Shown piece after piece: positions 1 to 64,000 of a DNA stretch of 64,000 nt. Made by a program: the position numbers and the translations under genes. The first letter of the stretch is position 1; every line of letters starts with the position of its first letter. Below the pieces are notes generated by a model. It was given only the letters and a program-made list of their open reading frames with translations, had not been told where the DNA came from and ran no database searches. Origin of the DNA: Cafeteria roenbergensis (taxonomy: Eukaryota; Sar; Bigyra; Bicosoecida; Cafeteriaceae). The stretch lies in contig VLTN01000028.1 of assembly GCA_008330645.1 (NCBI GenBank), forward strand, positions 372,001-436,000. Direction: 5' to 3'.

Positions 1-371
1 CGCGCTCGACAACCTCGCGGCGCCAGCTGTGTGAACTTGTTTTCGTCGTGCACGAACCGATGAATGCTCGAACAAAGAATGTTGACTCCACCGCCCGCGG
101 CTCGCATGTGCCATGGCTTGGCATGCCACGCGGGCCCTGGGTCGCCGAGAGCGCGGCCTCGGGCGGCCATTCAAGTTAGCGCGCGGAGTGGCGTGCGACG
201 CTCAGGCATTGTTCAGGGCGGCGCGGCAGTCTATCGCTTCCCACGCAGCTCTGGCACGCCTCTGGCCCACGCAGCTCAGGTCCACGCTGCTCCGGTCCTT
301 CGTGCACGCCCCACCACTGACCCCGGGGCCATGGCGTCCCGCCATCCTGGTGTTCCGGCGGGCTTTGCAAG
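1..371. other. Left-edge flank, no gene seen
   Basis: This is the 3' flank of the minus-strand USP gene and the window edge. The open frames here have no recognisable domains and carry the same codon bias as antisense shadows elsewhere. Nothing else is supported. Confidence 0.5.
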
Positions 372-3300
372 TCAGGGCGGCGCCGCCGAGAGCAGCGCCT
401 CCAGCGGCTTCAGGGCCTGTGTCGAGGTGATCCCGAGAGCAACGCGGCCGACCAAGTCCCCGTACGGGTCCCCGAACGCCTCCGTGATCAGCCTTGCAAC
501 AGTGCCGCGGGGGAGGGTGAGGCGGCGGCAGGCAGCGGCCGAGGTCGCGCTCATGGTCTCCGGCAGCCCGTGCAGGCAGAGCTCATCGCTCGTCCGAAGC
601 AGCTGCAGCTCTGCCGTAGAAAGGAGCACGGAGTGGGCGGAGTCGAGAGGCGGGTGGGTCGGGTCTTCGCGTAGCTCCGCCGCGACGGCCGCGCACGCCA
701 TGCTTGCCGCCTGAAGGAGCGACAGCCCGCCCGTGGCCCCCGAAAGCTGCGACACAGTCGCATGCCACTGTTTTAGCGTCCTAGCCGAAATCACTGCCGC
801 TTGGGTGGCGCAGCGCTCGGTGTCGGCGTCAACGCCAAGCGGCTCCTCGCAAACCACCCACACGACCTTGTGTTTGCCCGAGCCCGCCTGTGGCCGGCCG
901 CCCGACTCGAGGATGATCAGCGGCACTAGCACCTCGCGAAGCGCGGCCGCTGGAGCGGCGCCGGACGCCGCCGCCGGTACCGCCGCCTTGACCAGTCGCC
1001 CCGGCAGCGGCCGGAGCGCCAGCGCAGCGGCAGCGGCCTCGTCCCCGTCGCGGGTGGGCTGACCGGCAAACGCTCGCCCCGCCTCGCCCAGCGCAGCGGC
1101 TTGCCGCCGCTTGACCGCCGACACGGCGCCGTGCGCGGCAGCGGTGTCGCCCAGCTGCCTCAGCGCCTCGCCCTCCGCGCTCGCCACGTCATCCGACGCG
1201 GCATGCAGCGCCGCGAGATGCCGAGCAGCCGAAACCGCCCGTCTAGCCTCCTGCCCCTGCTGCAGCGCCCGCGCCACCTGCGGGCCCCCGAACTGGAGAT
1301 CCATCACCGAGTCCGCACCGGAGGAGTTGAGCCACGTCTGCATGTCCATGGCCGGGCTCAGCGCTCCAACGGACGCCACTGCCGCCGAGCAGAGCGCCCC
1401 GGGCAGCGGACCGAACCCCGTCGACCCCTGGATGGCTTGCATCTGCACGACCGGAACCGACACCGCATCGCGCTGCGGCCCGAATCCTTCCGGTAGAGCC
1501 GAGCTCTGCTCGTCAAGGAGCCGAAGCAGTCGCTCGAAGGAGCCCACCCGCTCCCACGGCGGCAGAGCGAACTCCTCCGCGGTTTCGCCGGCGTTTCTGT
1601 GCAGCTCGTCGGCGCGCCAGGGCTGGGTGGGCGTTGGCTGGGCGGCGTGAACGCTGCCGTGCCCGGGATAGCACCGCGTGTCGATCCTGGGCGGCTCTGC
1701 CCATCCGTGCGAGGTGGGTCCCAGCCCCCCCCAGCCAGCGGCAACCTCGCTGGCCGTCAGAGGCCGGCAGGGCCGCATATCCATATCCGCTGGGGCCTTT
1801 GCTCGTGCCCAGGCCACGATCATCCGCCCGTCGATGCGAGTTGCAATGTGCTCGAAGTGGCCTGCGCGGCGGAGCAGAGCGACCTCGTCCCGAGCCCATC
1901 GCTCGGCCTCTGCCCGGGTCAGCCCCAAGAAGCCAACGCGACTGTGCGTGGCCGTAGAGCCCACTGACGAAGTGGACCCGGCAGAGCCGAGCGATGGGCC
2001 GCTGGCCAGATCCAGGAGGAGCTGCTCGATGCGGCTGGTGGCGGCGGTGACGCGCCCCAGCTCTGCCAGAGACCGGAGTGAGAAGTTGGCCATTGTCACA
2101 CTTCGAGCGAGAGGGAGCCGCAACCGGTCGCGGCGGAACGAGCTGCACACTGGAACAGTTGACACCTGGCTGATGCGGATGAGACTGTTGGGAGGTTGGG
2201 AAGTGAGCGACGCGGCAGAGAGGCCTCCGATCCAGCCCGGCGACGCCGGCGACACCTGCGGTGCTGAGCCATCTGAGGGCCCCGCCTTTGGGGAGCAAGC
2301 GGACGGCACAGCGGCAGCAGCAGCAGCAGCAGCAGCGGCTGAGGAGGAGGAGGAGGAGGAGGACGACGATGATGATGAGGAGGACGACGGCACGTTCCGG
2401 GCAGGGGTTGCTGGCTGCATGGCAGCCACAGCGGCAGGCACGGCAGCTGTGCTTCGATCGATCAGACCGGCTCCCTCCGGCTGGTCGACGTCGAAGTCTG
2501 CGCGCTCGTACCCAACCAGCACTGCTCGCGAATCGGGTTCCGAGCCGTTGGCCGCAGCCATGACGTCAGCAAAGCAACAGCGGGACACCATGTCGTCATT
2601 GAGAAGCCACCACTCATCGGAGGCCGCTTCCCAAGGAGCCGCAGGATTGGACTGATGCCTGTCGCCGCCGCCGCCGCCGCCGCCGCCACTACCGTCCGAC
2701 AATCCCGCCGCGCCAGCGTCGGCAGAGCTTGATCCGGCAGAGCTTCGTCCGAGACCACGCGGAGGACTTGGAGGCGGGGTACCGACGGAGCCGGTCAGCC
2801 GGCCATCACGGCCCGATCGCACGTACGTCACGTAGTGGCCGCTTGCCGCCGTCTGACCCCGGTGCACGAGCAAGCAGCGCAACCGATACTCGTGCCTGCC
2901 GTGCGCGATCAACTCCGCACGAAGCTCCGCCCGAGCAGCTGCAACGGCCGGGCTCAGGCCAATGACCCCAACACTCGAGACGGCAGCCTGATCGGCAGCC
3001 TGTCCCGACCCGGCTCTGCCGGAGCTTGCTCTGCCGGAGCTTGCTCTGCCGGAGCTGGAGGACGAGACGGCGGCGCCGAGGTGGCCAGCAGGGCGTAGGT
3101 CCCCTCCCAGGGCGGAGCCATCGTCGGCCGCGTCGGCATCGCAAACCTCTGCAGACACAGCTGCGATGACGGCATTCCGCCACTCGGCAGCGCCGGCGCC
3201 AGAGGCAGAGGAGGCCGAACCGGCCGTTCCGGTGCCTCCCGGCGGCACCGCCTGCGATGAGCGGCTCTGCCGAAGGCTCTGCCGCTTGACCAGCTCTACC

Positions 3301-5040
3301 TGTGCCATTTCTAGCTCGTCGCCTGTGAGCTGACCGCTGGAGAGCTTCGCGTAGAGGCCGGCCAACTCCTCCTCGTCGGCTTGATCTTCCGCCGAAACGC
3401 CGCCCCCCGCTGCTGCGGGGGCTGCTGAGAGAGCACCGTCACCGAGAGACGTGGCCGTCATTCCGACGCTGCTTCCCGGGGAAGCCGCCTCCGCCGCCGC
3501 GGCCGCCGTCGACATCGCGCAAGCCTCAGCCAGCGCGACTGCTGCCTGCGCCCGTCTCACGCTTTCCGGCAGAGCATCCGAGCTCACTTCGTCAAGCCAC
3601 AGGCTGGATGGAATGCCGACGCGCTGACGGAGGCTCTGTTCAACGCGCGGCAGAGCCAGCAGCAGCGCCTCCGGGAGAACAGCGAGTTTGCCCCTCCTGC
3701 TGCTGATCAGCCGTGACAGAGCCGCGGTGACGTCACACACGCCGGCGGGGCTCTGCCCGTACAGCGGGGGGAGAGGCCACTCGGCGGGATTGCGCGAACT
3801 CGCCGCAAGCCGCGCAGACTCCATCGACGGCGCCTCGATGGTGACGGGTATCTCAGCGCCGGCTGACGTGTGCTCGCGGAGCAGAAGCGTCTCTCGTCCG
3901 GAGAGGGCGATTCCGTCGCCCCCCCCCGACAGTGCTGCTGTCGCCTGATGTGCCGCCTCCGCCGCAGTCGCAGCCCCAGCCGTAGCCACAGCCGACGCCG
4001 CTGCCGCAGTGCTGGCAGTGGCCGCCGCCAGCGGGTTGGCTTCAACCCGTCGCGCCTGCCTGGAGACGGTGGCACGGCTCATGGTACCGTCGCTGCCGAT
4101 GGCACACGCGTTCGGCCACCCGTCGCCGCCAACCCAGAACCCCAGCGCCAGGTCGTCGAACACCGCGTCGAGGAAGACCAACATCTCGTTCGCGTCGCCC
4201 TGCTCGAAGAACCCTTCCACGCGAAACCGCGCCTCGTGGGTGGGACTCCTCGGCCAAATCATCTCCGCGAGGCTCGGCGCGCTCTGCGACACAAGCTGAG
4301 TGAGTCGCCACCGAGTTTTCTCCGCCTCGCCGACGTCCCCGGCAGAGCCATCGAGAAACCGCTTGGCCGCCGTCATCACACCCTTGGCGACCTGGGCCAG
4401 CTCGGCGTCCTGGGTCAGCATCTGGGCGCCGTTGCTCCAGAGGGTGTCCTCACCCCTGGCCAGCTGGCGTGCCTGGTCCGAGCCCCGCACCGCCGCCAGC
4501 GCCGCCACCAGCCCAGTAGGCACCGCGAAGGCGGCGTCGCCGGCGGCCAGCAGGGCGACGAGGCGCCGGAGCTCCGAGGCCAGCGAGGAGTGCACCAGGA
4601 ACCGGCGGGCGTGGCGCCGGGCGCCGGGCGCTGCCCCCGCGTCCGCGGCCAGAGCTGCTGCCGCCTCCTCGGCCTCCTCCTCGGGGGCCGTGTCGGCACA
4701 TAGGAACCCGCGCCGAATGGGGGCCACGTGCACCAGACACTGCACCAGCGCGTTGAGATAGCAGGTGTTGCCGATGTTGCGAAGGCCGACCGGCGACCCG
4801 CTGTGGCGCGCGCCAGCACCAGCGCCAGCGCCCGACGGCCCCGAGCCGGCGGCGCGGTTGGCAGCCCACCGTCGAACGCTATCAGCTGCAAGGTTGGCGC
4901 ATCTCTCGTCCAGCGCCGGGGTCTGGACCAGCACCCGAAACTGCTGCGGCGAGTCACTCGCGGCCGACGAAGCCCCGGAAGGGCCTGGCGCGCGTGACCC
5001 GCATTCCACCGATGCCGCTGCCGCTGCCGCTGCCGCTGAT

Positions 5041-5078
<38 letters not shown>

Positions 5079-6734
5079 TGTGTTTGCTTCCAGCCGCGTG
5101 GCGACGGTCATAGCCTCCTGAACCGCCGACCCGCTGATCGGCCCCAAGAGCATCACCGCGGCATCCAGCCCCAGCAGCGTGCGCTTACAGTGCTGCAGCC
5201 GCTGCTCCTGCAGCCGGCTGCGGCTCGGCACGTTGGTCAGAGTGCCGTATTCCCGCAGCGTGTTCCACTGCCGCGCCAGTCCGCTTCGGAGGGATTGGGC
5301 GGCTCTGCCGATGACGTCATCCACATGCACAGCGGCCGTGTGAGGGACGTTCAGAGCAGCGATGAGCTCCTTCAAGACCGGGTCAGCGCTCGGCAGCGCC
5401 GCCTCCGCGGCGACGTCACTGGCTGTGGGTTCTGCTGAGAGGGCGTCCCCGGTGCGACCCAGTGTCAGGAAATCCAGCAGAACCAGCGCGTCAGTCGCCG
5501 TCCTGCCTATGGCGCAGGCGTCTGAAGCCCACTTTGGGAAGGATTTTGCCGGCGGCAGGACGACTTCCGAGTCCGTGACGGTGCACCCCATTGCTTGGCA
5601 GAGCCGAGAGAGGCCGGTTGATGTCCACAGGTCGCGGTCGGCAGCGGGATCGCCGGGTGCCAAAGCGAGCGAGGTGGCCGCCTCTGGGTCACGCGCAGCG
5701 CCAGCAGCAGCGCCAGCAGCAGCGCCAGCAGCGGCAGCGGCCGGGGTTGGGGGGGCTTGCGCCGCCCCGAACCTGTGCAAAATCCATCCGCCTTCCGACG
5801 TGCGGGGCACGGTGGGCGCAGGGCGGGTGAGCAGGGAGGGCCCGGGATACGACGTGGGCGAGCCCGGAGGCCCCCCCGCCCCCGGCAGAGCCGCTGCCTC
5901 CGCCAGCCTGCCTCCCGCGTCCAGAGCCAGCCGCCATGCAAGGTGCGAAATCGCCGCCGCTCGCAGCAGCACCCGAACGCACTTGACAGAGGGCACGAGG
6001 CGGGAGTCATGCGGGGCGACCAGCGGCCTGAGCAGCCGAGCGACGACCGACGCCTCAGACCGGGTTTCCACCACCCGGCCCGTGAGCACGCACGAGAAGC
6101 GCGCGTGGAACGCGGAGCGCCAGCGATCGGGCTCGTCAATCCAGCGGCCCGCTGTGCGGGTGAAAGCGTGCTCCGGCTGGAAGCCTGCGCGCCGAGCGAG
6201 CACGGAGAAGCGCGAGCAAGTGGGGGCGAGGGGAGTCCACGAGTTGAGGTGCGCGGGTGGTGGGCGAGCTGGCTGCGCGCGCCGCAGGCGCTGGGCGCAC
6301 TTGCAGTGGCCAGGCGGGCATTCAGACCGCGCACAATGCGAGCACATGCCCCATGACTGGCGAGCGGGGTCACGCGTCCGCAGCAGCGGTTGGGAGCGGG
6401 GTGCGCGCGCCGCGAAAGCGGCGGCAAATTCACTCCCAGTTGCTTGGCGGCGCAGCTCACCTGAGAGCCGAGAGCCTTGCTCCACCAGCTGCACCGCTGA
6501 AACGGGCGAAAACAGCCACCCGGAACGCATCCAGCCCGTGCGCGGGTCCACTTGGAGCATTCTGGAGCCATCGAGGGCCCAGGGCCACGGCAAGACTCCG
6601 GCCGGCAGCAGCGCCGTCTGCGCCACCTCCCACGGCTGGAACACCATCCCCATCGGGTCCTCCATAGAGTCCACCCCGATGAGCATGTCTCGCAGAGACA
6701 CGTCAAGGCTCGCGCTCCAGGCAGGAGCGGCCAT
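372..6734 (-). CDS. Ubiquitin-specific protease (USP/UCH, C19 peptidase)
   Basis: A 2120-residue thiol protease that should cleave ubiquitin from protein conjugates. The Cys box GLRNIGNTCYLNALVQCL lies near residues 650-668, with the nucleophile in NTCYLN. The His box SGHYVTYVR is near 1295-1305 and is followed by EWWLLNDDMVS near 1375. These are the two halves of a USP fold, and about 600 residues of low-complexity sequence separate them. The N-terminus has a Cys-rich stretch (CSHCARSECPPGHCKC) that could bind zinc. Ser and Ala homopolymers lie between domains (around 2310-2400 and 5020-5090). The C-terminal 500 residues have no domain I can name; a ubiquitin-like fold there would recall USP48, but I cannot show it. 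The start is the first Met of the open frame. No intron is needed. The protein is two to three times the usual length, as is common in this window. Confidence 0.88.
2305..2395. repeat. Trinucleotide runs coding poly-Ala and poly-Ser in the USP gene
   Basis: A (GCA)n tract is followed by (GAG)n and (GAT)n tracts. Read on the minus strand they give a Ser run followed by an Ala run between the USP His box and the C-terminal region. They look like slippage-prone low-complexity linkers. Confidence 0.7.
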
Positions 6735-7084
6735 GGGGCCGCGAGGCCTCGCCGAACAGAGTGGCGCTCATGCTCGCCAAAATTGGATCCTTGCAAAGGC
6801 TCTGCCTCGAGTGAATGAACGTCGTGTGAAGCAATTGCCCAATTCGGCCTCTGGTTCGACCGCCTGCCTTGTGTGGCGGAGAGCGCGGAGCAGCATCACC
6901 CAAGAGCGCGCCTGCGCCCCCGCTTCGGCCAAGGCCGGGCGGCACCCGGCCCCGCTCCCAATCCGTGCTTCGGTCCCCCGAACGCGAGTGTTTCACCACG
7001 CCTCTGGCCGTCTGCGGCCTGGCCGAGTCGCCTCGCCGCCAGAACAACCCCGCAGGACGCGCTCCCGCCGCCAGCAGCCCGGCA
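6735..7084. other. Intergenic spacer between two minus-strand genes
   Basis: About 350 bp lie between the start of the USP gene and the stop of the coiled-coil gene. It should contain the USP promoter and the 3' end of the neighbour. I see no conserved element or RNA gene. Confidence 0.4.
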
Positions 7085-8758
7085 TCAGCGCGAGCCTTGA
7101 ACGCCGCGCGCGCCCAGCGGCTTGCGCCCGGGCTTTGCCACCGCCTTTCGCTGTTGTGCGGCGTTCTCAGGACCCGCTTCGGCCGCCTCGCGTTGCCGGC
7201 GAAGCGCGAGCGCTGCCGCCTGGGCAGTCGCCTTGTTCCTGCTGTTGCGCTGAAGCCGCTGGCGCAGCGCAGCCGGCATCATGGCGGCAAGCGGGTTGTC
7301 GCCAGCAGACACCCCAGTCCTCTCAGGCGCCGCGCTGGTCGCTGTAGCAGGGGAGTCCGGCGTGGAACCGGCATCGGCGGCTACAGGCACGCCCCGCGGC
7401 GCTGCGGGCGGGGTGGCCGCGGCTGAAGCCGGAGCCGAGGCGTCGGCTGACCTCGCCGCGCGCCGGCCAACGACGAGTCGGCTTCCGGACGCAGCACGTC
7501 CGGGCTTGGCCTCGGTAGCGCCCACCGGTGACGCCCTCGAAGCCGCTGGCGCCGCCGCTGCTTGGGCCGGCGATGCGGATTTCGACGGCGACGCCTTGGC
7601 AGGCGGCGACGTGACGCCTCTGCGCCTCGTCAAGGCCCGATCCCGCCCACTTGCGCCACTAGCGCCACCAGCGACACCGGTGCCACCAGCGGCACCAGCG
7701 GCACCAGCGGCACCAGCGGCACCAGCGGCACCAGCGGCACCAGCGGCACCAGCGCTACCAGCGCCACTGGCGCCGGAAGCAGTGCCTGCCCGAGCAGCCG
7801 ACCCGCTGGCTGCGCCACTAGCGCCGGAAGCAGTGCCTGCCCGAGCAGCCGACCCGCTGGCTGCGCCGCGCACGCCCCCCCGCCCAGACACCGCAACGGC
7901 TCCCGGCGATCCGAACGTAATCTTTGACTGTGCAGCCCGCCGGCGCGCCGCCCGGCGCAGCAGCGACGACACGCGAGCGGGAGGCGACGACTGCCGCAGC
8001 TGCTCAGGCGTGCGGGGTGCCAGCACGGCGTCCGCGGCGGAGCTTCCACTGCCCGCGTCAACGCTGCCGTAGGCGGCTCTGCCAAGCGCGACGTGGAGCT
8101 GCACGGCGATCGACATTGCCGCCGCCAGCTCTGCGCGAAGTGTCTCGTTCACCGCCTGCAGAGCCGCTGAGCGATCCATCACCTCCCCCTCCAGCCCTGC
8201 CGAGGCAGCAGTGGCGACCGCCGCCCGCGCGTCTTCGACCGCCCGCAGAGCCACTTCCGAAGTTGCTCTGCACCGCTCAACGATGTCTCGGGCCGCCGCT
8301 CCAGCAGCAGCCGACTCTTGCCGGATCGAAGCCGCGGTCGCGGCCGCCTCCTCCTCCTCCTCCTCGGCGGCAGCCGCAGCGGCGGCTGTGGCGGCTGTGG
8401 TCGTCTTCCGGCGCTGTCCCTCCGGCGCCGCCTCCCGCTCCAGCCGGTCGTCCGCTGAGGCCATGGCCCCGCAAAGCCACACCAGCCCCGCCTCGCCCGG
8501 CGCCCCCACGCGCTCTGTAGTGCTGAAGGCTGCGCTGGCCCTTGCTGCTGCTGCGTCGGCGGCGGCCACGCTGACGCCAAGCCACCCGCACAGGTCAGCG
8601 TCCGACGGCAGCTCCCCCATGGCAGCGACCGACCGCCTGGCGGTGGGGCCAGCCGCGGCGGGACGCTCCAGCGAGTCTAGGAGCGTCGGCTCTGCCGCAG
8701 GCGTGCCCGTGCCCGTGCCCTTGCGCCCGAGCCCGCTGGCGGCACCTCTGTCGCCGCT

Positions 8759-8796
<38 letters not shown>

Positions 8797-9958
8797 GCTG
8801 GATGAGATGGCCTGTGCTCGTCGCTCCCGAGCTGGCCTGCCTCAAGGCAGCCGCGAAACCGCTGCTGGCCTCCCTAACCGCTGCAGCCACTTCGTCAAGC
8901 GCCGCCCTCGCCTCGTCGGCGGCCAGTCGCGTCTCGTCGGCCGTCGACAGCGCAGAACCAAGCTGCCGGCAGAGCCCCTCCCGCTCTGCAGCGAGCGACG
9001 CGCAGCGCCTCTCAAGCCGCGACACTGCGGCGCGGAGTGCCTCGTCCGACGTCGCCCCAGCTGTCCAGACACAGTTGCAGTTGCTGTTGCAGTTGCTGTT
9101 GCACGCAGAGGCGGAGTCGTCGTCGGACGCCACGGACCCAGGGCCGGCTGTCCGGGCCGAGGACGCCACAGGGGCCCCTCCTGCCTCGCCGCCAGCGGCA
9201 GCAGCGCGCCTGACCACAGACGTGGCCACGGGGCGCCGGGCGGCTCCGGCGTCAGTGATGCGACTGCCGCCAGCTGCAGCGGCAGGGGCGGTGGCTTTGG
9301 TGCCGGGCGTGCCTGCTGTGAGCGAGCGGCCGGACGCGGCGCGGCGGATGCCGGTGCCCCTGCTGCTGGCGCCAGGGGCGCAAACGACGGCAGCGCCTGC
9401 CCGCCGGGAGCTACGACGGAGTGAGGCGCCCATGGCAGCGCCAGTCGCCGCTGCCGGTGCCGCGCGCGGCCGCGCAAGCCGGGCCCTGAGATCGGCCGCC
9501 TCGTTCTCCAGGAGCGTGCAGCGCGCCTCGGCCCGCTCAGCGGCCACACGCTGCGTGGCCGCATCAGTGCGGGCTTGACGGAGACTGTTGTGTGCGTGCT
9601 CCAGGGCGGAAGCGGCTTCGGCTGCCGCGTCGCGCCCTGCTTGGCGCTGCGCCTCCGCGGCGCGCTCCGCTTTGAGAGCCCGCGCGTCCGCCTCGCGCGC
9701 TGCAGCCTCGCCAGCACGCGCTTGGGTGCTCAACGACGAGGCATTGGCCTCTGCCCGCTCAGTTCGGGCGCGCAGAGACTCGATAAGCGAGACTGCTGCG
9801 TCGAGCAGGGGCGCATGCGAGCTCAGCGGCGCCGTCCAGTCAAGGCGCCCGTTGGCGGCCCCGCCAAGCAGCGCAGTCGACCTTGCGGCTCCGCCGGCGC
9901 GCAGAGCGGCTTGGAGCCGAGATTCGAGGGCCTCGCAGAAGCCGTCGGCGGCCTCCAT
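7085..9958 (-). CDS. Ala-rich coiled-coil protein, possibly SSX2IP/ADIP-like
   Basis: A 957-residue protein. I chose the ATG at 9958 because the open frame upstream begins only with TTG. Residues 1-30 read MEAADGFCEALESRLQAALR, then a helical stretch to about residue 160 is rich in Ala, Glu, Arg and Gln with no Pro, as in a coiled coil. The FCEALE start, a short loop, AAVSLIESL and the long coiled coil together resemble the ADIP/SSX2IP family of centrosome and cilium-base proteins, but only in pattern. A second coiled-coil stretch lies around residues 310-380, and a basic tail ends the protein. The middle is low complexity, with Gly runs, an Asn-Cys repeat and two tandem repeats. It is divergent from the ankyrin gene at 10104, with 145 bp between the two start codons. 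Confidence 0.6.
7673..7866. repeat. 9-bp minisatellite plus a tandem duplication of about 54 bp
   Basis: A run of GGCACCAGC units (7673-7760) codes a Gly-Ala-Ala array on the minus strand. Immediately after it, a unit of about 54 bp beginning GCGCCGGAAGCAGTGCC is present twice (about 7768-7866). Both keep the coding frame. Confidence 0.75.
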
Positions 9959-10103
9959 GCTGCCCGGCAAGTGCGCAGCGGTCGGGCCCAGAGCGCCAGC
10001 AGAACAGTCTGGAGCGCGCGCGGCTCAAATATTTCATTCCGGCCAAGCATGTCGGAGCTGAACCGCAACTCGCGCGGCTAGGCACGCCCGCCCCGCCGAG
10101 GCG
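9959..10103. promoter_or_regulatory. Compact divergent promoter region
   Basis: Only 145 bp separate the start codons of the minus-strand coiled-coil gene and the plus-strand ankyrin gene, so both promoters must lie here or inside the genes. An AT-rich island (AAATATTTCATTCC, about 10027-10040) stands out in otherwise very GC-rich DNA and could be a core promoter element. This is inference from position and composition only. Confidence 0.35.
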
Positions 10104-11784
10104 ATGGCAGCAGAGGCCCCGAGCCGGGACGACTTGGGTCGGGCGCTGCTCGAGGCGGCGCGGGTCGGGGACGCGGCGCAGGCGGCTCGAGTGTTGGCGG
10201 CGGGCGCGCCGCTGGGCTCGGTTAACAAGGTGAGCAGGCTCGCCCCCCGCGTCTCGGCCCTTGGGACGTTTGGGAAAGGTGGTAGTTATGCGACCTGGTG
10301 CGTGTTTGCAGCCAACGGGTGTCCTCGTGCGGGCTGTTGGGCTGGCAACTCGCGTGCCGGCGCAGGGCAGGTGGACGGCGATGGACATTGCTTGCCAGGC
10401 TGGCCACACGAGCGTGGCAACCTTGCTTCTGGACCGCGGAGCGAAGCTGGGGCGTAGAAATTTCGTGAGCCTGGCGGGAGACTGCGCCCTAAGGGCAAAA
10501 GACGCAGGGTCGGCGAACAGAGGCTGGTGTGCTCACGGCGACGGATGGGCGCGCCGCTGAATTGCTTGGCCTGATTCCGAGGGCGGCGACGCGGGGCGAC
10601 ATCATCTGAGCAACAGACACCAATGTGGGGGCTTCCGCGTGCGTTTTGGCGCAGGAACGACCGTCAGCGCTCCTCAACGCCGCGTGGAACGGCCACACCG
10701 AGCTTTGCCGGACGCTGCTGGACCGCGGCGCCGACGTGGACGCCACCGACAATGTAAGGTCAGCCGCGGGTGCGGACAAAACGAACGGGGGCAGCGGCCT
10801 TGGGATTGGAGAACACTGCACGGCTCCGCATTGCGCCCGGCTCGCTGAGCAAGGCCAGCCCAGAACAGGCCAGCAGCGCTGCTCGGGGGCGGCCAGCTGG
10901 CCAGCAGGGTGGGCGATGAGATCGGGCGCGATGCCCGCCAGGAAGCGGCCAGCGTGCAGGACAGGATGGCGAACTCCCGGGTGCGCGCCGACTGGCTCGT
11001 TGGCCAACGGTTCCGCCCGCTCGCGTCTGCTCTCAGGGTGGCAAAACAGCCCTGTTCCTCGCGGTCTGGGCACGAAGTGTGGAGCTTGTTGAGTTGCTTC
11101 TGGAGCGTGGTGCCAGGGCGGATTCGGCGGACGACGTCAGTTCGCGCTGTTGGGCAGCTTTGAAGCATGGCTGTTGCCGGATGAGTCGCAATTTTGGATT
11201 CTGCTGTTCGCATTTCCCGAGGAAGGAGGGCATCGAGCGAGCAGGGATGACTGCCCTGCGTTGGCATTTGCGAATCCGCAGGATGGGAACACGGCGCTTA
11301 TACTCGCCTGCGAGGAAGGCCATGCTGGAATCGTCCGTCGCTTGCTGGAGCACGGCGCCGATGTGGAAGCAACGACCAAGGTGCGCCGAGGTGTCTGCGC
11401 CCCACCAGCGGTGAACGCTCTCGGCCCCCCCAGAACAGCGATGCTGCCAAGCACAGCTTGTCGCCCGTGGGGAACAGCATCGCTGGCGGCTGCAGCGGTG
11501 CAATAGGCTGGGACCCGTCGCGCGCTTGCTTGCTGACAGTGCCGAGGACCTGCTGACGACGGGCGGCGAGCACAGCTGGGTGGCCAGTTCCGTCCATTTC
11601 TTGAGCCGTCTGCGCTGAATGCCGACGCTAATGTTGGCCACATTCCCGTGGACATGCGCAGATGGGGCGTGACGCCGCGTGGTGGAGTGATGACCACAGC
11701 TGCACGGAGATGCTGCAGGACGCGGAGCGAATCCAGCGGTGGCACCGCCGCCGCCTCCTTGCCACGTGGTGGCTTGGTCATTGA
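10104..11784 (+). CDS. Ankyrin-repeat protein, six exons, one repeat per exon
   Basis: Spliced model: exons 10104-10229, 10366-10464, 10655-10753, 11037-11135, 11282-11380 and 11662-11784, giving 214 residues. All introns are phase 0, donors are GT (mostly GTGAG/GTAAG) and acceptors are CAG. Exons 2-5 are each exactly 99 bp (33 codons), and each codes one ankyrin repeat (for example GHTSVATLLLDRGA, GHTELCRTLLDRGADVDA, GHAGIVRRLLEHGADVEA). Exon 1 supplies the N-terminal cap (LLEAARVGDAAQAARVL). Exon 6 supplies a basic, Trp-rich tail (RIQRWHRRRLLATWWLGH). Ankyrin repeats bind other proteins; the partner is unknown. No single reading frame spans the gene, so it is easily missed without splicing. 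The last junction is the least certain. Confidence 0.78.
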
Positions 11785-12078
11785 CTGAGACTGACGGAGA
11801 CGATTGGAGGCTCGACAGCGCGCGCGCCACAGCTGACGGCCCGGGAACCGCGCGCTCGCACACACACCACGACGCAGAGGCACACAGCCACGCGTGCACA
11901 CCCTTTCCCGCACCAGGCCGGCCGCAATCGCTCACCCTGTGCCAGCGGGCTTGGGAACGAGCTGCCGTCATGAGCGCGAGCTCCGCTCGGTATATTCGCA
12001 GCTGCCAACATTGCCTCGCCCGCAAGGCCACATCACACTCCCAAGCCGGAGAGCCCAAAGAGGCCCAGGGTCGGTGCG

Positions 12079-13784
12079 ATGGCGGGATCAGGGCCGAATC
12101 CCATGGCCGTTCGCCGGCTGACGGCTGAGGCCCTCGCTTTGGCGCGCCATCCGACGGAAGGAATTCGCGTGAGTTTGCCGCCCGCGTGCTCAAGCGCCCT
12201 CACCCGACCATCCTGCCGTTGGGATGGCTTGCTGGAGCAGCGGGCTGGGTTGGACTCTGTCATCGCGCTTCTTGTGGCAGGCGAAGCGTTGCCTTGCCGT
12301 TGTTCCGGACCAGGGCTCGCGGTCGGCACGTGGCGCTCGCCAGCCGAGCTTCTCCGAGGCGCTGGAGCCTCGCGCACCCCGATGTCCGCAGGCAAAGCCC
12401 ATGGGAGAGAACCTCTTCGAGTGGCACTACGTCCTGGAGGGCCCGAAGGGCACGGACTACGAGGGAGGGTGGTACTGGGGGTTGCTGCGATTCAAGGCCT
12501 CGTACCCGATGAGCCCGCCCGCCGTCATCATGCTCACGCCCTCCGGGCGCTTCAAGCCTGGCGAGCGGCTGTGCCTTTCCATCAGCGACTTCCACCCGGA
12601 GTCGTGGTGAGTCCCCTGCGCTGCTCGTGGTTGATCGAGGCGCCCGTGCCCTCCGTTGCGGCCGCGCTGTCTGGCCGAGCCGCCCAGCCCTCCGCCGCCC
12701 AGCCCTCCGCCGCCCAGCCCTCCGCCGCCCAGCCCTCCGCCGCCCAGCCCTCCGCCGCCCAGCCCTCCGCCGCCCAGCCCTCCGCCGCCCAGCCCTCCGC
12801 CGCCCAGCCCTCCGCCGCCCAGCCCTCCGCCGCCCAGCCCTCCGCCGCCCAGCCCTCCGCCGCCCAGCCCTCCGCCGCCCAGCCCTCCGCCGCCCAGCCC
12901 TCCGCCGCCCAGCCCTCCGCCGCCCAGCCCTCCGCCGCCCAGCCCTCCGCCGCCCAGCCCTCCGCCGCCCAGTCCTCCGCCGCCCAGCCCTCCGCCGCCC
13001 AGCCCTCCGCCGCCCAGCCCTCCGCCGCCCAGCCCTCCGCCGCCCAGCCCTCCGCCGCCCAGCCCTCCGCCGCCCAGCCCTCCGCCGCCCAGCCCTCCGC
13101 CGCCCAGCCCTCCGCCGCCCTGCCGCCACGTCTCTCTTGAGCCGCAGGCAGCCCGCCTGGGGCGTGGAGAAGGTCATCCTTGGCCTGCAGAGCTTCATGG
13201 TCACGGATGACGTCACATACGGGGCCGTGCAGGCCTCCTCTAGTGAGCGACGCCGGCGCGCTCAGCGCTCGCTCGCCTGGAACTCCTCCCAGCGAGCCTT
13301 CAAGTCGCTCTTCCCGGAGCTGGTACAGAAGCACAGGGAGCTCTGCGCATCCCCGGGGCGCGCGCTGGCCCCTGCAGCAGCGGCAGGCACGGCGCCAGCA
13401 GGCACGCCGGCGGGGTCGACGGGGGCCGAGACCCGCCCAGCTGCCGACGCGGCGGCCGGGCGGCCATCGGGCAAGGCCGCTGCCTCGAGTGCGGCAGCTG
13501 CTGCCGACGCCGCCGCCGACGCGGATCCATCAACGCGGGAAGGCCTGGCTGCCGCAGCAGGCCCAGCGGTGCGGCCGGAGTCTCCTCGCGGCCAACACGG
13601 CCGCGCCGGGGCGGCGGCGGCGGCAGCTGGCGCCGACGACGGTCCCGTCGTGGCGGCGGCGGGCCCTGGCGCGAGCTGCAACTCGACCACGCAGGTCATC
13701 GTGGGCGTGCTCGTGGTGCTTCTGCTGCTCAAGTTGCTGATGGCTGTGGGCCCGTCAGAGGGCGGTTTCGAGGAGGCGCCTTGA
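12079..13784 (+). CDS. UBE2J: Tail-anchored ubiquitin-conjugating enzyme E2 (UBC6/UBE2J type)
   Basis: Exons 12079-12168, 12392-12606 and 13148-13784 give 313 residues. This family works in ER-associated degradation, carrying ubiquitin as a thioester at the cytosolic face of the ER. The E2 core includes LFEWHYVLEGP, YEGGWYWG and TPSGRF in place of the usual HPN, which is typical of this subfamily. The catalytic Cys91 sits in GERLCLSISDFHPESW, and across the intron the frame continues as WQPAWGVEKVILGLQSFM. A Ser/Ala-rich linker leads to a hydrophobic C-terminal segment (VIVGVLVVLLLLKLLMAVG, about residues 285-303), which should be the membrane anchor. Intron 2 (12607-13147) contains a long 15-bp satellite. 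Splice sites are GT-AG, and the junctions restore the family consensus exactly. Confidence 0.9.
12684..13118. repeat. 15-bp intronic minisatellite, about 29 copies
   Basis: Near-perfect tandem copies of CCCAGCCCTCCGCCG fill most of intron 2 of the UBC6 gene. Every unit carries a pyrimidine-rich stretch ending in CAG. The opposite strand is G-rich with repeated GG/GGG runs. I saw one clear base variant, near 12973 (AGTCCT for AGCCCT). The near identity points to recent expansion or homogenisation. Confidence 0.92.
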
Positions 13785-14126
13785 ATCCCTTCCCCCCGCT
13801 GCACGACCCTCCCCGCCTCCTCCCGTTGTGGGAGGCGTGCCTGCCATTCTGTTTGTTCTTGAGCGTGCAAGCGTGTGCAGCTGCGCCTGCGTGTGTGATG
13901 CCCTGTGCTTGCATCGCGCGCGGCGAGCCCAGACGGCCTGATCGTGGTGCGGCCAATTCGTGGCTCTGCCAGCGTCGAGCGAAAACTCAGCGACGGCCCA
14001 CACTCCCGGCGACTCCCTCGCGCGCAGCCGTAAGGCTCGGCCGGCGCGCTCGCCAGAGCGCCCTCGTTCAACCTACAGTCGCCGCAAGCTGCCCGCAGCG
14101 AGTCGCGCGGAGCCCGGGTGCCCGTC
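13785..14126. other. Intergenic spacer, UBC6 to TatD
   Basis: About 340 bp between two plus-strand genes. It begins with a pyrimidine-rich and then slightly T-richer stretch that is probably UBC6 3' UTR. No RNA gene or repeat is visible. Confidence 0.4.
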
Positions 14127-15095
14127 ATGGCCGCTACGGCCGCCGCAGCAGGCGCGGCGGAATATGTCGACACGCACTGTCATGTCGACGAGGTTTTGAC
14201 GCAGCTCGGCATGGCCCCGCCCTACGACGAGGTTGTTGCCGACCGAGAGGCGGTGTGGGGCAAGGGCTGCTGCGGTGTGGTGGCGCAGTTCTGCGATCCG
14301 GCAGCGTTTAGTCCGTCCTTCGGCGTGTACCCCGAGCTGCTCAAGCTGGATGGAGTGTACGGCGCTTTCGGGCTTCACCCCCACCACGCTCGGCACTGGT
14401 CGGAACCGCTAGCCTCCCGAATCATGGAGGCGCTGGCACACCCGCGCGCTGTGGCACTGGGCGAGATCGGGCTGGACTACAAGCAGATGCGGTCCACCAA
14501 GGAGGAGCAGCTGGCCTGCTTCCGGGCGCAGCTGGAGATCGCGCTCGGCCTCGAGCGCGCGCTGCCTGTGGTGCTCCACTGCGCCAAAGCGGAGGCTGAC
14601 ATGCTCGCGATGTTGCTGGAGGTTGTGCCAGCGGCCCGCCGAGCGGACCTTGTCGTGCACCTGCACTGCTTCACAGGCACCGGCGCGCAGGCCAAGGCCT
14701 TCTTGGAGGCCTTCCCGCGGCTCTTCATCGGGGTAACTGGCTTCGTGACGTTCGGCTCGGGGGCGGCGCTCCGCGCGGGCCTGTCGTCTGGCGACATTCC
14801 GCTGGGCCGGCTGCTGCTGGAGACCGACGGCCCGCATATGACCCCAGAGGCTCCCGAGGACGGCGGAGGCACGGACACGGGGGCGCGAGGGCGCGGTCGT
14901 GGCGACGGCGGGCGCGGGGGCAGGCGCGGGGGCGGGCGCGGTGGCGGGCGTCGTCGCGGGCGCGGCGGCCGCAAGCCCAACACGCCTCAGTCCATCCCTG
15001 CCATCGCAGCGGCCGTGGCCGCCCTCGTCGGCGCGGCAAAGGAAGACGTGCTGCGGCAGACGCGCGAGAATGCGCGCACTGTGTATGGCGTGTGA
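14127..15095 (+). CDS. TatD-family metal-dependent hydrolase with RG-rich insertion
   Basis: 322 residues from the ATG at 14127 (the frame upstream has only GTG). TatD proteins are TIM-barrel nucleases that cut DNA from 3' ends. Metal and catalytic motifs are present in order: DTHCHVDE near residue 15 (HxH), GEIGLDYKQ near 115, VLHCAKAEA near 150, LHCFTGTG near 180 and LLETDGPH near 237. Between ETDGPH and the closing NTPQSIP motif, where the family normally has a short loop, about 35 residues of Gly-Arg repeats are inserted (about 14872-14975). The C-terminal helix DVLRQTRENARTVYGV matches the family end. The protein is otherwise of normal length. Confidence 0.9.
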   Translation: MAATAAAAGAAEYVDTHCHVDEVLTQLGMAPPYDEVVADREAVWGKGCCGVVAQFCDPAAFSPSFGVYPELLKLDGVYGAFGLHPHHARHWSEPLASRIMEALAHPRAVALGEIGLDYKQMRSTKEEQLACFRAQLEIALGLERALPVVLHCAKAEADMLAMLLEVVPAARRADLVVHLHCFTGTGAQAKAFLEAFPRLFIGVTGFVTFGSGAALRAGLSSGDIPLGRLLLETDGPHMTPEAPEDGGGTDTGARGRGRGDGGRGGRRGGGRGGGRRRGRGGRKPNTPQSIPAIAAAVAALVGAAKEDVLRQTRENARTVYGV

Positions 15096-15218
15096 GCGGG
15101 CTGGGAACGGGTCAGCGATCGATCAGCCGCAAACCTGTCTCTCTGCGCGTTTCCGCGCCTTTGCTGGGCACAAGCCGCGAGCACTCTTTGCGGAGCCATC
15201 CGCGACTCACGCGCTAGC

Positions 15219-16416
15219 ATGGGTGAGAGGAACCGCTCGGGGCCCGCGCGCCGCCCCCAGCGCAGGGTGGCGCCACAGGCCCGTCGCGAGCTGGCTCCTG
15301 CATTGCGCCGGTCTCGAGCCCCCCTTGTGCCGCCCCCGACCCCGACGTGCCCCTCGCAGCCGCTGCCGCGAGCGCTGCCTCGGGGGACTCCAAGTCTGGG
15401 CACAGCACCATGACTGTCAGCGTTCCGGACTCTGTCCTGGATGCGCTCGCGCCGCTCAAGGGCATCTTTGTCAAGCAGCACGTCGACCTGCTGGAGCATA
15501 TCACTGGCTGGGAGCAGCGCAACAAGTGAGGGCGCGCCCCCGAAGCAGCAGCGCCGTGCGGAGGATTTTCGCGCATGCGCGGACAAGCCAGGCGGGGGAG
15601 GTGGCGGCGGGGAAAGACACCCTCGCGAGCGGTCTTGGCTGGGTGCGCGAGTTGCCGGGCGACCGCGACAACTGACCAACCCAAAATCGTGCAGCGACCC
15701 GTCCGCCCCCGGCCGGCAACCGCAGGTACGACCTCTTCGCGTGGGTCCCCCCGACTGAGGATGACCCGACAGTGGAGTCGCTCCGCGGCGGCATCGTCGG
15801 CGACCACGCCATGGCCCGGTCCGAGGAGGAGCCAGGCGACGTGTGCCACCGCCAGTGCTGCGGCAGCGCGCGTCGGTGGAACATGACCACGCGGCTCCTC
15901 CTCCCCGCGGGCGTGCCGCCCCGCGAGGGCGAGCCGCGCCTGCGCTTCACCAAGCCCTTCAAGTGCACATTCTTGTGCTTCGCGCCGCCGGTGGTGTTCG
16001 TGTGGTGGGGCGACCACGTGATTGCGGAGGTCGTCAGCCCGTGGGTGTGCTGCGAGTGGCACTTCAAGGTGGGCCCTCCGATGCACTTTGAGGACCGCAC
16101 CAAGGTCCACCCGGAGGTGCTCGACGTGGAGGACCACTACTGGTACACCGTCAGCTCGCCCGTGTGCACCTCACCGCTGCTTTGCCCGTGCTGCTACGCC
16201 CAGGCCAAGTTCAAGATCACAGACACCGCCACCGGCGCAGAGGCCGGCAGCATCGGCAAGATTTGGCCGGGCTGCGGCACCTCCCTCACCAACGCCACCC
16301 ACTTCGGCCTGACCTTCCCCGAGGACGCGCTGCCGATGCAAAAGGCGTCGCTCCTCGCCTGCACGATGCTGCTCGACTTCGTGGCTAGCGAGAACAACAG
16401 CAACAACAACCACTAG
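15219..16416 (+). CDS. Phospholipid scramblase family protein
   Basis: Proposed exons: 15219-15222 (ATGG only), 15360-15525 and 15726-16416, totalling 286 residues. Scramblase-family proteins move lipids between bilayer leaflets or bind membranes. Family features are visible: IFVKQHVDLLEHITGWEQ, then across intron 2 NKYDLFAW (family NKYEI), CHRQCCG, a Cys-containing stretch KCTFLCF, and the C-terminal block IGKIWPGCG...THFGLTFP followed by ASLLACTMLLDFV. The segment that carries the Ca2+-binding motif in animal PLSCRs reads NATHFGLTFPED here and lacks the acidic start. The four-base first exon is inferred: ATGG meets GTGAGA, and the next CAG acceptor restores Met-Ala in frame. A simpler start at ATG 15410 is the alternative. 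Confidence 0.8.
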
Positions 16417-16657
16417 TGCGTGTCTTGCGATGGCGCGCGCCGCGCGTCTGCACCACCAACGCCCTCGCCGCCTTGACCCCGGCGGGCCGGCCTGTGTGCC
16501 CCCCCCCCCTGGTTCACGTGCCTGAGCGAGCGTGTGAGCGTGCTGTCTCCAGTCGAACCACGCTGCGTGCCTCAGGCGTCGTCTACAAGTCATCCAGCGC
16601 CGGATAGAGCGCGCGCCACGGATCACCACACCAAACGCCCCCCCCTCCCCCCCCCAG
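16417..16657. other. Convergent 3' spacer
   Basis: This 241-bp spacer lies between the stops of two convergent genes and must hold both 3' ends. It contains C-runs near 16499-16510 and 16638-16657. No other feature is seen. Confidence 0.4.
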
Positions 16658-19279
16658 TCACGCATCGTCGTCCTGTAGCAGGTCGGCCGTCAGCGCGTCG
16701 CGTCGGACAAACAGCGCCTCGCCGCAGCACGGCATGTCCACCCCGACCCCCGACCGCGACGCAGGCACCAGCGAGACGCTCGGGCCCATCGGGTTGACGT
16801 GGAACTGCACGCCCTCGAACCCCGCCTCCTCCCGCAGGCGCCGCAGCAGCCTGCTCCGCCGGTTCAGCTGCTCGCCATCCACCCCGCCCCGAGCGTCCTT
16901 GAAGCCTCCCCGCGGCAGCACGTGCAGCTCCACGGCCAGCTGGCGAATGCGGCCCCAGCAGCCGCGCCCCGCGTCCAGGCACGCCTCCAGCGCCTCCCAC
17001 TCGGACCCCTCCACGTCGATCTTGAGCACGTCCAGAGAGGCGCCGGCGGGCAGGCTCGTCACGCTCTCCGGGGCGGCCAGCAGCGAGGGCAGGGAGCGCG
17101 TCCGCCACACCGCGGCGCCGCTCGGCCCGCCCGCCGTCGAAGCCTCCCTCGCTCGCTTCAGGGCGCCAATCTTCGTGAGCGCGGCAGAGCGCGTCCCTCC
17201 CGCGCCCCCCCCGCGGCCCCCCCGCGGAGCCGGCGCGTCGCCCTCCGCCCCGGTGCCGAGCACAGCACCGCCCCTCCGGAGGCGGGCCGCGCTCTGCGGC
17301 GCCGGGGCCTTGGCCAGGGCTCCAGCGTCAGTCGTCCCTGCAGCGGCGTTGGCAGCGCCGGCGTCGCTACGCTCTGCCGCGCCCTCGTTGAGCAACGCCG
17401 CGTCACTGGCAGCGTCTCTCACTGCCTCAATCTCGGCGTCGGCGCCGGCCATGGCCTCCCCCACCGCCTCCGGAAGCCGGCCAAACCGTGACTCCCGCGA
17501 GTCAGACCCCGCCAGACCCCATGGGAGGAACCTCACGCCGGCCGCGCGGCCGAAGGCGGCGGCCCGCCGACGGTCAACGGAGGGGTCGAAGGCCGTCACG
17601 GAGCAGCCCGCCGCCACTGCCGCGAGCTCGAACGACCAGTCGCGCTCCACGCCGAAGGACCACACTCGGCACGGCCGCGCGCCGGCGGCGGCCGCGGGCA
17701 CCGGCAGCGGCACCGGCAGCGGCAGCGGCAGCGGCACCGGCAGCGTGCGCGCGAAGTCCAGCGCCATCACCTGCCAGTCAACCGCCAGCGGGGACGCCCT
17801 CCCCAGCAGAGAGGCCGCGGCCTCTTGCGCTCGTTGCTCTGCCACGCTAGCGGCCTCACTGGCGACCCGCTGGGCCGTGCTCGCCGCCCAGGCCAGCACG
17901 CCGACGTCCGCGGCAGAGCCGGGCCGCGGGCCCTGCCGCCCCGCGTCCCCGCCCGCCGCAGCCTCGTCCGGGTCGCCCGGCTGGCCGAGAAGGGGCGAGG
18001 ACCCTGCAGCCCACAGCCTGTCAGCCCAAAGTTGTTCCGCCTCCTCGAGCTGCCGCCACGCTGTCAGGAGGGGGCCGCCGCCGCCGCCGACGGTGGCCGC
18101 CGCCGCCGCCGCTGCGGCCCACCCCTCTTGCGGGCCCTTGCCGGCGGATCGCGGGGACGTCCGCCCGGGCTCTGCCAGCGGCCCCACCTCGGCCCGGGGC
18201 TCGCCCTGCAGACGCTTCCTCGCGGCCTTGACCAGCTCTGCCAGGCGGTCGGACGGCCGCAGGGCGGGAGAGCCTTGCGAGGGGCTCCACGGGGAGCCCT
18301 GAAGGGCTGGCTCTACCGCCTCGACGAAGGCCGCCTCCTGAGACATCCAGCCCTGCACGGCGGCCAGCGTGGGCGTGAGCCACGGGCGAGGCTCCCAGCC
18401 CTTGGGGAGGCTGTGGAGGTCCGGCGCCGACGAGGCTGCTCCAGGTGCTGACGGCGAGCCGTCGCCACCGGCCCCGCCGGCGCTGGGGGCGACGAGCGCG
18501 GTGGCCGGCACGACAGCGGCGCCGGATCCGTTCCCTGATGCCCAAATGATGGCCTCCCGACCGCCGTGTGATCGCGCGTCGAGGGCCCCCATGACGGGCA
18601 GTATGGCGACCGGCGGATCGTTTGGCCGAAGGGCCACCGCGGTGCAAAGGAGCCACGACCCCTCCTCATGCGGCAGCGCCGGAGCGCCGCCGCTGCCGTC
18701 GACAGCATCGCCGGCGCTGCTGCTGCCGCCGCCGATGGGCTTTGCTGCAGTCGGTCCGCCGAGGGCGGCGGTGCCGAGGCCGGTGGTTGCGCCAGAGGCT
18801 TGGCGGGAACGATCGAGTGCGCCCAGCGCCTCGCGGAGTGCGGCCGCCTCGGCCGCGGCGAGCGCAACGGTGTTACGTTTCCCGCCGTAGAGCGCAGCCG
18901 CAGCGCACGCGGGGGGAGAGCGCGTTGCGTCGGCGTCCTGTGCGCCCGGAGTTGCCGATTGGGCGCGGCCGGCGGCGGTTGGGCCGGCGTAGGTGATTGC
19001 GTCGATTTCGGAGCGCAGCGCAGCGGCCGCGGCGGTGCGGGCCGCCGGGGAGTCAAGCCGGACGCGTTCCCACTGGTGCCCGATCTTCGCTACGCCCCAA
19101 ACAACGAAGGTGCCGAGCAGCACCAGGCCGGCCACCGCAAACGTAGCGAGAATGCAGTTGCCCTGACTGCAACAGCCCGCTCGTCGGCGGGGCCGGCCGT
19201 ATCCGGGGGCTTCGTCACCGGAGGAGCTGTTGTCCTCGTCTGACGACGAATCGACGGTGCCGCGCTTGCGCCGGAGCAT
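16658..19279 (-). CDS. Type II membrane FkbM/METTL24-like methyltransferase
   Basis: 873 residues from ATG 19279. The frame extends further upstream, but that part overlaps the divergent neighbour and is not family-like. A short acidic/basic cytosolic head (DSSSDEDNSSSGDEAPGYG, RPRRR) precedes a single transmembrane helix at residues 41-64 (CILATFAVAGLVLLGTFVVW), followed by a long low-complexity stem. The C-terminal third holds an S-adenosylmethionine-dependent fold: RVWSFGVERDWSFE and VTAFDPSVDRR near residues 535-560, then VLKIDVEGSEWEALE near 750, a signature of FkbM/METTL24 methyltransferases. Topology suggests a Golgi or ER lumenal enzyme; the substrate is unknown. It is convergent with the scramblase gene and divergent from the PP6R-like gene. 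Confidence 0.78.
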   Translation of the reverse strand: MLRRKRGTVDSSSDEDNSSSGDEAPGYGRPRRRAGCCSQGNCILATFAVAGLVLLGTFVVWGVAKIGHQWERVRLDSPAARTAAAAALRSEIDAITYAGPTAAGRAQSATPGAQDADATRSPPACAAAALYGGKRNTVALAAAEAAALREALGALDRSRQASGATTGLGTAALGGPTAAKPIGGGSSSAGDAVDGSGGAPALPHEEGSWLLCTAVALRPNDPPVAILPVMGALDARSHGGREAIIWASGNGSGAAVVPATALVAPSAGGAGGDGSPSAPGAASSAPDLHSLPKGWEPRPWLTPTLAAVQGWMSQEAAFVEAVEPALQGSPWSPSQGSPALRPSDRLAELVKAARKRLQGEPRAEVGPLAEPGRTSPRSAGKGPQEGWAAAAAAAATVGGGGGPLLTAWRQLEEAEQLWADRLWAAGSSPLLGQPGDPDEAAAGGDAGRQGPRPGSAADVGVLAWAASTAQRVASEAASVAEQRAQEAAASLLGRASPLAVDWQVMALDFARTLPVPLPLPLPVPLPVPAAAAGARPCRVWSFGVERDWSFELAAVAAGCSVTAFDPSVDRRRAAAFGRAAGVRFLPWGLAGSDSRESRFGRLPEAVGEAMAGADAEIEAVRDAASDAALLNEGAAERSDAGAANAAAGTTDAGALAKAPAPQSAARLRRGGAVLGTGAEGDAPAPRGGRGGGAGGTRSAALTKIGALKRAREASTAGGPSGAAVWRTRSLPSLLAAPESVTSLPAGASLDVLKIDVEGSEWEALEACLDAGRGCWGRIRQLAVELHVLPRGGFKDARGGVDGEQLNRRSRLLRRLREEAGFEGVQFHVNPMGPSVSLVPASRSGVGVDMPCCGEALFVRRDALTADLLQDDDA

Positions 19280-19710
19280 GCTGCTCGGTAAAACAGGCGA
19301 AGGAGGCTGCGAGGCCGGCGCCCCAAGATTGACCTGCAACGCTGATTGTCCGAGTCGGGAGGAGCGGCGCCTGCAGAGATCGGCGCGCCCGACTGCAGGA
19401 GCAGCGTGCCCCCAATCGGGCCTCAGCAGGTGCTGCGCGGCCGCAGCGGCCCGCGGCGCTCCGCGGTGCTCCCGACAAGGGCAGCATGTCGTCGGGAAGC
19501 GCGGCGTCGCCTTGCGATGGCGGAGCAGAGCCGTGATGGGCAGACGCCGCAAAGCGAAGCCTGTCGTGCAGATCAGAGCCAGGCCTCGCGCCGGCCCCTC
19601 GGCAGTCTGGCACTGCTGTGTGGGAGTTCGGCCCCCGCCTCTTGAGTCCCCGCAAGAACGCCCGACCCAAGAGACACGCCGCACCCCGCTCCGTGAGCTA
19701 GGCGCGGAGC
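19280..19710. promoter_or_regulatory. Divergent intergenic promoter region, 431 bp
   Basis: This region separates the starts of the methyltransferase (-) and the PP6R-like gene (+). Both promoters should be here. The composition is GC-rich and I see no TATA-like element, so the call rests on position alone. Confidence 0.35.
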
Positions 19711-22700
19711 ATGGCCGACAACAACGTAGAGGCGCAAGCAGCCGACGCCCCGCGGCAGGAGGGCCCGAGGGACGAAGGCGACGCAGGCGCCGCCTTTGCG
19801 GAGGGCCTTGATGCAGCGAGCCTGACCACTGGCGACGGGGGCCTCGATGGCCTCGGCGGGCCGGGCTCGGCGGAGCACGGCGAGCAGTCCGCAGACGGTG
19901 CGGCGCAGGCCGCTGCCTCGGCTGGCGACTCGGACGGCTCGGCCGAAGGTGCTGAGGGCAGCGCAACCACTGCCGCCCAGGCCGCAGCGCAGGAGGGCGG
20001 GGCCAGCGATGCCGTCGCGGGTGTCGACGCGGCGGCCACGGACTCCGACGAGGAGGACAGCGACGAGGAGCCCATCGTGGACGCAATCTCCGGGTTCCTG
20101 CCACAGGGCATGGGAGAGCCCGCGGGCCCAGCCAGCGGCTTTCAAATCGACGGAAGGATGGCGGACGCGGAGGCTCGGAATGCCGCGCCCCCCGTGGCCG
20201 TGTGGGTGAGTCATTGCTCTCGCGCGAACGCCTGTGCGCGCGGTGCGAGGTTGCGGGCCCGGCTCCCAGGCTGCCCGTCACGTGTGCCGCCCCCCCCGGC
20301 TGCCGCGGCGCGCCCCCCCCTGCGCCCGGCGCGAGCGATGCACTTGCGCGCACCTCTGTGCCCGCTGCCGAGGCGTGCTGGGGCCTCGGGTGCCTGCTGC
20401 GGGAGTGCAGTTGCGCGAGCAGCGCTTGCGTCGGCCCGCTTCGCGCGGGTCAGCGCCAGCGCGCGCCCTGGCCGACGCCTCAGGGGACAGGCTGTGTGTT
20501 TGCGCTGCACTAGAGCGCACGCCCCTGCGCTGTGTCCCGGCCGCGGCCGCGGCCCTGCGCCGTGCGGGACGAGTCGGGGGGCACTGGTGCCGAAAAGCGG
20601 AGACTCCCTCACGCGGCCTGCTGCTTGCAACCGCGCATGGGCCGCCCCAGACTCGACTCGCGCCATCGCCCCAGCGTGCGCCCTCTTCCCCCACGCCACC
20701 CCCACGCGCAGACTGCGCCCGCAACTGCGCTCCAGGTGACGCTTGTCAGCCTGGCCTCGGAGGGCTGCCTGCCGCCCGGCCTCGTTGGCTGGGCCGTCGG
20801 CATGGCGGACTCGGAGCAGCCGTCTGCCGGCAGCTACTCAGGCTCCTCCATCGACTTTCACATGCGCGGGCAGCGCTACTTGCCCACGTCCATGCCCGGC
20901 AAGTTCGGCTCGTTCGACGGCTCGGACACGAACAGGCCGTACGTGGGCGCGTGGGGCACGATGGAGCCGCCAACCTCCGCTGCCGCCGCCAGCAAAGCCC
21001 TCGGCCTCTCGACCGAGGACGACGACGCCCAGACCGCCGACGAATCCGGGCGCGAGGGCGAGCCGCCTTCAGCCGTCGGCAGCCCGGCAGACGTCCCGTC
21101 CGGCGCTGGCGCCAGCGCCGACGCCGGGTCCAAGGCCGAGTCTGACGCAAGCGCCGGGGCCGCCTCACCCGCCCCCGCCGCTGCCGCTGGCTCAAGCAGC
21201 AACAGCAGCGGCGCTGCCGCCGCAGAGGGCGCTGAATCCAGCCCAGACGACGCGTCCCCCCGCTGGCTGACGAGCCGCGGCCGCGCCCGCATCGACACCG
21301 TCCTCGACATCATCGTGCAGCCCGTGGCGGCTGGCACGGAGGCCGCGGCAGAGGCTGTGGCCGCGCTCCTGCGCGAGCCCGGGGCGGCGCCAGGCCGGTC
21401 GCCGTCCGCCGCTGACGTCGCTGCCGCGATGTCCCCGCCGGCCGCTGCCCGCCCTGGAGCCGGCGCAGGCGCCTCCGTCGACACGCCCCCGGGCACCGGC
21501 GCAGGCACCGGCTCCGGCTCCGGCGCGGACGCCGCCCACCCGTCGCCCGACCCGATGCTCTCCCCCCGCCCCGCCCTCGGCGTCATGAGCGTGCATGGCC
21601 ACGGCACCGACGACCACGCCGACGGCCACGAGGGCGCCCAGGCCACCTCGCTCACGCTAACCCGCCTCCTCATCAAGCCCGACGGCGACGGCTGCGCGCT
21701 CCTGGCCGCGGCGCCCCGCGAGGCAACGGCCTCCCTGTTGCGGGTGTTCTCTCCCCACTCCCGCGGATCCTTCCACCACGCGTGCACCGTCCTCCAGCGC
21801 CTCGTCCTGGCCCACCCCCACGACGTCGCAGAGGCCCTCGTCGCTCTCGGCCCCGCCCCGCTGCGCCGGCTCATGGCATTCCTCCACCACCCCCCCGTGG
21901 CAGACACGCTCATCCAGCTCCTCACCCTCGAGCACACCGCCACGGCGCAGGGCGGCGCGGGGCCCTCGGCCGGCGCTGGGGGCGGCGGGGGCGCCATGGC
22001 CATGTTCGGCGGCCCCCCCCGCGACGACCAGCTCGGCGCCCTCTTTGCGCAGCGGCCCGCCTCCGACCGGGCACCCGTCGCCGCCCAGGCCCTCATCCAC
22101 GCGGCCCTCGCCGAGTGGCGCCTCCTCCCCGAGCTAGCCCGCCACGTCACCACCTACGGCGTGGGCGCCGCCTCTTGGGGTCCCGAGGGTATGTTCGACG
22201 TGGAAGACGCGGCCTCGCCCGCCAGCGCCGGTGCCGGCGCCGGCGCCGGCGCGGGAGCCGGTGCTGCCGCCGGTGCTGGTGCCGGTGCGGGCACCGTGGC
22301 CAGCTCCGTCGCCGAGTCTGACAGGGAGGCCGAGGACGCCGTCAGAGGCGGGGACGAGGACGACGACCCCGTGGCCAACGCCATCCTCCACGGCGCCGAC
22401 GCCACCGCGGCCCGCGCCGCAGCCGAGGCCGCGCACGTGTCCGCCGCCGCCGACGCCCTCATCGAGTGCGTCCGCATGCTTCGCGAGCAGGGCCCGACGT
22501 CGGAGCAGGCCCTGGCAGCCCTCTCACTCGACACGGGTACGGTGCGCGGGCTGGTAGAGGCGGCGTGCGGCTCCTCCATCGCGCCCAACGCACGCGTCGG
22601 CCAGACTGTCCAGCCGGGGGTGGCCAGCTCTGCCGCGCAGAGCGTGGACGGGGCGGCCGACGCCGCCGCAGCCGCCGCCGCCGCGGCTGACTCTGACGCC

Positions 22701-24623
22701 TCCGCCGCCGCCTCGTCGGGCTCGCCTGGCGCGGCCCCCGGCAAGCCCGCTTCCTCCAAGGAGCCGCTCACCCGCCCCGCTGGCCCCGGCGAGTGCACCG
22801 GCGCCACCGCCCGCGCCCTCGCCGCAGTGCGCTGCCTCCGCGCTCTGCTCTCAATGTCCTTTGAGGAGCACCTCCCCGCGCAGGCCGCCGGCATCGCCGG
22901 CATGCCCCGCGTTCTCAGGCACAACCCCCTCCGCGTGGGCGCCCAGATGCTCACCACCCGCACCGCCATGGCCCTCCCCCGTCTCGTTGCGCACCTCGCC
23001 CGTCTCCAGGAGGCGATCCACCCCCAGGAGGCCGAGAAGCTCCTCCAGCTCGCCGCCAGGGCTCGCAACAAGGCCAAGAAGCGGGCGAAGCGCAGGAAGA
23101 ACAAGAAGGCCGCCGCCCCCGCAGCTGCGGCCGCGGCCGCGGCCGTTCGACTCCCCGGCGCTCCCCGCTCTGCCCTCCCGGTGGTGCCCGTCTCCCCGCC
23201 CAACCGCCGCTCAAACTACGGCGTGGCCGTCCCCTTTGGCGAGTTCCGTCTCGAGGCCAGCCGCCTGCTCGCCGACTTCGTCGACTACTGCCCCTCCGTG
23301 GCGCTGGATCGCATGGTGGGCGAGGCCGCCAAGGCGGCGCTCAAGGCGCACATCGCAGAGGCGGAGGAGGTTGCCGCCGACGGGCCGGCCGCCGGCGCTG
23401 CGGACTCGGAGTCCGCAGATGGCGAGCCGGATGCAAGCTCTGCCGACGGCGCCGCTGCCACCGCTGGTGCTGGTGCTGGTGCTGGTGCTGGTGTGCTGGC
23501 AACGGCCTCATCCGCCGAGTCGACGTGCAGTGGCGCCGACGGGGCCGACCACGGCCACGACGAGGACGAGGACGACGCGGACGGCGTTCTGGCCAGCCTG
23601 GCGCCGCCCGCCGCCCTGGAGGGCTGGAGCGGGCCCGGCGTGTGGGGCGCGCTGGTGTGCTGGGCGGTGCAGTACCCCCACTGCGACAGCTTCCACCGGG
23701 TGCTGGAGAGGCTGGTGCGCCAGGCCCTCGTCGTGGACCACCGCCCCACCGTGGAGCGGCTGCTGGTGGGCTGCAGAATGGTCCCCGTGATGATGACCGC
23801 AGCCCTGGGCGACCAGCCGAAGCGTGCCGGCGGCGGGTCCTCGTCGGACCCCGCGTCCAGCAGCGGCGGCGATCCCGCCGCCTCCGTCGTCCCGCGCACC
23901 CCGCTTCGCGCCCTCGCCCTCCGCCTCCTCGGCATGCTCCGCCTCGTGCTCCAGTCCAAGCCCCGCTCCGGACACTATCTCTCCGACTATCTCGGCTCCA
24001 ACCCCGTGTGGCAGGAGCGCCTGCCGGAGCTTGAGCGGGAGCTGCTGGAGCAGCGGCGAGACTGCATGCCACGCCCGCCCTCCAGCAACTACCCGATGAT
24101 GGCGGGCCTGCCCCCGGCCGTGGCCGCCATGCTCGCCGCCATGCAGGCTCGCAACGCGCGCTCGAGCGAGGAGGAGGCCAAGGAGAAGCGCATCCGAGAG
24201 AGCATCGACCTAGGGGGCGCGCTCGCGGAGCAGCTCGGCCTTCAGGCCCTTGTGCAGCACGCCGACTCGGCGGTGCCGAAGATTCCCACCGACACCGCGC
24301 CGGGAGCGACTGCCGGGGGCGCCGTTGCTGCCGAGCCGCCCGTCGCGCCCAGCACCAGCCGGACCGTTGCCCCGCCCCGCGGGGTCCAGCCGCCCTCCCT
24401 GCCGGCCCCGCGCGCACTGACTGCGTCCGCGTCCGTCCCCACAGTCCCGGCGTCTGCCTCAGCCCGCGGGTCCCCTGAGGAGGACAGCGACTCGGAGGCA
24501 GAAGGCGCAGCCTTGCCCGCTGACTCGGGAGCGGGGCACCAGAGCCCCGACGCGTCACAGGACGATGCGGAGGAGGGTAAGGCCGACAAGGGCGGTGCGC
24601 TTGACATGGATGGCGTCGATTAA
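19711..24623 (+). CDS. SAPS-domain protein, PP6 regulatory subunit-like
   Basis: Two exons, 19711-20205 and 20736-24623, phase 0 (TGG then GTGAGT; acceptor TCCAG), give 1460 residues. The N-terminus is an acidic Ala-rich head ending DSDEEDSDEEPIVDAISGF. The centre and C-terminal half form helical repeats: LTRLLIKPDGDG near 471, FHHACTVLQRLVLAHP near 500, PFGEFRLEASRLLADFVDYC near 995, WAVQYPHCDSFHRVLERLV, and SGHYLSDYLGSNPVWQ near 1240. The order matches the SAPS/PP6R family, which anchors the PP6 catalytic subunit. A basic KKRAKRRKNKK stretch could be a nuclear signal. Similarity is by pattern, so another ARM-type scaffold is possible. Long Gly-Ala and Ser-Ala linkers inflate the length. Confidence 0.68.
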
Positions 24624-24932
24624 CTGCGCTGCGGTGCTCGGAGGGCCGCTCTCGGGCCGTAGCGGAACTTGCGCGTGTGCACGACCCGCGCCACTCGGCT
24701 TGCTGAGTGTGGCACCGGATGCCACAAAATACCTCCATGTTCCATGCTGCTTGCAGCCCTTTTCCGCTCGCTTGCGCAGCGCGTGATGGGAAAACAACAA
24801 AACACTCGAGCTGGGAACGTCACTCTGCTGCGCAGCTGTGAAACCTTCCAACCCTGGGTCAAGTGCGCGACCGAAGTCTGCGCGATGTCACACGGCGATG
24901 CAAGCGAGCGAGACGCCACTGCAAGGGCCATC
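24624..24932. other. Convergent 3' spacer, PP6R-like gene to GT17 array
   Basis: A 309-bp spacer between convergent stops. It is less GC-rich than its surroundings, with an A-rich patch AAAACAACAAAACAC near 24790. The first tandem GT17 unit begins at about 24936. No RNA gene is seen. Confidence 0.4.
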
Positions 24933-26225
24933 TCAATCGCGGTCCTGGATCACACACTCGGCCCACAGCGCATCGGCATCGGCCCCGCTCGGCACGACGC
25001 GCGAGCCTGGTACCCACTGCCGACGGTTCGCGAAGACGTCCGGGTACTCGGTGAACAGCCGGGGCAGCGATTGCGGTCCGTACTGGCGCAGGTATGTCGC
25101 GGGGCGCAAGATGATATTCCTTTCAGCAGCCTCCTCCGCAGACATGAGATGGAAGTCCGGGCGGCCGTAGATGTCCATCCCGCCCCTCTGGCACGCCCTG
25201 ATGCGCTGCGGGTCGAGCAGCCGCGCGTGCCTCAACTCGTGATGCGACTGCAAGGGCAGTTTGCGCCGAATGGCCTTGTCCGATTGGAAAAAGGACATGT
25301 GCCAGCCCCCACCAGAAAACGCTGCGGGGGCCTGGTCGGCCTTAATGCCGAAGGGGTTGCCGCGCTGCACACGCACCAGGCTCGCCCGCACCGCGCCGAC
25401 CTCCTTCAGACGCCAGCCTCGGATTGCCACCATACCCATCCACATGCTGGGGTTGTGGAACATCAGCCCGAAATAGTGCAGGCTCATCAACGGCACGACC
25501 ACGTCGGGTCGGGAGTCCGGCTTGGAAGTGTTGCAATACTTGAGCACCCGCGCCACCGACCGAGACATCACCTCGTCCGCGTCCGACACCACCACCAGGT
25601 CGCTGTCCTGCACACCCAGCCGCTCCAACACGTATGACAGCCCCACACGGCGCCGCTCCGTCTCATAGGCCCAGTTGCACTTCCATGCCCCCAGCGGCTC
25701 GGACGCGTCGGGGAGCTTCACGTCCGTGACGTTTACCAGCCGGGGCGCGATGTCTGCGCACGGCGGCAGCCCGTCCTGCGTGAGGGCGATCACCTTGTTT
25801 CCCAGCCACGGCCCAAGCTCCGACAGCAGCCCTTCGCGCAGCCACGGCCACACTGGTTCGCCACTGAACGTGGTCGTGCCTTCCACGACCACGAACGTGT
25901 CCACGATGTCATGAAGCTCCCGCAGCTTTGTCGCCAGCAGGTGCGTCTCGCGCAGGAACGTTGTCACCTCGACGATGCGTGCGGGGCGTTGCAGGGGCTG
26001 GAGCCCCTTGGTGGCGCAGAAGCCGCGAATGCCCTCTGGCGACGGGTCGAAGTCGTCGCCGTCGCCCGGTCGCGAGAGCCGGAAGTGCCCGATGCGCGGC
26101 GGGGCCGCTGGGTCCTGGCGCGCGAGGCTGTGCATCGAGGCGAGCTTCGCGTTTCCGGGGAGCGTGCCGGCTGCCAGGACGACCAGGAGCGCGGCGGCGG
26201 CACGCATGCGCGCCGCTGCACCCAT
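24933..26225 (-). CDS. GT17-type glycosyltransferase, tandem copy A
   Basis: 430 residues. GT17 enzymes include MGAT3-type beta-1,4-N-acetylglucosaminyltransferases of the secretory pathway. The N-terminus MRAAAALLVVLAAGTLPGNA looks like a signal peptide or short anchor. Family blocks follow in order: DTFVVVEGTTTFSGEP near residue 112, VVSDADEVMSRSV near 215 with the DxD-like DAD, SLHYFGLMFHNPSMW, and GGGWHMSFFQSDKAIRRKL near 306. The ATG at 26225 is conserved in copy C. Copy A differs from B and C mainly in the block after the GWHMSFF motif (LPLQSHHELRHAR against LVLQPHHELQHPR). It is probably expressed from its own upstream repeat, since flanking DNA is duplicated along with the gene. Confidence 0.85.
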   Translation of the reverse strand: MGAAARMRAAAALLVVLAAGTLPGNAKLASMHSLARQDPAAPPRIGHFRLSRPGDGDDFDPSPEGIRGFCATKGLQPLQRPARIVEVTTFLRETHLLATKLRELHDIVDTFVVVEGTTTFSGEPVWPWLREGLLSELGPWLGNKVIALTQDGLPPCADIAPRLVNVTDVKLPDASEPLGAWKCNWAYETERRRVGLSYVLERLGVQDSDLVVVSDADEVMSRSVARVLKYCNTSKPDSRPDVVVPLMSLHYFGLMFHNPSMWMGMVAIRGWRLKEVGAVRASLVRVQRGNPFGIKADQAPAAFSGGGWHMSFFQSDKAIRRKLPLQSHHELRHARLLDPQRIRACQRGGMDIYGRPDFHLMSAEEAAERNIILRPATYLRQYGPQSLPRLFTEYPDVFANRRQWVPGSRVVPSGADADALWAECVIQDRD

Positions 26226-26463
26226 GCAGCGCGGCAGGGCACGCCGTGTGGTCCGTGGCGACCTGGCTGTGGGTGTGGGTGTTTGCGTTGGCTGGAGAGT
26301 TTGCAGAGCTGCGAGTGGTTGCCATGCCAAAGCCGGGCCCAGCTTTCGCCCCGAAACTCGCGTTGGCGGGCCCGGCTGCCCCGCGCTTCCGCCCCTGCGC
26401 GCACCGTGCACGTCGTGGCTGGCGTCCGCCGAGCGGCTTGGCCTCGCCCTGTGCCCATTCAGC

Positions 26464-27738
26464 TCACTCGCGGTCCTGGATCACGCACTCGGCCCACAGC
26501 GCATCGGCATCGGCCCCGCTCGGCACGACGCGCGAGCCTGGTACCCACTGCCGACGGTTGGCGAAGACGTCCGGGTACTCGGTGAACAGCCGGGGCAGCG
26601 ATTGCGGTCCGTACTGGCGCAGGTATGTCGCGGGGCGCAAGATGATATTCCTTTCAGCAGCCTCCTCCGCAGACATGAGATGGAAGTCGGGGCGGCCGTA
26701 GATGTCCATCCCGCCCCTCTGGCACGCCCTGATGCGCTGCGGGTCGAGAAGGCGAGGATGCTGCAGCTCGTGGTGCGGCTGCAGGACCAGCTTGCGCCGC
26801 ATAGCCTTGTCCGATTGGAAAAAGGACATGTGCCAGCCCCCACCAGAAAACACTGCGGGGGCCTGGTCGGTCTTAATGCCGAAGGGGTTGCCGCGCTGCA
26901 CACGCACCAGGCTCGCCCGCACCGCGCCGACCTCCTTCAGACGCCAGCCTCGGATTGCCACCATACACATCCACATGCTGGGGTTGTGGAACATCAGCCC
27001 GAAATAGTGCAGGCTCATCAACGGCACGACCACGTCGGGTCGGAAGTCCGGCTTGGAAGTGTTGCAATACTTGAGCACCCGCGCCACCGACCGAGACATC
27101 ACCTCGTCCGCGTCCGACACCACCACCAGGTCGCTGTCCTGCACACCCAGCCGCTCCAACACGTATGACAGCCCCACACGGCGCCGCTCCGTCTCATAGG
27201 CCCAGTTGCACTTCCATGCCCCCAGCGGCTCGGACGCGTCGGGGAGCTTCACGTCCGTGACGTTTACCAGCCGGGGCGCGATGTCTGCGCACGGCGGCAG
27301 CCCGTCCTGCGTGAGGGCGATCACCTTGTTCCCCAGCCACGGCCCAAGCTCCGACAGCAGCCCTTCGCGCAGCCACGGCCGCACTGGTTCGCCACTGAAC
27401 GTGGTCGTGCCTTCCACGACCACGAACGTGTCCACGATGTCATGAAGCTCCCGCAGCTTTGTCGCCAGCAGGTGCGTCTCGCGCAGAAATGACATGACCT
27501 CGATGATGCGTGCGGGGCGTTGCAGGGGCTGGAGCCCCTTGGTGGCGCAGAAGCCGCGAATGCCCTCTGGCGACGGGTCGAAGTCGTCGCCGTCGCCCGG
27601 TCGCGAGAGCCGGAAGTGCCCGATGCGCGGCGGGGCCGCTGGGTCCTGGCGCGCGAGGCTGTGCATCGAGGCGAGCTTCGCGTTTCCGGGGAGCGTGCCG
27701 GCTGCCAGGACGACCAGGAGCGCGGCGGCGGCACGCAT
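26464..27738 (-). CDS. GT17-type glycosyltransferase, tandem copy B
   Basis: 424 residues, nearly identical to copy A. The codon for the conserved first Met of copies A and C is ACG here, so the start falls six residues later at the Met of MRAAAALL, which leaves the signal-peptide-like stretch intact. DTFVVVEG, SDADEV and GGGWHMSFFQ are all present. Its acceptor-side segment (VQRGNPFGIKTDQAPAVFSG) agrees with copy A except for two residues. The upstream DNA has an extra CTGTGG/GTGGGT repeat compared with A and C and a short deletion near 27880. Confidence 0.84.
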   Translation of the reverse strand: MRAAAALLVVLAAGTLPGNAKLASMHSLARQDPAAPPRIGHFRLSRPGDGDDFDPSPEGIRGFCATKGLQPLQRPARIIEVMSFLRETHLLATKLRELHDIVDTFVVVEGTTTFSGEPVRPWLREGLLSELGPWLGNKVIALTQDGLPPCADIAPRLVNVTDVKLPDASEPLGAWKCNWAYETERRRVGLSYVLERLGVQDSDLVVVSDADEVMSRSVARVLKYCNTSKPDFRPDVVVPLMSLHYFGLMFHNPSMWMCMVAIRGWRLKEVGAVRASLVRVQRGNPFGIKTDQAPAVFSGGGWHMSFFQSDKAMRRKLVLQPHHELQHPRLLDPQRIRACQRGGMDIYGRPDFHLMSAEEAAERNIILRPATYLRQYGPQSLPRLFTEYPDVFANRRQWVPGSRVVPSGADADALWAECVIQDRE

Positions 27739-27995
27739 GCGCGCCGCTGCACCCGTGCGGCGCGGCAGGGCACGCCGTGTGGTCCGCGGCGACCTGGCTG
27801 TGGCTGTGGGTGTGGGTGTTTGCGTTGGCTGGAGAGTTTGCAGAGCTGCTAGTGGTTGCTTTGCCAAAACCGGGCCCAGGCCCCGAAACTCGCGTTGGCG
27901 GGCCCGGCTGCCCCGCGCTTCCGCCCCTGCGCGCACCGTGCACGTCGTGGCTGGCGTCCGCCGAGCGGCTTGGCCTCGCCCTGTGCCCATTCAGC

Positions 27996-29288
27996 TCACT
28001 CGCGGTCCTGGATCACGCACTCGGCCCACAGCGCATCGGCATCGGCCCCGCTCGGCACGACGCGCGAGCCTGGTACCCACTGCCGACGGTTGGCGAAGAC
28101 GTCCGGGTACTCGGTGAACAGCCGGGGCAGCGATTGCGGTCCGTACTGGCGCAGGTATGTCGCGGGGCGCAAGATGATATTCCTTTCAGCAGCCTCCTCC
28201 GCAGACATGAGATGGAAGTCGGGGCGGCCGTAGATGTCCATCCCGCCCCTCTGGCACGCCCTGATGCGCTGCGGGTCGAGAAGGCGAGGATGCTGCAGCT
28301 CGTGATGCGGCTGCAGGACCAGCTTGCGCCGCATAGCCTTGTCCGATTGGAAAAAGGACATGTGCCAGCCCCCATCAACAATCACCATTTCCCGCCCATG
28401 GAGTGTGTCGCCGATGGCGGAGCTCATCCCAAGGCGCACCAGGCTCGCCCGCACCGCGCCGACCTCCTTCAGACGCCAGCCTCGAATAGCAAACAATGTG
28501 GTCCACATGCTGGGGTTGTGGAACATCAGCCCGAAATAGTGCAGGCTCATCAACGGCACGACCACGTCGGGTCGGGAGTCCGGCTTGGAAGTGTTGCAAT
28601 ACTTGAGCACCCGCGCCACCGACCGAGACATCACCTCGTCCGCGTCCGACACCACCACCAGGTCGCTGTCCTGCACACCCAGCCGCTCCAACACGTACGA
28701 CAGCCCCACACGGCGCCGCTCCGTCTCATAGGCCCAGTTGCACTTCCATGCCCCCAGCGGCTCGGACGCGTCGGGGAGCTTCACGTCCGTGACGTTTACC
28801 AGCCGGGGCGCGATGTCTGCGCACGGCGGCAGCCCGTCCTGCGTGAGGGCGATCACCTTGTTTCCCAGCCACGGCCCAAGCTCCGACAGCAGCCCTTCGC
28901 GCAGCCACGGCCGCACTGGTTCGCCACTGAACGTGGTCGTGCCTTCCACGACCACGAACGTGTCCACGATGTCATGAAGCTCCCGCAGCTTTGTCGCCAG
29001 CAGGTGCGTCTCGCGCAGAAATGACATGACCTCGATGATGCGTGCGGGGCGTTGCAGGGGCTGGAGCCCCTTGGTGGCGCAGAAGCCGCGAATGCCCTCT
29101 GGCGACGGGTCGAAGTCGTCGCCGTCGCCCGGTCGCGAGAGCCGGAAGTGCCCGATGCGCGGCGGGGCCGCTGGGTCCTGGCGCGCGAGGCTGTGCATCG
29201 AGGCGAGCTTCGCGTTTCCGGGGAGCGTGCCGGCTGCCAGGACGACCAGGAGCGCGGCGGCGGCACGCATGCGCGCCGCTGCACCCAT
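27996..29288 (-). CDS. GT17-type glycosyltransferase, tandem copy C with replaced segment
   Basis: 430 residues and nearly identical to A and B over most of its length, including the signal-like N-terminus, DTFVVVEG, SDADEV and GWHMSFFQ. One 20-residue block just before GGWHMSFF is completely different (LGMSSAIGDTLHGREMVIVD), and MWTTLFAIRG replaces MWMGMVAIRG upstream. Length is preserved. The block lies next to the conserved catalytic-side motif, so it could alter acceptor or donor choice; that is inference. No stop or frame change accompanies the swap, which suggests a working gene. Confidence 0.84.
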   Translation of the reverse strand: MGAAARMRAAAALLVVLAAGTLPGNAKLASMHSLARQDPAAPPRIGHFRLSRPGDGDDFDPSPEGIRGFCATKGLQPLQRPARIIEVMSFLRETHLLATKLRELHDIVDTFVVVEGTTTFSGEPVRPWLREGLLSELGPWLGNKVIALTQDGLPPCADIAPRLVNVTDVKLPDASEPLGAWKCNWAYETERRRVGLSYVLERLGVQDSDLVVVSDADEVMSRSVARVLKYCNTSKPDSRPDVVVPLMSLHYFGLMFHNPSMWTTLFAIRGWRLKEVGAVRASLVRLGMSSAIGDTLHGREMVIVDGGWHMSFFQSDKAMRRKLVLQPHHELQHPRLLDPQRIRACQRGGMDIYGRPDFHLMSAEEAAERNIILRPATYLRQYGPQSLPRLFTEYPDVFANRRQWVPGSRVVPSGADADALWAECVIQDRE

Positions 29289-29552
29289 GCAGCGCGGCAG
29301 GGCACGCCGTGTGGTCCGTGGCGACCTGGCTGTGGGTGTGGGTGTTTGCGTTGGCTGGAGAGTTTGCAGAGCTGCTCGAGTGGTTGCTTTGCCGAAGCCG
29401 GGCCCAGCTTTCGCCCCGAAACTCGCGTTGGCGGGCCCGGCTGCCCCGCGCTTCCGTCCCTGCTCGCACCGTGCACGTCGTGGCTGGCGTCCGCCGAGCG
29501 GCTTGGCCTCGCCCTGTGCCCATCCAGCTCACTCGCGGTCCTGGATCACGCA

Positions 29553-29959
29553 TTACGTCGATTTGCTCACGACATGACGCAGCATTCTTTCAGCCCGCCG
29601 CTGGGTGAGCTTTTCTTGCACAGATGCCGGGATTGCTCCGTGCGAGTCGTGGGCAATGTGTAAGAGTGTTGTCTTGCTGCGAGTCAAATGCGTGGCCAAA
29701 ACGCTGCTCCGAACACTGAGCCTGGCTGATGCAGCGCTTGCTGAGCGCTCGGGGGAGTGCCGGGATCTGTTTTCGATTTGTTGGACAGCAAAGCAGCTCC
29801 GAAAGGGGGGGGGGAGTTCCTGGTGTTTGGTGTCCGGTCCCGGCTCGATGGCAGCTCCAACAACAAAGCCATTCCTGCGAGTTCCTCAAACAGAGCCATG
29901 ACTGCACCGCAGCAGCCGGAACCACACTTGCCAGGGACACCATCCGAGACGAAAGCCAC
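29553..29959. other. Spacer upstream of ATE1
   Basis: This is unique DNA between the end of the GT17 array and the proposed ATE1 start. It is clearly less GC-rich than neighbouring coding DNA and has a G-run near 29808. It probably holds the ATE1 promoter and 5' UTR. A further ATE1 5' exon here cannot be excluded. Confidence 0.35.
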
Positions 29960-32900
29960 ATGGACCAGTTTAGTTTCGCTCCCTGGAGCAGGCCAGCTGG
30001 AACTGGGCTCGAGGCGGATGCTGCGGCTGGCATTCCAGCCTCGACGGCAGTTCGCCAGCATTCGCTCATTTTGCCATACGCCGAGCAGCAGGCGCAGTGC
30101 ACTTACTGCCACGCCAGCCCCACAGGACGCATATCGTGAGAGCGCGCTCCGTCCCTGCGTCGCTGGGCTGGCCCCAAGGGCGTCACCGTGGCACTGCGAG
30201 CGCTGGCGCGTGCTGCCAGCACGCAAACAAAAAACACTGGCTGAGTTTCTTTTCTGTTCCCCGCTGCAGCTATGGCATGACTTCCAACCGTCTTAGCGCC
30301 GATGTGTACGACCAGATGCTTGAGCGGGGCTGGATGCGGTCGGGGACGTTTTCGTACCGCCCTGCAAACCACCATCCGGAGTGCTGCTGCCCCAACCTTG
30401 GGATCAAGCTGAACGTGGCCCGCTTCGAGGCCGCACGGAGCCACCGCAAGGCCCTGCGGCAGTGGCGCTCGCTGCTCGAAGGCAAACAGCCGCTCCGCGC
30501 CAGGCCCTGGTCCGCGCGGTCCGTCAGCGGCATTCAGCAAAAGGTGCGTGCCGATCGAGCACCAGCCGACGCCCCGCCCGCAGCCGCTCCTCGCGCGGGC
30601 CTGCGCGCCGAGGGGTCAGCCTCGGAGCGCGCCCCGGACGCAGGCCAGAGGGGCGCCTGCCCCGCCGCCCAGGCGGCCACAGCTCCCGACCCCGCCGCCG
30701 CCCGGGGACCATCGGACGCCTTCAGCCGCGGCGCGGCGGTGCTTGTGGCGGCGGCCGCCGCACTTGCCGATGCAGACGCGTGTCACGCCGCCCTCCCCGC
30801 CGGCGCTGGCGCTCCGGCCGGCTCGCGGCCACTCCTGGTGGCGTCTCTGCTGGCCAGTGGTCTGGTCGTAGCGTCAGACGCCACCTCCCGCGCCCGGCGC
30901 GGCTGCAAATCCAAGGCGCACCGGCCAGGGCAGGAACCCCCTCCCGCCCGGCGCAGGGACGCACTGGGGGAGACCTCCGCAAAGCGGGCCAAGCCAGCGC
31001 GACCGCGGCTGGCGGGGTCGCCGGCGGCCCTGCGCCTCGCCTCCGCGTCGGGGCGTGACCCGCACGCTCTGGCAAGGGCCATCGCGGCGCAGCCAGTGTC
31101 CGCAGTGTTCGCGGCTGCGGCAGAAGCCCTGCCCCTCGGGCTGAACCGCCCGCACCCCCCAAGCGGCCTCTCGCTCACCGCGGCGAGCAACGCCTTCCTA
31201 AACTGCCACGCTCTCGACGCCGAGGCGGCTGCGGCGGTCGAGGACCTCGCCTCAGCCTGGCCAACCCCGCCTGACGAGCGCGCTGGCGCAGCGGTATCAG
31301 CTGACAGGCCAAGCCAGCCGGCAGAAGCGGCGGCGGCGGCGGCGGCAGCGCCGGCAGCGGCAGCAGCGCCAGCAGCGGCAGCAGCGGCAGCAGCGGCAGC
31401 GAGGGAGCGAGCGGCTCCATTGGCGGATGCGACCGCCGCTGAGCCCGCCGTGCCCCTTCCAGAAGAGCAGAAGCCACTTGGCCCGCCGCCCCCCCCGCCC
31501 ACGGACGGGGAGGACCCGGCCCGCTGGCTGGAGCGGCAGGCACGCGCCAAGGCGGAGGCCAGCATCATGGACCTGGAGGACGCCTGGGTCACTCGACTGC
31601 GGTTTCGCCACTCCAGAGAGGCGGCGCCTTGGTGGCCAGCCCACCTGCCAACGGGCTGGAGGGGCGAGGACGGGGCCGGGGGCGCAGCCACTGGCGCTGG
31701 CACTGGTGCTGGTGCTGGCGCTGGCACTGGCGCTGGCACTGGCGCTGGCGCTGGCGCTGGTACTGGTTCTGGTACTGGTTCTGGCGCTGGTTCTGGCGCT
31801 GGCACTGGCGCTGGCGCTGGTTCTGGCGCTGGCGCTGGCACTGTCTCTGCTGCCGCTGCCGCCGCCGCTGCCCCCGCTGCCGCCGCTGCCGCCCCCGCTC
31901 GGCCGCGCCTCGCGAAGCGGCCCCCTCCGACTGCGTGGGAGCGGAAACACCTTCCGCTGGATGCTCCTCGCCTCCGGGTTCGCATGACCCGCCCTGCCTG
32001 CTCTGCCGACGCACACGAGCTCTACCTGCGGTACAACACGGAGATCCACGCATCCGCCGCCTCCTCCTCGTCGCTGGAGGCCTTTGAGAGACACCTGATC
32101 AACGGCTGTCTCGTTCCCGAGGCGGGGCGAACGCTGCCGCCCAGCGAGCTGCACAGCCGGGGGGCGGCGGCCGCAGCGGCGGCCACCGAGGCAGCCGCCG
32201 CCCGGTGGGCTCGAGCGACGGACGCCACGGCGGCGGCCGCTGCCCGAGCCGCCGAAGCTGCCGCCGACGCCGCGCTGGCTTCGGCTGTCGCCGCGTTTCG
32301 CGGCTGCCGACGCCGGCTCGCCGCGCTGGCGGAGGAGCAGGAGGCGGCCGCCGCCCGCTGGAGTGCTCTTGCGCCAGCTGCGCCGCCGGCGACGGCCGCG
32401 CCGGGGCTGGCCCCGGCGGCGGGCGACGGCCCGCTGATGCTGTCGCTGCTAAAGCGCCTCGCTGCCGGGTTCGGGTCCGGCTCTGCCGGCGCGCAATCGG
32501 ATGCGGCCGCCCCAGTCGGCGCCGTGGCTCCGGGCGCGTTCGGGCCCCCGCCCCCTCCGCCGGCCCAGCCCCGGCCGTCGCCTCCCCGCCCCGCCTCAGA
32601 CCCGGGCCCGTGCTGGGCGGACCACCCGGAGGCCGCCGCCCGCGTGCTGCGCGCCATCGCAGCCGACGCCGCCGCGAGGGGCCTGTTGCTTCCCGCGGAC
32701 GCCCTGCCAACGGTCAAATCCGCTTGCGCTGCCGCGATGTCAGCGGCGCTGGGCGGCGCCACTGCCTCCGTCGACGCCGCCGCAGAGATGCGCTCGGCGG
32801 CGGCAGCGCTCGAGGGCGGCGATGCTGTCACAGGGGCGGGAGCTGTCCCGCCCCGGCTCCAGGAGCTCTGGGAGCAGGAGGAGGCCGAAGCAGAGCATGC

Positions 32901-34800
32901 CCATCGCGCGCTGGTCAGCGCGGCATCACCGCCCAGTCTCTCGTCCATCGTACGGTTTCTGGGCAACGACGCGGCGCTGGCGAGCTGGCTGCGCTCTCAG
33001 CGCAAGGTTCGGCTAGTGGACGTTTGTGGCACCCACGCCCGCAACATGCTCTGGACCGGCAGGGCGGGGCCGTGGGCGCGGGAGTCGGACGCGGCGGACA
33101 GCGGGGAGCGAGGGCGTCTGGCCGCGGCGCGGCTCGCGGGCGGCAGCGCGGCGCAGGGCGTTGGTGGCCCGCTGCCTGCGCTTTCGTCCGGGCTCCAGTC
33201 GCTCTACCGCCACTTCGGCGACCCGGACGAGGCCTTTGCGCGAGACAGCGCGCGGCGGGCAGCGGGCGGGGCGGTGGCGGCCGCGGCGGCGGCCTGCTCT
33301 GGCGATGAGTGGTCCTCCGGGGGCGCTGCCGGCGACGACGACGGCCCAACCGCTGCCGGCGACGACGACGATGACGCCGCCGCCGCCGCGAAAAGCGATG
33401 CAGCCGCGGGGCGAAACCGCCAGGCCGGCGCTGCCGGCGACGACGAGTCCCCCGGCCCCGCGCCCCCCGCCGGCGAGACTTGCCCCGACTCGGTGTTTGA
33501 GGCCTGGGACCGGCCCCCGTGGGAGCTGGGTCCCGCCGCCGCAGAGGGCTGGGACCTCCGGTTCGGGTACGGCACGTTCATGGTGCGGTACGAGGTGGAT
33601 GGCTGCCTCGCGTGCTTCAGCGTCATAGACGTGCTCCCCACCCGCGTGGCTTCTGTGTACCTCTGCTACAACCCGGACCTGCGCCACCTGCAGTGGGGGC
33701 ACATCACCGCGCTGCGCGAGATTGCGCTCACGGACCGCCTGCGAAGGGTCAGTCCTGCCTTGCGCTGGTTCGACCTCAACTTCATAGTTCCGCAGTGTTC
33801 GCGCATGGACTACAAGGCAGAGTACAAGCCGTCCCTCCTGCTCTGTCCCTACACCCACAAGTGGGTCCCGCTCACGAAGGAGCGACTCAGCCTCACAGGA
33901 GCGGCGAGGCACGGGCCCCTCGCCGACGCACCGGCCAGCGGTCGTGAGGGCGGCCCGGACCCCGCCCCCCGCCAAGGCGAGCAAGGGGGCGACCACGACA
34001 ACGACCACGACGTTGCCGGCGACCACGACCACGACCACGACGCCGCCGCCGCCCCGTGCGATCCCGACTCCAACGCCGAGCGCTTCGACCACCCGGCAGG
34101 GGACATGGCAGTGGCCGCGAGGCTGGAGGCGCTCTTCGCCGTGGCTCTGCCTCAGGGCACGGACGTGGTGGGCGCTTGGGCGGGCGACCTGCGCCTGGTG
34201 ACGCTGGCGAGGGCGCAGCCTGCGCCCGCAGGCAGCCTCATGGCGCTGGCCGAGGCAGCGCAGGAGGCGGTGCTGGCCGACCTGGACAGGGAGCGGCAGC
34301 TTCCTGGCGTGCCCGTGGCGGCGCTGCCCCTGCCGAGGCTGCCTCCTCCTCCCGGGCCCACGCCCCCAAAGCGGGAGGTGACCCTTCCGGAGCCGCGAAG
34401 GCGCCAGTGGCCCGAGGGCAGCGCTGCGCGCCGCGTCGCCGAGACAGCGTCCCCTGCGGAGCGCACGCCGCCGCCGCCCGCTGGCTTAACATTGGTGCAC
34501 GTGTCTGGGACAGACCAGTACCTGGACTCGCGGGACATCAGCCGCGTGGCAAAGGAGGCAATGGACAGGCTGCTGCCGGAGCTTCGCTGCCTGCTCTCGC
34601 CGCGGCTCGAGGCGCGGATGCTGATTGACCCCCGCGGCGTGATGCACTTTGCCAGGCTCGACAGGCAGCTGGCCGAGCGCTTGGCAGCGCAGGCAGCAGA
34701 AGCGGAGGAGGAGCAACGGCGCCTGGCAGCGCAGTCTGCCCGGGTCTCGCCCGTATCAGCAATGCTCGAACCGGGGGAGTCCTCTGACAGCAGCGGTTAG
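29960..34800 (+). CDS. ATE1: Arginyl-tRNA--protein transferase (ATE1), greatly enlarged
   Basis: Exons 29960-30135 and 30270-34800 give 1568 residues. ATE1 adds Arg to protein N-termini and so feeds the N-degron pathway. Exon 1 ends with the N-terminal CxxC motif (CTYCHASPTGRIS). Splicing restores SYGMTSNRLSADVYDQML, followed by ERGWMRSGTFSY and ECCCPNLGIKL, the conserved Cys-containing N-domain. The C-domain is equally clear: YGTFMVRYEVDGCLACFSVI, DVLPTRVASVYLCYNPDL, WGHITALREIAL and YKAEYKPSLLLCP. About 1,000 residues of Ala/Gly/Pro-rich sequence, including a hexanucleotide repeat, separate the two, so the protein is three times the normal size. Donor TC-GTGAGA and acceptor CTGCAG fit. The exact Met in exon 1 is the weakest point. 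Confidence 0.9.
31688..31855. repeat. GGCGCT/GGTGCT hexanucleotide repeat in ATE1
   Basis: Tandem hexamers (GGCACT, GGTGCT, GGCGCT, GGTTCT) code a Gly-Thr/Ala/Ser array in the ATE1 linker. Copies vary at codon third positions and at the Ala/Thr/Ser site. Confidence 0.8.
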
Positions 34801-34998
34801 CGACTATCGTGTCTCCGAGCACGCTTGCGCCTGGGTGGGGCAGGGGCTGGCCGGCCGCGTCACGTGGCCCCAGCTTGCGTTGGCGGTCCAAGGCCAAGCA
34901 TCACAGCGGCAAGCATCGCGATGGTCACGAAGGCGCCAGGCTTTCCACGAAACATCAAATTCACACAATCACTGAGCACACACACGAGCCTGGGCAGG

Positions 34999-35853
34999 TC
35001 AATGGTCTGATCTGCAGCTGTCCAGAGCAGCGACGTTGGAAACAGCTTGGAGACCCGACGTCAAAGCGCGAGCCAGCTCGCCCCCGTCAATCACGCAGCC
35101 ATCGTCGACGTGCAACTCCCGAACAATCTGGGCGGCGTCGCTGTCGGTCAGCTGCATCCCAAACGTTTCCGCCGTTCGAGAAAGCAGGCGGACGAGCCCT
35201 TCCGGGCCGATGGACCCAGGCCCGTGCTCGCCTTCCAGCTTGTCGACTCCGTCGCCAAAACAGTCCATCAGCTCCCGAACGCCCGGCAGGTGAATTGGAT
35301 GCGTGCGCGTGTACGCAACTATGGACATCTCAAGCGTTTCCAGGTCGACGCCTTCTGGAACGCTCCTTGACTCCATTATGTTGTCGCGCAGCTTCCCGGT
35401 CGGCGGGTAGCCGAGCGCAGCAAGAGCGATGCCGACCTCGTGGAAGTCCAGCAGTCCGTCTGCGTTCGCGTCAAGCAGCTGAAAGGTAGTTGCGATCACT
35501 TCCTTGTGATCCTCAGAGAGAGAAAACTCCGGAGGCGGCACAGGGGGGCTTGAGGTGGGCGCTCGCCTTGGCACGCTAGGACGCCGCCTTGAACCAGAGG
35601 CCGCTGCTCCGGTGGCCAGCGCGCGCGCCGTCGACCGACCACGCAGCAGCGCCTCCAGCCGCTCGGAGGCTCCCGGGCCATCCCAAGGCCCTTCTGCTGC
35701 CACTGCTGCGGCGGCTTGGGCGAGTGCCGCGCGCTGCAGCAAAACAGTTTCGCCAAGCGTGGTTGCGGCCTTTCGCAGCCCTGGATTGACGACCATGTCG
35801 TAGCGAGAGCCGGAGAGGCCCGAGTGGGCTGACACGAAGTCCTTGCCAGCCAT
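34999..35853 (-). CDS. EF-hand protein
   Basis: 284 residues. One canonical calcium loop, DANADGLLDFHE, lies near residue 125 with D, N, D, D and E in the binding positions. A second site near the C-terminus (LHVDDGCVIDGGEL) is degenerate and spaced like a paired EF-hand. The intervening helices (LVRLLSRTAETFGMQLTDSDAAQIVREL) resemble the calmodulin/centrin arrangement. The N-terminus is Ala-rich with a basic RSTARALATG stretch and has no membrane segment. Role unknown; a calcium sensor is the simplest reading. It converges with ATE1 across 198 bp. No introns are needed. Confidence 0.72.
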   Translation of the reverse strand: MAGKDFVSAHSGLSGSRYDMVVNPGLRKAATTLGETVLLQRAALAQAAAAVAAEGPWDGPGASERLEALLRGRSTARALATGAAASGSRRRPSVPRRAPTSSPPVPPPEFSLSEDHKEVIATTFQLLDANADGLLDFHEVGIALAALGYPPTGKLRDNIMESRSVPEGVDLETLEMSIVAYTRTHPIHLPGVRELMDCFGDGVDKLEGEHGPGSIGPEGLVRLLSRTAETFGMQLTDSDAAQIVRELHVDDGCVIDGGELARALTSGLQAVSNVAALDSCRSDH

Positions 35854-36545
35854 CCTCGAGGGCGACCGCGCAGGAGCAGCTGGGGGCAGGGCTGTGTGTG
35901 AGGCCGGGCGTGCTGCTGCTGGTGTGCTGGCAGAGCTGGAGCGCGCGCTTGGTTCATCGTGCCGTGGCTCGCACGGCGCCTCTCAGGCACAGCGTGCTGC
36001 ACGGCACTACAAGAAGGAATCTACGGCCAGCACGCACCAAACTCACACGAGGAAAGCAGCGGTTTGCAGGGCGGATTGCAGTGTCGGCAGCAGCCAATAC
36101 TCCCGCCAAAAACGGACCCGCCATCGCAGGCAGGACCGTCGGGTCAGTGACCATCGATGCCGAAAACAAGGTTGGCCCGGGGGCGGATGTTCGCCGTCCA
36201 AGCGAGGATTCGCCAGTCAACGAAAACGAACGCGACTCGGCTATGTGCCAAGCCGGCCAGCAAACCGGGCGGCCAGCCGAGGCGCTGACGGGGGGAAGGA
36301 GCAGAACAAAATCGCTTCCGCGACGGCATGGGGGAGCTGTTGCCAGCAGCCGCGACTGGCAGCACGAACCCGGAGGATGAGAGCGGAGAGGATACGAAGC
36401 CAAGGCGGCGCCTCCGCGCACCGCTTGGGCCCCGCGCGGCCTCCTCGGACGGCCTCCTCGGACGGCCTCCTCGGACGGCCCAAAGCGAAGAACTGAGGAA
36501 GGAGAAGGAGAAGACGAAGACGAAGAAACACAGCCCTTGGGGCGC
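35854..36545. other. Intergenic spacer, EF-hand gene to CDC14
   Basis: Nearly 700 bp of lower GC content than the genes. It includes three tandem copies of a 15-bp word (TCCTCGGACGGCC type, about 36440-36480) and a purine-rich run (GAAGGAGAAGGAGAAGACG) near 36497-36525 just downstream of the CDC14 stop. No gene is recognised. Confidence 0.4.
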
Positions 36546-39241
36546 CTAAGCGCGGTGCAGCGGCGAGTCGCGCGAGCGGCTTCCGAGCGCCCTGGAGCTG
36601 CGGGTGCGGCGGGCGTCGGGGGCGAATCCGCCGGGTCCAGAGGCCGCCTGGGCGCGCGCCTCCTGCTCCGTGCCGACGCTGGCGGTGGCGCCCCTGCGGG
36701 GAACGAGGTGGGCCTGCATGTGGCTGGACCCGCCGGGAGACATCATTGAGTCCACCTCCACGCCCTGCGCCGTCGAGGCAGAGGGCGTGGGGGCGCCCAT
36801 GGGGGCGGAGTCGCCGGAGGCGCCGCCCCTGTTGGCTCGAATGGGCCAGGGCATCACAGCGCGGCCGTGGCCAGGGGTGTGGACGCCGTCGGTGGCGGGG
36901 GCGCCCTCCCCGGACCGCGCCGGGGTGAGCGGCGGCGACGCCAGGTCGAGCGGCCGCGGGATCTGGCCGATCCTGCGCCTGGAGCCGCTGCGCGCCCCGT
37001 CGCTCAGGCGGGAGGGGGTGCCGCCGCGGCTGGCAGGGGCGCTGGCATCGGACGCCGCGGCCACCGGGGACGGGGTGCGCGCCGCGGCCCGGGACGACCC
37101 ACCGCCGGCAGAGGACGCGGGGCTGGCGCGCCCTGCCGCCGCCGGCGGTGCTGCCGCTGCCGGCGACGCCTCACGAGCGCCCGGCGACGCCCGGTCCGCG
37201 GGGGACCTGGTCGTCGGCGAGCCACGACCCCTGCGGGAGTCGGGGCCGGGTCCCAGGGCGGGGGATGCTGGCTCAGCGGCGGCGGCCCCCGAGCCCGAGG
37301 CGGGCGCAGCCGGCGAGGCCGCGGCCCCAGGGGCCGACGAGGCGGGGTGGGGCGCGGGCGGCGCGACCAGCTCGGCCGCGACCGCACCCCGGGTGGGACC
37401 GGCGTCCGCACCGTCGGCCAGGCTGATTGCGCTGGCGTCGGAGGCCGAGGAGCCGTGAGAAGGGCGGAAGCCGACTGCTGCGGCGGCGGCCGCAGAGCCA
37501 CCGGCCGCGCCGGGAGACGTCGGCGAGGGCGGGGAGACGACGACGATGCGGTGGTGCGGGCGCGCCTGCCTGGCGAGGGCAGGGGCCGAGGCGGAGGGCG
37601 GGGGCGGGGGCGGGGCGCTGGCCGCCTTGTACGCCGGGAGGCCCTGCTCTGCGCCCAGGCGCCACATCTGCGGCTCCAGGCGCTCGAGGTACTGCTGCTG
37701 GGGCCCGAGCACGGAGCCGGGGCGGCAGATGCGCAGCCACGCGATGACCTCGCGACCCGTCATTCGGAAGTGTTTCATCATGTGCGCGCCGATGCAGGTG
37801 CCGGTGCGGCCCAGCCCGGCCTTGCAGTGCACGCCCACCGCGCCGCGCGTGGTCTCGGCGATGTGCATGAACCGCTCGAGGATCTCGGGCGGGGCCAGGC
37901 CGCCGTCCGGGAAGAAGAGGTCGTAGTGGGCGATGCCGGCGCGCGTGAAGGTGGACTTGTCGTAGCAGGTCTTGTTCAGGCGGACCACGGCAGCCACGCC
38001 GTTGCGGCGGAAGAACTCACGGTACTGCCGCGGGTGCCAAGTGGTCCGGCCGTCGGCGAGGCGCTTCACCGTGTCGAGCGGCCCGCTGAAGGCGATGAAC
38101 AGGCCTGGAACGATCCAGTTGAGGTCCCCGTTGGACAGCTGCTCGTCGTGCTCGTACGAGGCGATGTCAAACGTCTCCCAGGCAAAGATGCCCTGGCGGC
38201 GGGCGGCGTCGAGGCCGCGCAGGCAGTCCAAGAGCGTGAGCGTAAACGTGCAGAGACCGAATGCGGCATCGCGCATCGCTAGCGGCGCCGGCCGCATCCC
38301 CACGAACGGGGTGTACGCGTCGTCCGCCGAGAAGCCGCAGCGAAGGACGAGGTAGGCGCCGGCCATGACCGCCGCGTTGGTGCGGCGGTGGGGCTGGTCA
38401 GTGCACCACGCAACGACTCGGCCGGAGCCGGCCTCCCACACTTGCTGAAGGGCCGCATCGACCGCCTCGCAGAAGCGGTAGACCTGCGGGCAGCGACGCA
38501 TCGGAGCGCACGCGGGGGTGGGCGGGCGGAGGCTGGGGCCACGGGGCGAGGTTCGCGGCCAAAGCGGCGGCGGCGCTGTTTGCAGTCCGCCAAGCGCTTT
38601 GCCACAGACCGGCGCTGGGGCGCGCGCAGGAGGCGCTCCGCGGGCCGGGGCGCAGCCCGACCCTGGCGCCTCGGCGCCCTAGAGAAAGAGGGGGCGCCCC
38701 GGCCGCCGGAGCGCCGGGACGGGAGCGGAGAGCGACCGGCCGTGCGGCCCCCCGCCATCGGTCGTCTCACCTTTCCCAGGTTCGGCGGCCCGTAGTCGGC
38801 GAAAAAGGGCGTGTAGCGCAAGAAGTCGTCCACGGAGACAAACACCACTCCAGCCCTCGGGGTCGGCTCCGCCACGCGGACCTCGAACGTCAGGGCGTCT
38901 GCGGGGGGGAAGACGGAGGGAAGCGCGGCAAAAAGTTGGCCCAGCCCCTTGTGACCGAGCACGCTCCCGACGCGCGCCGCTTTTCCCTCGCGCCCAGCCT
39001 GACCCGGGCGGCCGGCTCCCCCTCCCGCCCGGGGAAAGCCCCCAGCTGCCGCCAGCCGAGCGACGGGAGCGGCCGGGCTGGCGCCTCGGGCCCGGGTCGC
39101 CTGGCAGTCGGCCGCACCATGGATGAGGCTGACGGGGTGACCGAGCACGCCGTCGCTGACTGAAGCTCCCACTGCAAGCGCCTCCGCGGCGGCAGCCAGC
39201 CCGTCCTCGAGCTCGCGCACGAGCGGGTGGGAGTCATCCAT
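36546..39241 (-). CDS. CDC14: CDC14 dual-specificity protein phosphatase
   Basis: Exons (minus strand) 39241-39118, 38898-38771 and 38483-36546 give 729 residues. CDC14 removes phosphate from CDK sites and acts in mitotic exit or at basal bodies. The non-catalytic N-domain reads FRYTPFFADYGPPNLGK-type sequence (here FLRYTPFFADYGPPNLGK), joined across an intron to VYRFCEAVDAAL. The catalytic domain has ETFDIASYEHDEQLSNGDLN, WIVPGLFIAFSGP, AVVRLNKTCYDK and the signature HCKAGLGRTG near residue 300, followed by WLRICRPGSVLGPQQQYLE, which is specific for CDC14. The last 330 residues are Pro/Ala/Ser-rich with many SP sites. The 219-bp first intron has a GTGCGG donor and is the least certain part; the second (287 bp) is firm. 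Confidence 0.92.
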
Positions 39242-40148
39242 CGCTGCAGCGCCCGGCCGCCGTCCACCGCGCGCAAGCAGCCGCGCCGGCGAGGGGGCGG
39301 GAGGCACTGGTGGCCGGGAAGAGTGCGCCTGCGGGGCGCGCGCCGGGCTTGTCGGCAGAGGATTTTTGCGGCCCTGCTGCTGCCACCGCCCTCCGCGCGC
39401 TGTCTCCAGGGCAAGAGGGGCGGCAGCAGCTTGCCCGCGGCAGCGAGCGGAAACATGGCGGCCGTTCCTTGCGGGCAGGGGCGCCTTGGCGCGCCGCGGG
39501 GCTGTGTCCGGCCGGCGCGTTGCTGCCGCCCCATTTGCACGAGGGGTGCAAGACGTGATTCGCCGCAAGTTGACAGGCGATTCAGCCTGGCCAGGGCGGC
39601 CAGGGCGCCGCGCAAAGCCAGCCCCCGCAGGAGGCAGGGAGCGATCAGAGGCGCCCCCCAGCGCACCCGTGAGCGCTTGGCTGTGGCCGGGCGCTCCGAG
39701 GCGTGTGCGCCAGCCGCGTGCTGCGGCCATCTGCGGCCAGCATCCTCTTCCAAACGGCGACGGGTCGCGCGGCCGAGCAGGCCAAACAGGTCGGTTTGCA
39801 GCGGCACTGACCACCGCGCGAGCACTTTGCTAAGGCGTGTGTTGATGCTGCATACGCTGCGTGTCGCAGCGTGCGGAAGCGGCGTGGTGTGGCGCGCACA
39901 GTGCGCAAGTTTGCCGGTGCCGGAGCGCTTGGCAGGCAACAAGCGCAGAGAGTGTCAGCTGCAGACTGGCAGGTGCCCGCGCCGCTGCGGTGTTGCAACG
40001 GTGTGCGGAGCCCCGAGGCGAGGCCGGCATCAAACTTGCACGCCTCTGCGCTGCGCCTGGTTCACTGCCGGCCCGGCCGCGCGCCGCACGCCACTTCCGC
40101 AACGCCGGCGATTTGCGGCGACCCGGACGGCACGGGTGGCTGCACCGG
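39242..40148. other. Intergenic spacer, CDC14 to PHD gene
   Basis: About 900 bp upstream of CDC14 and downstream of the PHD gene, both on the minus strand. Composition is GC-rich and nothing recognisable is coded on either strand. It probably holds the CDC14 promoter. Confidence 0.4.
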
Positions 40149-41738
40149 CTACTTGCGCAAGGCTGCTAGCTCCTGGTTTGCGACTCGGAGTCTTGCGCGC
40201 AGTGCGCGGTTCGCAGCCGCCATCTCCGCCGCGATTCTGCCCTCGCCGAGGGTGACGACGGCGCCAGCTGCGGGCCCGCCGTCCGGGTCGCCGCTTGCAC
40301 CGGGCACCTCGAACAGCGACGTTTGTAGGCCCAGGACTGCGCGGCGAGACGCCTCCCAGGCCGACCGTAGCTCGGCCGCCGTCCGCAGCGCCCGCCGCAG
40401 GTGCAGCGACAGGTTCTCGAAGAGATCTCCAAGCTCCCTGCTCGCGGGCGGGAGCAGCGACGCAGCGTCCATGGAGACGCCGTCGCCGTCGAGGCAGTCC
40501 GCCAGCGCCGCCAGCGTCCCTGCGGCTGCGGCGCGCGCTGCCAGCTCCCTAGCCATCGCGCTCGCACCGCCTCCGCCAAGGGGGCCGGCCGACCCTCCCC
40601 CGCCGCGTCCGGCTGCAGTCGCGCCACCGCCACCTCCTCGGCCACGCCCCAGCGCCCTCTCTGCCTCGGCAAGCAGGGCGGGCCCGTCGACGTCCTCCCG
40701 CGGCTGCGCTGCACGGCCATCGCGCCCGCCGCCGCCATCGCGCCCGCCGCCGCCGCCGCCGCCGCTCAGCGCCGTGCCCCGAGCCTGTCGCAGCCGCTCG
40801 GCGAAGAGCCCGGCCAGGAAGGGCGCCCGCTCCCCTGGGGCGTGGCCCCACCTGTCGACGGCCTCGGCGTGCAGCGCAGCGGCCCGCAGCTCTGCCGCCT
40901 CCACCCGCTCGGCGGCGGCGTGCACCGATGCCACCACGTCTGCAGCCCAGGCTGGCGTGTCCGCCGACAGGCCAAGGCCGTCGCCGCGCCCCCCGCGGCC
41001 GCTGCGGCGGGAGCGGCCGCCGCCGAGGCTCGGCGTGCCGTCGCGGCCGCCGCCGCCGCCGCCGCCGCCGCCGCCTGCGGAGTGCCGGGGCAGCGGGCGC
41101 GGCTGGCGGGCCGCTGGCGCCGCCTCCGCTGCTCGGGCGGAGGGCGGCGTGCCGGAGCTCAGGCTGCCGCTCGAGGCGCTACCGGCGGCCCGCGCCCCGC
41201 TATCGGCATCCGAACCTGACCCGCCACCGGTGCCGCCAACGGCGTCGTCGTCATCGTCCTCCTGGCCGTCGACGTCCTCGTCGTCATCGCTGTTCGCCTC
41301 CTCCTCGGCGGCCGCGGCCTCCGCGTCCAGCGCCTGAAACCGCAGCGTCGCCGCCAGCGCCAGTGCGTCTGCCTTAGCCCCCACCGGCCGCAGCGACGAC
41401 GGCAGGCCCGATCGCGCCCACGCTCCCTTGACTGCGTTCGACCGCACCGCGCGCCGCTGCGCCGCCTCGGACGCCACGCCGCGGAGGTGCTTGCTCGCGG
41501 CGCCCGCAAGCGACCCGGCCGCCTTGCCAAAGGGCGCTGCCTCCTCGCCACCGCCCACCAGCCCGGCGGCCCCGACCGCGGGGCCTGGCCGCGCCCTCCG
41601 CGAAGCCAGCACCAGCTGCCCCAGTCCGACCGCGCCGGCCCCCGCCCCGCCCCCGCCCTCCAGCCCCGTGTGCGCGCCCCTCCTGCTGCTGCTGCGCCCG
41701 CCGCGCCCGGCCGCCGCCACACGGTCCACGGCAGCCGA

Positions 41739-41790
<52 letters not shown>

Positions 41791-44700
41791 CCGCTGGCGC
41801 CGGCGCCCGCCGGCTCTGCCGCCTCCACCGCCGTCGCCAGCGTCACGGACGACAGCGGCAGGGTCGCCTCCAGCCGAAGGGCGGCGGTTTCGCCGTGCCC
41901 ACTTCCCGTCAGCTCGACCAGAAAGTCAGCGTCCTCGCCCGAGTGGGGCACGGCCGCGGCGGCCGCCGCGCTCAGAGCGTCGCCTGCCCACGCCGCAGCC
42001 ATGGCCGGATCCGCCGCGCCGCTGCCCAGCACCGCGGCCAGAGAGTCGAACGCGGCGGCAGAGCCACAGCCCACCGCGGCCCGGCGCCACATGGACAGAC
42101 TGAGCGACTCCCAGCCGGCACCGCCGCCCTCCTCAGAGCACCACTCGTCAAAGTCAGCCTCGAACGGGCGGAAGGTGGCGCCGCCGCCGCCGCCGCTGCT
42201 GGCGCTGCTGCTGCTGCCAGTGGGGCACTTCGCCCACCCAACACCGGCAGAGCCAGTCTCGCCCGCATCAGCCATTGCCCGTCCCACTGCCGCACTGGCA
42301 GAGCTGCCCCCGCCATTGCCCCCGCCATTGCCCCCGCCGCCGCCACCGCCGCCGCCACCGCTGGTGCTGGTGCTGCTGCCGCCCCTGCTGCGGCGTCGCT
42401 GCTCCCGGCCGCTCGACGACCCGCTCCCCGCGCCGGCGGCGCCTCCCGACCCAACCAGTAGGGTCTCCACAGCGGCCTCCCCGACGGCCAGAGCGAAGGC
42501 CTCTCCCAGCGCGCGCGAGGCCAGACCGGCTGGCATCGGCGCCCTCCCGCCGGAGTCACGCCCCGCGGCCGCGCGGTCGCCGTCGCTGCTGTCGCCGTCA
42601 TCCGACCCGGAGTCGTCCCCGCCACTACCGCTGCCGCTGCCGCCGCTGCCGCTGCCGCTGCCGCCGCCGCCGCCGAGTCGGCTGCTCCGGGAGCCGGCGC
42701 TCGAGCGGGCCGCCCGCCGCGACCCCTTGCCCCCCCGTGAAGCCTCCTCCTCGCTGTCGCCGTCGCCGCCAGTCTCCCGTCTCGCACGCTTCGACGCCCG
42801 GCGACCCCCGCTGCTTCCGCCTGCGCCTGTGTCTTTGCCCGACCCGGCGCCGTGGCTGGCACCGACGCTCGCCGCGGCAGCCGCCGCCTCCACCGCCGCC
42901 CGCGCCCATGTGTGTCCCCGCCGCATCGGTCCCCGAAGCCGCGGCAGCTGCAGCTTGTCCGGCACGCCCGGCGCTGCCACCGGCCAGAATCCAAACTCCG
43001 CCTCCGCCGCCGCCCGCCCGCCGTCCCCGTGGAACCCCAACGACGAGGATGCGAGCTCTACCGCCGCCGTGACGTCCCCCACCGCGGCAGCGGCGGCAGC
43101 CTGTTTCGCGGCAGCCGCCTCCCGATCGATGGCCGCGGCGCTGAAGTCCCGCCCCCGCGCCGCCATCTCCCCCGCCGTTCGCCCCGGCCGGACCCCCCAG
43201 TCGGAGGGTCGCAGCAGCGCAGCCGTGGCCGCCAGGGTCCGGCTGGGCAGCGCCCTCGGCGTCGCCGCGAGACCCGGACGGCTGTGCCAGCCCAGCGCCG
43301 GCGAAACCGCGCTCACGAGCAGCGCCAGCGCTGCGGCCATGGCAGACGCCGGGTCGGACGGAGTGTCGGTCCACAGGTCGGCGGCCCAGTCCGCGCCCGG
43401 CTGCGCGCGCAACGACGCCGGGAGGCAGCCAGCCTCAGCCGCCGCCACCGCACTCTCAGCAGCAGCAAAGGAGGCGGGGGGGGAGGAGGAGGCGGCGACG
43501 GATGCTGCGGCAGGCCCGTGCCCGTGCCCGGGGCAGGCGCTGGGCTTGAGGTGGCGTCGCGTGCCGGCCACGCCAGGCGGGGGCGTGGGCGGGCTGGCGG
43601 GGCTTGCCGCCTCTGAGCGGGAGGCTTGCGCTGCCGCGGTGGCCTCGATGGCGGCAGCCGCAGCCAGCAGCAGCGGCAGCGGGAGTGTGAGCCACGCGCC
43701 CTCGTACGCCGCCCCCACGGCGGCGCCGCCGGGCTCGCGAAGCTGCGCGGCAAAAGCGGCCAGCGCCTCGCCGCTGCGCCGCTGCGTCGGCAGGGGGGCC
43801 GGCAGCCCCACGCGGCAAGCCACCCCTGCGAGGGACACGCGAACCAGCGCCGAGCCAGGCCGAGGCCCCGCGGACACGGCGGCGCGGCCGGGCGCCCAGA
43901 GGCCGCCGTCGGGGCGGAGACACGCCTCGTCGCGGTCGGGGTGAAGTGGCGGGGCGGGGTGCAGCGGGGCGCCGGGACCCGCCGCCTCCTCCTCCGGCGC
44001 TCCCACGGGGAAGCAGGCCAGGCGCGTGGCGGCTCCGGAAGCGGCGGCGGCAGCGCCGGCCTCCGGCCTCCTGCTCGAACCCAGCACCGCTGCGCCCGCG
44101 GTCGACTGTGCGGCGGCTGACAAGGGCTCTGCTGCGTGCGCCGCGCGCGTCGTCTGGGCCGTGACAAGGCTCGCGATTGACGAGCGGAGCGACGCTGCCA
44201 GCGGGTGGCGGGAGCGGGCAAACCGCCTGGCGCGGCTGTCGGCTTCGGCGGCAGCAGCGGCCGCTGTAGGTGCCCCTTGCTGACCCAGCGGCGCCCCGAC
44301 GGAGTGACTGCTGGCGCCATGGGGGCGGTCGGCGGCGGGCGCGGGACCAGACTGGCTCGCCCACCCAGCAACAGGCAGCGGCGCAACTGCAACTGCGTCG
44401 TGCGCCCACGACGCCCTGGCCCCGCGCCCAGCAGCGCCCGCGGAGGCCCCTCCGTCCAGGCTGCTCTCGTGGGGCGGGGGCAGGCACACCGGGCCGCCCA
44501 CCGACCCGTCAGGCCCCGCCGTGAGTAGCGCTGCTGCTGGCAGCAAGCGGCCGCCGCAGCGCCGGAGACCTGCAGGCGACGCGGCAAGAGCAGCTTCGCC
44601 GGGCAGCCGCCCGCCCGCCTTGCCGGGTGGCTTGCCAGCCGCGGTTGCAGAGCCGTCGGGCGCGAGCTCACGCAGCGGGCCCGTGTCGCTCTCAACGCAA

Positions 44701-46553
44701 GCCAGCGTCGCTTCGCGGGCGAGCGCTCGCGCGATTCGCACCGCCGCTTGCCACAGCGGCTCTACCGGGCCCGGCGCAGAGCCAGCAGCGGCAGCATGGT
44801 CAGCGCCAGCAGCCGCCGCATCGAGCACCCAGCGGGCAGCGGCCACGCCCGCAGCGCAGGCAGCAGCATCGCGCTCGGCAGCCCTCACTGCGGGTAGCGC
44901 CCCCGCCCATGCCAGCGCGGCGTCGACTCCCGCCTCTGAGCGGCACCAGGCCCCGGCCAGGGCCTCTCGCGCCGCCTTGGGGAGGGCGCCCGCGGTCTCT
45001 CCCAGGGGGGCCTCCCCGCCGCCGCAGGCCCTGGCAGCGCCCGCAGCGGATCCCCACGCGCGCCCTAGCTGCCCAGCGCACCCGCTGGCCTCGGCGCTGA
45101 CGGCCGCCTGGCCGCCCTTCGCACAGCTCTCAGGCGCCGCGTCGCTGCCGGTGCAGCTGTTGGCGCCGCTGTTGGCGCCGGTGCCGCTGTTGGTGCCGCT
45201 GTTGGCGCCGGTGCCGCTGTTGGCGCCGCTGTTGGCGCCGGTGCCGCTGTTGGCGCCGCTGTTGGCGCCGGTGCCGCTGTTGGCGCCGGTGCCGCTGTTG
45301 GTGCCGGTGACGACGCCAATGCCGCCGTGCGCAGTCGACGATCGACCAACGCCGCCTGCCCCGAGGCCGGCAAAGGCGTCGGTGGCTGCCAGCAGCGTGG
45401 CGCCTGCTCGCGAGACGGCCAGCCGAGCAGAGGCCACCGAGGAAAGTTCCAATCGCTGGGCTTTGAGCGCCACGTCGCCCAGGCACACAGCCCCGCTTGC
45501 GCCACCCGTGCCGGCCGTGAGGCGGTTTGCCGGCGGCCGGGCACAGTCGGCCCGCCATGCAGTCACGGGGGCCTCCGTGAGCCTGTCTGCATGCCCTGCC
45601 GGCAGCGCCGGCACACCAGCAGCCCCCCCCGCTCTTGCATGCGCCTCTGCGGCCGCGCGCACCAGCGGCCGCAGCGACTCGTCGCAAGGGGGGCCCCAGA
45701 AGAGTGACGCGAAACCGCGGCAAGAGTCGGCCTGCACGGCCGCCGCCACTGCCGCCTCCACCACCAGCGCCACACGATGCAGCGGGTGCGGCGCGGCGCA
45801 CGCCGGGCACAGCCACGCGCCCGGGGCCCCGGGAAGGTCGGCAGCAGCAGCAGCAGCAGCCGCAGCAGCAGGGGAGGAGCACGAGAGGGCTTCCGCGCCC
45901 TGTGACGCCTTGGCAGGGGGCGCGGACGGGGCGGAGCCGCCTCGCGTCCCCCGCCGTGAGCGGCGAGAGAGGAGGCGTCCCTGTGGCCTCGCCTTGGTGG
46001 CTGCAACAGCAGGCGCCTCCGGCTCAACAAGGGCGCCGCCGCGCTGCTCGCCGCAGGCGAGAGCAGCCGAGGCAGCTGTCACGGCCCCCACCGCCGCGGC
46101 CGATTCAGCGCCTGCGGGGCCAGGTGGATGTGCCCATACAACCAGCTCTGCAGAGCCCGCCACTTCGTCCCAGGCCTGGGCCGCGGCGGCAGAGAGCGCG
46201 TTGCCGCAGCTGCCGCACACCAGCTCCGGGCCGGCTGCCGGGCGCAAACGGCCAGCGCAGCCAGCAGCAGCGCAGGCATGCTGGCCGCACACCCACGTTG
46301 CTGCTGTCGTGTCTGCTAGTCCCGCGCATTCGGGGTGCATCGCGCGGCGACAGCCTGCGGCGTGCTCGCACACCAACAGCGTGCCGCCCAGCCCGCAGGC
46401 GAAACACTCGTCGTCGCTGGGCACCGACGCAAGGGCGGCAGGGAAGCATGCAGCCCCGCCACCAGCGAGTGGGGCGGCCTTTTCACATGCAGCGGACGCC
46501 CCAGCACGGCCACCTGACCGCGACCGGGAGTAGGACAGCGCAGCGCGGCTCAT
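40149..46553 (-). CDS. Giant PHD-finger protein
   Basis: 2134 residues from ATG 46553. A PHD-type zinc finger lies at about residues 47-92 (CFACGLGGTLLVCEHAAGC, then MHPEC and WVCGQH), a C4HC2H pattern like the PHD fingers of histone readers. A further pair of CxxC-like clusters follows to about residue 120 (CAAAGCAG, CGSCGNAL). PHD fingers commonly read histone H3 tails, so a chromatin role is likely. No SET, bromo or helicase domain is seen. The rest is Ala/Gly/Ser-rich with acidic and basic islands. A C-terminal coiled coil (MAAANRALRARLRVANQEL) could dimerise. Poly-Ala from a CAG/CTG run and an Asn-Ser-Gly-Thr repeat are embedded. Length is far beyond that of the usual small PHD readers. 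Confidence 0.7.
41728..41792. repeat. (AGC)n trinucleotide run coding poly-Ala
   Basis: About 20 AGC triplets, read on the minus strand as GCT codons for poly-Ala in the PHD protein. It is a pure CAG/CTG-type microsatellite and so prone to length change. Confidence 0.85.
45150..45312. repeat. GGCGCCGGTGCCGCTGTT-type minisatellite in PHD gene
   Basis: Alternating units built from GTTGGCGCCG and GTGCCGCT code repeats of NSGTGA and NSGA on the minus strand. Units of 12 and 18 bp alternate. The frame is always kept. Confidence 0.8.
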
Positions 46554-47223
46554 GACAGAGCCTTGCGCGCGACTGAGCCAGACGTCGTGGGGAGGATTGG
46601 GAGCAACGTCAGCCACGCAGCTCTCTGGACGGTTCCTGAATGCGGGCGCTGACAGCGTCGACGGGGGTGGGGCGTAGACGCGGACAGGCCGCGAACGGAC
46701 GGCCCCTTTGTTGGCCCGAGGGAGGCTGCCGCGCGCAGCGCTCTGAGGACGTGGTTGAGCCGGCTTTGGCAAAAGGTGACCGCCCAGGTCTGACGCAAGG
46801 CTCCGGCCGAGTGGGAAGGCGGCCCCCGGCCCGCTCACGGGACGTGCGGTGGCTCGGCGCGATTCTATCACGCGAGGCCTCTCAGTGGGCGAAATGCCGG
46901 CAGAGCCCGCGAGGGGCGCCGTTCCGCGCCTTGCTGGGCAGGGAGCCACGGCGGCACAGCGGCGGCCGGGCCACATAGCTCTCGTCCTGTTGGCGGTCAG
47001 CAGCAGGCCGTTGTCGCCGGCGGCCGCGCTGCGCGTCCCCCCTCGCTCCGGGCCAGCCCCAGCGGCTTTGCAAGGCGCAGGAGACAAGCTGCGCTTCGGC
47101 GGAGAGTCCCTGGCTGCGTGCCGCCCCTCAAGGAGGCTCACCGGCCCCGTTGCGCACTGAGCGGCACTGAACTGTGCGGCAGCGCCTGCGACCTGCACCC
47201 TTGTCTGTGAGGCGGACGGGCGG
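46554..47223. promoter_or_regulatory. Divergent intergenic promoter region, 670 bp
   Basis: Separates the starts of the PHD gene (-) and RNF113 (+). The PHD frame stays open upstream to 47396 and would overlap RNF113, but no family signal is seen there, so I treat it as noncoding. Both promoters should lie here. Confidence 0.35.
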
Positions 47224-48441
47224 ATGCAGGGCTTCAAGCGGCGCGTGTCCAAGGCTGGCCGCGCCAACAGCCGCAAGCGACCCCGTGAGGACGACGACAC
47301 ACCAGGGGTCAGCCCGCCAGGCGCGGCACGGCAGGCTCCGGTCTTGCCGTCGGGGTCCCGCCTTGCAGGCGCGGTCGCCCAAGCTCGGGAGGCCAAGTCG
47401 CTTACCGCCGCCTTTGGCTCCCGCTCCTCGGCCCTGGCGTCCGGCCAGGACGCACCGCGCGTGGCCCCAGCCTTGCCAGCTCAAGCTGGGGCTGCGGATG
47501 GCACGCCCTCGGGCAGGGAGAGGCCGGGTAAGACGTTCGCTGCTCCGATGGTGGACCCTGTCGCCAACGCCGAGGCTGTCAAGGACGACGCCATCGCCCG
47601 CTTCGAGGCACGTCTGTCCCTGCACGACGAGGCCAAGAAGCGCGCTGCAGCGCCTCTTGGCCAGCGCCTGTATCGCGGCACGGACGGCTACACAGACTTC
47701 AGAAAGCGAGGCAGCGCCAAGGATGCCAAGTCGGCAGCGATGGCCGCGGGGACCATCGGGCCGCTGCGCGCTGCCACGACGGTCCGCTCGACCTTTGTGA
47801 CTGACTTTCAGAAGGGTCTTTGCAAAGACTACTTCGAAACTGGATACTGCGGGTTCGGAGACACCTGCATCTACATGCACGACCGGTCCTCGCGGAGGGC
47901 GGGGTGGCAGGTGGACCGGGACTGGGAAGCTTCCCAGAAGCGTAAGCAGGAGCGGAAAATGCGCCGCGCTGCGGGCGAGGAGGGAGTCAGCGATGACTCC
48001 GACGACGACAATGCTCCTCCGCATGCCGACGGCATCAGGCCCGGCTCGGGGCCAGCAACAGACGACACCGGGTGGCGAGCTGTCCGGGACGCGCTGGTGA
48101 AGAAGAGCAGCGGCAAAGGCCCCTCGGTAGCGCTCGCGCGGGCACGAGTTGCGACGGCATTCGGGCCCGAAACATCACGGCCGGCCGTTCAAGGGCCCGC
48201 GGCCACGGACCAAGGTACGAACCAGGCATGCTGCATCTGCAAAGGCCCAGCAGTGCAGCCTGTAGCTCCACAGTGTGGGCACGTCGCTTGCGAGGCATGT
48301 GCGCTGCAGCGGCAACGGATGGACCCCGAAGCTGCCTGCGCGCACTGCAGCCTGCCCACTGGCGGAATATTCAACGCAGTCGAAACGCCAGCCTCCCGTG
48401 AAGGCAGCCGAGTTGCGGATCAGGCGGCGGATGAGCTTTGA
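47224..48441 (+). CDS. RNF113: RNF113/CWC24 spliceosome factor (CCCH + RING)
   Basis: 405 residues. Cwc24/RNF113 joins the spliceosome around the first catalytic step and can act as an E3 ligase. A CCCH finger is seen at residues 200-219 (CKDYFETGYCGFGDTCIYMH, spacing C-x8-C-x5-C-x3-H), preceded by TTVRSTFVTDFQKG and followed by a family-typical basic stretch with GWQVDRDWE. A RING finger follows at about 335-378 (CCICKGPAVQPV, QCGHVACEACALQ, CAHCSLPTGGIFN). The tail TGGIFN matches the family TNGVFN. The N-terminus MQGFKRRVSKAG with RKRPRED is a likely nuclear signal. No intron is needed. Length is slightly above that of the human protein. Confidence 0.93.
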   Translation: MQGFKRRVSKAGRANSRKRPREDDDTPGVSPPGAARQAPVLPSGSRLAGAVAQAREAKSLTAAFGSRSSALASGQDAPRVAPALPAQAGAADGTPSGRERPGKTFAAPMVDPVANAEAVKDDAIARFEARLSLHDEAKKRAAAPLGQRLYRGTDGYTDFRKRGSAKDAKSAAMAAGTIGPLRAATTVRSTFVTDFQKGLCKDYFETGYCGFGDTCIYMHDRSSRRAGWQVDRDWEASQKRKQERKMRRAAGEEGVSDDSDDDNAPPHADGIRPGSGPATDDTGWRAVRDALVKKSSGKGPSVALARARVATAFGPETSRPAVQGPAATDQGTNQACCICKGPAVQPVAPQCGHVACEACALQRQRMDPEAACAHCSLPTGGIFNAVETPASREGSRVADQAADEL

Positions 48442-49414
48442 CCCATCAGGGGTGAGGGTGCAAGCGGGAAGCGGAAGTGTTCTGCGTGTGGCGGGCGACG
48501 AGAAACCGTTCGGGCAGTGCGGCCCTGGAGAGACAGCAGGCCGCCCCACTCGCCCAACAAGCTCAAGGACGACTCCATGCTCTCTCCGTGCCGAAGCTGG
48601 AATTGTGTGTGCATGGCGCGTTCAGACGGCGAAGCTTCGCAGTCACCGAGCTCGCAGAATATTTGGTGGTGGGTGAGGGGGGCGAACGCTCTTGGAACCG
48701 CACAACACAATGAAGCCACATCCGCATTTAGTTTGTCGCGTGATCTTGATGTTGCTGTCCCCTCCCGTTGAGAGATACCGCCCTCCGCTCGTTGAGGCGG
48801 CGACGGGTCCGCGCTGCGCAATGGCCAACCGCAGGCAGGCCGATTCGCCCGCAAGGCTCGCCCTGCCTGGCGAGCTCGCTGGTTCAAGTCCACATGGGGT
48901 TCACCGGCCGTGCCTCGAACCCCTCGCACGCACGCGCCCCGAGCCAGCCTGTTTGGCCAGGTTTGCATCATTGGGAAGGGGGCTAAAACTCAGCTTGGCC
49001 CGGATAGCCCACGGGCCGATTCGCCGGCTGGAGGCCGGTGCTCGAGCAGGCGCAAGGCAGGGTCGCGATAGAATGCAGAGGGCAACGGAGCCACGGGTCG
49101 ACGACCGACGAGCGCTGTTTTCGCCTTGAGTCAGGCGTTGCGCGAGCGATGCAGCGCCTTCCGCCATGTTGGGTTGGCAGAGTCGACGCCATGCTTCAAG
49201 TAGCAGCCTGTGAATTCCCGACGTAGTCGGGCCCAACTGCGATCTTGCCAGTCGCCCGAAAAAAGCAACACTCGCACTCTCGCACTCTCGCCGAGCCTAG
49301 CTGCGCCCGAGAACCAAGTGAGGGGCGCCAGGTGCGGCCTCGTCGTAGCACTGTCTGGCAGCGTAGCTTCAGGGGCACGCGTTGTGACTGAGGAGCGGAC
49401 AGTCGGCGGGGTGT
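48442..49414. other. Intergenic spacer, about 970 bp
   Basis: Plus-strand spacer between RNF113 and the Clu-like/TPR gene, with lower GC than the genes. It may hold a short 5' exon of the TPR gene, since that gene lacks an in-frame ATG. A B-box-like word (GGTTCAAGTCC at 48881) is present, but no tRNA folds around it. Confidence 0.4.
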
Positions 49415-52400
49415 GTGCTGGCAGCCGGCCAAGTTCGATTGCTGCTTCCCTCACCTTGGCCGGCCGCCCGCTTCCTCGCAGTGGCCGACCGCAGCACAGA
49501 TGACGGGTACAATACCGGGTTGGTAGATCACGGTGAACCACCCGCGGCGGGAGAGGTCGCGGCCCCACAAGCCGGCGCTGCGGGAGCGGGCCACTATGCA
49601 GCTGTGCTTCAGCAAACCGTCCTCGCCCCTGGCCAAGTCACGCAAGCCGGCGCAGCCCCTGGCGCTGCAGCTCCTGAATTCTACGTGCCGCCCCGGGTTG
49701 AACACCCGGCCGCAGCCGGCGCGCCTCGCCCCGAGACTGTGGGCGACAAGGCCGCGCGCCTCCGCAACAAGGCCACGCTCACCGCCCACGACCACCTGAA
49801 GCGCCTGGAGGACCTGACGGGAGTGAGACAGGCCTTCCAGCGCATCACCGAGGGCGCCGCCGACGCCATCGCCTGGGCCTTCCACGACGCCAAGCAGCGC
49901 AAGCGCTGCGGCGACGACAGGCCGCTTCAGGCCATCACGCAGGAGTGCGTGGGCCGCTTGCGGGGCGGCGAGAGTCTCCAGGTGGTGGACGCAGGCATCG
50001 CGGGGGGCGTCAAGGTGGCCGACCCCAGCAGGGGGGCCTTCTTCAAGATCGCCGAGGACACGGTGGGCATCTACGGGGGCTCGTCCGTGATGGCGGACAA
50101 GGCGGCCAAGCACGAGCTGGCCATGCTCACGCACCTCCACGAGGCGGACGCGGCGCGGCTGCTCACCGTGCCGCTGGCGTCGTGCGTGGACGTGACGGTG
50201 CGCGACGCGGCTGGTCGGCCGGAGCGGGTATACCGCGTGCAGGGCTTCTCTCGCCACGCGGTCGGCGACGACACGCTTCGGGTGGGATCGGGCGATGGCG
50301 GGAACACGACACACGTGTGCGAGGAGCTGGACGGCGTGGCGGAGGAGCTGGCGGCGGGGCTGCACCTGGCCCCGAGTCTGAAGGCTCCCATCTCTGGCAA
50401 CTTCACGCGGCACGAGTACCGGAGGGTGCGGGGCGACAGGGACCCGGACGGCTTCCCACGGATGGGCCCAGCCACCGACGCGCTGCTGGCGAGCGTGGGG
50501 GCGGGGCGGCATGCGCTCGAGAGCTCGGGGGTGTGCGCGCAGGTGGAGGAGGAGCACGGCGTGGTGCTGGACCCACTGCGGTCAGTGCACGCGGAGCACA
50601 GCGCCACTGTCGCCAAAGATGCCGGTGGCGTGCCGACTCGTCTGCCGTTCGACGTGGAACTGCACGCGCTGCCGTGGGGCGAGGTGGTACTGCTGGACAC
50701 GCACCGGCTGTGCATCCCCGACGTGACGATCGGCGGTGCGGTGGCGGGTGGCCAGGTGGCGGTTGCGTGGGCCGCTGCGCCCGGGGTTCTGTCTGGCGCT
50801 GATGGTAAAGGTGGCAGGGCAGCTGTGGATGATTCGTCCTCGTCCTCGCCGGTGCTGCGAGTGGTGGGGCTGCCGGAGGGCGGCTCGACTGACGCTGCCT
50901 TGGCCACGCTGGCCGCTCGGGAGGCTGGGCTCTTGACTGGTGCCGCCGCTCCGGTGTGGAAGGCGGTCGAGCTGGGCCCACTGGCGTCGTGCTGCGGGGT
51001 GGCGGTGCTGCAGTCGAGCGACGGGGCGATCCGAGTGCTCCTGCCGCGGCCCGGGCAGTACTGGCGGGCGGATCACCTGACGGCCCTGTTCCGTCCCGAG
51101 GCGGCGGCCGTGCTTCGGGAGGCGGGGGCAGAGCCGGTGTCACCGGACGCCGTGATGGCCGGTGGCGCGGATGAAAGGGGTAGAGCGATGGGCAGGCTTG
51201 TGGCGGCGGGAAGCGTGTTGCTGGGCGCCGACAACGTGGCCCGGGCGGCGGACGCGGTGCAGGAGCGTCTGGAGGAGTGCTGGCGAGCGGGGCGGGCTGA
51301 TGACATTGCGTGGGTGCGTCGAGCGGTCAAGGCCGGCCTTCACTACCACGGACTGGGGCTGCGGCACGCCTGGCGGGTGCTGGGCGTGATACTGGACCGA
51401 GCAGGGGAGCCCGGCGGTGTGGGGCTGCCTGTATCGGTGCTACGCGCCGCTGCGGCATGCGCCAGCCTGCCGAGTCCCGGGTCGAGCGGGGCAGCGGCAC
51501 TGGAGGGTCTGGTGTCAGAGGGAGCTGCGGGGGGCGCCGATGCGGATGCGGTCTGGCTGCTGGCGTGCTGCGTGGCTCGTGGTGTGGCGGCTAAGGGGCG
51601 CGGCGTGCCGCTGGTGACGGCGGTGATGATGGGCCGGGCAGCAGCCGCTGGTGGTTGTGCCGTCGGGCAGGCATGGGGGGCCTTGCAGCGGGGGAGCGGA
51701 CGGCGCATGAAGGTGTCTGGGTCCGGCGCGCAGGGCGAGCGGCGAGGCGCTGCACTGTCGTTTGGGGGCGGCTCGGCGGCACTGGCAGAGCGCATGATTG
51801 GGTCACAGCTGCGCGGTTTGCGGCTGAGCGAGCGGCTGTGCGGCGAGGGGTGGCGACACCACCGAGCCGACGCAGCATACTCGCTGTCGGAGACATGCGC
51901 ACGGGCGTCTTCAGATGGCGCGTTGGAGGTGCTGTGCTTGTTGGTGGCGGCGGGGTGGAGCGATAGCTCTGGTGCGGGGAATGCTGTGGGGACGAGGCTT
52001 CAGGCATGTGCTTTCCGCCTTCTGGAACGAGGCGATTACGATGCGGCGCTTGGCCTGCTGGAGCGGTGCAGGGACATCTACGCCTCGTCGCTGGGCGAGG
52101 AGCACCCGAGCTTCGCGAACACGCTGTACACGATGGCGCAGTGTCGGCGTGCCAAGGGGGAGTACGATGCGGCGCTGGATCTGCTGGATCGGTGCAGGGA
52201 CATCTACGCCTCGTCGCTGGGCGAGGAGCACCCGAGCTTCGCGAACACGCTGTACACGATGGCGCAGTGTCGGCGTGCCAAGGGGGAGTACGATGCGGCG
52301 CTGGATCTGCTGGATCGGTGCAGGGACATCGAGGCCTCGTCGCTGGACGAGGAGCACCCGAGCTTCGCGAACACGCTGTACACGATGGCGCAGTGTCGGC

Positions 52401-53413
52401 AGGACAAGGGGGAGTACGATGCGGCGCTGGATCTGCTGGAGCGGTGCAGGGACATCTACGCCTCGTCGCTGGGCGAGGAGCACCCGAGCTTCGCGAAGAC
52501 GCTGTACACGATGGCGCAGTGTCGGCGTGCCAAGGGGGAGTACGATGCGGCGCTGGATCTGCTGGATCGGTGCAGGGACATCTACGCCTCGTCGCTGGGC
52601 GAGGAGCACCCGAGCTTCGCGAACACGCTGTACACGATGGCGCAGTGTCGGCGTGCCAAGGGGGAGTACGATGCGGCGCTGGATCTGCTGGAGCGGTGCA
52701 GGGACATCCAGGCCTCGTCGCTGGGCGAGGAGCACCCGAGCTTCGCGAACACGCTGTACACGATGGCGCAGTGTCGGCGTGACAAGGGGGAGTACGATGC
52801 GGCGCTGGATCTGCTGGAGCGGTGCAGGGACATCTACGCCTCGTCGCTGGGCGAGGAGCACCCGAGCTTCGCGAACACGCTGTACACGATGGCGCAGTGT
52901 CGGCGTGACAAGGGGGAGTACGATGCGGCGCTGGATCTGCTGGAGCGGTGCAGGGACATCTACGCCTCGTCGCTGGGCGAGGAGCACCCGAGCTTCGCGA
53001 GGACGCTGTACACGATGGCGCAGTGTCGGCGTGCCAAGGGGGAGTACGATGCGGCGCTGGATCTGCTGGATCGGTGCAGGGACATCTACGCCTCGTCGCT
53101 GGGCGAGGAGCACCCGAGCTTCGCGAAGACGCTGTACACGATGGCGCAGTGTCGGCAAGAGAAGGGGGAGTACGATGCGGCGCTGGATCTGCTGGATCGG
53201 TGCAGGGACATCGAGGCCTCGTCGCTGGGCGAGGAGCACCCGAGCTTCGCGAAGACGCTGTACACGATGGCGCAGTGTCGGCAGGACAAGGGGGAGTACG
53301 ATGCGGCGCTGAACCTGCTCACTAGGTGCTGTGAGATCTTCGCGAGGTCTTTGGGTGAAGAGCACCCCCATTTCCTGCTTGCATGTCGAGCGATTGAACT
53401 TTGCTTGCAGTGA
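49415..53413 (+). CDS. Clu-like domain protein with 11 KLC-type TPR repeats
   Basis: An open frame of up to 1332 codons. The 5' end is unresolved: the frame begins at a GTG, the first in-frame ATG is only at about 50090, and a spliced leader exon is likely. About 49990-50740 resembles the CLU domain of clustered-mitochondria proteins: GAFFKIAEDTVGIYGG, AAKHELAMLTHL, the VPL stretch, VGSGDGGNT and the LPFDVELHALPWGEVVLLDT block, then LFRPEAAAVLR further on. From about 52010 the protein is eleven 42-residue TPRs of kinesin-light-chain type (YDAALDLLDRCRDIYASSL, GEEHPSFANTLYTMAQCR). CLU proteins usually have CLU plus a few TPRs and bind mRNA; this one is divergent and its TPR array is freshly expanded. 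The stop at 53411-53413 lies 33 bp from a LINE fragment. Confidence 0.65.
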   Translation: MLAAGQVRLLLPSPWPAARFLAVADRSTDDGYNTGLVDHGEPPAAGEVAAPQAGAAGAGHYAAVLQQTVLAPGQVTQAGAAPGAAAPEFYVPPRVEHPAAAGAPRPETVGDKAARLRNKATLTAHDHLKRLEDLTGVRQAFQRITEGAADAIAWAFHDAKQRKRCGDDRPLQAITQECVGRLRGGESLQVVDAGIAGGVKVADPSRGAFFKIAEDTVGIYGGSSVMADKAAKHELAMLTHLHEADAARLLTVPLASCVDVTVRDAAGRPERVYRVQGFSRHAVGDDTLRVGSGDGGNTTHVCEELDGVAEELAAGLHLAPSLKAPISGNFTRHEYRRVRGDRDPDGFPRMGPATDALLASVGAGRHALESSGVCAQVEEEHGVVLDPLRSVHAEHSATVAKDAGGVPTRLPFDVELHALPWGEVVLLDTHRLCIPDVTIGGAVAGGQVAVAWAAAPGVLSGADGKGGRAAVDDSSSSSPVLRVVGLPEGGSTDAALATLAAREAGLLTGAAAPVWKAVELGPLASCCGVAVLQSSDGAIRVLLPRPGQYWRADHLTALFRPEAAAVLREAGAEPVSPDAVMAGGADERGRAMGRLVAAGSVLLGADNVARAADAVQERLEECWRAGRADDIAWVRRAVKAGLHYHGLGLRHAWRVLGVILDRAGEPGGVGLPVSVLRAAAACASLPSPGSSGAAALEGLVSEGAAGGADADAVWLLACCVARGVAAKGRGVPLVTAVMMGRAAAAGGCAVGQAWGALQRGSGRRMKVSGSGAQGERRGAALSFGGGSAALAERMIGSQLRGLRLSERLCGEGWRHHRADAAYSLSETCARASSDGALEVLCLLVAAGWSDSSGAGNAVGTRLQACAFRLLERGDYDAALGLLERCRDIYASSLGEEHPSFANTLYTMAQCRRAKGEYDAALDLLDRCRDIYASSLGEEHPSFANTLYTMAQCRRAKGEYDAALDLLDRCRDIEASSLDEEHPSFANTLYTMAQCRQDKGEYDAALDLLERCRDIYASSLGEEHPSFAKTLYTMAQCRRAKGEYDAALDLLDRCRDIYASSLGEEHPSFANTLYTMAQCRRAKGEYDAALDLLERCRDIQASSLGEEHPSFANTLYTMAQCRRDKGEYDAALDLLERCRDIYASSLGEEHPSFANTLYTMAQCRRDKGEYDAALDLLERCRDIYASSLGEEHPSFARTLYTMAQCRRAKGEYDAALDLLDRCRDIYASSLGEEHPSFAKTLYTMAQCRQEKGEYDAALDLLDRCRDIEASSLGEEHPSFAKTLYTMAQCRQDKGEYDAALNLLTRCCEIFARSLGEEHPHFLLACRAIELCLQ
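52017..53320. repeat. 126-bp tandem repeat, about 10 nearly identical units
   Basis: Each unit codes one 42-residue TPR. Inner units differ at only a few bases, mostly in the codons giving D/E, Y/E/Q, N/K/R and A/D/E. The first unit and the last (an eleventh, mostly beyond this span) are more diverged, the usual pattern for arrays homogenised by unequal crossing over. The frame is kept throughout. Confidence 0.93.
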
Positions 53414-53446
53414 CTGTCCGGTAACGCCTCCGATTAGTCCTGATGC

Positions 53447-54032
53447 GTATAATGAATGAACATCGTTGGGGGGGGGGTCAAAAACTCGCGTAACCATACC
53501 ACACACTCGATTCACAGACTCATCACTCACCAATCCAGCAACTCCATCACCGATGAGTCACAAACCGCGCCAAACCCACAATCCCAAGTCTCAAGTCCCA
53601 GATCCCTGCCATCACGATGCAACGAGTCGCCAATCAGCCGCCCCTGCTCACCGCAAACGCTCCACCTGCTGTCGCAGGTACTGCGTCTGCCCGATCAGCT
53701 GGGTCGCCAGTCCCTTGGCGATGACCTCGTTCAGCCTCGACAGCCAGCGGAAGGCCCAGCGCGCACGCTCCCTCGGCCGGTCACCGAAGGCCGTGTCCGC
53801 CACCTTCTTGAGGAAGGCGAAGGCCGCCGGTCCCATGCGTCCCGTGGTCGTGATGACGAAGGGCACAATGGAGCTCAAGTTGTCCTTTGTAGCTGAGCTC
53901 TTCTTGTACTCCCCCATCTTGTCCTTCTCACGGCGCTCGAGAAAGGCGTCCATGTTCTGCAGGCCCTGCGTCACGTAGGACTTGCTCACCGCCGAGGTGA
54001 TCTGCACGTCGACGAGACGGGTGGTCTCGAGT
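53447..54032 (-). mobile_element. 5'-truncated LINE copy (same family as 56633-62299)
   Basis: About 585 bp match the 3' end of the full-length LINE: the last about 125 codons of its ORF, ending RQQVER, plus a 3' UTR of about 200 bp that finishes at CAACGATGTTCATTCA on the minus strand. A sampled stretch of about 130 bp of coding DNA has two differences, so the copy is young. Homology stops abruptly near 54032, as expected for 5' truncation during target-primed reverse transcription. The remaining frame is still open. The C-run in the 3' UTR is 10 bases here and 8 in the long copy. Confidence 0.9.
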
Positions 54033-54261
54033 TCCTCGTGGGGATCGGCCTTCACGTACGGCGGGAGATCGCGCAAACCGGTCCTGCTTCCTAGAGAGCA
54101 ACGGGTGCAATGGCTCAGGCAGAGCCTCAAAAGCACGGAATGACAGTAGAAGCCTCTCCCAAGTTGTACATATCGCAGCTCCCGACAATTGAGCGCTCGC
54201 CGAGGTCATGGCTTCGACTCCAGGGCTCCGCCCCGTCAGCGCCCTTTCAGTCCCCTTGCAG
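54033..54261. other. Spacer between LINE fragment and ankyrin gene
   Basis: About 230 bp with no recognised feature. The minus-strand frame of the LINE fragment stays open into this stretch to 54136, but the residues no longer match the LINE. Confidence 0.4.
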
Positions 54262-56589
54262 CTACGCCACGGCGCACTCGCCGGACGAGACGCTCTTATG
54301 AGCCTCAGCGGAGAAAGCACGTGCACCGTCACGCCTGCAGCTTTGGGCGCTCGTCCGCCAGGCCAGGAGCCAAAACCGTCGCTCCCAAGTTGTCGGTGTT
54401 GTAAGCGCCTCGAGTAAGTCCGTGTGGCCAGAGAGCCGCAGCATCGCGAGGTTTGCCCAAACGGAGACACCAGACGACGGCACGGGCGCGCCGGCTTTCC
54501 GCAGCAGCCGAACTATAACGGTACTGCAACTCTGGAACGCCGCCACGTCAAGCGGTGACTTGCCTTGCCTGTCAGGGATGCACGGGTCGGCGCCGGCGGC
54601 AAGCAGGCGGCGCACGAGTCGGGTGTCCGGCTTGCGGCATGCGATCAAGAGAGGCGTCGCGCCATTGTCCGTCCTGGCCTTGTTCACGTCCGCCCCGGCC
54701 TCCACAAGCAGGCGGCGCACGAGTCGGGTGTCCGGCTTGCGGCATGCGATTAAGAGAGGCGTCGCGCCGATATCTGTCCTGGCCTTGTTCACATCCGCCC
54801 CAGCCTTCACAAGCTGCCGCACCACCGCGTCGTGGCCGTTCTGGCATGCGATGTAGAGAGGCGTCGCGCCATTGTCCGTCGTGGCCTTGTTCACATCCGC
54901 CCCAGCCTTCACAAGCTGCCGCACCACTGCATCGTGACCGCTGTGGCAGGCGATGAGCAGAGGCGTCACGCCGTCGTCCGTCCTGGCCTTGTTCACATCC
55001 GCCCCAGCCTCCACAAGCAGCCGTGCCACCGCGTCGTGGCCCTTCTGGCATGCCGTGAAAAGAGGCGTCGCGCCGTCGCTCGTCCTGGCCTTATTCACAT
55101 CCGCCCCAGCCTCCACAAGCAGCTGCACCACCGCGTCGTGGCCATTCCGGGATGCCATGTAGAGAGGCGTCGCGCCATTGTCCGTCGTGGCCTTGTTCAC
55201 ATCCGCCCCAGCCTTCACAAGCTGCCGCACCACTGCATCGTGACCGCTGTGGCAGGCGATGAGCAGAGGCGTCACGCCGTCGTCCGTCCTGGCCTTGTTC
55301 ACATCCGCCCCAGCCTCCACAAGCAGCCGCACCACCGCATTGTGGCCGTTCCAGCATGCAGTGTAGAGAGGCGTCGCGCCGTCATCCGTCGTGGCCTTGT
55401 TCGCATCCGCCCCAGCCTCCACAAGCAGCTGCGCCACCGCATCGTGACCGTTGTGGCATGCCATGAAAAGTGGCGTCGCGCCGTCGTTCGTCCTGGCCTT
55501 GTTCACATCCGCCCCAGCCTCCACGAGCACCCGCGCCACCGCATCGTGACCATTTTCGCATGCGATGAACAGGGGCGTCGCGCCGTCGTCCGTCCTGGCC
55601 TTGTTCACATCCGCCCCAGCCTCCACAAGCACCCGCGCCACCGCATCGTGACCGTTCTCGCATGCGATGAACAGGGGCGTCCCCCCCCCGTCCGTCCTGG
55701 CCTTGTTCACATACGCCCCAGCCTCCACAAGCAGCCGCACCACCGCATCGTGACCGTTGTGGCATGCCATGAAAAGTGGCGTCGCGCCGATGTTCGTCCT
55801 GGCCTTGTTCGCATCCGCCCCGGCCTCCACAAGCAGCCGCACCACCACATTGTGGCCGTTCCAGCATGCAGTGTAGAGAGGCGTCGCGCCGTCGTTCGTC
55901 CTGGCCTTGTTCACATCCGCCCCAGCCTCCACGAGCACCCGCGCCACCGCATCGTGACCATTTTCGCATGCGATGAACAGGGGCGTCGCGCCGTCGTCCG
56001 TCCTGGCCTTGTTCACATCCGCCCCAGCCTTCACAAGCACCCGCGCCACCGCATCGTGACCATTTTCGCATGCGATGAACAGGGGCGTCGCGCCGTCGTC
56101 CGTCCTGGCCTTGTTCACATCCGCCCCAGCCTCCACAAGCAGCCGCACCACCGCATCGTGACCGTCCTCGCATGCGATGAACAGGGGCGTCGCGCCACCG
56201 TCCGTCGTGGCCTTGTTCACATCCGCCCCAGCCTCCACAAGCAGCCGCACCACCGCATCGTGACCGTCCTGGCATGCCATGAACAGGGGCGTCACGCCAT
56301 CGTCCGTCGTGGCCTTGTTCACATCCGCACCAGCCTCCACGAGCAGTCGCGCCACCGCATCGTGGCCGTTCCAGCATGCGATGAAAAGCGGCGTCGCGCC
56401 GTCGTCCGTCGTGGCCATGCTGACATCCGCCCCAGCCTCCACAAGCAGCCGCACCACCGCATCGTGACCGTCCTGGCATGCGATGAACAGGGGCGTCACG
56501 CCATCGTCCGTCGTGGCCTTGTTCACATCCGCCCCAGCCTCCACAAGCAGCCGCACCACCGCCTCGTGGCCGTCCTTGCATGCCAGCAA
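54262..56589 (-). CDS. Large ankyrin-repeat protein, 5' end missing or displaced
   Basis: 775 codons, open throughout but with no ATG at the 5' end (the frame opens with TTG inside a repeat). Upstream the same frame continues as GLDVACDGRGRTPLLLAC and then runs into the 3' end of the LINE at about 56633, so the LINE appears to cut the gene from its start. About 19 repeats of 34 residues follow (GHDAVVRLLVEAGADVNKA, TTDDGATPLFIAC), one residue longer than the canonical 33 because of an extra residue in the loop. The last units diverge (CRKPDTRLVRRLL), and a unique C-terminal domain of about 80 residues contains LEALTTPTTWERRFWLLAW. Whether it is expressed from a new start is unknown; a truncated pseudogene is possible. 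Confidence 0.65.
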   Translation of the reverse strand: MLACKDGHEAVVRLLVEAGADVNKATTDDGVTPLFIACQDGHDAVVRLLVEAGADVSMATTDDGATPLFIACWNGHDAVARLLVEAGADVNKATTDDGVTPLFMACQDGHDAVVRLLVEAGADVNKATTDGGATPLFIACEDGHDAVVRLLVEAGADVNKARTDDGATPLFIACENGHDAVARVLVKAGADVNKARTDDGATPLFIACENGHDAVARVLVEAGADVNKARTNDGATPLYTACWNGHNVVVRLLVEAGADANKARTNIGATPLFMACHNGHDAVVRLLVEAGAYVNKARTDGGGTPLFIACENGHDAVARVLVEAGADVNKARTDDGATPLFIACENGHDAVARVLVEAGADVNKARTNDGATPLFMACHNGHDAVAQLLVEAGADANKATTDDGATPLYTACWNGHNAVVRLLVEAGADVNKARTDDGVTPLLIACHSGHDAVVRQLVKAGADVNKATTDNGATPLYMASRNGHDAVVQLLVEAGADVNKARTSDGATPLFTACQKGHDAVARLLVEAGADVNKARTDDGVTPLLIACHSGHDAVVRQLVKAGADVNKATTDNGATPLYIACQNGHDAVVRQLVKAGADVNKARTDIGATPLLIACRKPDTRLVRRLLVEAGADVNKARTDNGATPLLIACRKPDTRLVRRLLAAGADPCIPDRQGKSPLDVAAFQSCSTVIVRLLRKAGAPVPSSGVSVWANLAMLRLSGHTDLLEALTTPTTWERRFWLLAWRTSAQSCRRDGARAFSAEAHKSVSSGECAVA

Positions 56590-56600
56590 GAGAGGCGTCC
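54640..56600. repeat. 102-bp tandem repeat coding ankyrin units, about 19 copies
   Basis: Units share the core CATCCGCCCCAGCCTCCACA and differ at clustered sites. Higher-order structure is visible: units giving CHSGHDAVVRQLVKAGADVN occur twice in the same context, and a pair giving ENGHDAVARVLVEAGADVN recurs four units later. This points to block duplications of two to four units. Confidence 0.9.
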
Positions 56601-56632
56601 GCCCCCGCCCGTCACAAGCGACATCAAGGCCT

Positions 56633-59600
56633 TGTGAATGAACATCGTTGGGGGGGGTCGAAAACTCGCGTCACCATACCACACACTCGATTCACAGACT
56701 CACCAATCACCAATCCAGCAACTCCATCACCAATGAGTCACAAACCGCGCCAAACCCACAATCCCAAGTCTCAAATCCCAGATCCCTGCCATCACACTGC
56801 CTCGAGTCACCACACAGCCGCCCCTGCTCACCGCATACGCTCCACCTGCTGCCGCAGGTACTGCGTCTGCCCGATCAGCTGGGTCGCCAGTCCCTTGGCG
56901 ATGACCTCGTTCAGCCTCGACAGCCAGCGGAAGGCCCAGCGCGCACGCTCCCTCGGCCGATCACCGAAGGCCGTGTCCGCCACCTTCTTGAGGAAGGCGA
57001 AGGCCGCCGGTCCCATGCGTCCCGTGGTCGTGATGACGAAGGGCACAATGGAGCTCAAGTTGTCCTTTGTAGCTGAGCTCTTCTTGTACTCCCTCATCTT
57101 GTCATTCTCACGGCGCTCGAGAAAGGCGTCCATGTTCTGCAGGCCCTGCGTCACGTAGGACTTGCTCACCGCCGAGGTGATCTGCACGTCGACGAGACAG
57201 GTGGTCTCGAAGTCGACGTGCACCCGCAGGTCCGGTCGCTTGCGCGCGGCCTCGCTGGACCCCGGCTGGGACCCGAAGCGCGTCTGCCCGTCCTGCCAGC
57301 TGGAGGGCTCCACCACCGACTGTAGCCCCGCCGAGCGCACCGCCGCGTGCAGGACGTCGCGAACGTCGTTGTGCGCCCGGATGGTGGAGCCCTTGCCGCA
57401 GCGGCAGCGCGCCAGGTGATGTGCCACGCCCGAGACCCCGCCGATGTGGACGGTGCCTCTCGCGGTGGTATCTCGCTGCACGCACGCGCAGTTGATCGAC
57501 ACGCCGTCTGGCACCACGTGGTCAGCCTCGGAGGCTCCGATGCGGTAGCGGGTGACCACCGCGAACTCCTCGTCTGTGAGCCCGCGGGGTCCCATCATCA
57601 TCGTGTTGCGGAGCCAGTAGTGCGTTCCCGGCACGCACGCCTCTCGGAACGCGACCAGGTCGCTCATGACGCGTAGCATGGCCGGGTCGTCGATGTTGGC
57701 GACACGCTTCTCCGGCGTGCCCTTGGCCAGCGCCTCGGCCCTGCAGCGTGCTGTGCAGGCCCTGCGCGCCTTGGCCAGACGGCGCAGGAAGACACACTCG
57801 TGCTTGATGCGCAGCATGTCGTCGTGGTGCAGCACCATCTTGCGCTGCCAGGGCGCCTCGGTCTGCTCGTTCGCCCGCGCTGTCACCCCGTCGCCGTACA
57901 GGCACTTGCGGAGCTTGGCCTTCAGCTCGCCCGGCAGCTTACCCAGGGTGTCGGGCAAGAAGCCCTCGAACCCTGTCGCTGCGGCCAGGCAGCGGGCTCC
58001 CTTGCAGGCCCTGATGAACTCCTCCACCAGGTTTGCCGCTGCCTCCATGTCATCCGACGACTCGTCGTCAGATCTGAGCTCCATCATCGCCTCCAGCGCC
58101 AGCTCCTCGATCTCGGCGCGCAGCTCTTCCAGGCCCTCGACAGCCCCCGCGATGTCAGACCTCCACACATGCGCCAGCTGGTAGCGCTTCTTCACCCTGG
58201 CGGCATGAAGGTCGGCCTCCTTGCCCACGACGCAGTCCTTGTCCGGCCTGAAGTACCGTGCCTCGGTGCAGGCGTCCTTGTACTCCTTGCTGTCCCGCTC
58301 GTAGTCCCGGTAGGCTCCCTTGGCGACCTCCTCGCATCGCAGCAGGATGTCGCCCACCTCCTTGGTCGCATCGCTGCGGTCTGAGCGCCTCAGCGCCCGC
58401 ATCACGAGTTTCTTGAGCGAGATGCCCTTCCAGTTGGGGTCGTTGCCGTCCGCGTCCGCGTCGGGTCCGTCCCTGGCCAACCCGATCGCCGGCGTTCGCC
58501 TGACCGAGTAGACCTGTGCCGCATCCGCTCTCGGCTGTGCGGCATCAGATGTCTCTTGGCCGGTTGGAGCGCCAGCCGCACTAGCTGCCGCTGCGCCGCC
58601 GCCGCTCGTCGTCATCTCGGTCGCCGCTCCCGCCGCGCTGGCGGCAGCCGCACCTCCGCCGACCGTCTGGCCTCCGCTTGTCGGTGTTGGCTGATGCTCC
58701 GGTTCAGCCGCTCCCCCCGTACCGCTGACGAGCCAGCCGTCCAGCGTACCTGCAAGCTGCTGCCCGTGCGCCGGCCCCTCCTCGCAGTCCTCCTTGGACT
58801 CGCTCTCTCCGACCGCCGGGTGGTCCACCCACGGCGTGCCGCCCGCTGCAGCAGCCGCCGCACCCGACTCATCCTCCGCTTCCGCCTCGCCGGCGTTGGC
58901 TGGTCCCGCTCCGGCACCACTCCCCGACGCTGGCTCTCCTCCGCCTCCACCAGTGCCGGGTCCGTCGAGGGCCTCCTCCGGCGGTGGTGCCATCTCGAAC
59001 CGCCCTTTCCGCATGTCCCGAACGGCCTCGATGAAGCCCGCTGTCGCTTCGAAGCGGAACTGCGCCACGCCAGGCAGGCCCATGCCCCCGGCTTTGCAGC
59101 CCTTGCTCAGCATCTTTGCCAGCCTCATCTGAGCGTAGCCTCCCTTCTTCAAGGCCGGGTTGGACGCTGCCGATGCGAGCCGAGTCACACCGTCGGCTTC
59201 CCGGCCCAGGAGCGCCCACCACGCCTCCCGCCTTGCGTGCTCGTCCGGCAGCCCCCGAACAAGCGCCTCGATGGCCTTGGACATGGCCTCACGGAAGCCG
59301 TCCTCGGTCACCGTGCACATCTCGTCCGAGAGCGCGTGGCCGATCGCATCCAGCTCCGTCTTGTGCGCCACTGCCGCCAGGTTGGCCAGCAGCGCCGCAT
59401 GGAACACCGCCAGCTCCTGGCCCGCCGCCGCACCCGCTGCTCTGTGCAGGTAGCTGAACTTCTGTCCGAGCACTGACAGCAGTAGGTGGTGCGCCCGCTT
59501 GAGCCCGCAGACCTCGATGCCCGCGAGCAGGCGCTCCGCCGCCGGCCCGAACTCCTTCTCTAGTCGCTTCATCGACTGCTCTAGGGCCACCTCCGGTGAG

Positions 59601-62360
59601 AGGTCCTCCCCCACAGGACACTGCAGCACCGCCACGCTCCGTTCGGTGAGGTGGCACCCCTCCAGCACCGAGGGTGGGGACCCTGGATCGTCCCTACTCC
59701 GCTTCATCACCCGCTGAATTCTGGCTTTGGTTTCCTCGCGCTGTCCACGTTTGCACAGCACCTGGGTCTTGTCGGCGTTCATCCGCAGCCCCACCGTGCT
59801 GAGCCGCTCGGCCAGCATCTGGGCTGCCTTGAAGGCGCTCCTCCTCGGGCCCACCAGCGTCGTGTCGTCGGCCATCTGCAAGATGAGCACATCTGGGAAG
59901 GCGCGCCTCACCTCGTCCACCAGGGGGTGCACTGCGATCGCAAACAGTGCGCCCGCTGCCGGGTCGCCTTGACGCACGCCCCTGTTGGACTTCAGCTCAA
60001 AGACCTCGCCCTCGTCCGTGGCAAAGAGGAGCGGGCTGGACGAGCCGTACAGCGCCAGCACCGCCGGCACGAGCTTCTCGTCCAACCGCCGCACCTCCTC
60101 GATCATCGCGCGCCTGGAGACGGAGTTGTAGGCGTTGGCCATGTCCAACGCTACCACCACCGTTTTGGCTCCTCCCTCCTCGAACGCGGTGCGGACAGCA
60201 TGGACCAGCCTGCACGACCCGTCTCGGCAGCCCAGGAACTGGAAGCGCAGCTGGTCCAGCAGTCCGTGCTTTCCCAGGATGGTGTTCACCACCTTGCCCA
60301 CCAGCTTGCCCAGGCCCGAGACCATGGCCACCGGCCTGATCTTGCCGTTGCCCTTGGGAATCGCCATCAGGGTTGACGACCCGAGGACCCTGCGCTCCTC
60401 GGCAGAGAGGTCGTTCCTCAACGCCCTTCGGACAAATGACACGAGCGCATCCAGGTCCTTCTCGGCGATGTTCTCCAGCTGCTTCGCGACCATGCCGTCC
60501 GGGCCCACGGCCTTCTTGTGCGGCATCGACTGAATCGCCGCCGACACCATTTCCCGGAGCTCGGAGTCGGTGAGGTCCGGCGCTTCTCCCTCCACTGTGC
60601 CGTCGACCACCTCCTCCTCGCTCGGGTGCAGGTCCACCAATGCCTCCAGCGTCTCCCTGTCCTGCGCGACGGTGCCCGCCGACGCCATGCTCTTCGCCAG
60701 GTCCTTGGCGGAAGTGCCGTTTTGACGCCGCAGATACGCCTTCAGGGCCGCTACCGTGGTGAGCTGCACCCTTATTCCCGCCGCTTGCTCGACGGTCGGG
60801 TGGCCCTCCGCGTTGCCTCTGCGCCCAGCACCCGCCAGGGACGCCGCCGCTGCCATGGTGCCATGCTGTAAGGTGGGCTCGAGCGCCACCGGCACGTGAT
60901 CGCTCACCGCCTTGCGCTGCCGCAGTTTGTCCGCGGCAAAGGCCTCGCCGAAGGTGCACTGCCGGAGCAGCGCCTTGATGTACCACTGCACCCACTTCTT
61001 GGAGGGACATCCGTGTCGCAGGAAGGCTCCCTTGGCGAGGCTGTCCGGAGAGCTGGTGGAGCACCGCTTGCACCGCCCGTCCCCACACGCCCTCTCTCCG
61101 TCAGAGAGTGGCGTCTCGTTGCCTCCTGCTTCCGGCATCGCTCCCGTCACGTCCTCCGCGTCATCCCCCTCCAATCCGTGGCTTGCATCCATGTCCCCCT
61201 CCTCGCCCGTCGGTGGCTCCGCTGTCCGGTTCGCTCCGGCCAACTGCCCTGTGACTCCTGCCGCCGCCGGCACCTCCACCTCGAGCTGCGGCATGGTGCT
61301 GTGAACCTGTCCTACACTCGGGTCCCCCGCCGCGTTTGCAGCCGATGGACCCAGCGCTCCGCCAGTTGCGCCAGTCTCCTCCGCCGACTCGTCCTCCTCC
61401 CTACTCGCCTCCTCATCATCCGCCGCCGGGTCATCCTCCACCTCCCCCGATTCACCATTGTCCACCGTCGACCCCTCTCGCTCCGCCCTGGCTGCGCTGT
61501 CGCCCGCCAGCGACCCGTCCTCCTCCTCGACCGAGGCGCCATCATCCTCTGACGTCTCGCTCCTCGGACTCCATCCTCCGTCGTCCATTGTCTCCTCGAC
61601 TTGGTCCTGGCTGGCTGCGCTGTCGCCCGTCATCTGCCAGTCCTCCTCCTCACTCGCCTCGCCGTCGTCCTCCGACCCCTCGTCACTGGCCTCGTCCGTT
61701 GTGCCATAGTCCATGGAGCCTCTGGTCTGGCTCCCAGTAGCTTGGCATCCATCCACCAGCCATGCACCAGTGTTCCCATCCGCCGCGTCCTCACCTCCCG
61801 ACGCCTCGCTCTCCTCCGCACTCACTGCGTCTTCATCCATTGACGCCCCGTCACAGTCTCCACCAACGACATCATCATCCTCCCCCGACCCGTCTTCGTC
61901 GTCACCCGACGTGTCCTGAGTCTCCGGTGGCTGGCTCTCCTCCTCCATGGCTGCTCCGCCATCCACCGGCAGTGAATCCTCACGTGCGCCGGCACCTCCG
62001 ATCTGCCCACCGTTTCCCCGGTTGGGGCCTCCGACCGCGGCAGCCTCGTCGCCGTCCGAGTCATCGTCGTCCTGGTCCGAGTCCTGCTGCCTGCGCGGAA
62101 CCACTGGCTGCGGTCGCCTCTCGGTGACCTCCCGGGCAAGCATCTGCGCCACGTTTGACTTGTCTTGGCTAAGCGCCACTGTTAGGCCTGCGGCTCCGGC
62201 CAGCTGACGCAATTGGGCGTCGGAAAAGTTGTCCTGGAGCGCCACTGCGGTCAGGCCGCCTCTTTGGGCCAAGTCTTGCAGCATCTGGGGTGCTGTCATG
62301 CTGTTCACAGTCACTCGTTTTGTGTTCTCCAGTCTGGCTTTTCTGGCCAGGTAGCCCCTG
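56633..62360 (-). mobile_element. Non-LTR retrotransposon (LINE) with restriction-like endonuclease
   Basis: A nearly complete element on the minus strand. Its 3' end at about 56633 is shared with the fragment at 53447. A single ORF (56828-62299) is followed by a 3' UTR of about 200 bp. The 5' end is not fixed; it probably lies between 62299 and the start of the 72-bp satellite at about 62490. No obvious target-site duplication could be matched because the right flank is satellite and the left flank is the ankyrin array. One ORF with RT followed by a C-terminal endonuclease and no N-terminal APE domain places it with the R2/NeSL/CRE-like early-branching LINEs. The ORF is open from end to end, so it may be active. 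Confidence 0.88.
56828..62299 (-). CDS. LINE polyprotein: reverse transcriptase + REL endonuclease
   Basis: 1823 residues from ATG 62299 (MTAPQMLQDLAQ). The N-terminal 60 residues form two short helices resembling a SAP-like motif (AQLRQLAGAAGLTVALS); acidic low-complexity sequence runs to about 350. A Cys cluster (CGDGRCKRCSTSS) lies near 400. Reverse transcriptase spans about 590-850: VGPDGMVAKQLE, MAIPKGNGKIRPVAM, VVVALDMANAYNSVSR, GVRQGDPAAGALFAIA near 777 and the catalytic MADDTTLV near 808. A Gly/Ala-rich hinge follows. Near 1630 the CACVQ...HHLARCRCG zinc motif and, about 50 residues on, RPDLRVHVD...CLVDVQITSA form the restriction-like endonuclease. The RT nicks and copies at the target. 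No intact APE domain is present. Confidence 0.9.
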   Translation of the reverse strand: MTAPQMLQDLAQRGGLTAVALQDNFSDAQLRQLAGAAGLTVALSQDKSNVAQMLAREVTERRPQPVVPRRQQDSDQDDDDSDGDEAAAVGGPNRGNGGQIGGAGAREDSLPVDGGAAMEEESQPPETQDTSGDDEDGSGEDDDVVGGDCDGASMDEDAVSAEESEASGGEDAADGNTGAWLVDGCQATGSQTRGSMDYGTTDEASDEGSEDDGEASEEEDWQMTGDSAASQDQVEETMDDGGWSPRSETSEDDGASVEEEDGSLAGDSAARAEREGSTVDNGESGEVEDDPAADDEEASREEDESAEETGATGGALGPSAANAAGDPSVGQVHSTMPQLEVEVPAAAGVTGQLAGANRTAEPPTGEEGDMDASHGLEGDDAEDVTGAMPEAGGNETPLSDGERACGDGRCKRCSTSSPDSLAKGAFLRHGCPSKKWVQWYIKALLRQCTFGEAFAADKLRQRKAVSDHVPVALEPTLQHGTMAAAASLAGAGRRGNAEGHPTVEQAAGIRVQLTTVAALKAYLRRQNGTSAKDLAKSMASAGTVAQDRETLEALVDLHPSEEEVVDGTVEGEAPDLTDSELREMVSAAIQSMPHKKAVGPDGMVAKQLENIAEKDLDALVSFVRRALRNDLSAEERRVLGSSTLMAIPKGNGKIRPVAMVSGLGKLVGKVVNTILGKHGLLDQLRFQFLGCRDGSCRLVHAVRTAFEEGGAKTVVVALDMANAYNSVSRRAMIEEVRRLDEKLVPAVLALYGSSSPLLFATDEGEVFELKSNRGVRQGDPAAGALFAIAVHPLVDEVRRAFPDVLILQMADDTTLVGPRRSAFKAAQMLAERLSTVGLRMNADKTQVLCKRGQREETKARIQRVMKRSRDDPGSPPSVLEGCHLTERSVAVLQCPVGEDLSPEVALEQSMKRLEKEFGPAAERLLAGIEVCGLKRAHHLLLSVLGQKFSYLHRAAGAAAGQELAVFHAALLANLAAVAHKTELDAIGHALSDEMCTVTEDGFREAMSKAIEALVRGLPDEHARREAWWALLGREADGVTRLASAASNPALKKGGYAQMRLAKMLSKGCKAGGMGLPGVAQFRFEATAGFIEAVRDMRKGRFEMAPPPEEALDGPGTGGGGGEPASGSGAGAGPANAGEAEAEDESGAAAAAAGGTPWVDHPAVGESESKEDCEEGPAHGQQLAGTLDGWLVSGTGGAAEPEHQPTPTSGGQTVGGGAAAASAAGAATEMTTSGGGAAAASAAGAPTGQETSDAAQPRADAAQVYSVRRTPAIGLARDGPDADADGNDPNWKGISLKKLVMRALRRSDRSDATKEVGDILLRCEEVAKGAYRDYERDSKEYKDACTEARYFRPDKDCVVGKEADLHAARVKKRYQLAHVWRSDIAGAVEGLEELRAEIEELALEAMMELRSDDESSDDMEAAANLVEEFIRACKGARCLAAATGFEGFLPDTLGKLPGELKAKLRKCLYGDGVTARANEQTEAPWQRKMVLHHDDMLRIKHECVFLRRLAKARRACTARCRAEALAKGTPEKRVANIDDPAMLRVMSDLVAFREACVPGTHYWLRNTMMMGPRGLTDEEFAVVTRYRIGASEADHVVPDGVSINCACVQRDTTARGTVHIGGVSGVAHHLARCRCGKGSTIRAHNDVRDVLHAAVRSAGLQSVVEPSSWQDGQTRFGSQPGSSEAARKRPDLRVHVDFETTCLVDVQITSAVSKSYVTQGLQNMDAFLERRENDKMREYKKSSATKDNLSSIVPFVITTTGRMGPAAFAFLKKVADTAFGDRPRERARWAFRWLSRLNEVIAKGLATQLIGQTQYLRQQVERMR

Positions 62361-62490
62361 AGAATCGCTGAAGGATTGAGATGGCTCTCAGTTCCGCAGT
62401 TTGCGGCGCGGCTCCTGGCAGAGCCGGCAAGGAGACGCTGCGTGCCGGGACTGCAAGCGCTGACGAGCACCCGTCCGGGACCCACAGCTG
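62300..62490. other. Probable LINE 5' UTR or junction
   Basis: Short stretch between the LINE ORF and the first degenerate satellite units. The ORF frame stays open through it to 62605, but the added residues are Arg/Ala-rich and do not look like protein. It is either 5' UTR or host flank. Confidence 0.35.
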
Positions 62491-64000
62491 TGCGCCTCTG
62501 GCCACACGCGGTCGCGCGCCCCTCGGTCCGCCCGTCCACACGCCTCTCAGAACGCCCGGCCGTGGTCCTCCGGGCCCCCGCAGCCGCCCTTCCTCCGGTA
62601 CGCATTGCCTCGCGCCCTCGGAAACGCGCGGCCGTGTGCCCGTTGGCAGCCTCGACCGCCCGCTCGCCGGAACGCGTTGCCTCGCGCCCTCGGAAACGCG
62701 CGGCCGTGTGCCCGTTGGCAGCCTCGACCGCCCGCTCGCCGGAACGCGTTGCCTCGCGCCCTCGGAAAAACGCGCGGCCGTGTGCCCGTTGGCAGCCTCG
62801 ACCGCCCGCTCGCCGGAACGCGTTGCCTCGCGCCCTCGGAAACGCGCGGCCGTGTGCCCGTTGGCAGCCTCGACCGCCCGCTCGCCGGAACGCGTTGCCT
62901 CGCGCCCTCGGAAACGCGCGGCCGTGTGCCCGTTGGCAGCCTCGACCGCCCGCTCGCCGGAACGCGTTGCCTCGCGCCCTCGGAAACGCGCGGCCGTGTG
63001 CCCGTTGGCAGCCTCGACCGCCCGCTCGCCGGAACGCGTTGCCTCGCGCCCTCGGAAACGCGCGGCCGTGTGCCCGTTGGCAGCCTCGACCGCCCGCTCG
63101 CCGGAACGCGTTGCCTCGCGCCCTCGGAAACGCGCGGCCGTGTGCCCGTTGGCAGCCTCGACCGCCCGCTCGCCGGAACGCGTTGCCTCGCGCCCTCGGA
63201 AACGCGCGGCCGTGTGCCCGTTGGCAGCCTCGACCGCCCGCTCGCCGGAACGCGTTGCCTCGCGCCCTCGGAAACGCGCGGCCGTGTGCCCGTTGGCAGC
63301 CTCGACCGCCCGCTCGCCGGAACGCGTTGCCTCGCGCCCTCGGAAACGCGCGGCCGTGTGCCCGTTGGCAGCCTCGACCGCCCGCTCGCCGGAACGCGTT
63401 GCCTCGCGCCCTCGGAAACGCGCGGCCGTGTGCCCGTTGGCAGCCTCGACCGCCCGCTCGCCGGAACGCGTTGCCTCGCGCCCTCGGAAACGCGCGGCCG
63501 TGTGCCCGTTGGCAGCCTCGACCGCCCGCTCGCCGGAACGCGTTGCCTCGCGCCCTCGGAAACGCGCGGCCGTGTGCCCGTTGGCAGCCTCGACCGCCCG
63601 CTCGCCGGAACGCGTTGCCTCGCGCCCTCGGAAACGCGCGGCCGTGTGCCCGTTGGCAGCCTCGACCGCCCGCTCGCCGGAACGCGTTGCCTCGCGCCCT
63701 CGGAAACGCGCGGCCGTGTGCCCGTTGGCAGCCTCGACCGCCCGCTCGCCGGAACGCGTTGCCTCGCGCCCACGGAAACGCGCGGCCGTGTGCCCGTTGG
63801 CAGCCTCGACCGCCCGCTCGCCGGAACGCGTTGCCTCGCGCCCTCGGAAACGCGCGGCCGTGTGCCCGTTGGCAGCCTCGACCGCCCGCTCGCCGGAACG
63901 CGTTGCCTCGCGCCCTCGGAAACGCGCGGCCGTGTGCCCGTTGGCAGCCTCGACCGCCCGCTCGCCGGAACGCGTTGCCTCGCGCCCTCTCGTTGGTTGA
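62490..64000. repeat. 72-bp satellite array, about 19 units, running off the window
   Basis: Tandem units built on CGTTGCCTCGCGCCCTCGG, AACGCGCGGCCGTGTGCC and CGTTGGCAGCCTCGACCGCC. From about 62600 the units are almost identical. One unit near 62766 has two extra A bases, which shifts the frames. Diverged units lie at the left edge (about 62490-62600). At 63986 the pattern breaks (CCTCTCGTTGGTTGA) at the window end. The unit length is divisible by three, so long frames are open on both strands, but the predicted peptides are only Arg/Pro/Ala repeats and are not credible proteins. Confidence 0.93.

Follow-up and report, generated by a model that had tools for sequence, protein, structure and literature searches.

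Sharply bounded islands of divergence in a near-identical tandem array of GT17 genes of Cafeteria roenbergensis, probably left by short-tract gene conversion

Three tandem glycosyltransferase family 17 (GT17) genes of the protist Cafeteria roenbergensis, which later papers name C. burkhardae, are identical to one another over long tracts, silent sites included, and are interrupted by bounded islands in which the copies diverge strongly. The reading that we consider probable is concerted evolution by short-tract gene conversion, with fast-evolving segments left unhomogenised, and the array is a new example of a known pattern. It lies in a window of 64,000 nucleotides, the whole stretch of DNA that was analysed (GenBank contig VLTN01000028.1, C28:372001-436000), in a genome that was searched as 36,303,456 bases in 167 contigs. 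The three units stand head-to-tail on the minus strand with a spacing of 1531 and 1532 bp, and all three frames are open:

24933 to 26411, minus strand: GT17 gene A, open frame (Pfam PF04724, 66.2 bits, cut-off 26)
26464 to 27990, minus strand: GT17 gene B, open frame (PF04724, 64 bits)
27996 to 29288, minus strand: GT17 gene C, open frame (PF04724, 65.8 bits)

The scores of 64-66 bits have to be compared with the curated Pfam cut-off of 26 for PF04724, Glycosyltransferase family 17, the MGAT3 family. The activity expected of a GT17 enzyme is N-acetylglucosaminyl transfer to a glycan. A paralogue outside the array, D (C103:49826-51100), whose protein is 68% identical to that of C, passes the cut-off too, and a family search of the genome returned further members, two of them in tandem on C44 (F and E) and a weaker one on C5. 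Both a DxD-type metal motif and the conserved G-W-H motif are present in the array proteins when these are aligned with 59 viral GT17 rows: D215, D217, E218, G307 and H309 of C are common to 59/59 rows and W308 to 58/59, and the DxDE residues and G-W-H motif of A, B, C and D all align with the viral ones. The viral rows were used only for conservation and for the structure model, and consist of 56 of 80 profile matches, after near-duplicates were dropped, plus three from a motif search; among environmental viral GT17s the motif pattern gave 41 loci and seven frames with both motifs, while the profile gave 272 matches of which 80 were kept. No relative was found by a direct IMG/VR search with array gene C and GT17 copy E, nor by a search of prokaryote genomes with alignment A1.

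B and C differ at 54 of 1,331 aligned bases, and 47 of these differences are found inside 77 bp, which leaves seven (0.56%) for the alignment outside the islands. None of 300 position shuffles of B and C produced such a dense window. The islands and the tract between them, together with two islands in A, are:

28375 to 28434, minus strand: main divergent island of C, residues 285-305, in the length-variable loop directly before GGWHMSFF; 37 of 60 bases differ from B
28435 to 28484, minus strand: identical B/C tract of 50 bp between the islands, with no differences; it holds the codon of Arg280, which is shared with 59/59 viral GT17 rows
28485 to 28501, minus strand: short second island of C (residues 263-268), which differs from B at 10 of 17 bases
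25218 to 25272, minus strand: divergent island of A versus B, with 16 differences; here B and C are closer to D than to A
25956 to 25973, minus strand: second small island of A versus B, with seven differences

The original prediction had placed two replaced patches with an unchanged stretch between them in C, and this outline stands, with the edges shifted to those given above and a middle of 50 bp. Its description of the patch as completely different was too strong, as about 62% of the bases differ and 38% still match, while its observation that length and frame are kept in C holds. The changed residues were said to sit just before GGWHMSFF, which is true of the larger patch; the smaller one lies about 40 residues upstream of this motif and about 20 residues before the loop. 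Nor is the divergence special to C, since A has islands of its own, which the original prediction had missed. A alone differs from the shared state of B and C at 28 sites, 22 of them in codons 59-64 and 292-310, and over the 28 private sites D has the B/C base at 20, that of A at five and neither at three. In codons 292-310, A and B differ at 16 of 57 sites, A and D at 15, and B and D at five. The shuffle test had marked two dense windows between A and B, one of which is an alignment end beside an indel and was excluded as an island.

In the codon alignment of B and C, 27 patch codons hold 47 of the 51 differences and the other 378 codons hold four. The patch differences are distributed over codon positions 1, 2 and 3 as 19, 14 and 14, so that third positions differ at 14 of 27 codons; the changes are therefore not restricted to amino acids, and silent positions changed too. 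At the protein level, five of 27 patch residues are shared, against 352 of 353 elsewhere (A's island codons left out). Positive selection acting through point mutations limited to C's loop after a recent duplication would account for the fact that 22 of the 25 changed patch codons alter the amino acid, and for the differences between A and B in the same patch, where three of 81 sites differ, all of them amino-acid changing and none silent, compared with 7/1,059 elsewhere (p=0.029, A's islands left out). It is nevertheless very improbable: third positions are as changed as second positions (14/27 each), the contrast of 47 changes in 81 sites with 3 in 1,059 would imply an implausible rate, and kinase genes of the same genome carry similar islands.

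The outside paralogue D gives a direction to the change. At 45 patch sites C differs from the shared state of A and B, and D agrees with C at 22 of them, with A/B at nine and with neither at 14 (22 versus 9, p=0.03), counts that are small and come from a segment that is nearly saturated. As C's patch is thus closer to D than that of A/B is, C is probably the less changed copy, judged from the sequence comparison, and not the recipient of DNA from a more distant paralogue. The original prediction had proposed a short conversion from a diverged paralogue; gene conversion is likely, given the mosaic, whereas import into C is the part left unsupported, because D sides with C, which speaks against a patch imported into C from a paralogue outside the group of the array and D. 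The same comparison also contains a counter-argument to our preferred explanation. Over the 81 sites of C's patches the distances are 39 for C-D, 47 for B-C and 53 for B-D, and in A's island codons the distance B-D is likewise smaller than A-B. Had the copies diverged long ago inside the array, once it had separated from D, distances within the array ought to be the smaller ones; as B-C is not the smallest, either a faster-evolving loop in A/B, that is, uneven rates, or some exchange between loci must be added to this explanation.

Exchange between the array and D was considered in its own right. In sliding windows from codon 280 the identity of B and D is 0.89-0.96 and that of A and D 0.73-0.84, with overall values of 0.738 and 0.726. 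The high identity of B/C with D suggested that the array and D had exchanged DNA directly by conversion at codons ~281-308, but such a tract could not be established, as the silent sites are not significant: B and D differ at 5/28 silent sites in codons 281-313 versus 87/241 elsewhere (p=0.06; p=0.15 for C-D), 5,000 window shuffles at silent sites found no unusual window (P=0.99), and the 32-base identical run of B and D in this region falls slightly short of the 33 bases that mark the 95% level in codon shuffles. At codons ~80-110, A, B and C all share a 47-base identical run with D that is beyond 95% of codon shuffles; conservation of the silent sites there is not unusual (P=0.39). With silent-site tests that are not significant, we infer gene conversion from the mosaic and not from a proven tract.

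An alternative explanation begins with a recent duplication, after which a short conversion tract would have imported either C's patch or the version of A/B from a diverged paralogue or allele that is now lost, unassembled or carried by other individuals. Sharp edges, the retention of length and frame and changes at all codon positions are what such an import would leave behind, and the closer resemblance of C to D than to B in the patches fits an exchange between loci. The original prediction had named the lack of a paralogue with the patch, in the genome or in relatives, as what would count against it, and as far as this genome could be searched, that is the outcome. No other copy was found in it by DNA or by peptide: the DNA query 28370-28510 matched only its own locus and, in A and B, the conserved middle of 56 bp, the only matches at E<=10 of a peptide of 69 residues spanning the patch were C, B, D and A, and a short-word search with the 62-bp patch in 194 kb of genome DNA gave nothing beyond shuffles, as 59 of 80 shuffled sequences reached the same score or a higher one. 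Each version of the island in the kinase pair on C22, described below, also matched itself and nothing else in the genome; as these searches missed even the sister copy, short matches can escape them. According to passages of the genome paper (PMC6972860), this organism seems to be a diploid whose redundant alleles were taken out of the published assembly, so that a donor allele could be missing, and C's patch could still be carried by such an allele or by another individual. Two further points speak against the import: a patch that is more D-like in C than in A/B is the reverse of what import into C from an older paralogue predicts, and two imports around an untouched 50 bp would be required. 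We regard it as doubtful, although it is the most serious competitor of concerted evolution with unhomogenised islands.

The main island occupies a distinctive place in the protein. Arg280, Gly307 and His309 are shared by C, B and A with 59/59 viral rows, and in at least 50 of these 59 rows gaps stand opposite residues 286-295, which places the island within a length-variable loop of the family. In an AF2 model (pTM 0.73) a helix at 270-287 is followed by a low-confidence loop at 289-297 and by the strand that carries the motif at 300-311, so that residues 286-305 cover the end of the helix, the loop and the first half of the strand. To assess a GT-A fold, the model was compared with the PDB, which gave mostly glycosyltransferases and a few nucleotidyltransferases from E 1.5e-5, at modest TM-scores by query length of only 0.23-0.33; a sequence search of solved structures with C found none, and the hits of a profile search, all of them ribosomal proteins with E values of at least 0.03, are regarded as chance matches. 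In GT-A enzymes, according to a passage of a survey (PMC7185993), acceptor specificity depends in part on HV2, a hypervariable segment that lies between strands 6 and 7. Like the island, HV2 is a variable segment located after the DxD region and before a Gly-containing loop, and from this order and the predicted secondary structure, without superposition, the main island may be its equivalent. The acceptor-side role that the original prediction suggested for the changed residues is plausible, since in the alignment the patch forms a loop of variable length with an invariant Arg on one side and the GGWH motif on the other.

The loop also differs from the rest of the gene in its rate of change and its composition. 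Compared with D, 48-65% of its sites differ in the three copies versus about 24% in the rest. Third-position GC is lower in the patch than elsewhere in A (p=0.04), B (p=0.04) and C (p=0.0006), with p=0.13 for D, a difference to which the amino-acid make-up of the loop could contribute. Converted parts are expected to have raised third-position GC, according to a passage of PMC2720389, and the lower value in the patch fits with more conversion outside it.

Similar mosaics are present in other gene pairs of the same genome, kinases among them. The pattern is not confined to this enzyme array and does not bear out the suggestion of the original prediction that the array generates enzyme variants. 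In the GT17 pair F/E, 132 of 139 differences are in three islands totalling 249 bp, and 0.49% of sites differ outside them; a 54-bp identical tract lies between islands. The two short F/E islands are coding and the long one, of about 195 aligned bp with gaps and a coding-looking end, may be largely an intron. On C44 the length-variable stretch of the pair (33405-33569 and ~35595-35834) has an open frame in both copies and is possibly an intron. A match in position between the E/F islands and C's island was dropped, because the alignment has too many gaps in this region and because the E/F island that precedes AGWHCSWC stops about 14 residues short of it, while C's island touches its own motif. 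In the kinase pair on C22, 47 of 54 differences fall in one 87-bp island within an open frame and with its length kept; in the pair on C18, 24 of 58 are found in 44 bp, and a finer setting resolves five small islands; and in the older pair on C26, with 88% identity, stretches with 0-4 differences per 50 bp alternate with stretches of 7-18. No island is present in the FkbM pair on C9, whose eight differences are scattered over 1,426 bp, a point against the preferred explanation. Islands are thus found in five of six alignable nearby sets (GT17 A/B/C, GT17 F/E, the three kinase pairs and FkbM), a non-random sample of close neighbours with similar scores chosen from family hit lists, for which only some of the kinase neighbours were fetched. 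The kinase cluster on C42 gave no alignment of at least 300 bp, searches of the cysteine peptidase and exostosin families found no near-equal neighbouring pair, and 40 kb at C5:1-40000 contain no duplicates of at least 150 bp. Dense windows arose in 0 of 300 shuffles for A/B, 0 for FkbM, 1 for C22, 1 for C18, 129 for F/E and 15 for A/C, which makes this statistic weaker for F/E and A/C. A 4.4-kb duplicate on separate contigs, 98.9% identical, never exceeds six differences per 50 bp; it consists of C43:299800-304175, near a contig end, and C58:31120-35500, has scattered differences and is possibly a leftover haplotype.

The recurrence of islands also bears on the possibility of an assembly effect, in which the patch would be a chimera or polishing would have hidden true differences between the remaining parts of the units. 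According to a passage of the genome paper (PMC6972860), polishing used mapped PacBio reads and afterwards Illumina reads, a procedure by which sparse differences between near-identical units could have been lost. On the other hand, no sequence from which a chimera could have arisen was found in the assembly, a loop that is new and yet in frame is not what polishing should create, and four other places show the pattern as well. This effect is very unlikely to account for the islands: polishing could have erased sparse differences outside them, but should not have made them.

Other repeats are present in the window. Self-comparison revealed a tandem repeat at 62541-63989, near the contig end, with offsets mostly in 72-bp steps, and a tandem array with steps of about 126 bp at 52031-53367. 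Two direct copies of a sequence of about 578 bp (53453-54030 and 56635-57210), with 96% identity, stand on either side of an array with steps of about 102 bp (54600-56613) and could be the long terminal repeats of an element.

Concerted evolution through short conversion tracts would combine these observations as follows. Gene conversion would repeatedly copy one unit of the array over another and thereby keep A, B and C alike, while the loop, which may tolerate change, would diverge fast. Once two loops had become very different, pairing across them would fail, conversion tracts would stop at their edges and the island would persist. C's island would then be an older divergence and not a fresh insert, with C the more D-like copy and A and B sharing the more changed version. 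A point against this reading is that the identical tract of 50 bp between the islands requires very short conversion tracts, and the short tracts implied by such pieces, 50 bp here and 54 bp in F/E, are the most unusual feature of the system. Escape from conversion may have come about by fast evolution or by failed pairing, and the two loops may have been kept apart by selection or by chance escape.

The array offers a clear and testable case in a little-studied protist, with near-identity and loop divergence within 150 bp of each other, and points to a genome with mosaic copies of tandem genes. Trees built from whole genes of its tandem families could therefore mislead. Should the loop determine the acceptor, the nearly identical proteins of A/B and C would produce different glycans and would offer a ready-made experiment on GT17 specificity. 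A much bolder and improbable extension would be that unusually short-tract conversion acts genome-wide and keeps tandem genes identical down to pieces of ~50 bp while leaving loops free, with the GT17 arrays as a reservoir of acceptor loops that are exchanged among copies and alleles and change surface glycans under pressure from giant viruses or grazing.

Islands that persist despite conversion are a known pattern, described in passages of PMC3728101 and PMC2720389, and a full-text literature search for Cafeteria together with gene conversion returned no title on this subject. The closest counterpart considered here is provided by the GOT1 genes of Tigriopus californicus, for which passages of PMC3728101 describe islands of divergence between gene-converting paralogues and also mention opsin genes, RH genes and the Teshima-Innan model. 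In both systems, near-identical paralogues carry strongly divergent coding segments that have clear limits and keep the reading frame. Compared with GOT1, the Cafeteria islands are short, at 9-87 bp except for the one 195-bp island of F/E that is maybe an intron, and some of them are separated by only 50-54 bp of identical tract. They also occur in two gene families of one protist genome, where the mosaic itself points to conversion.
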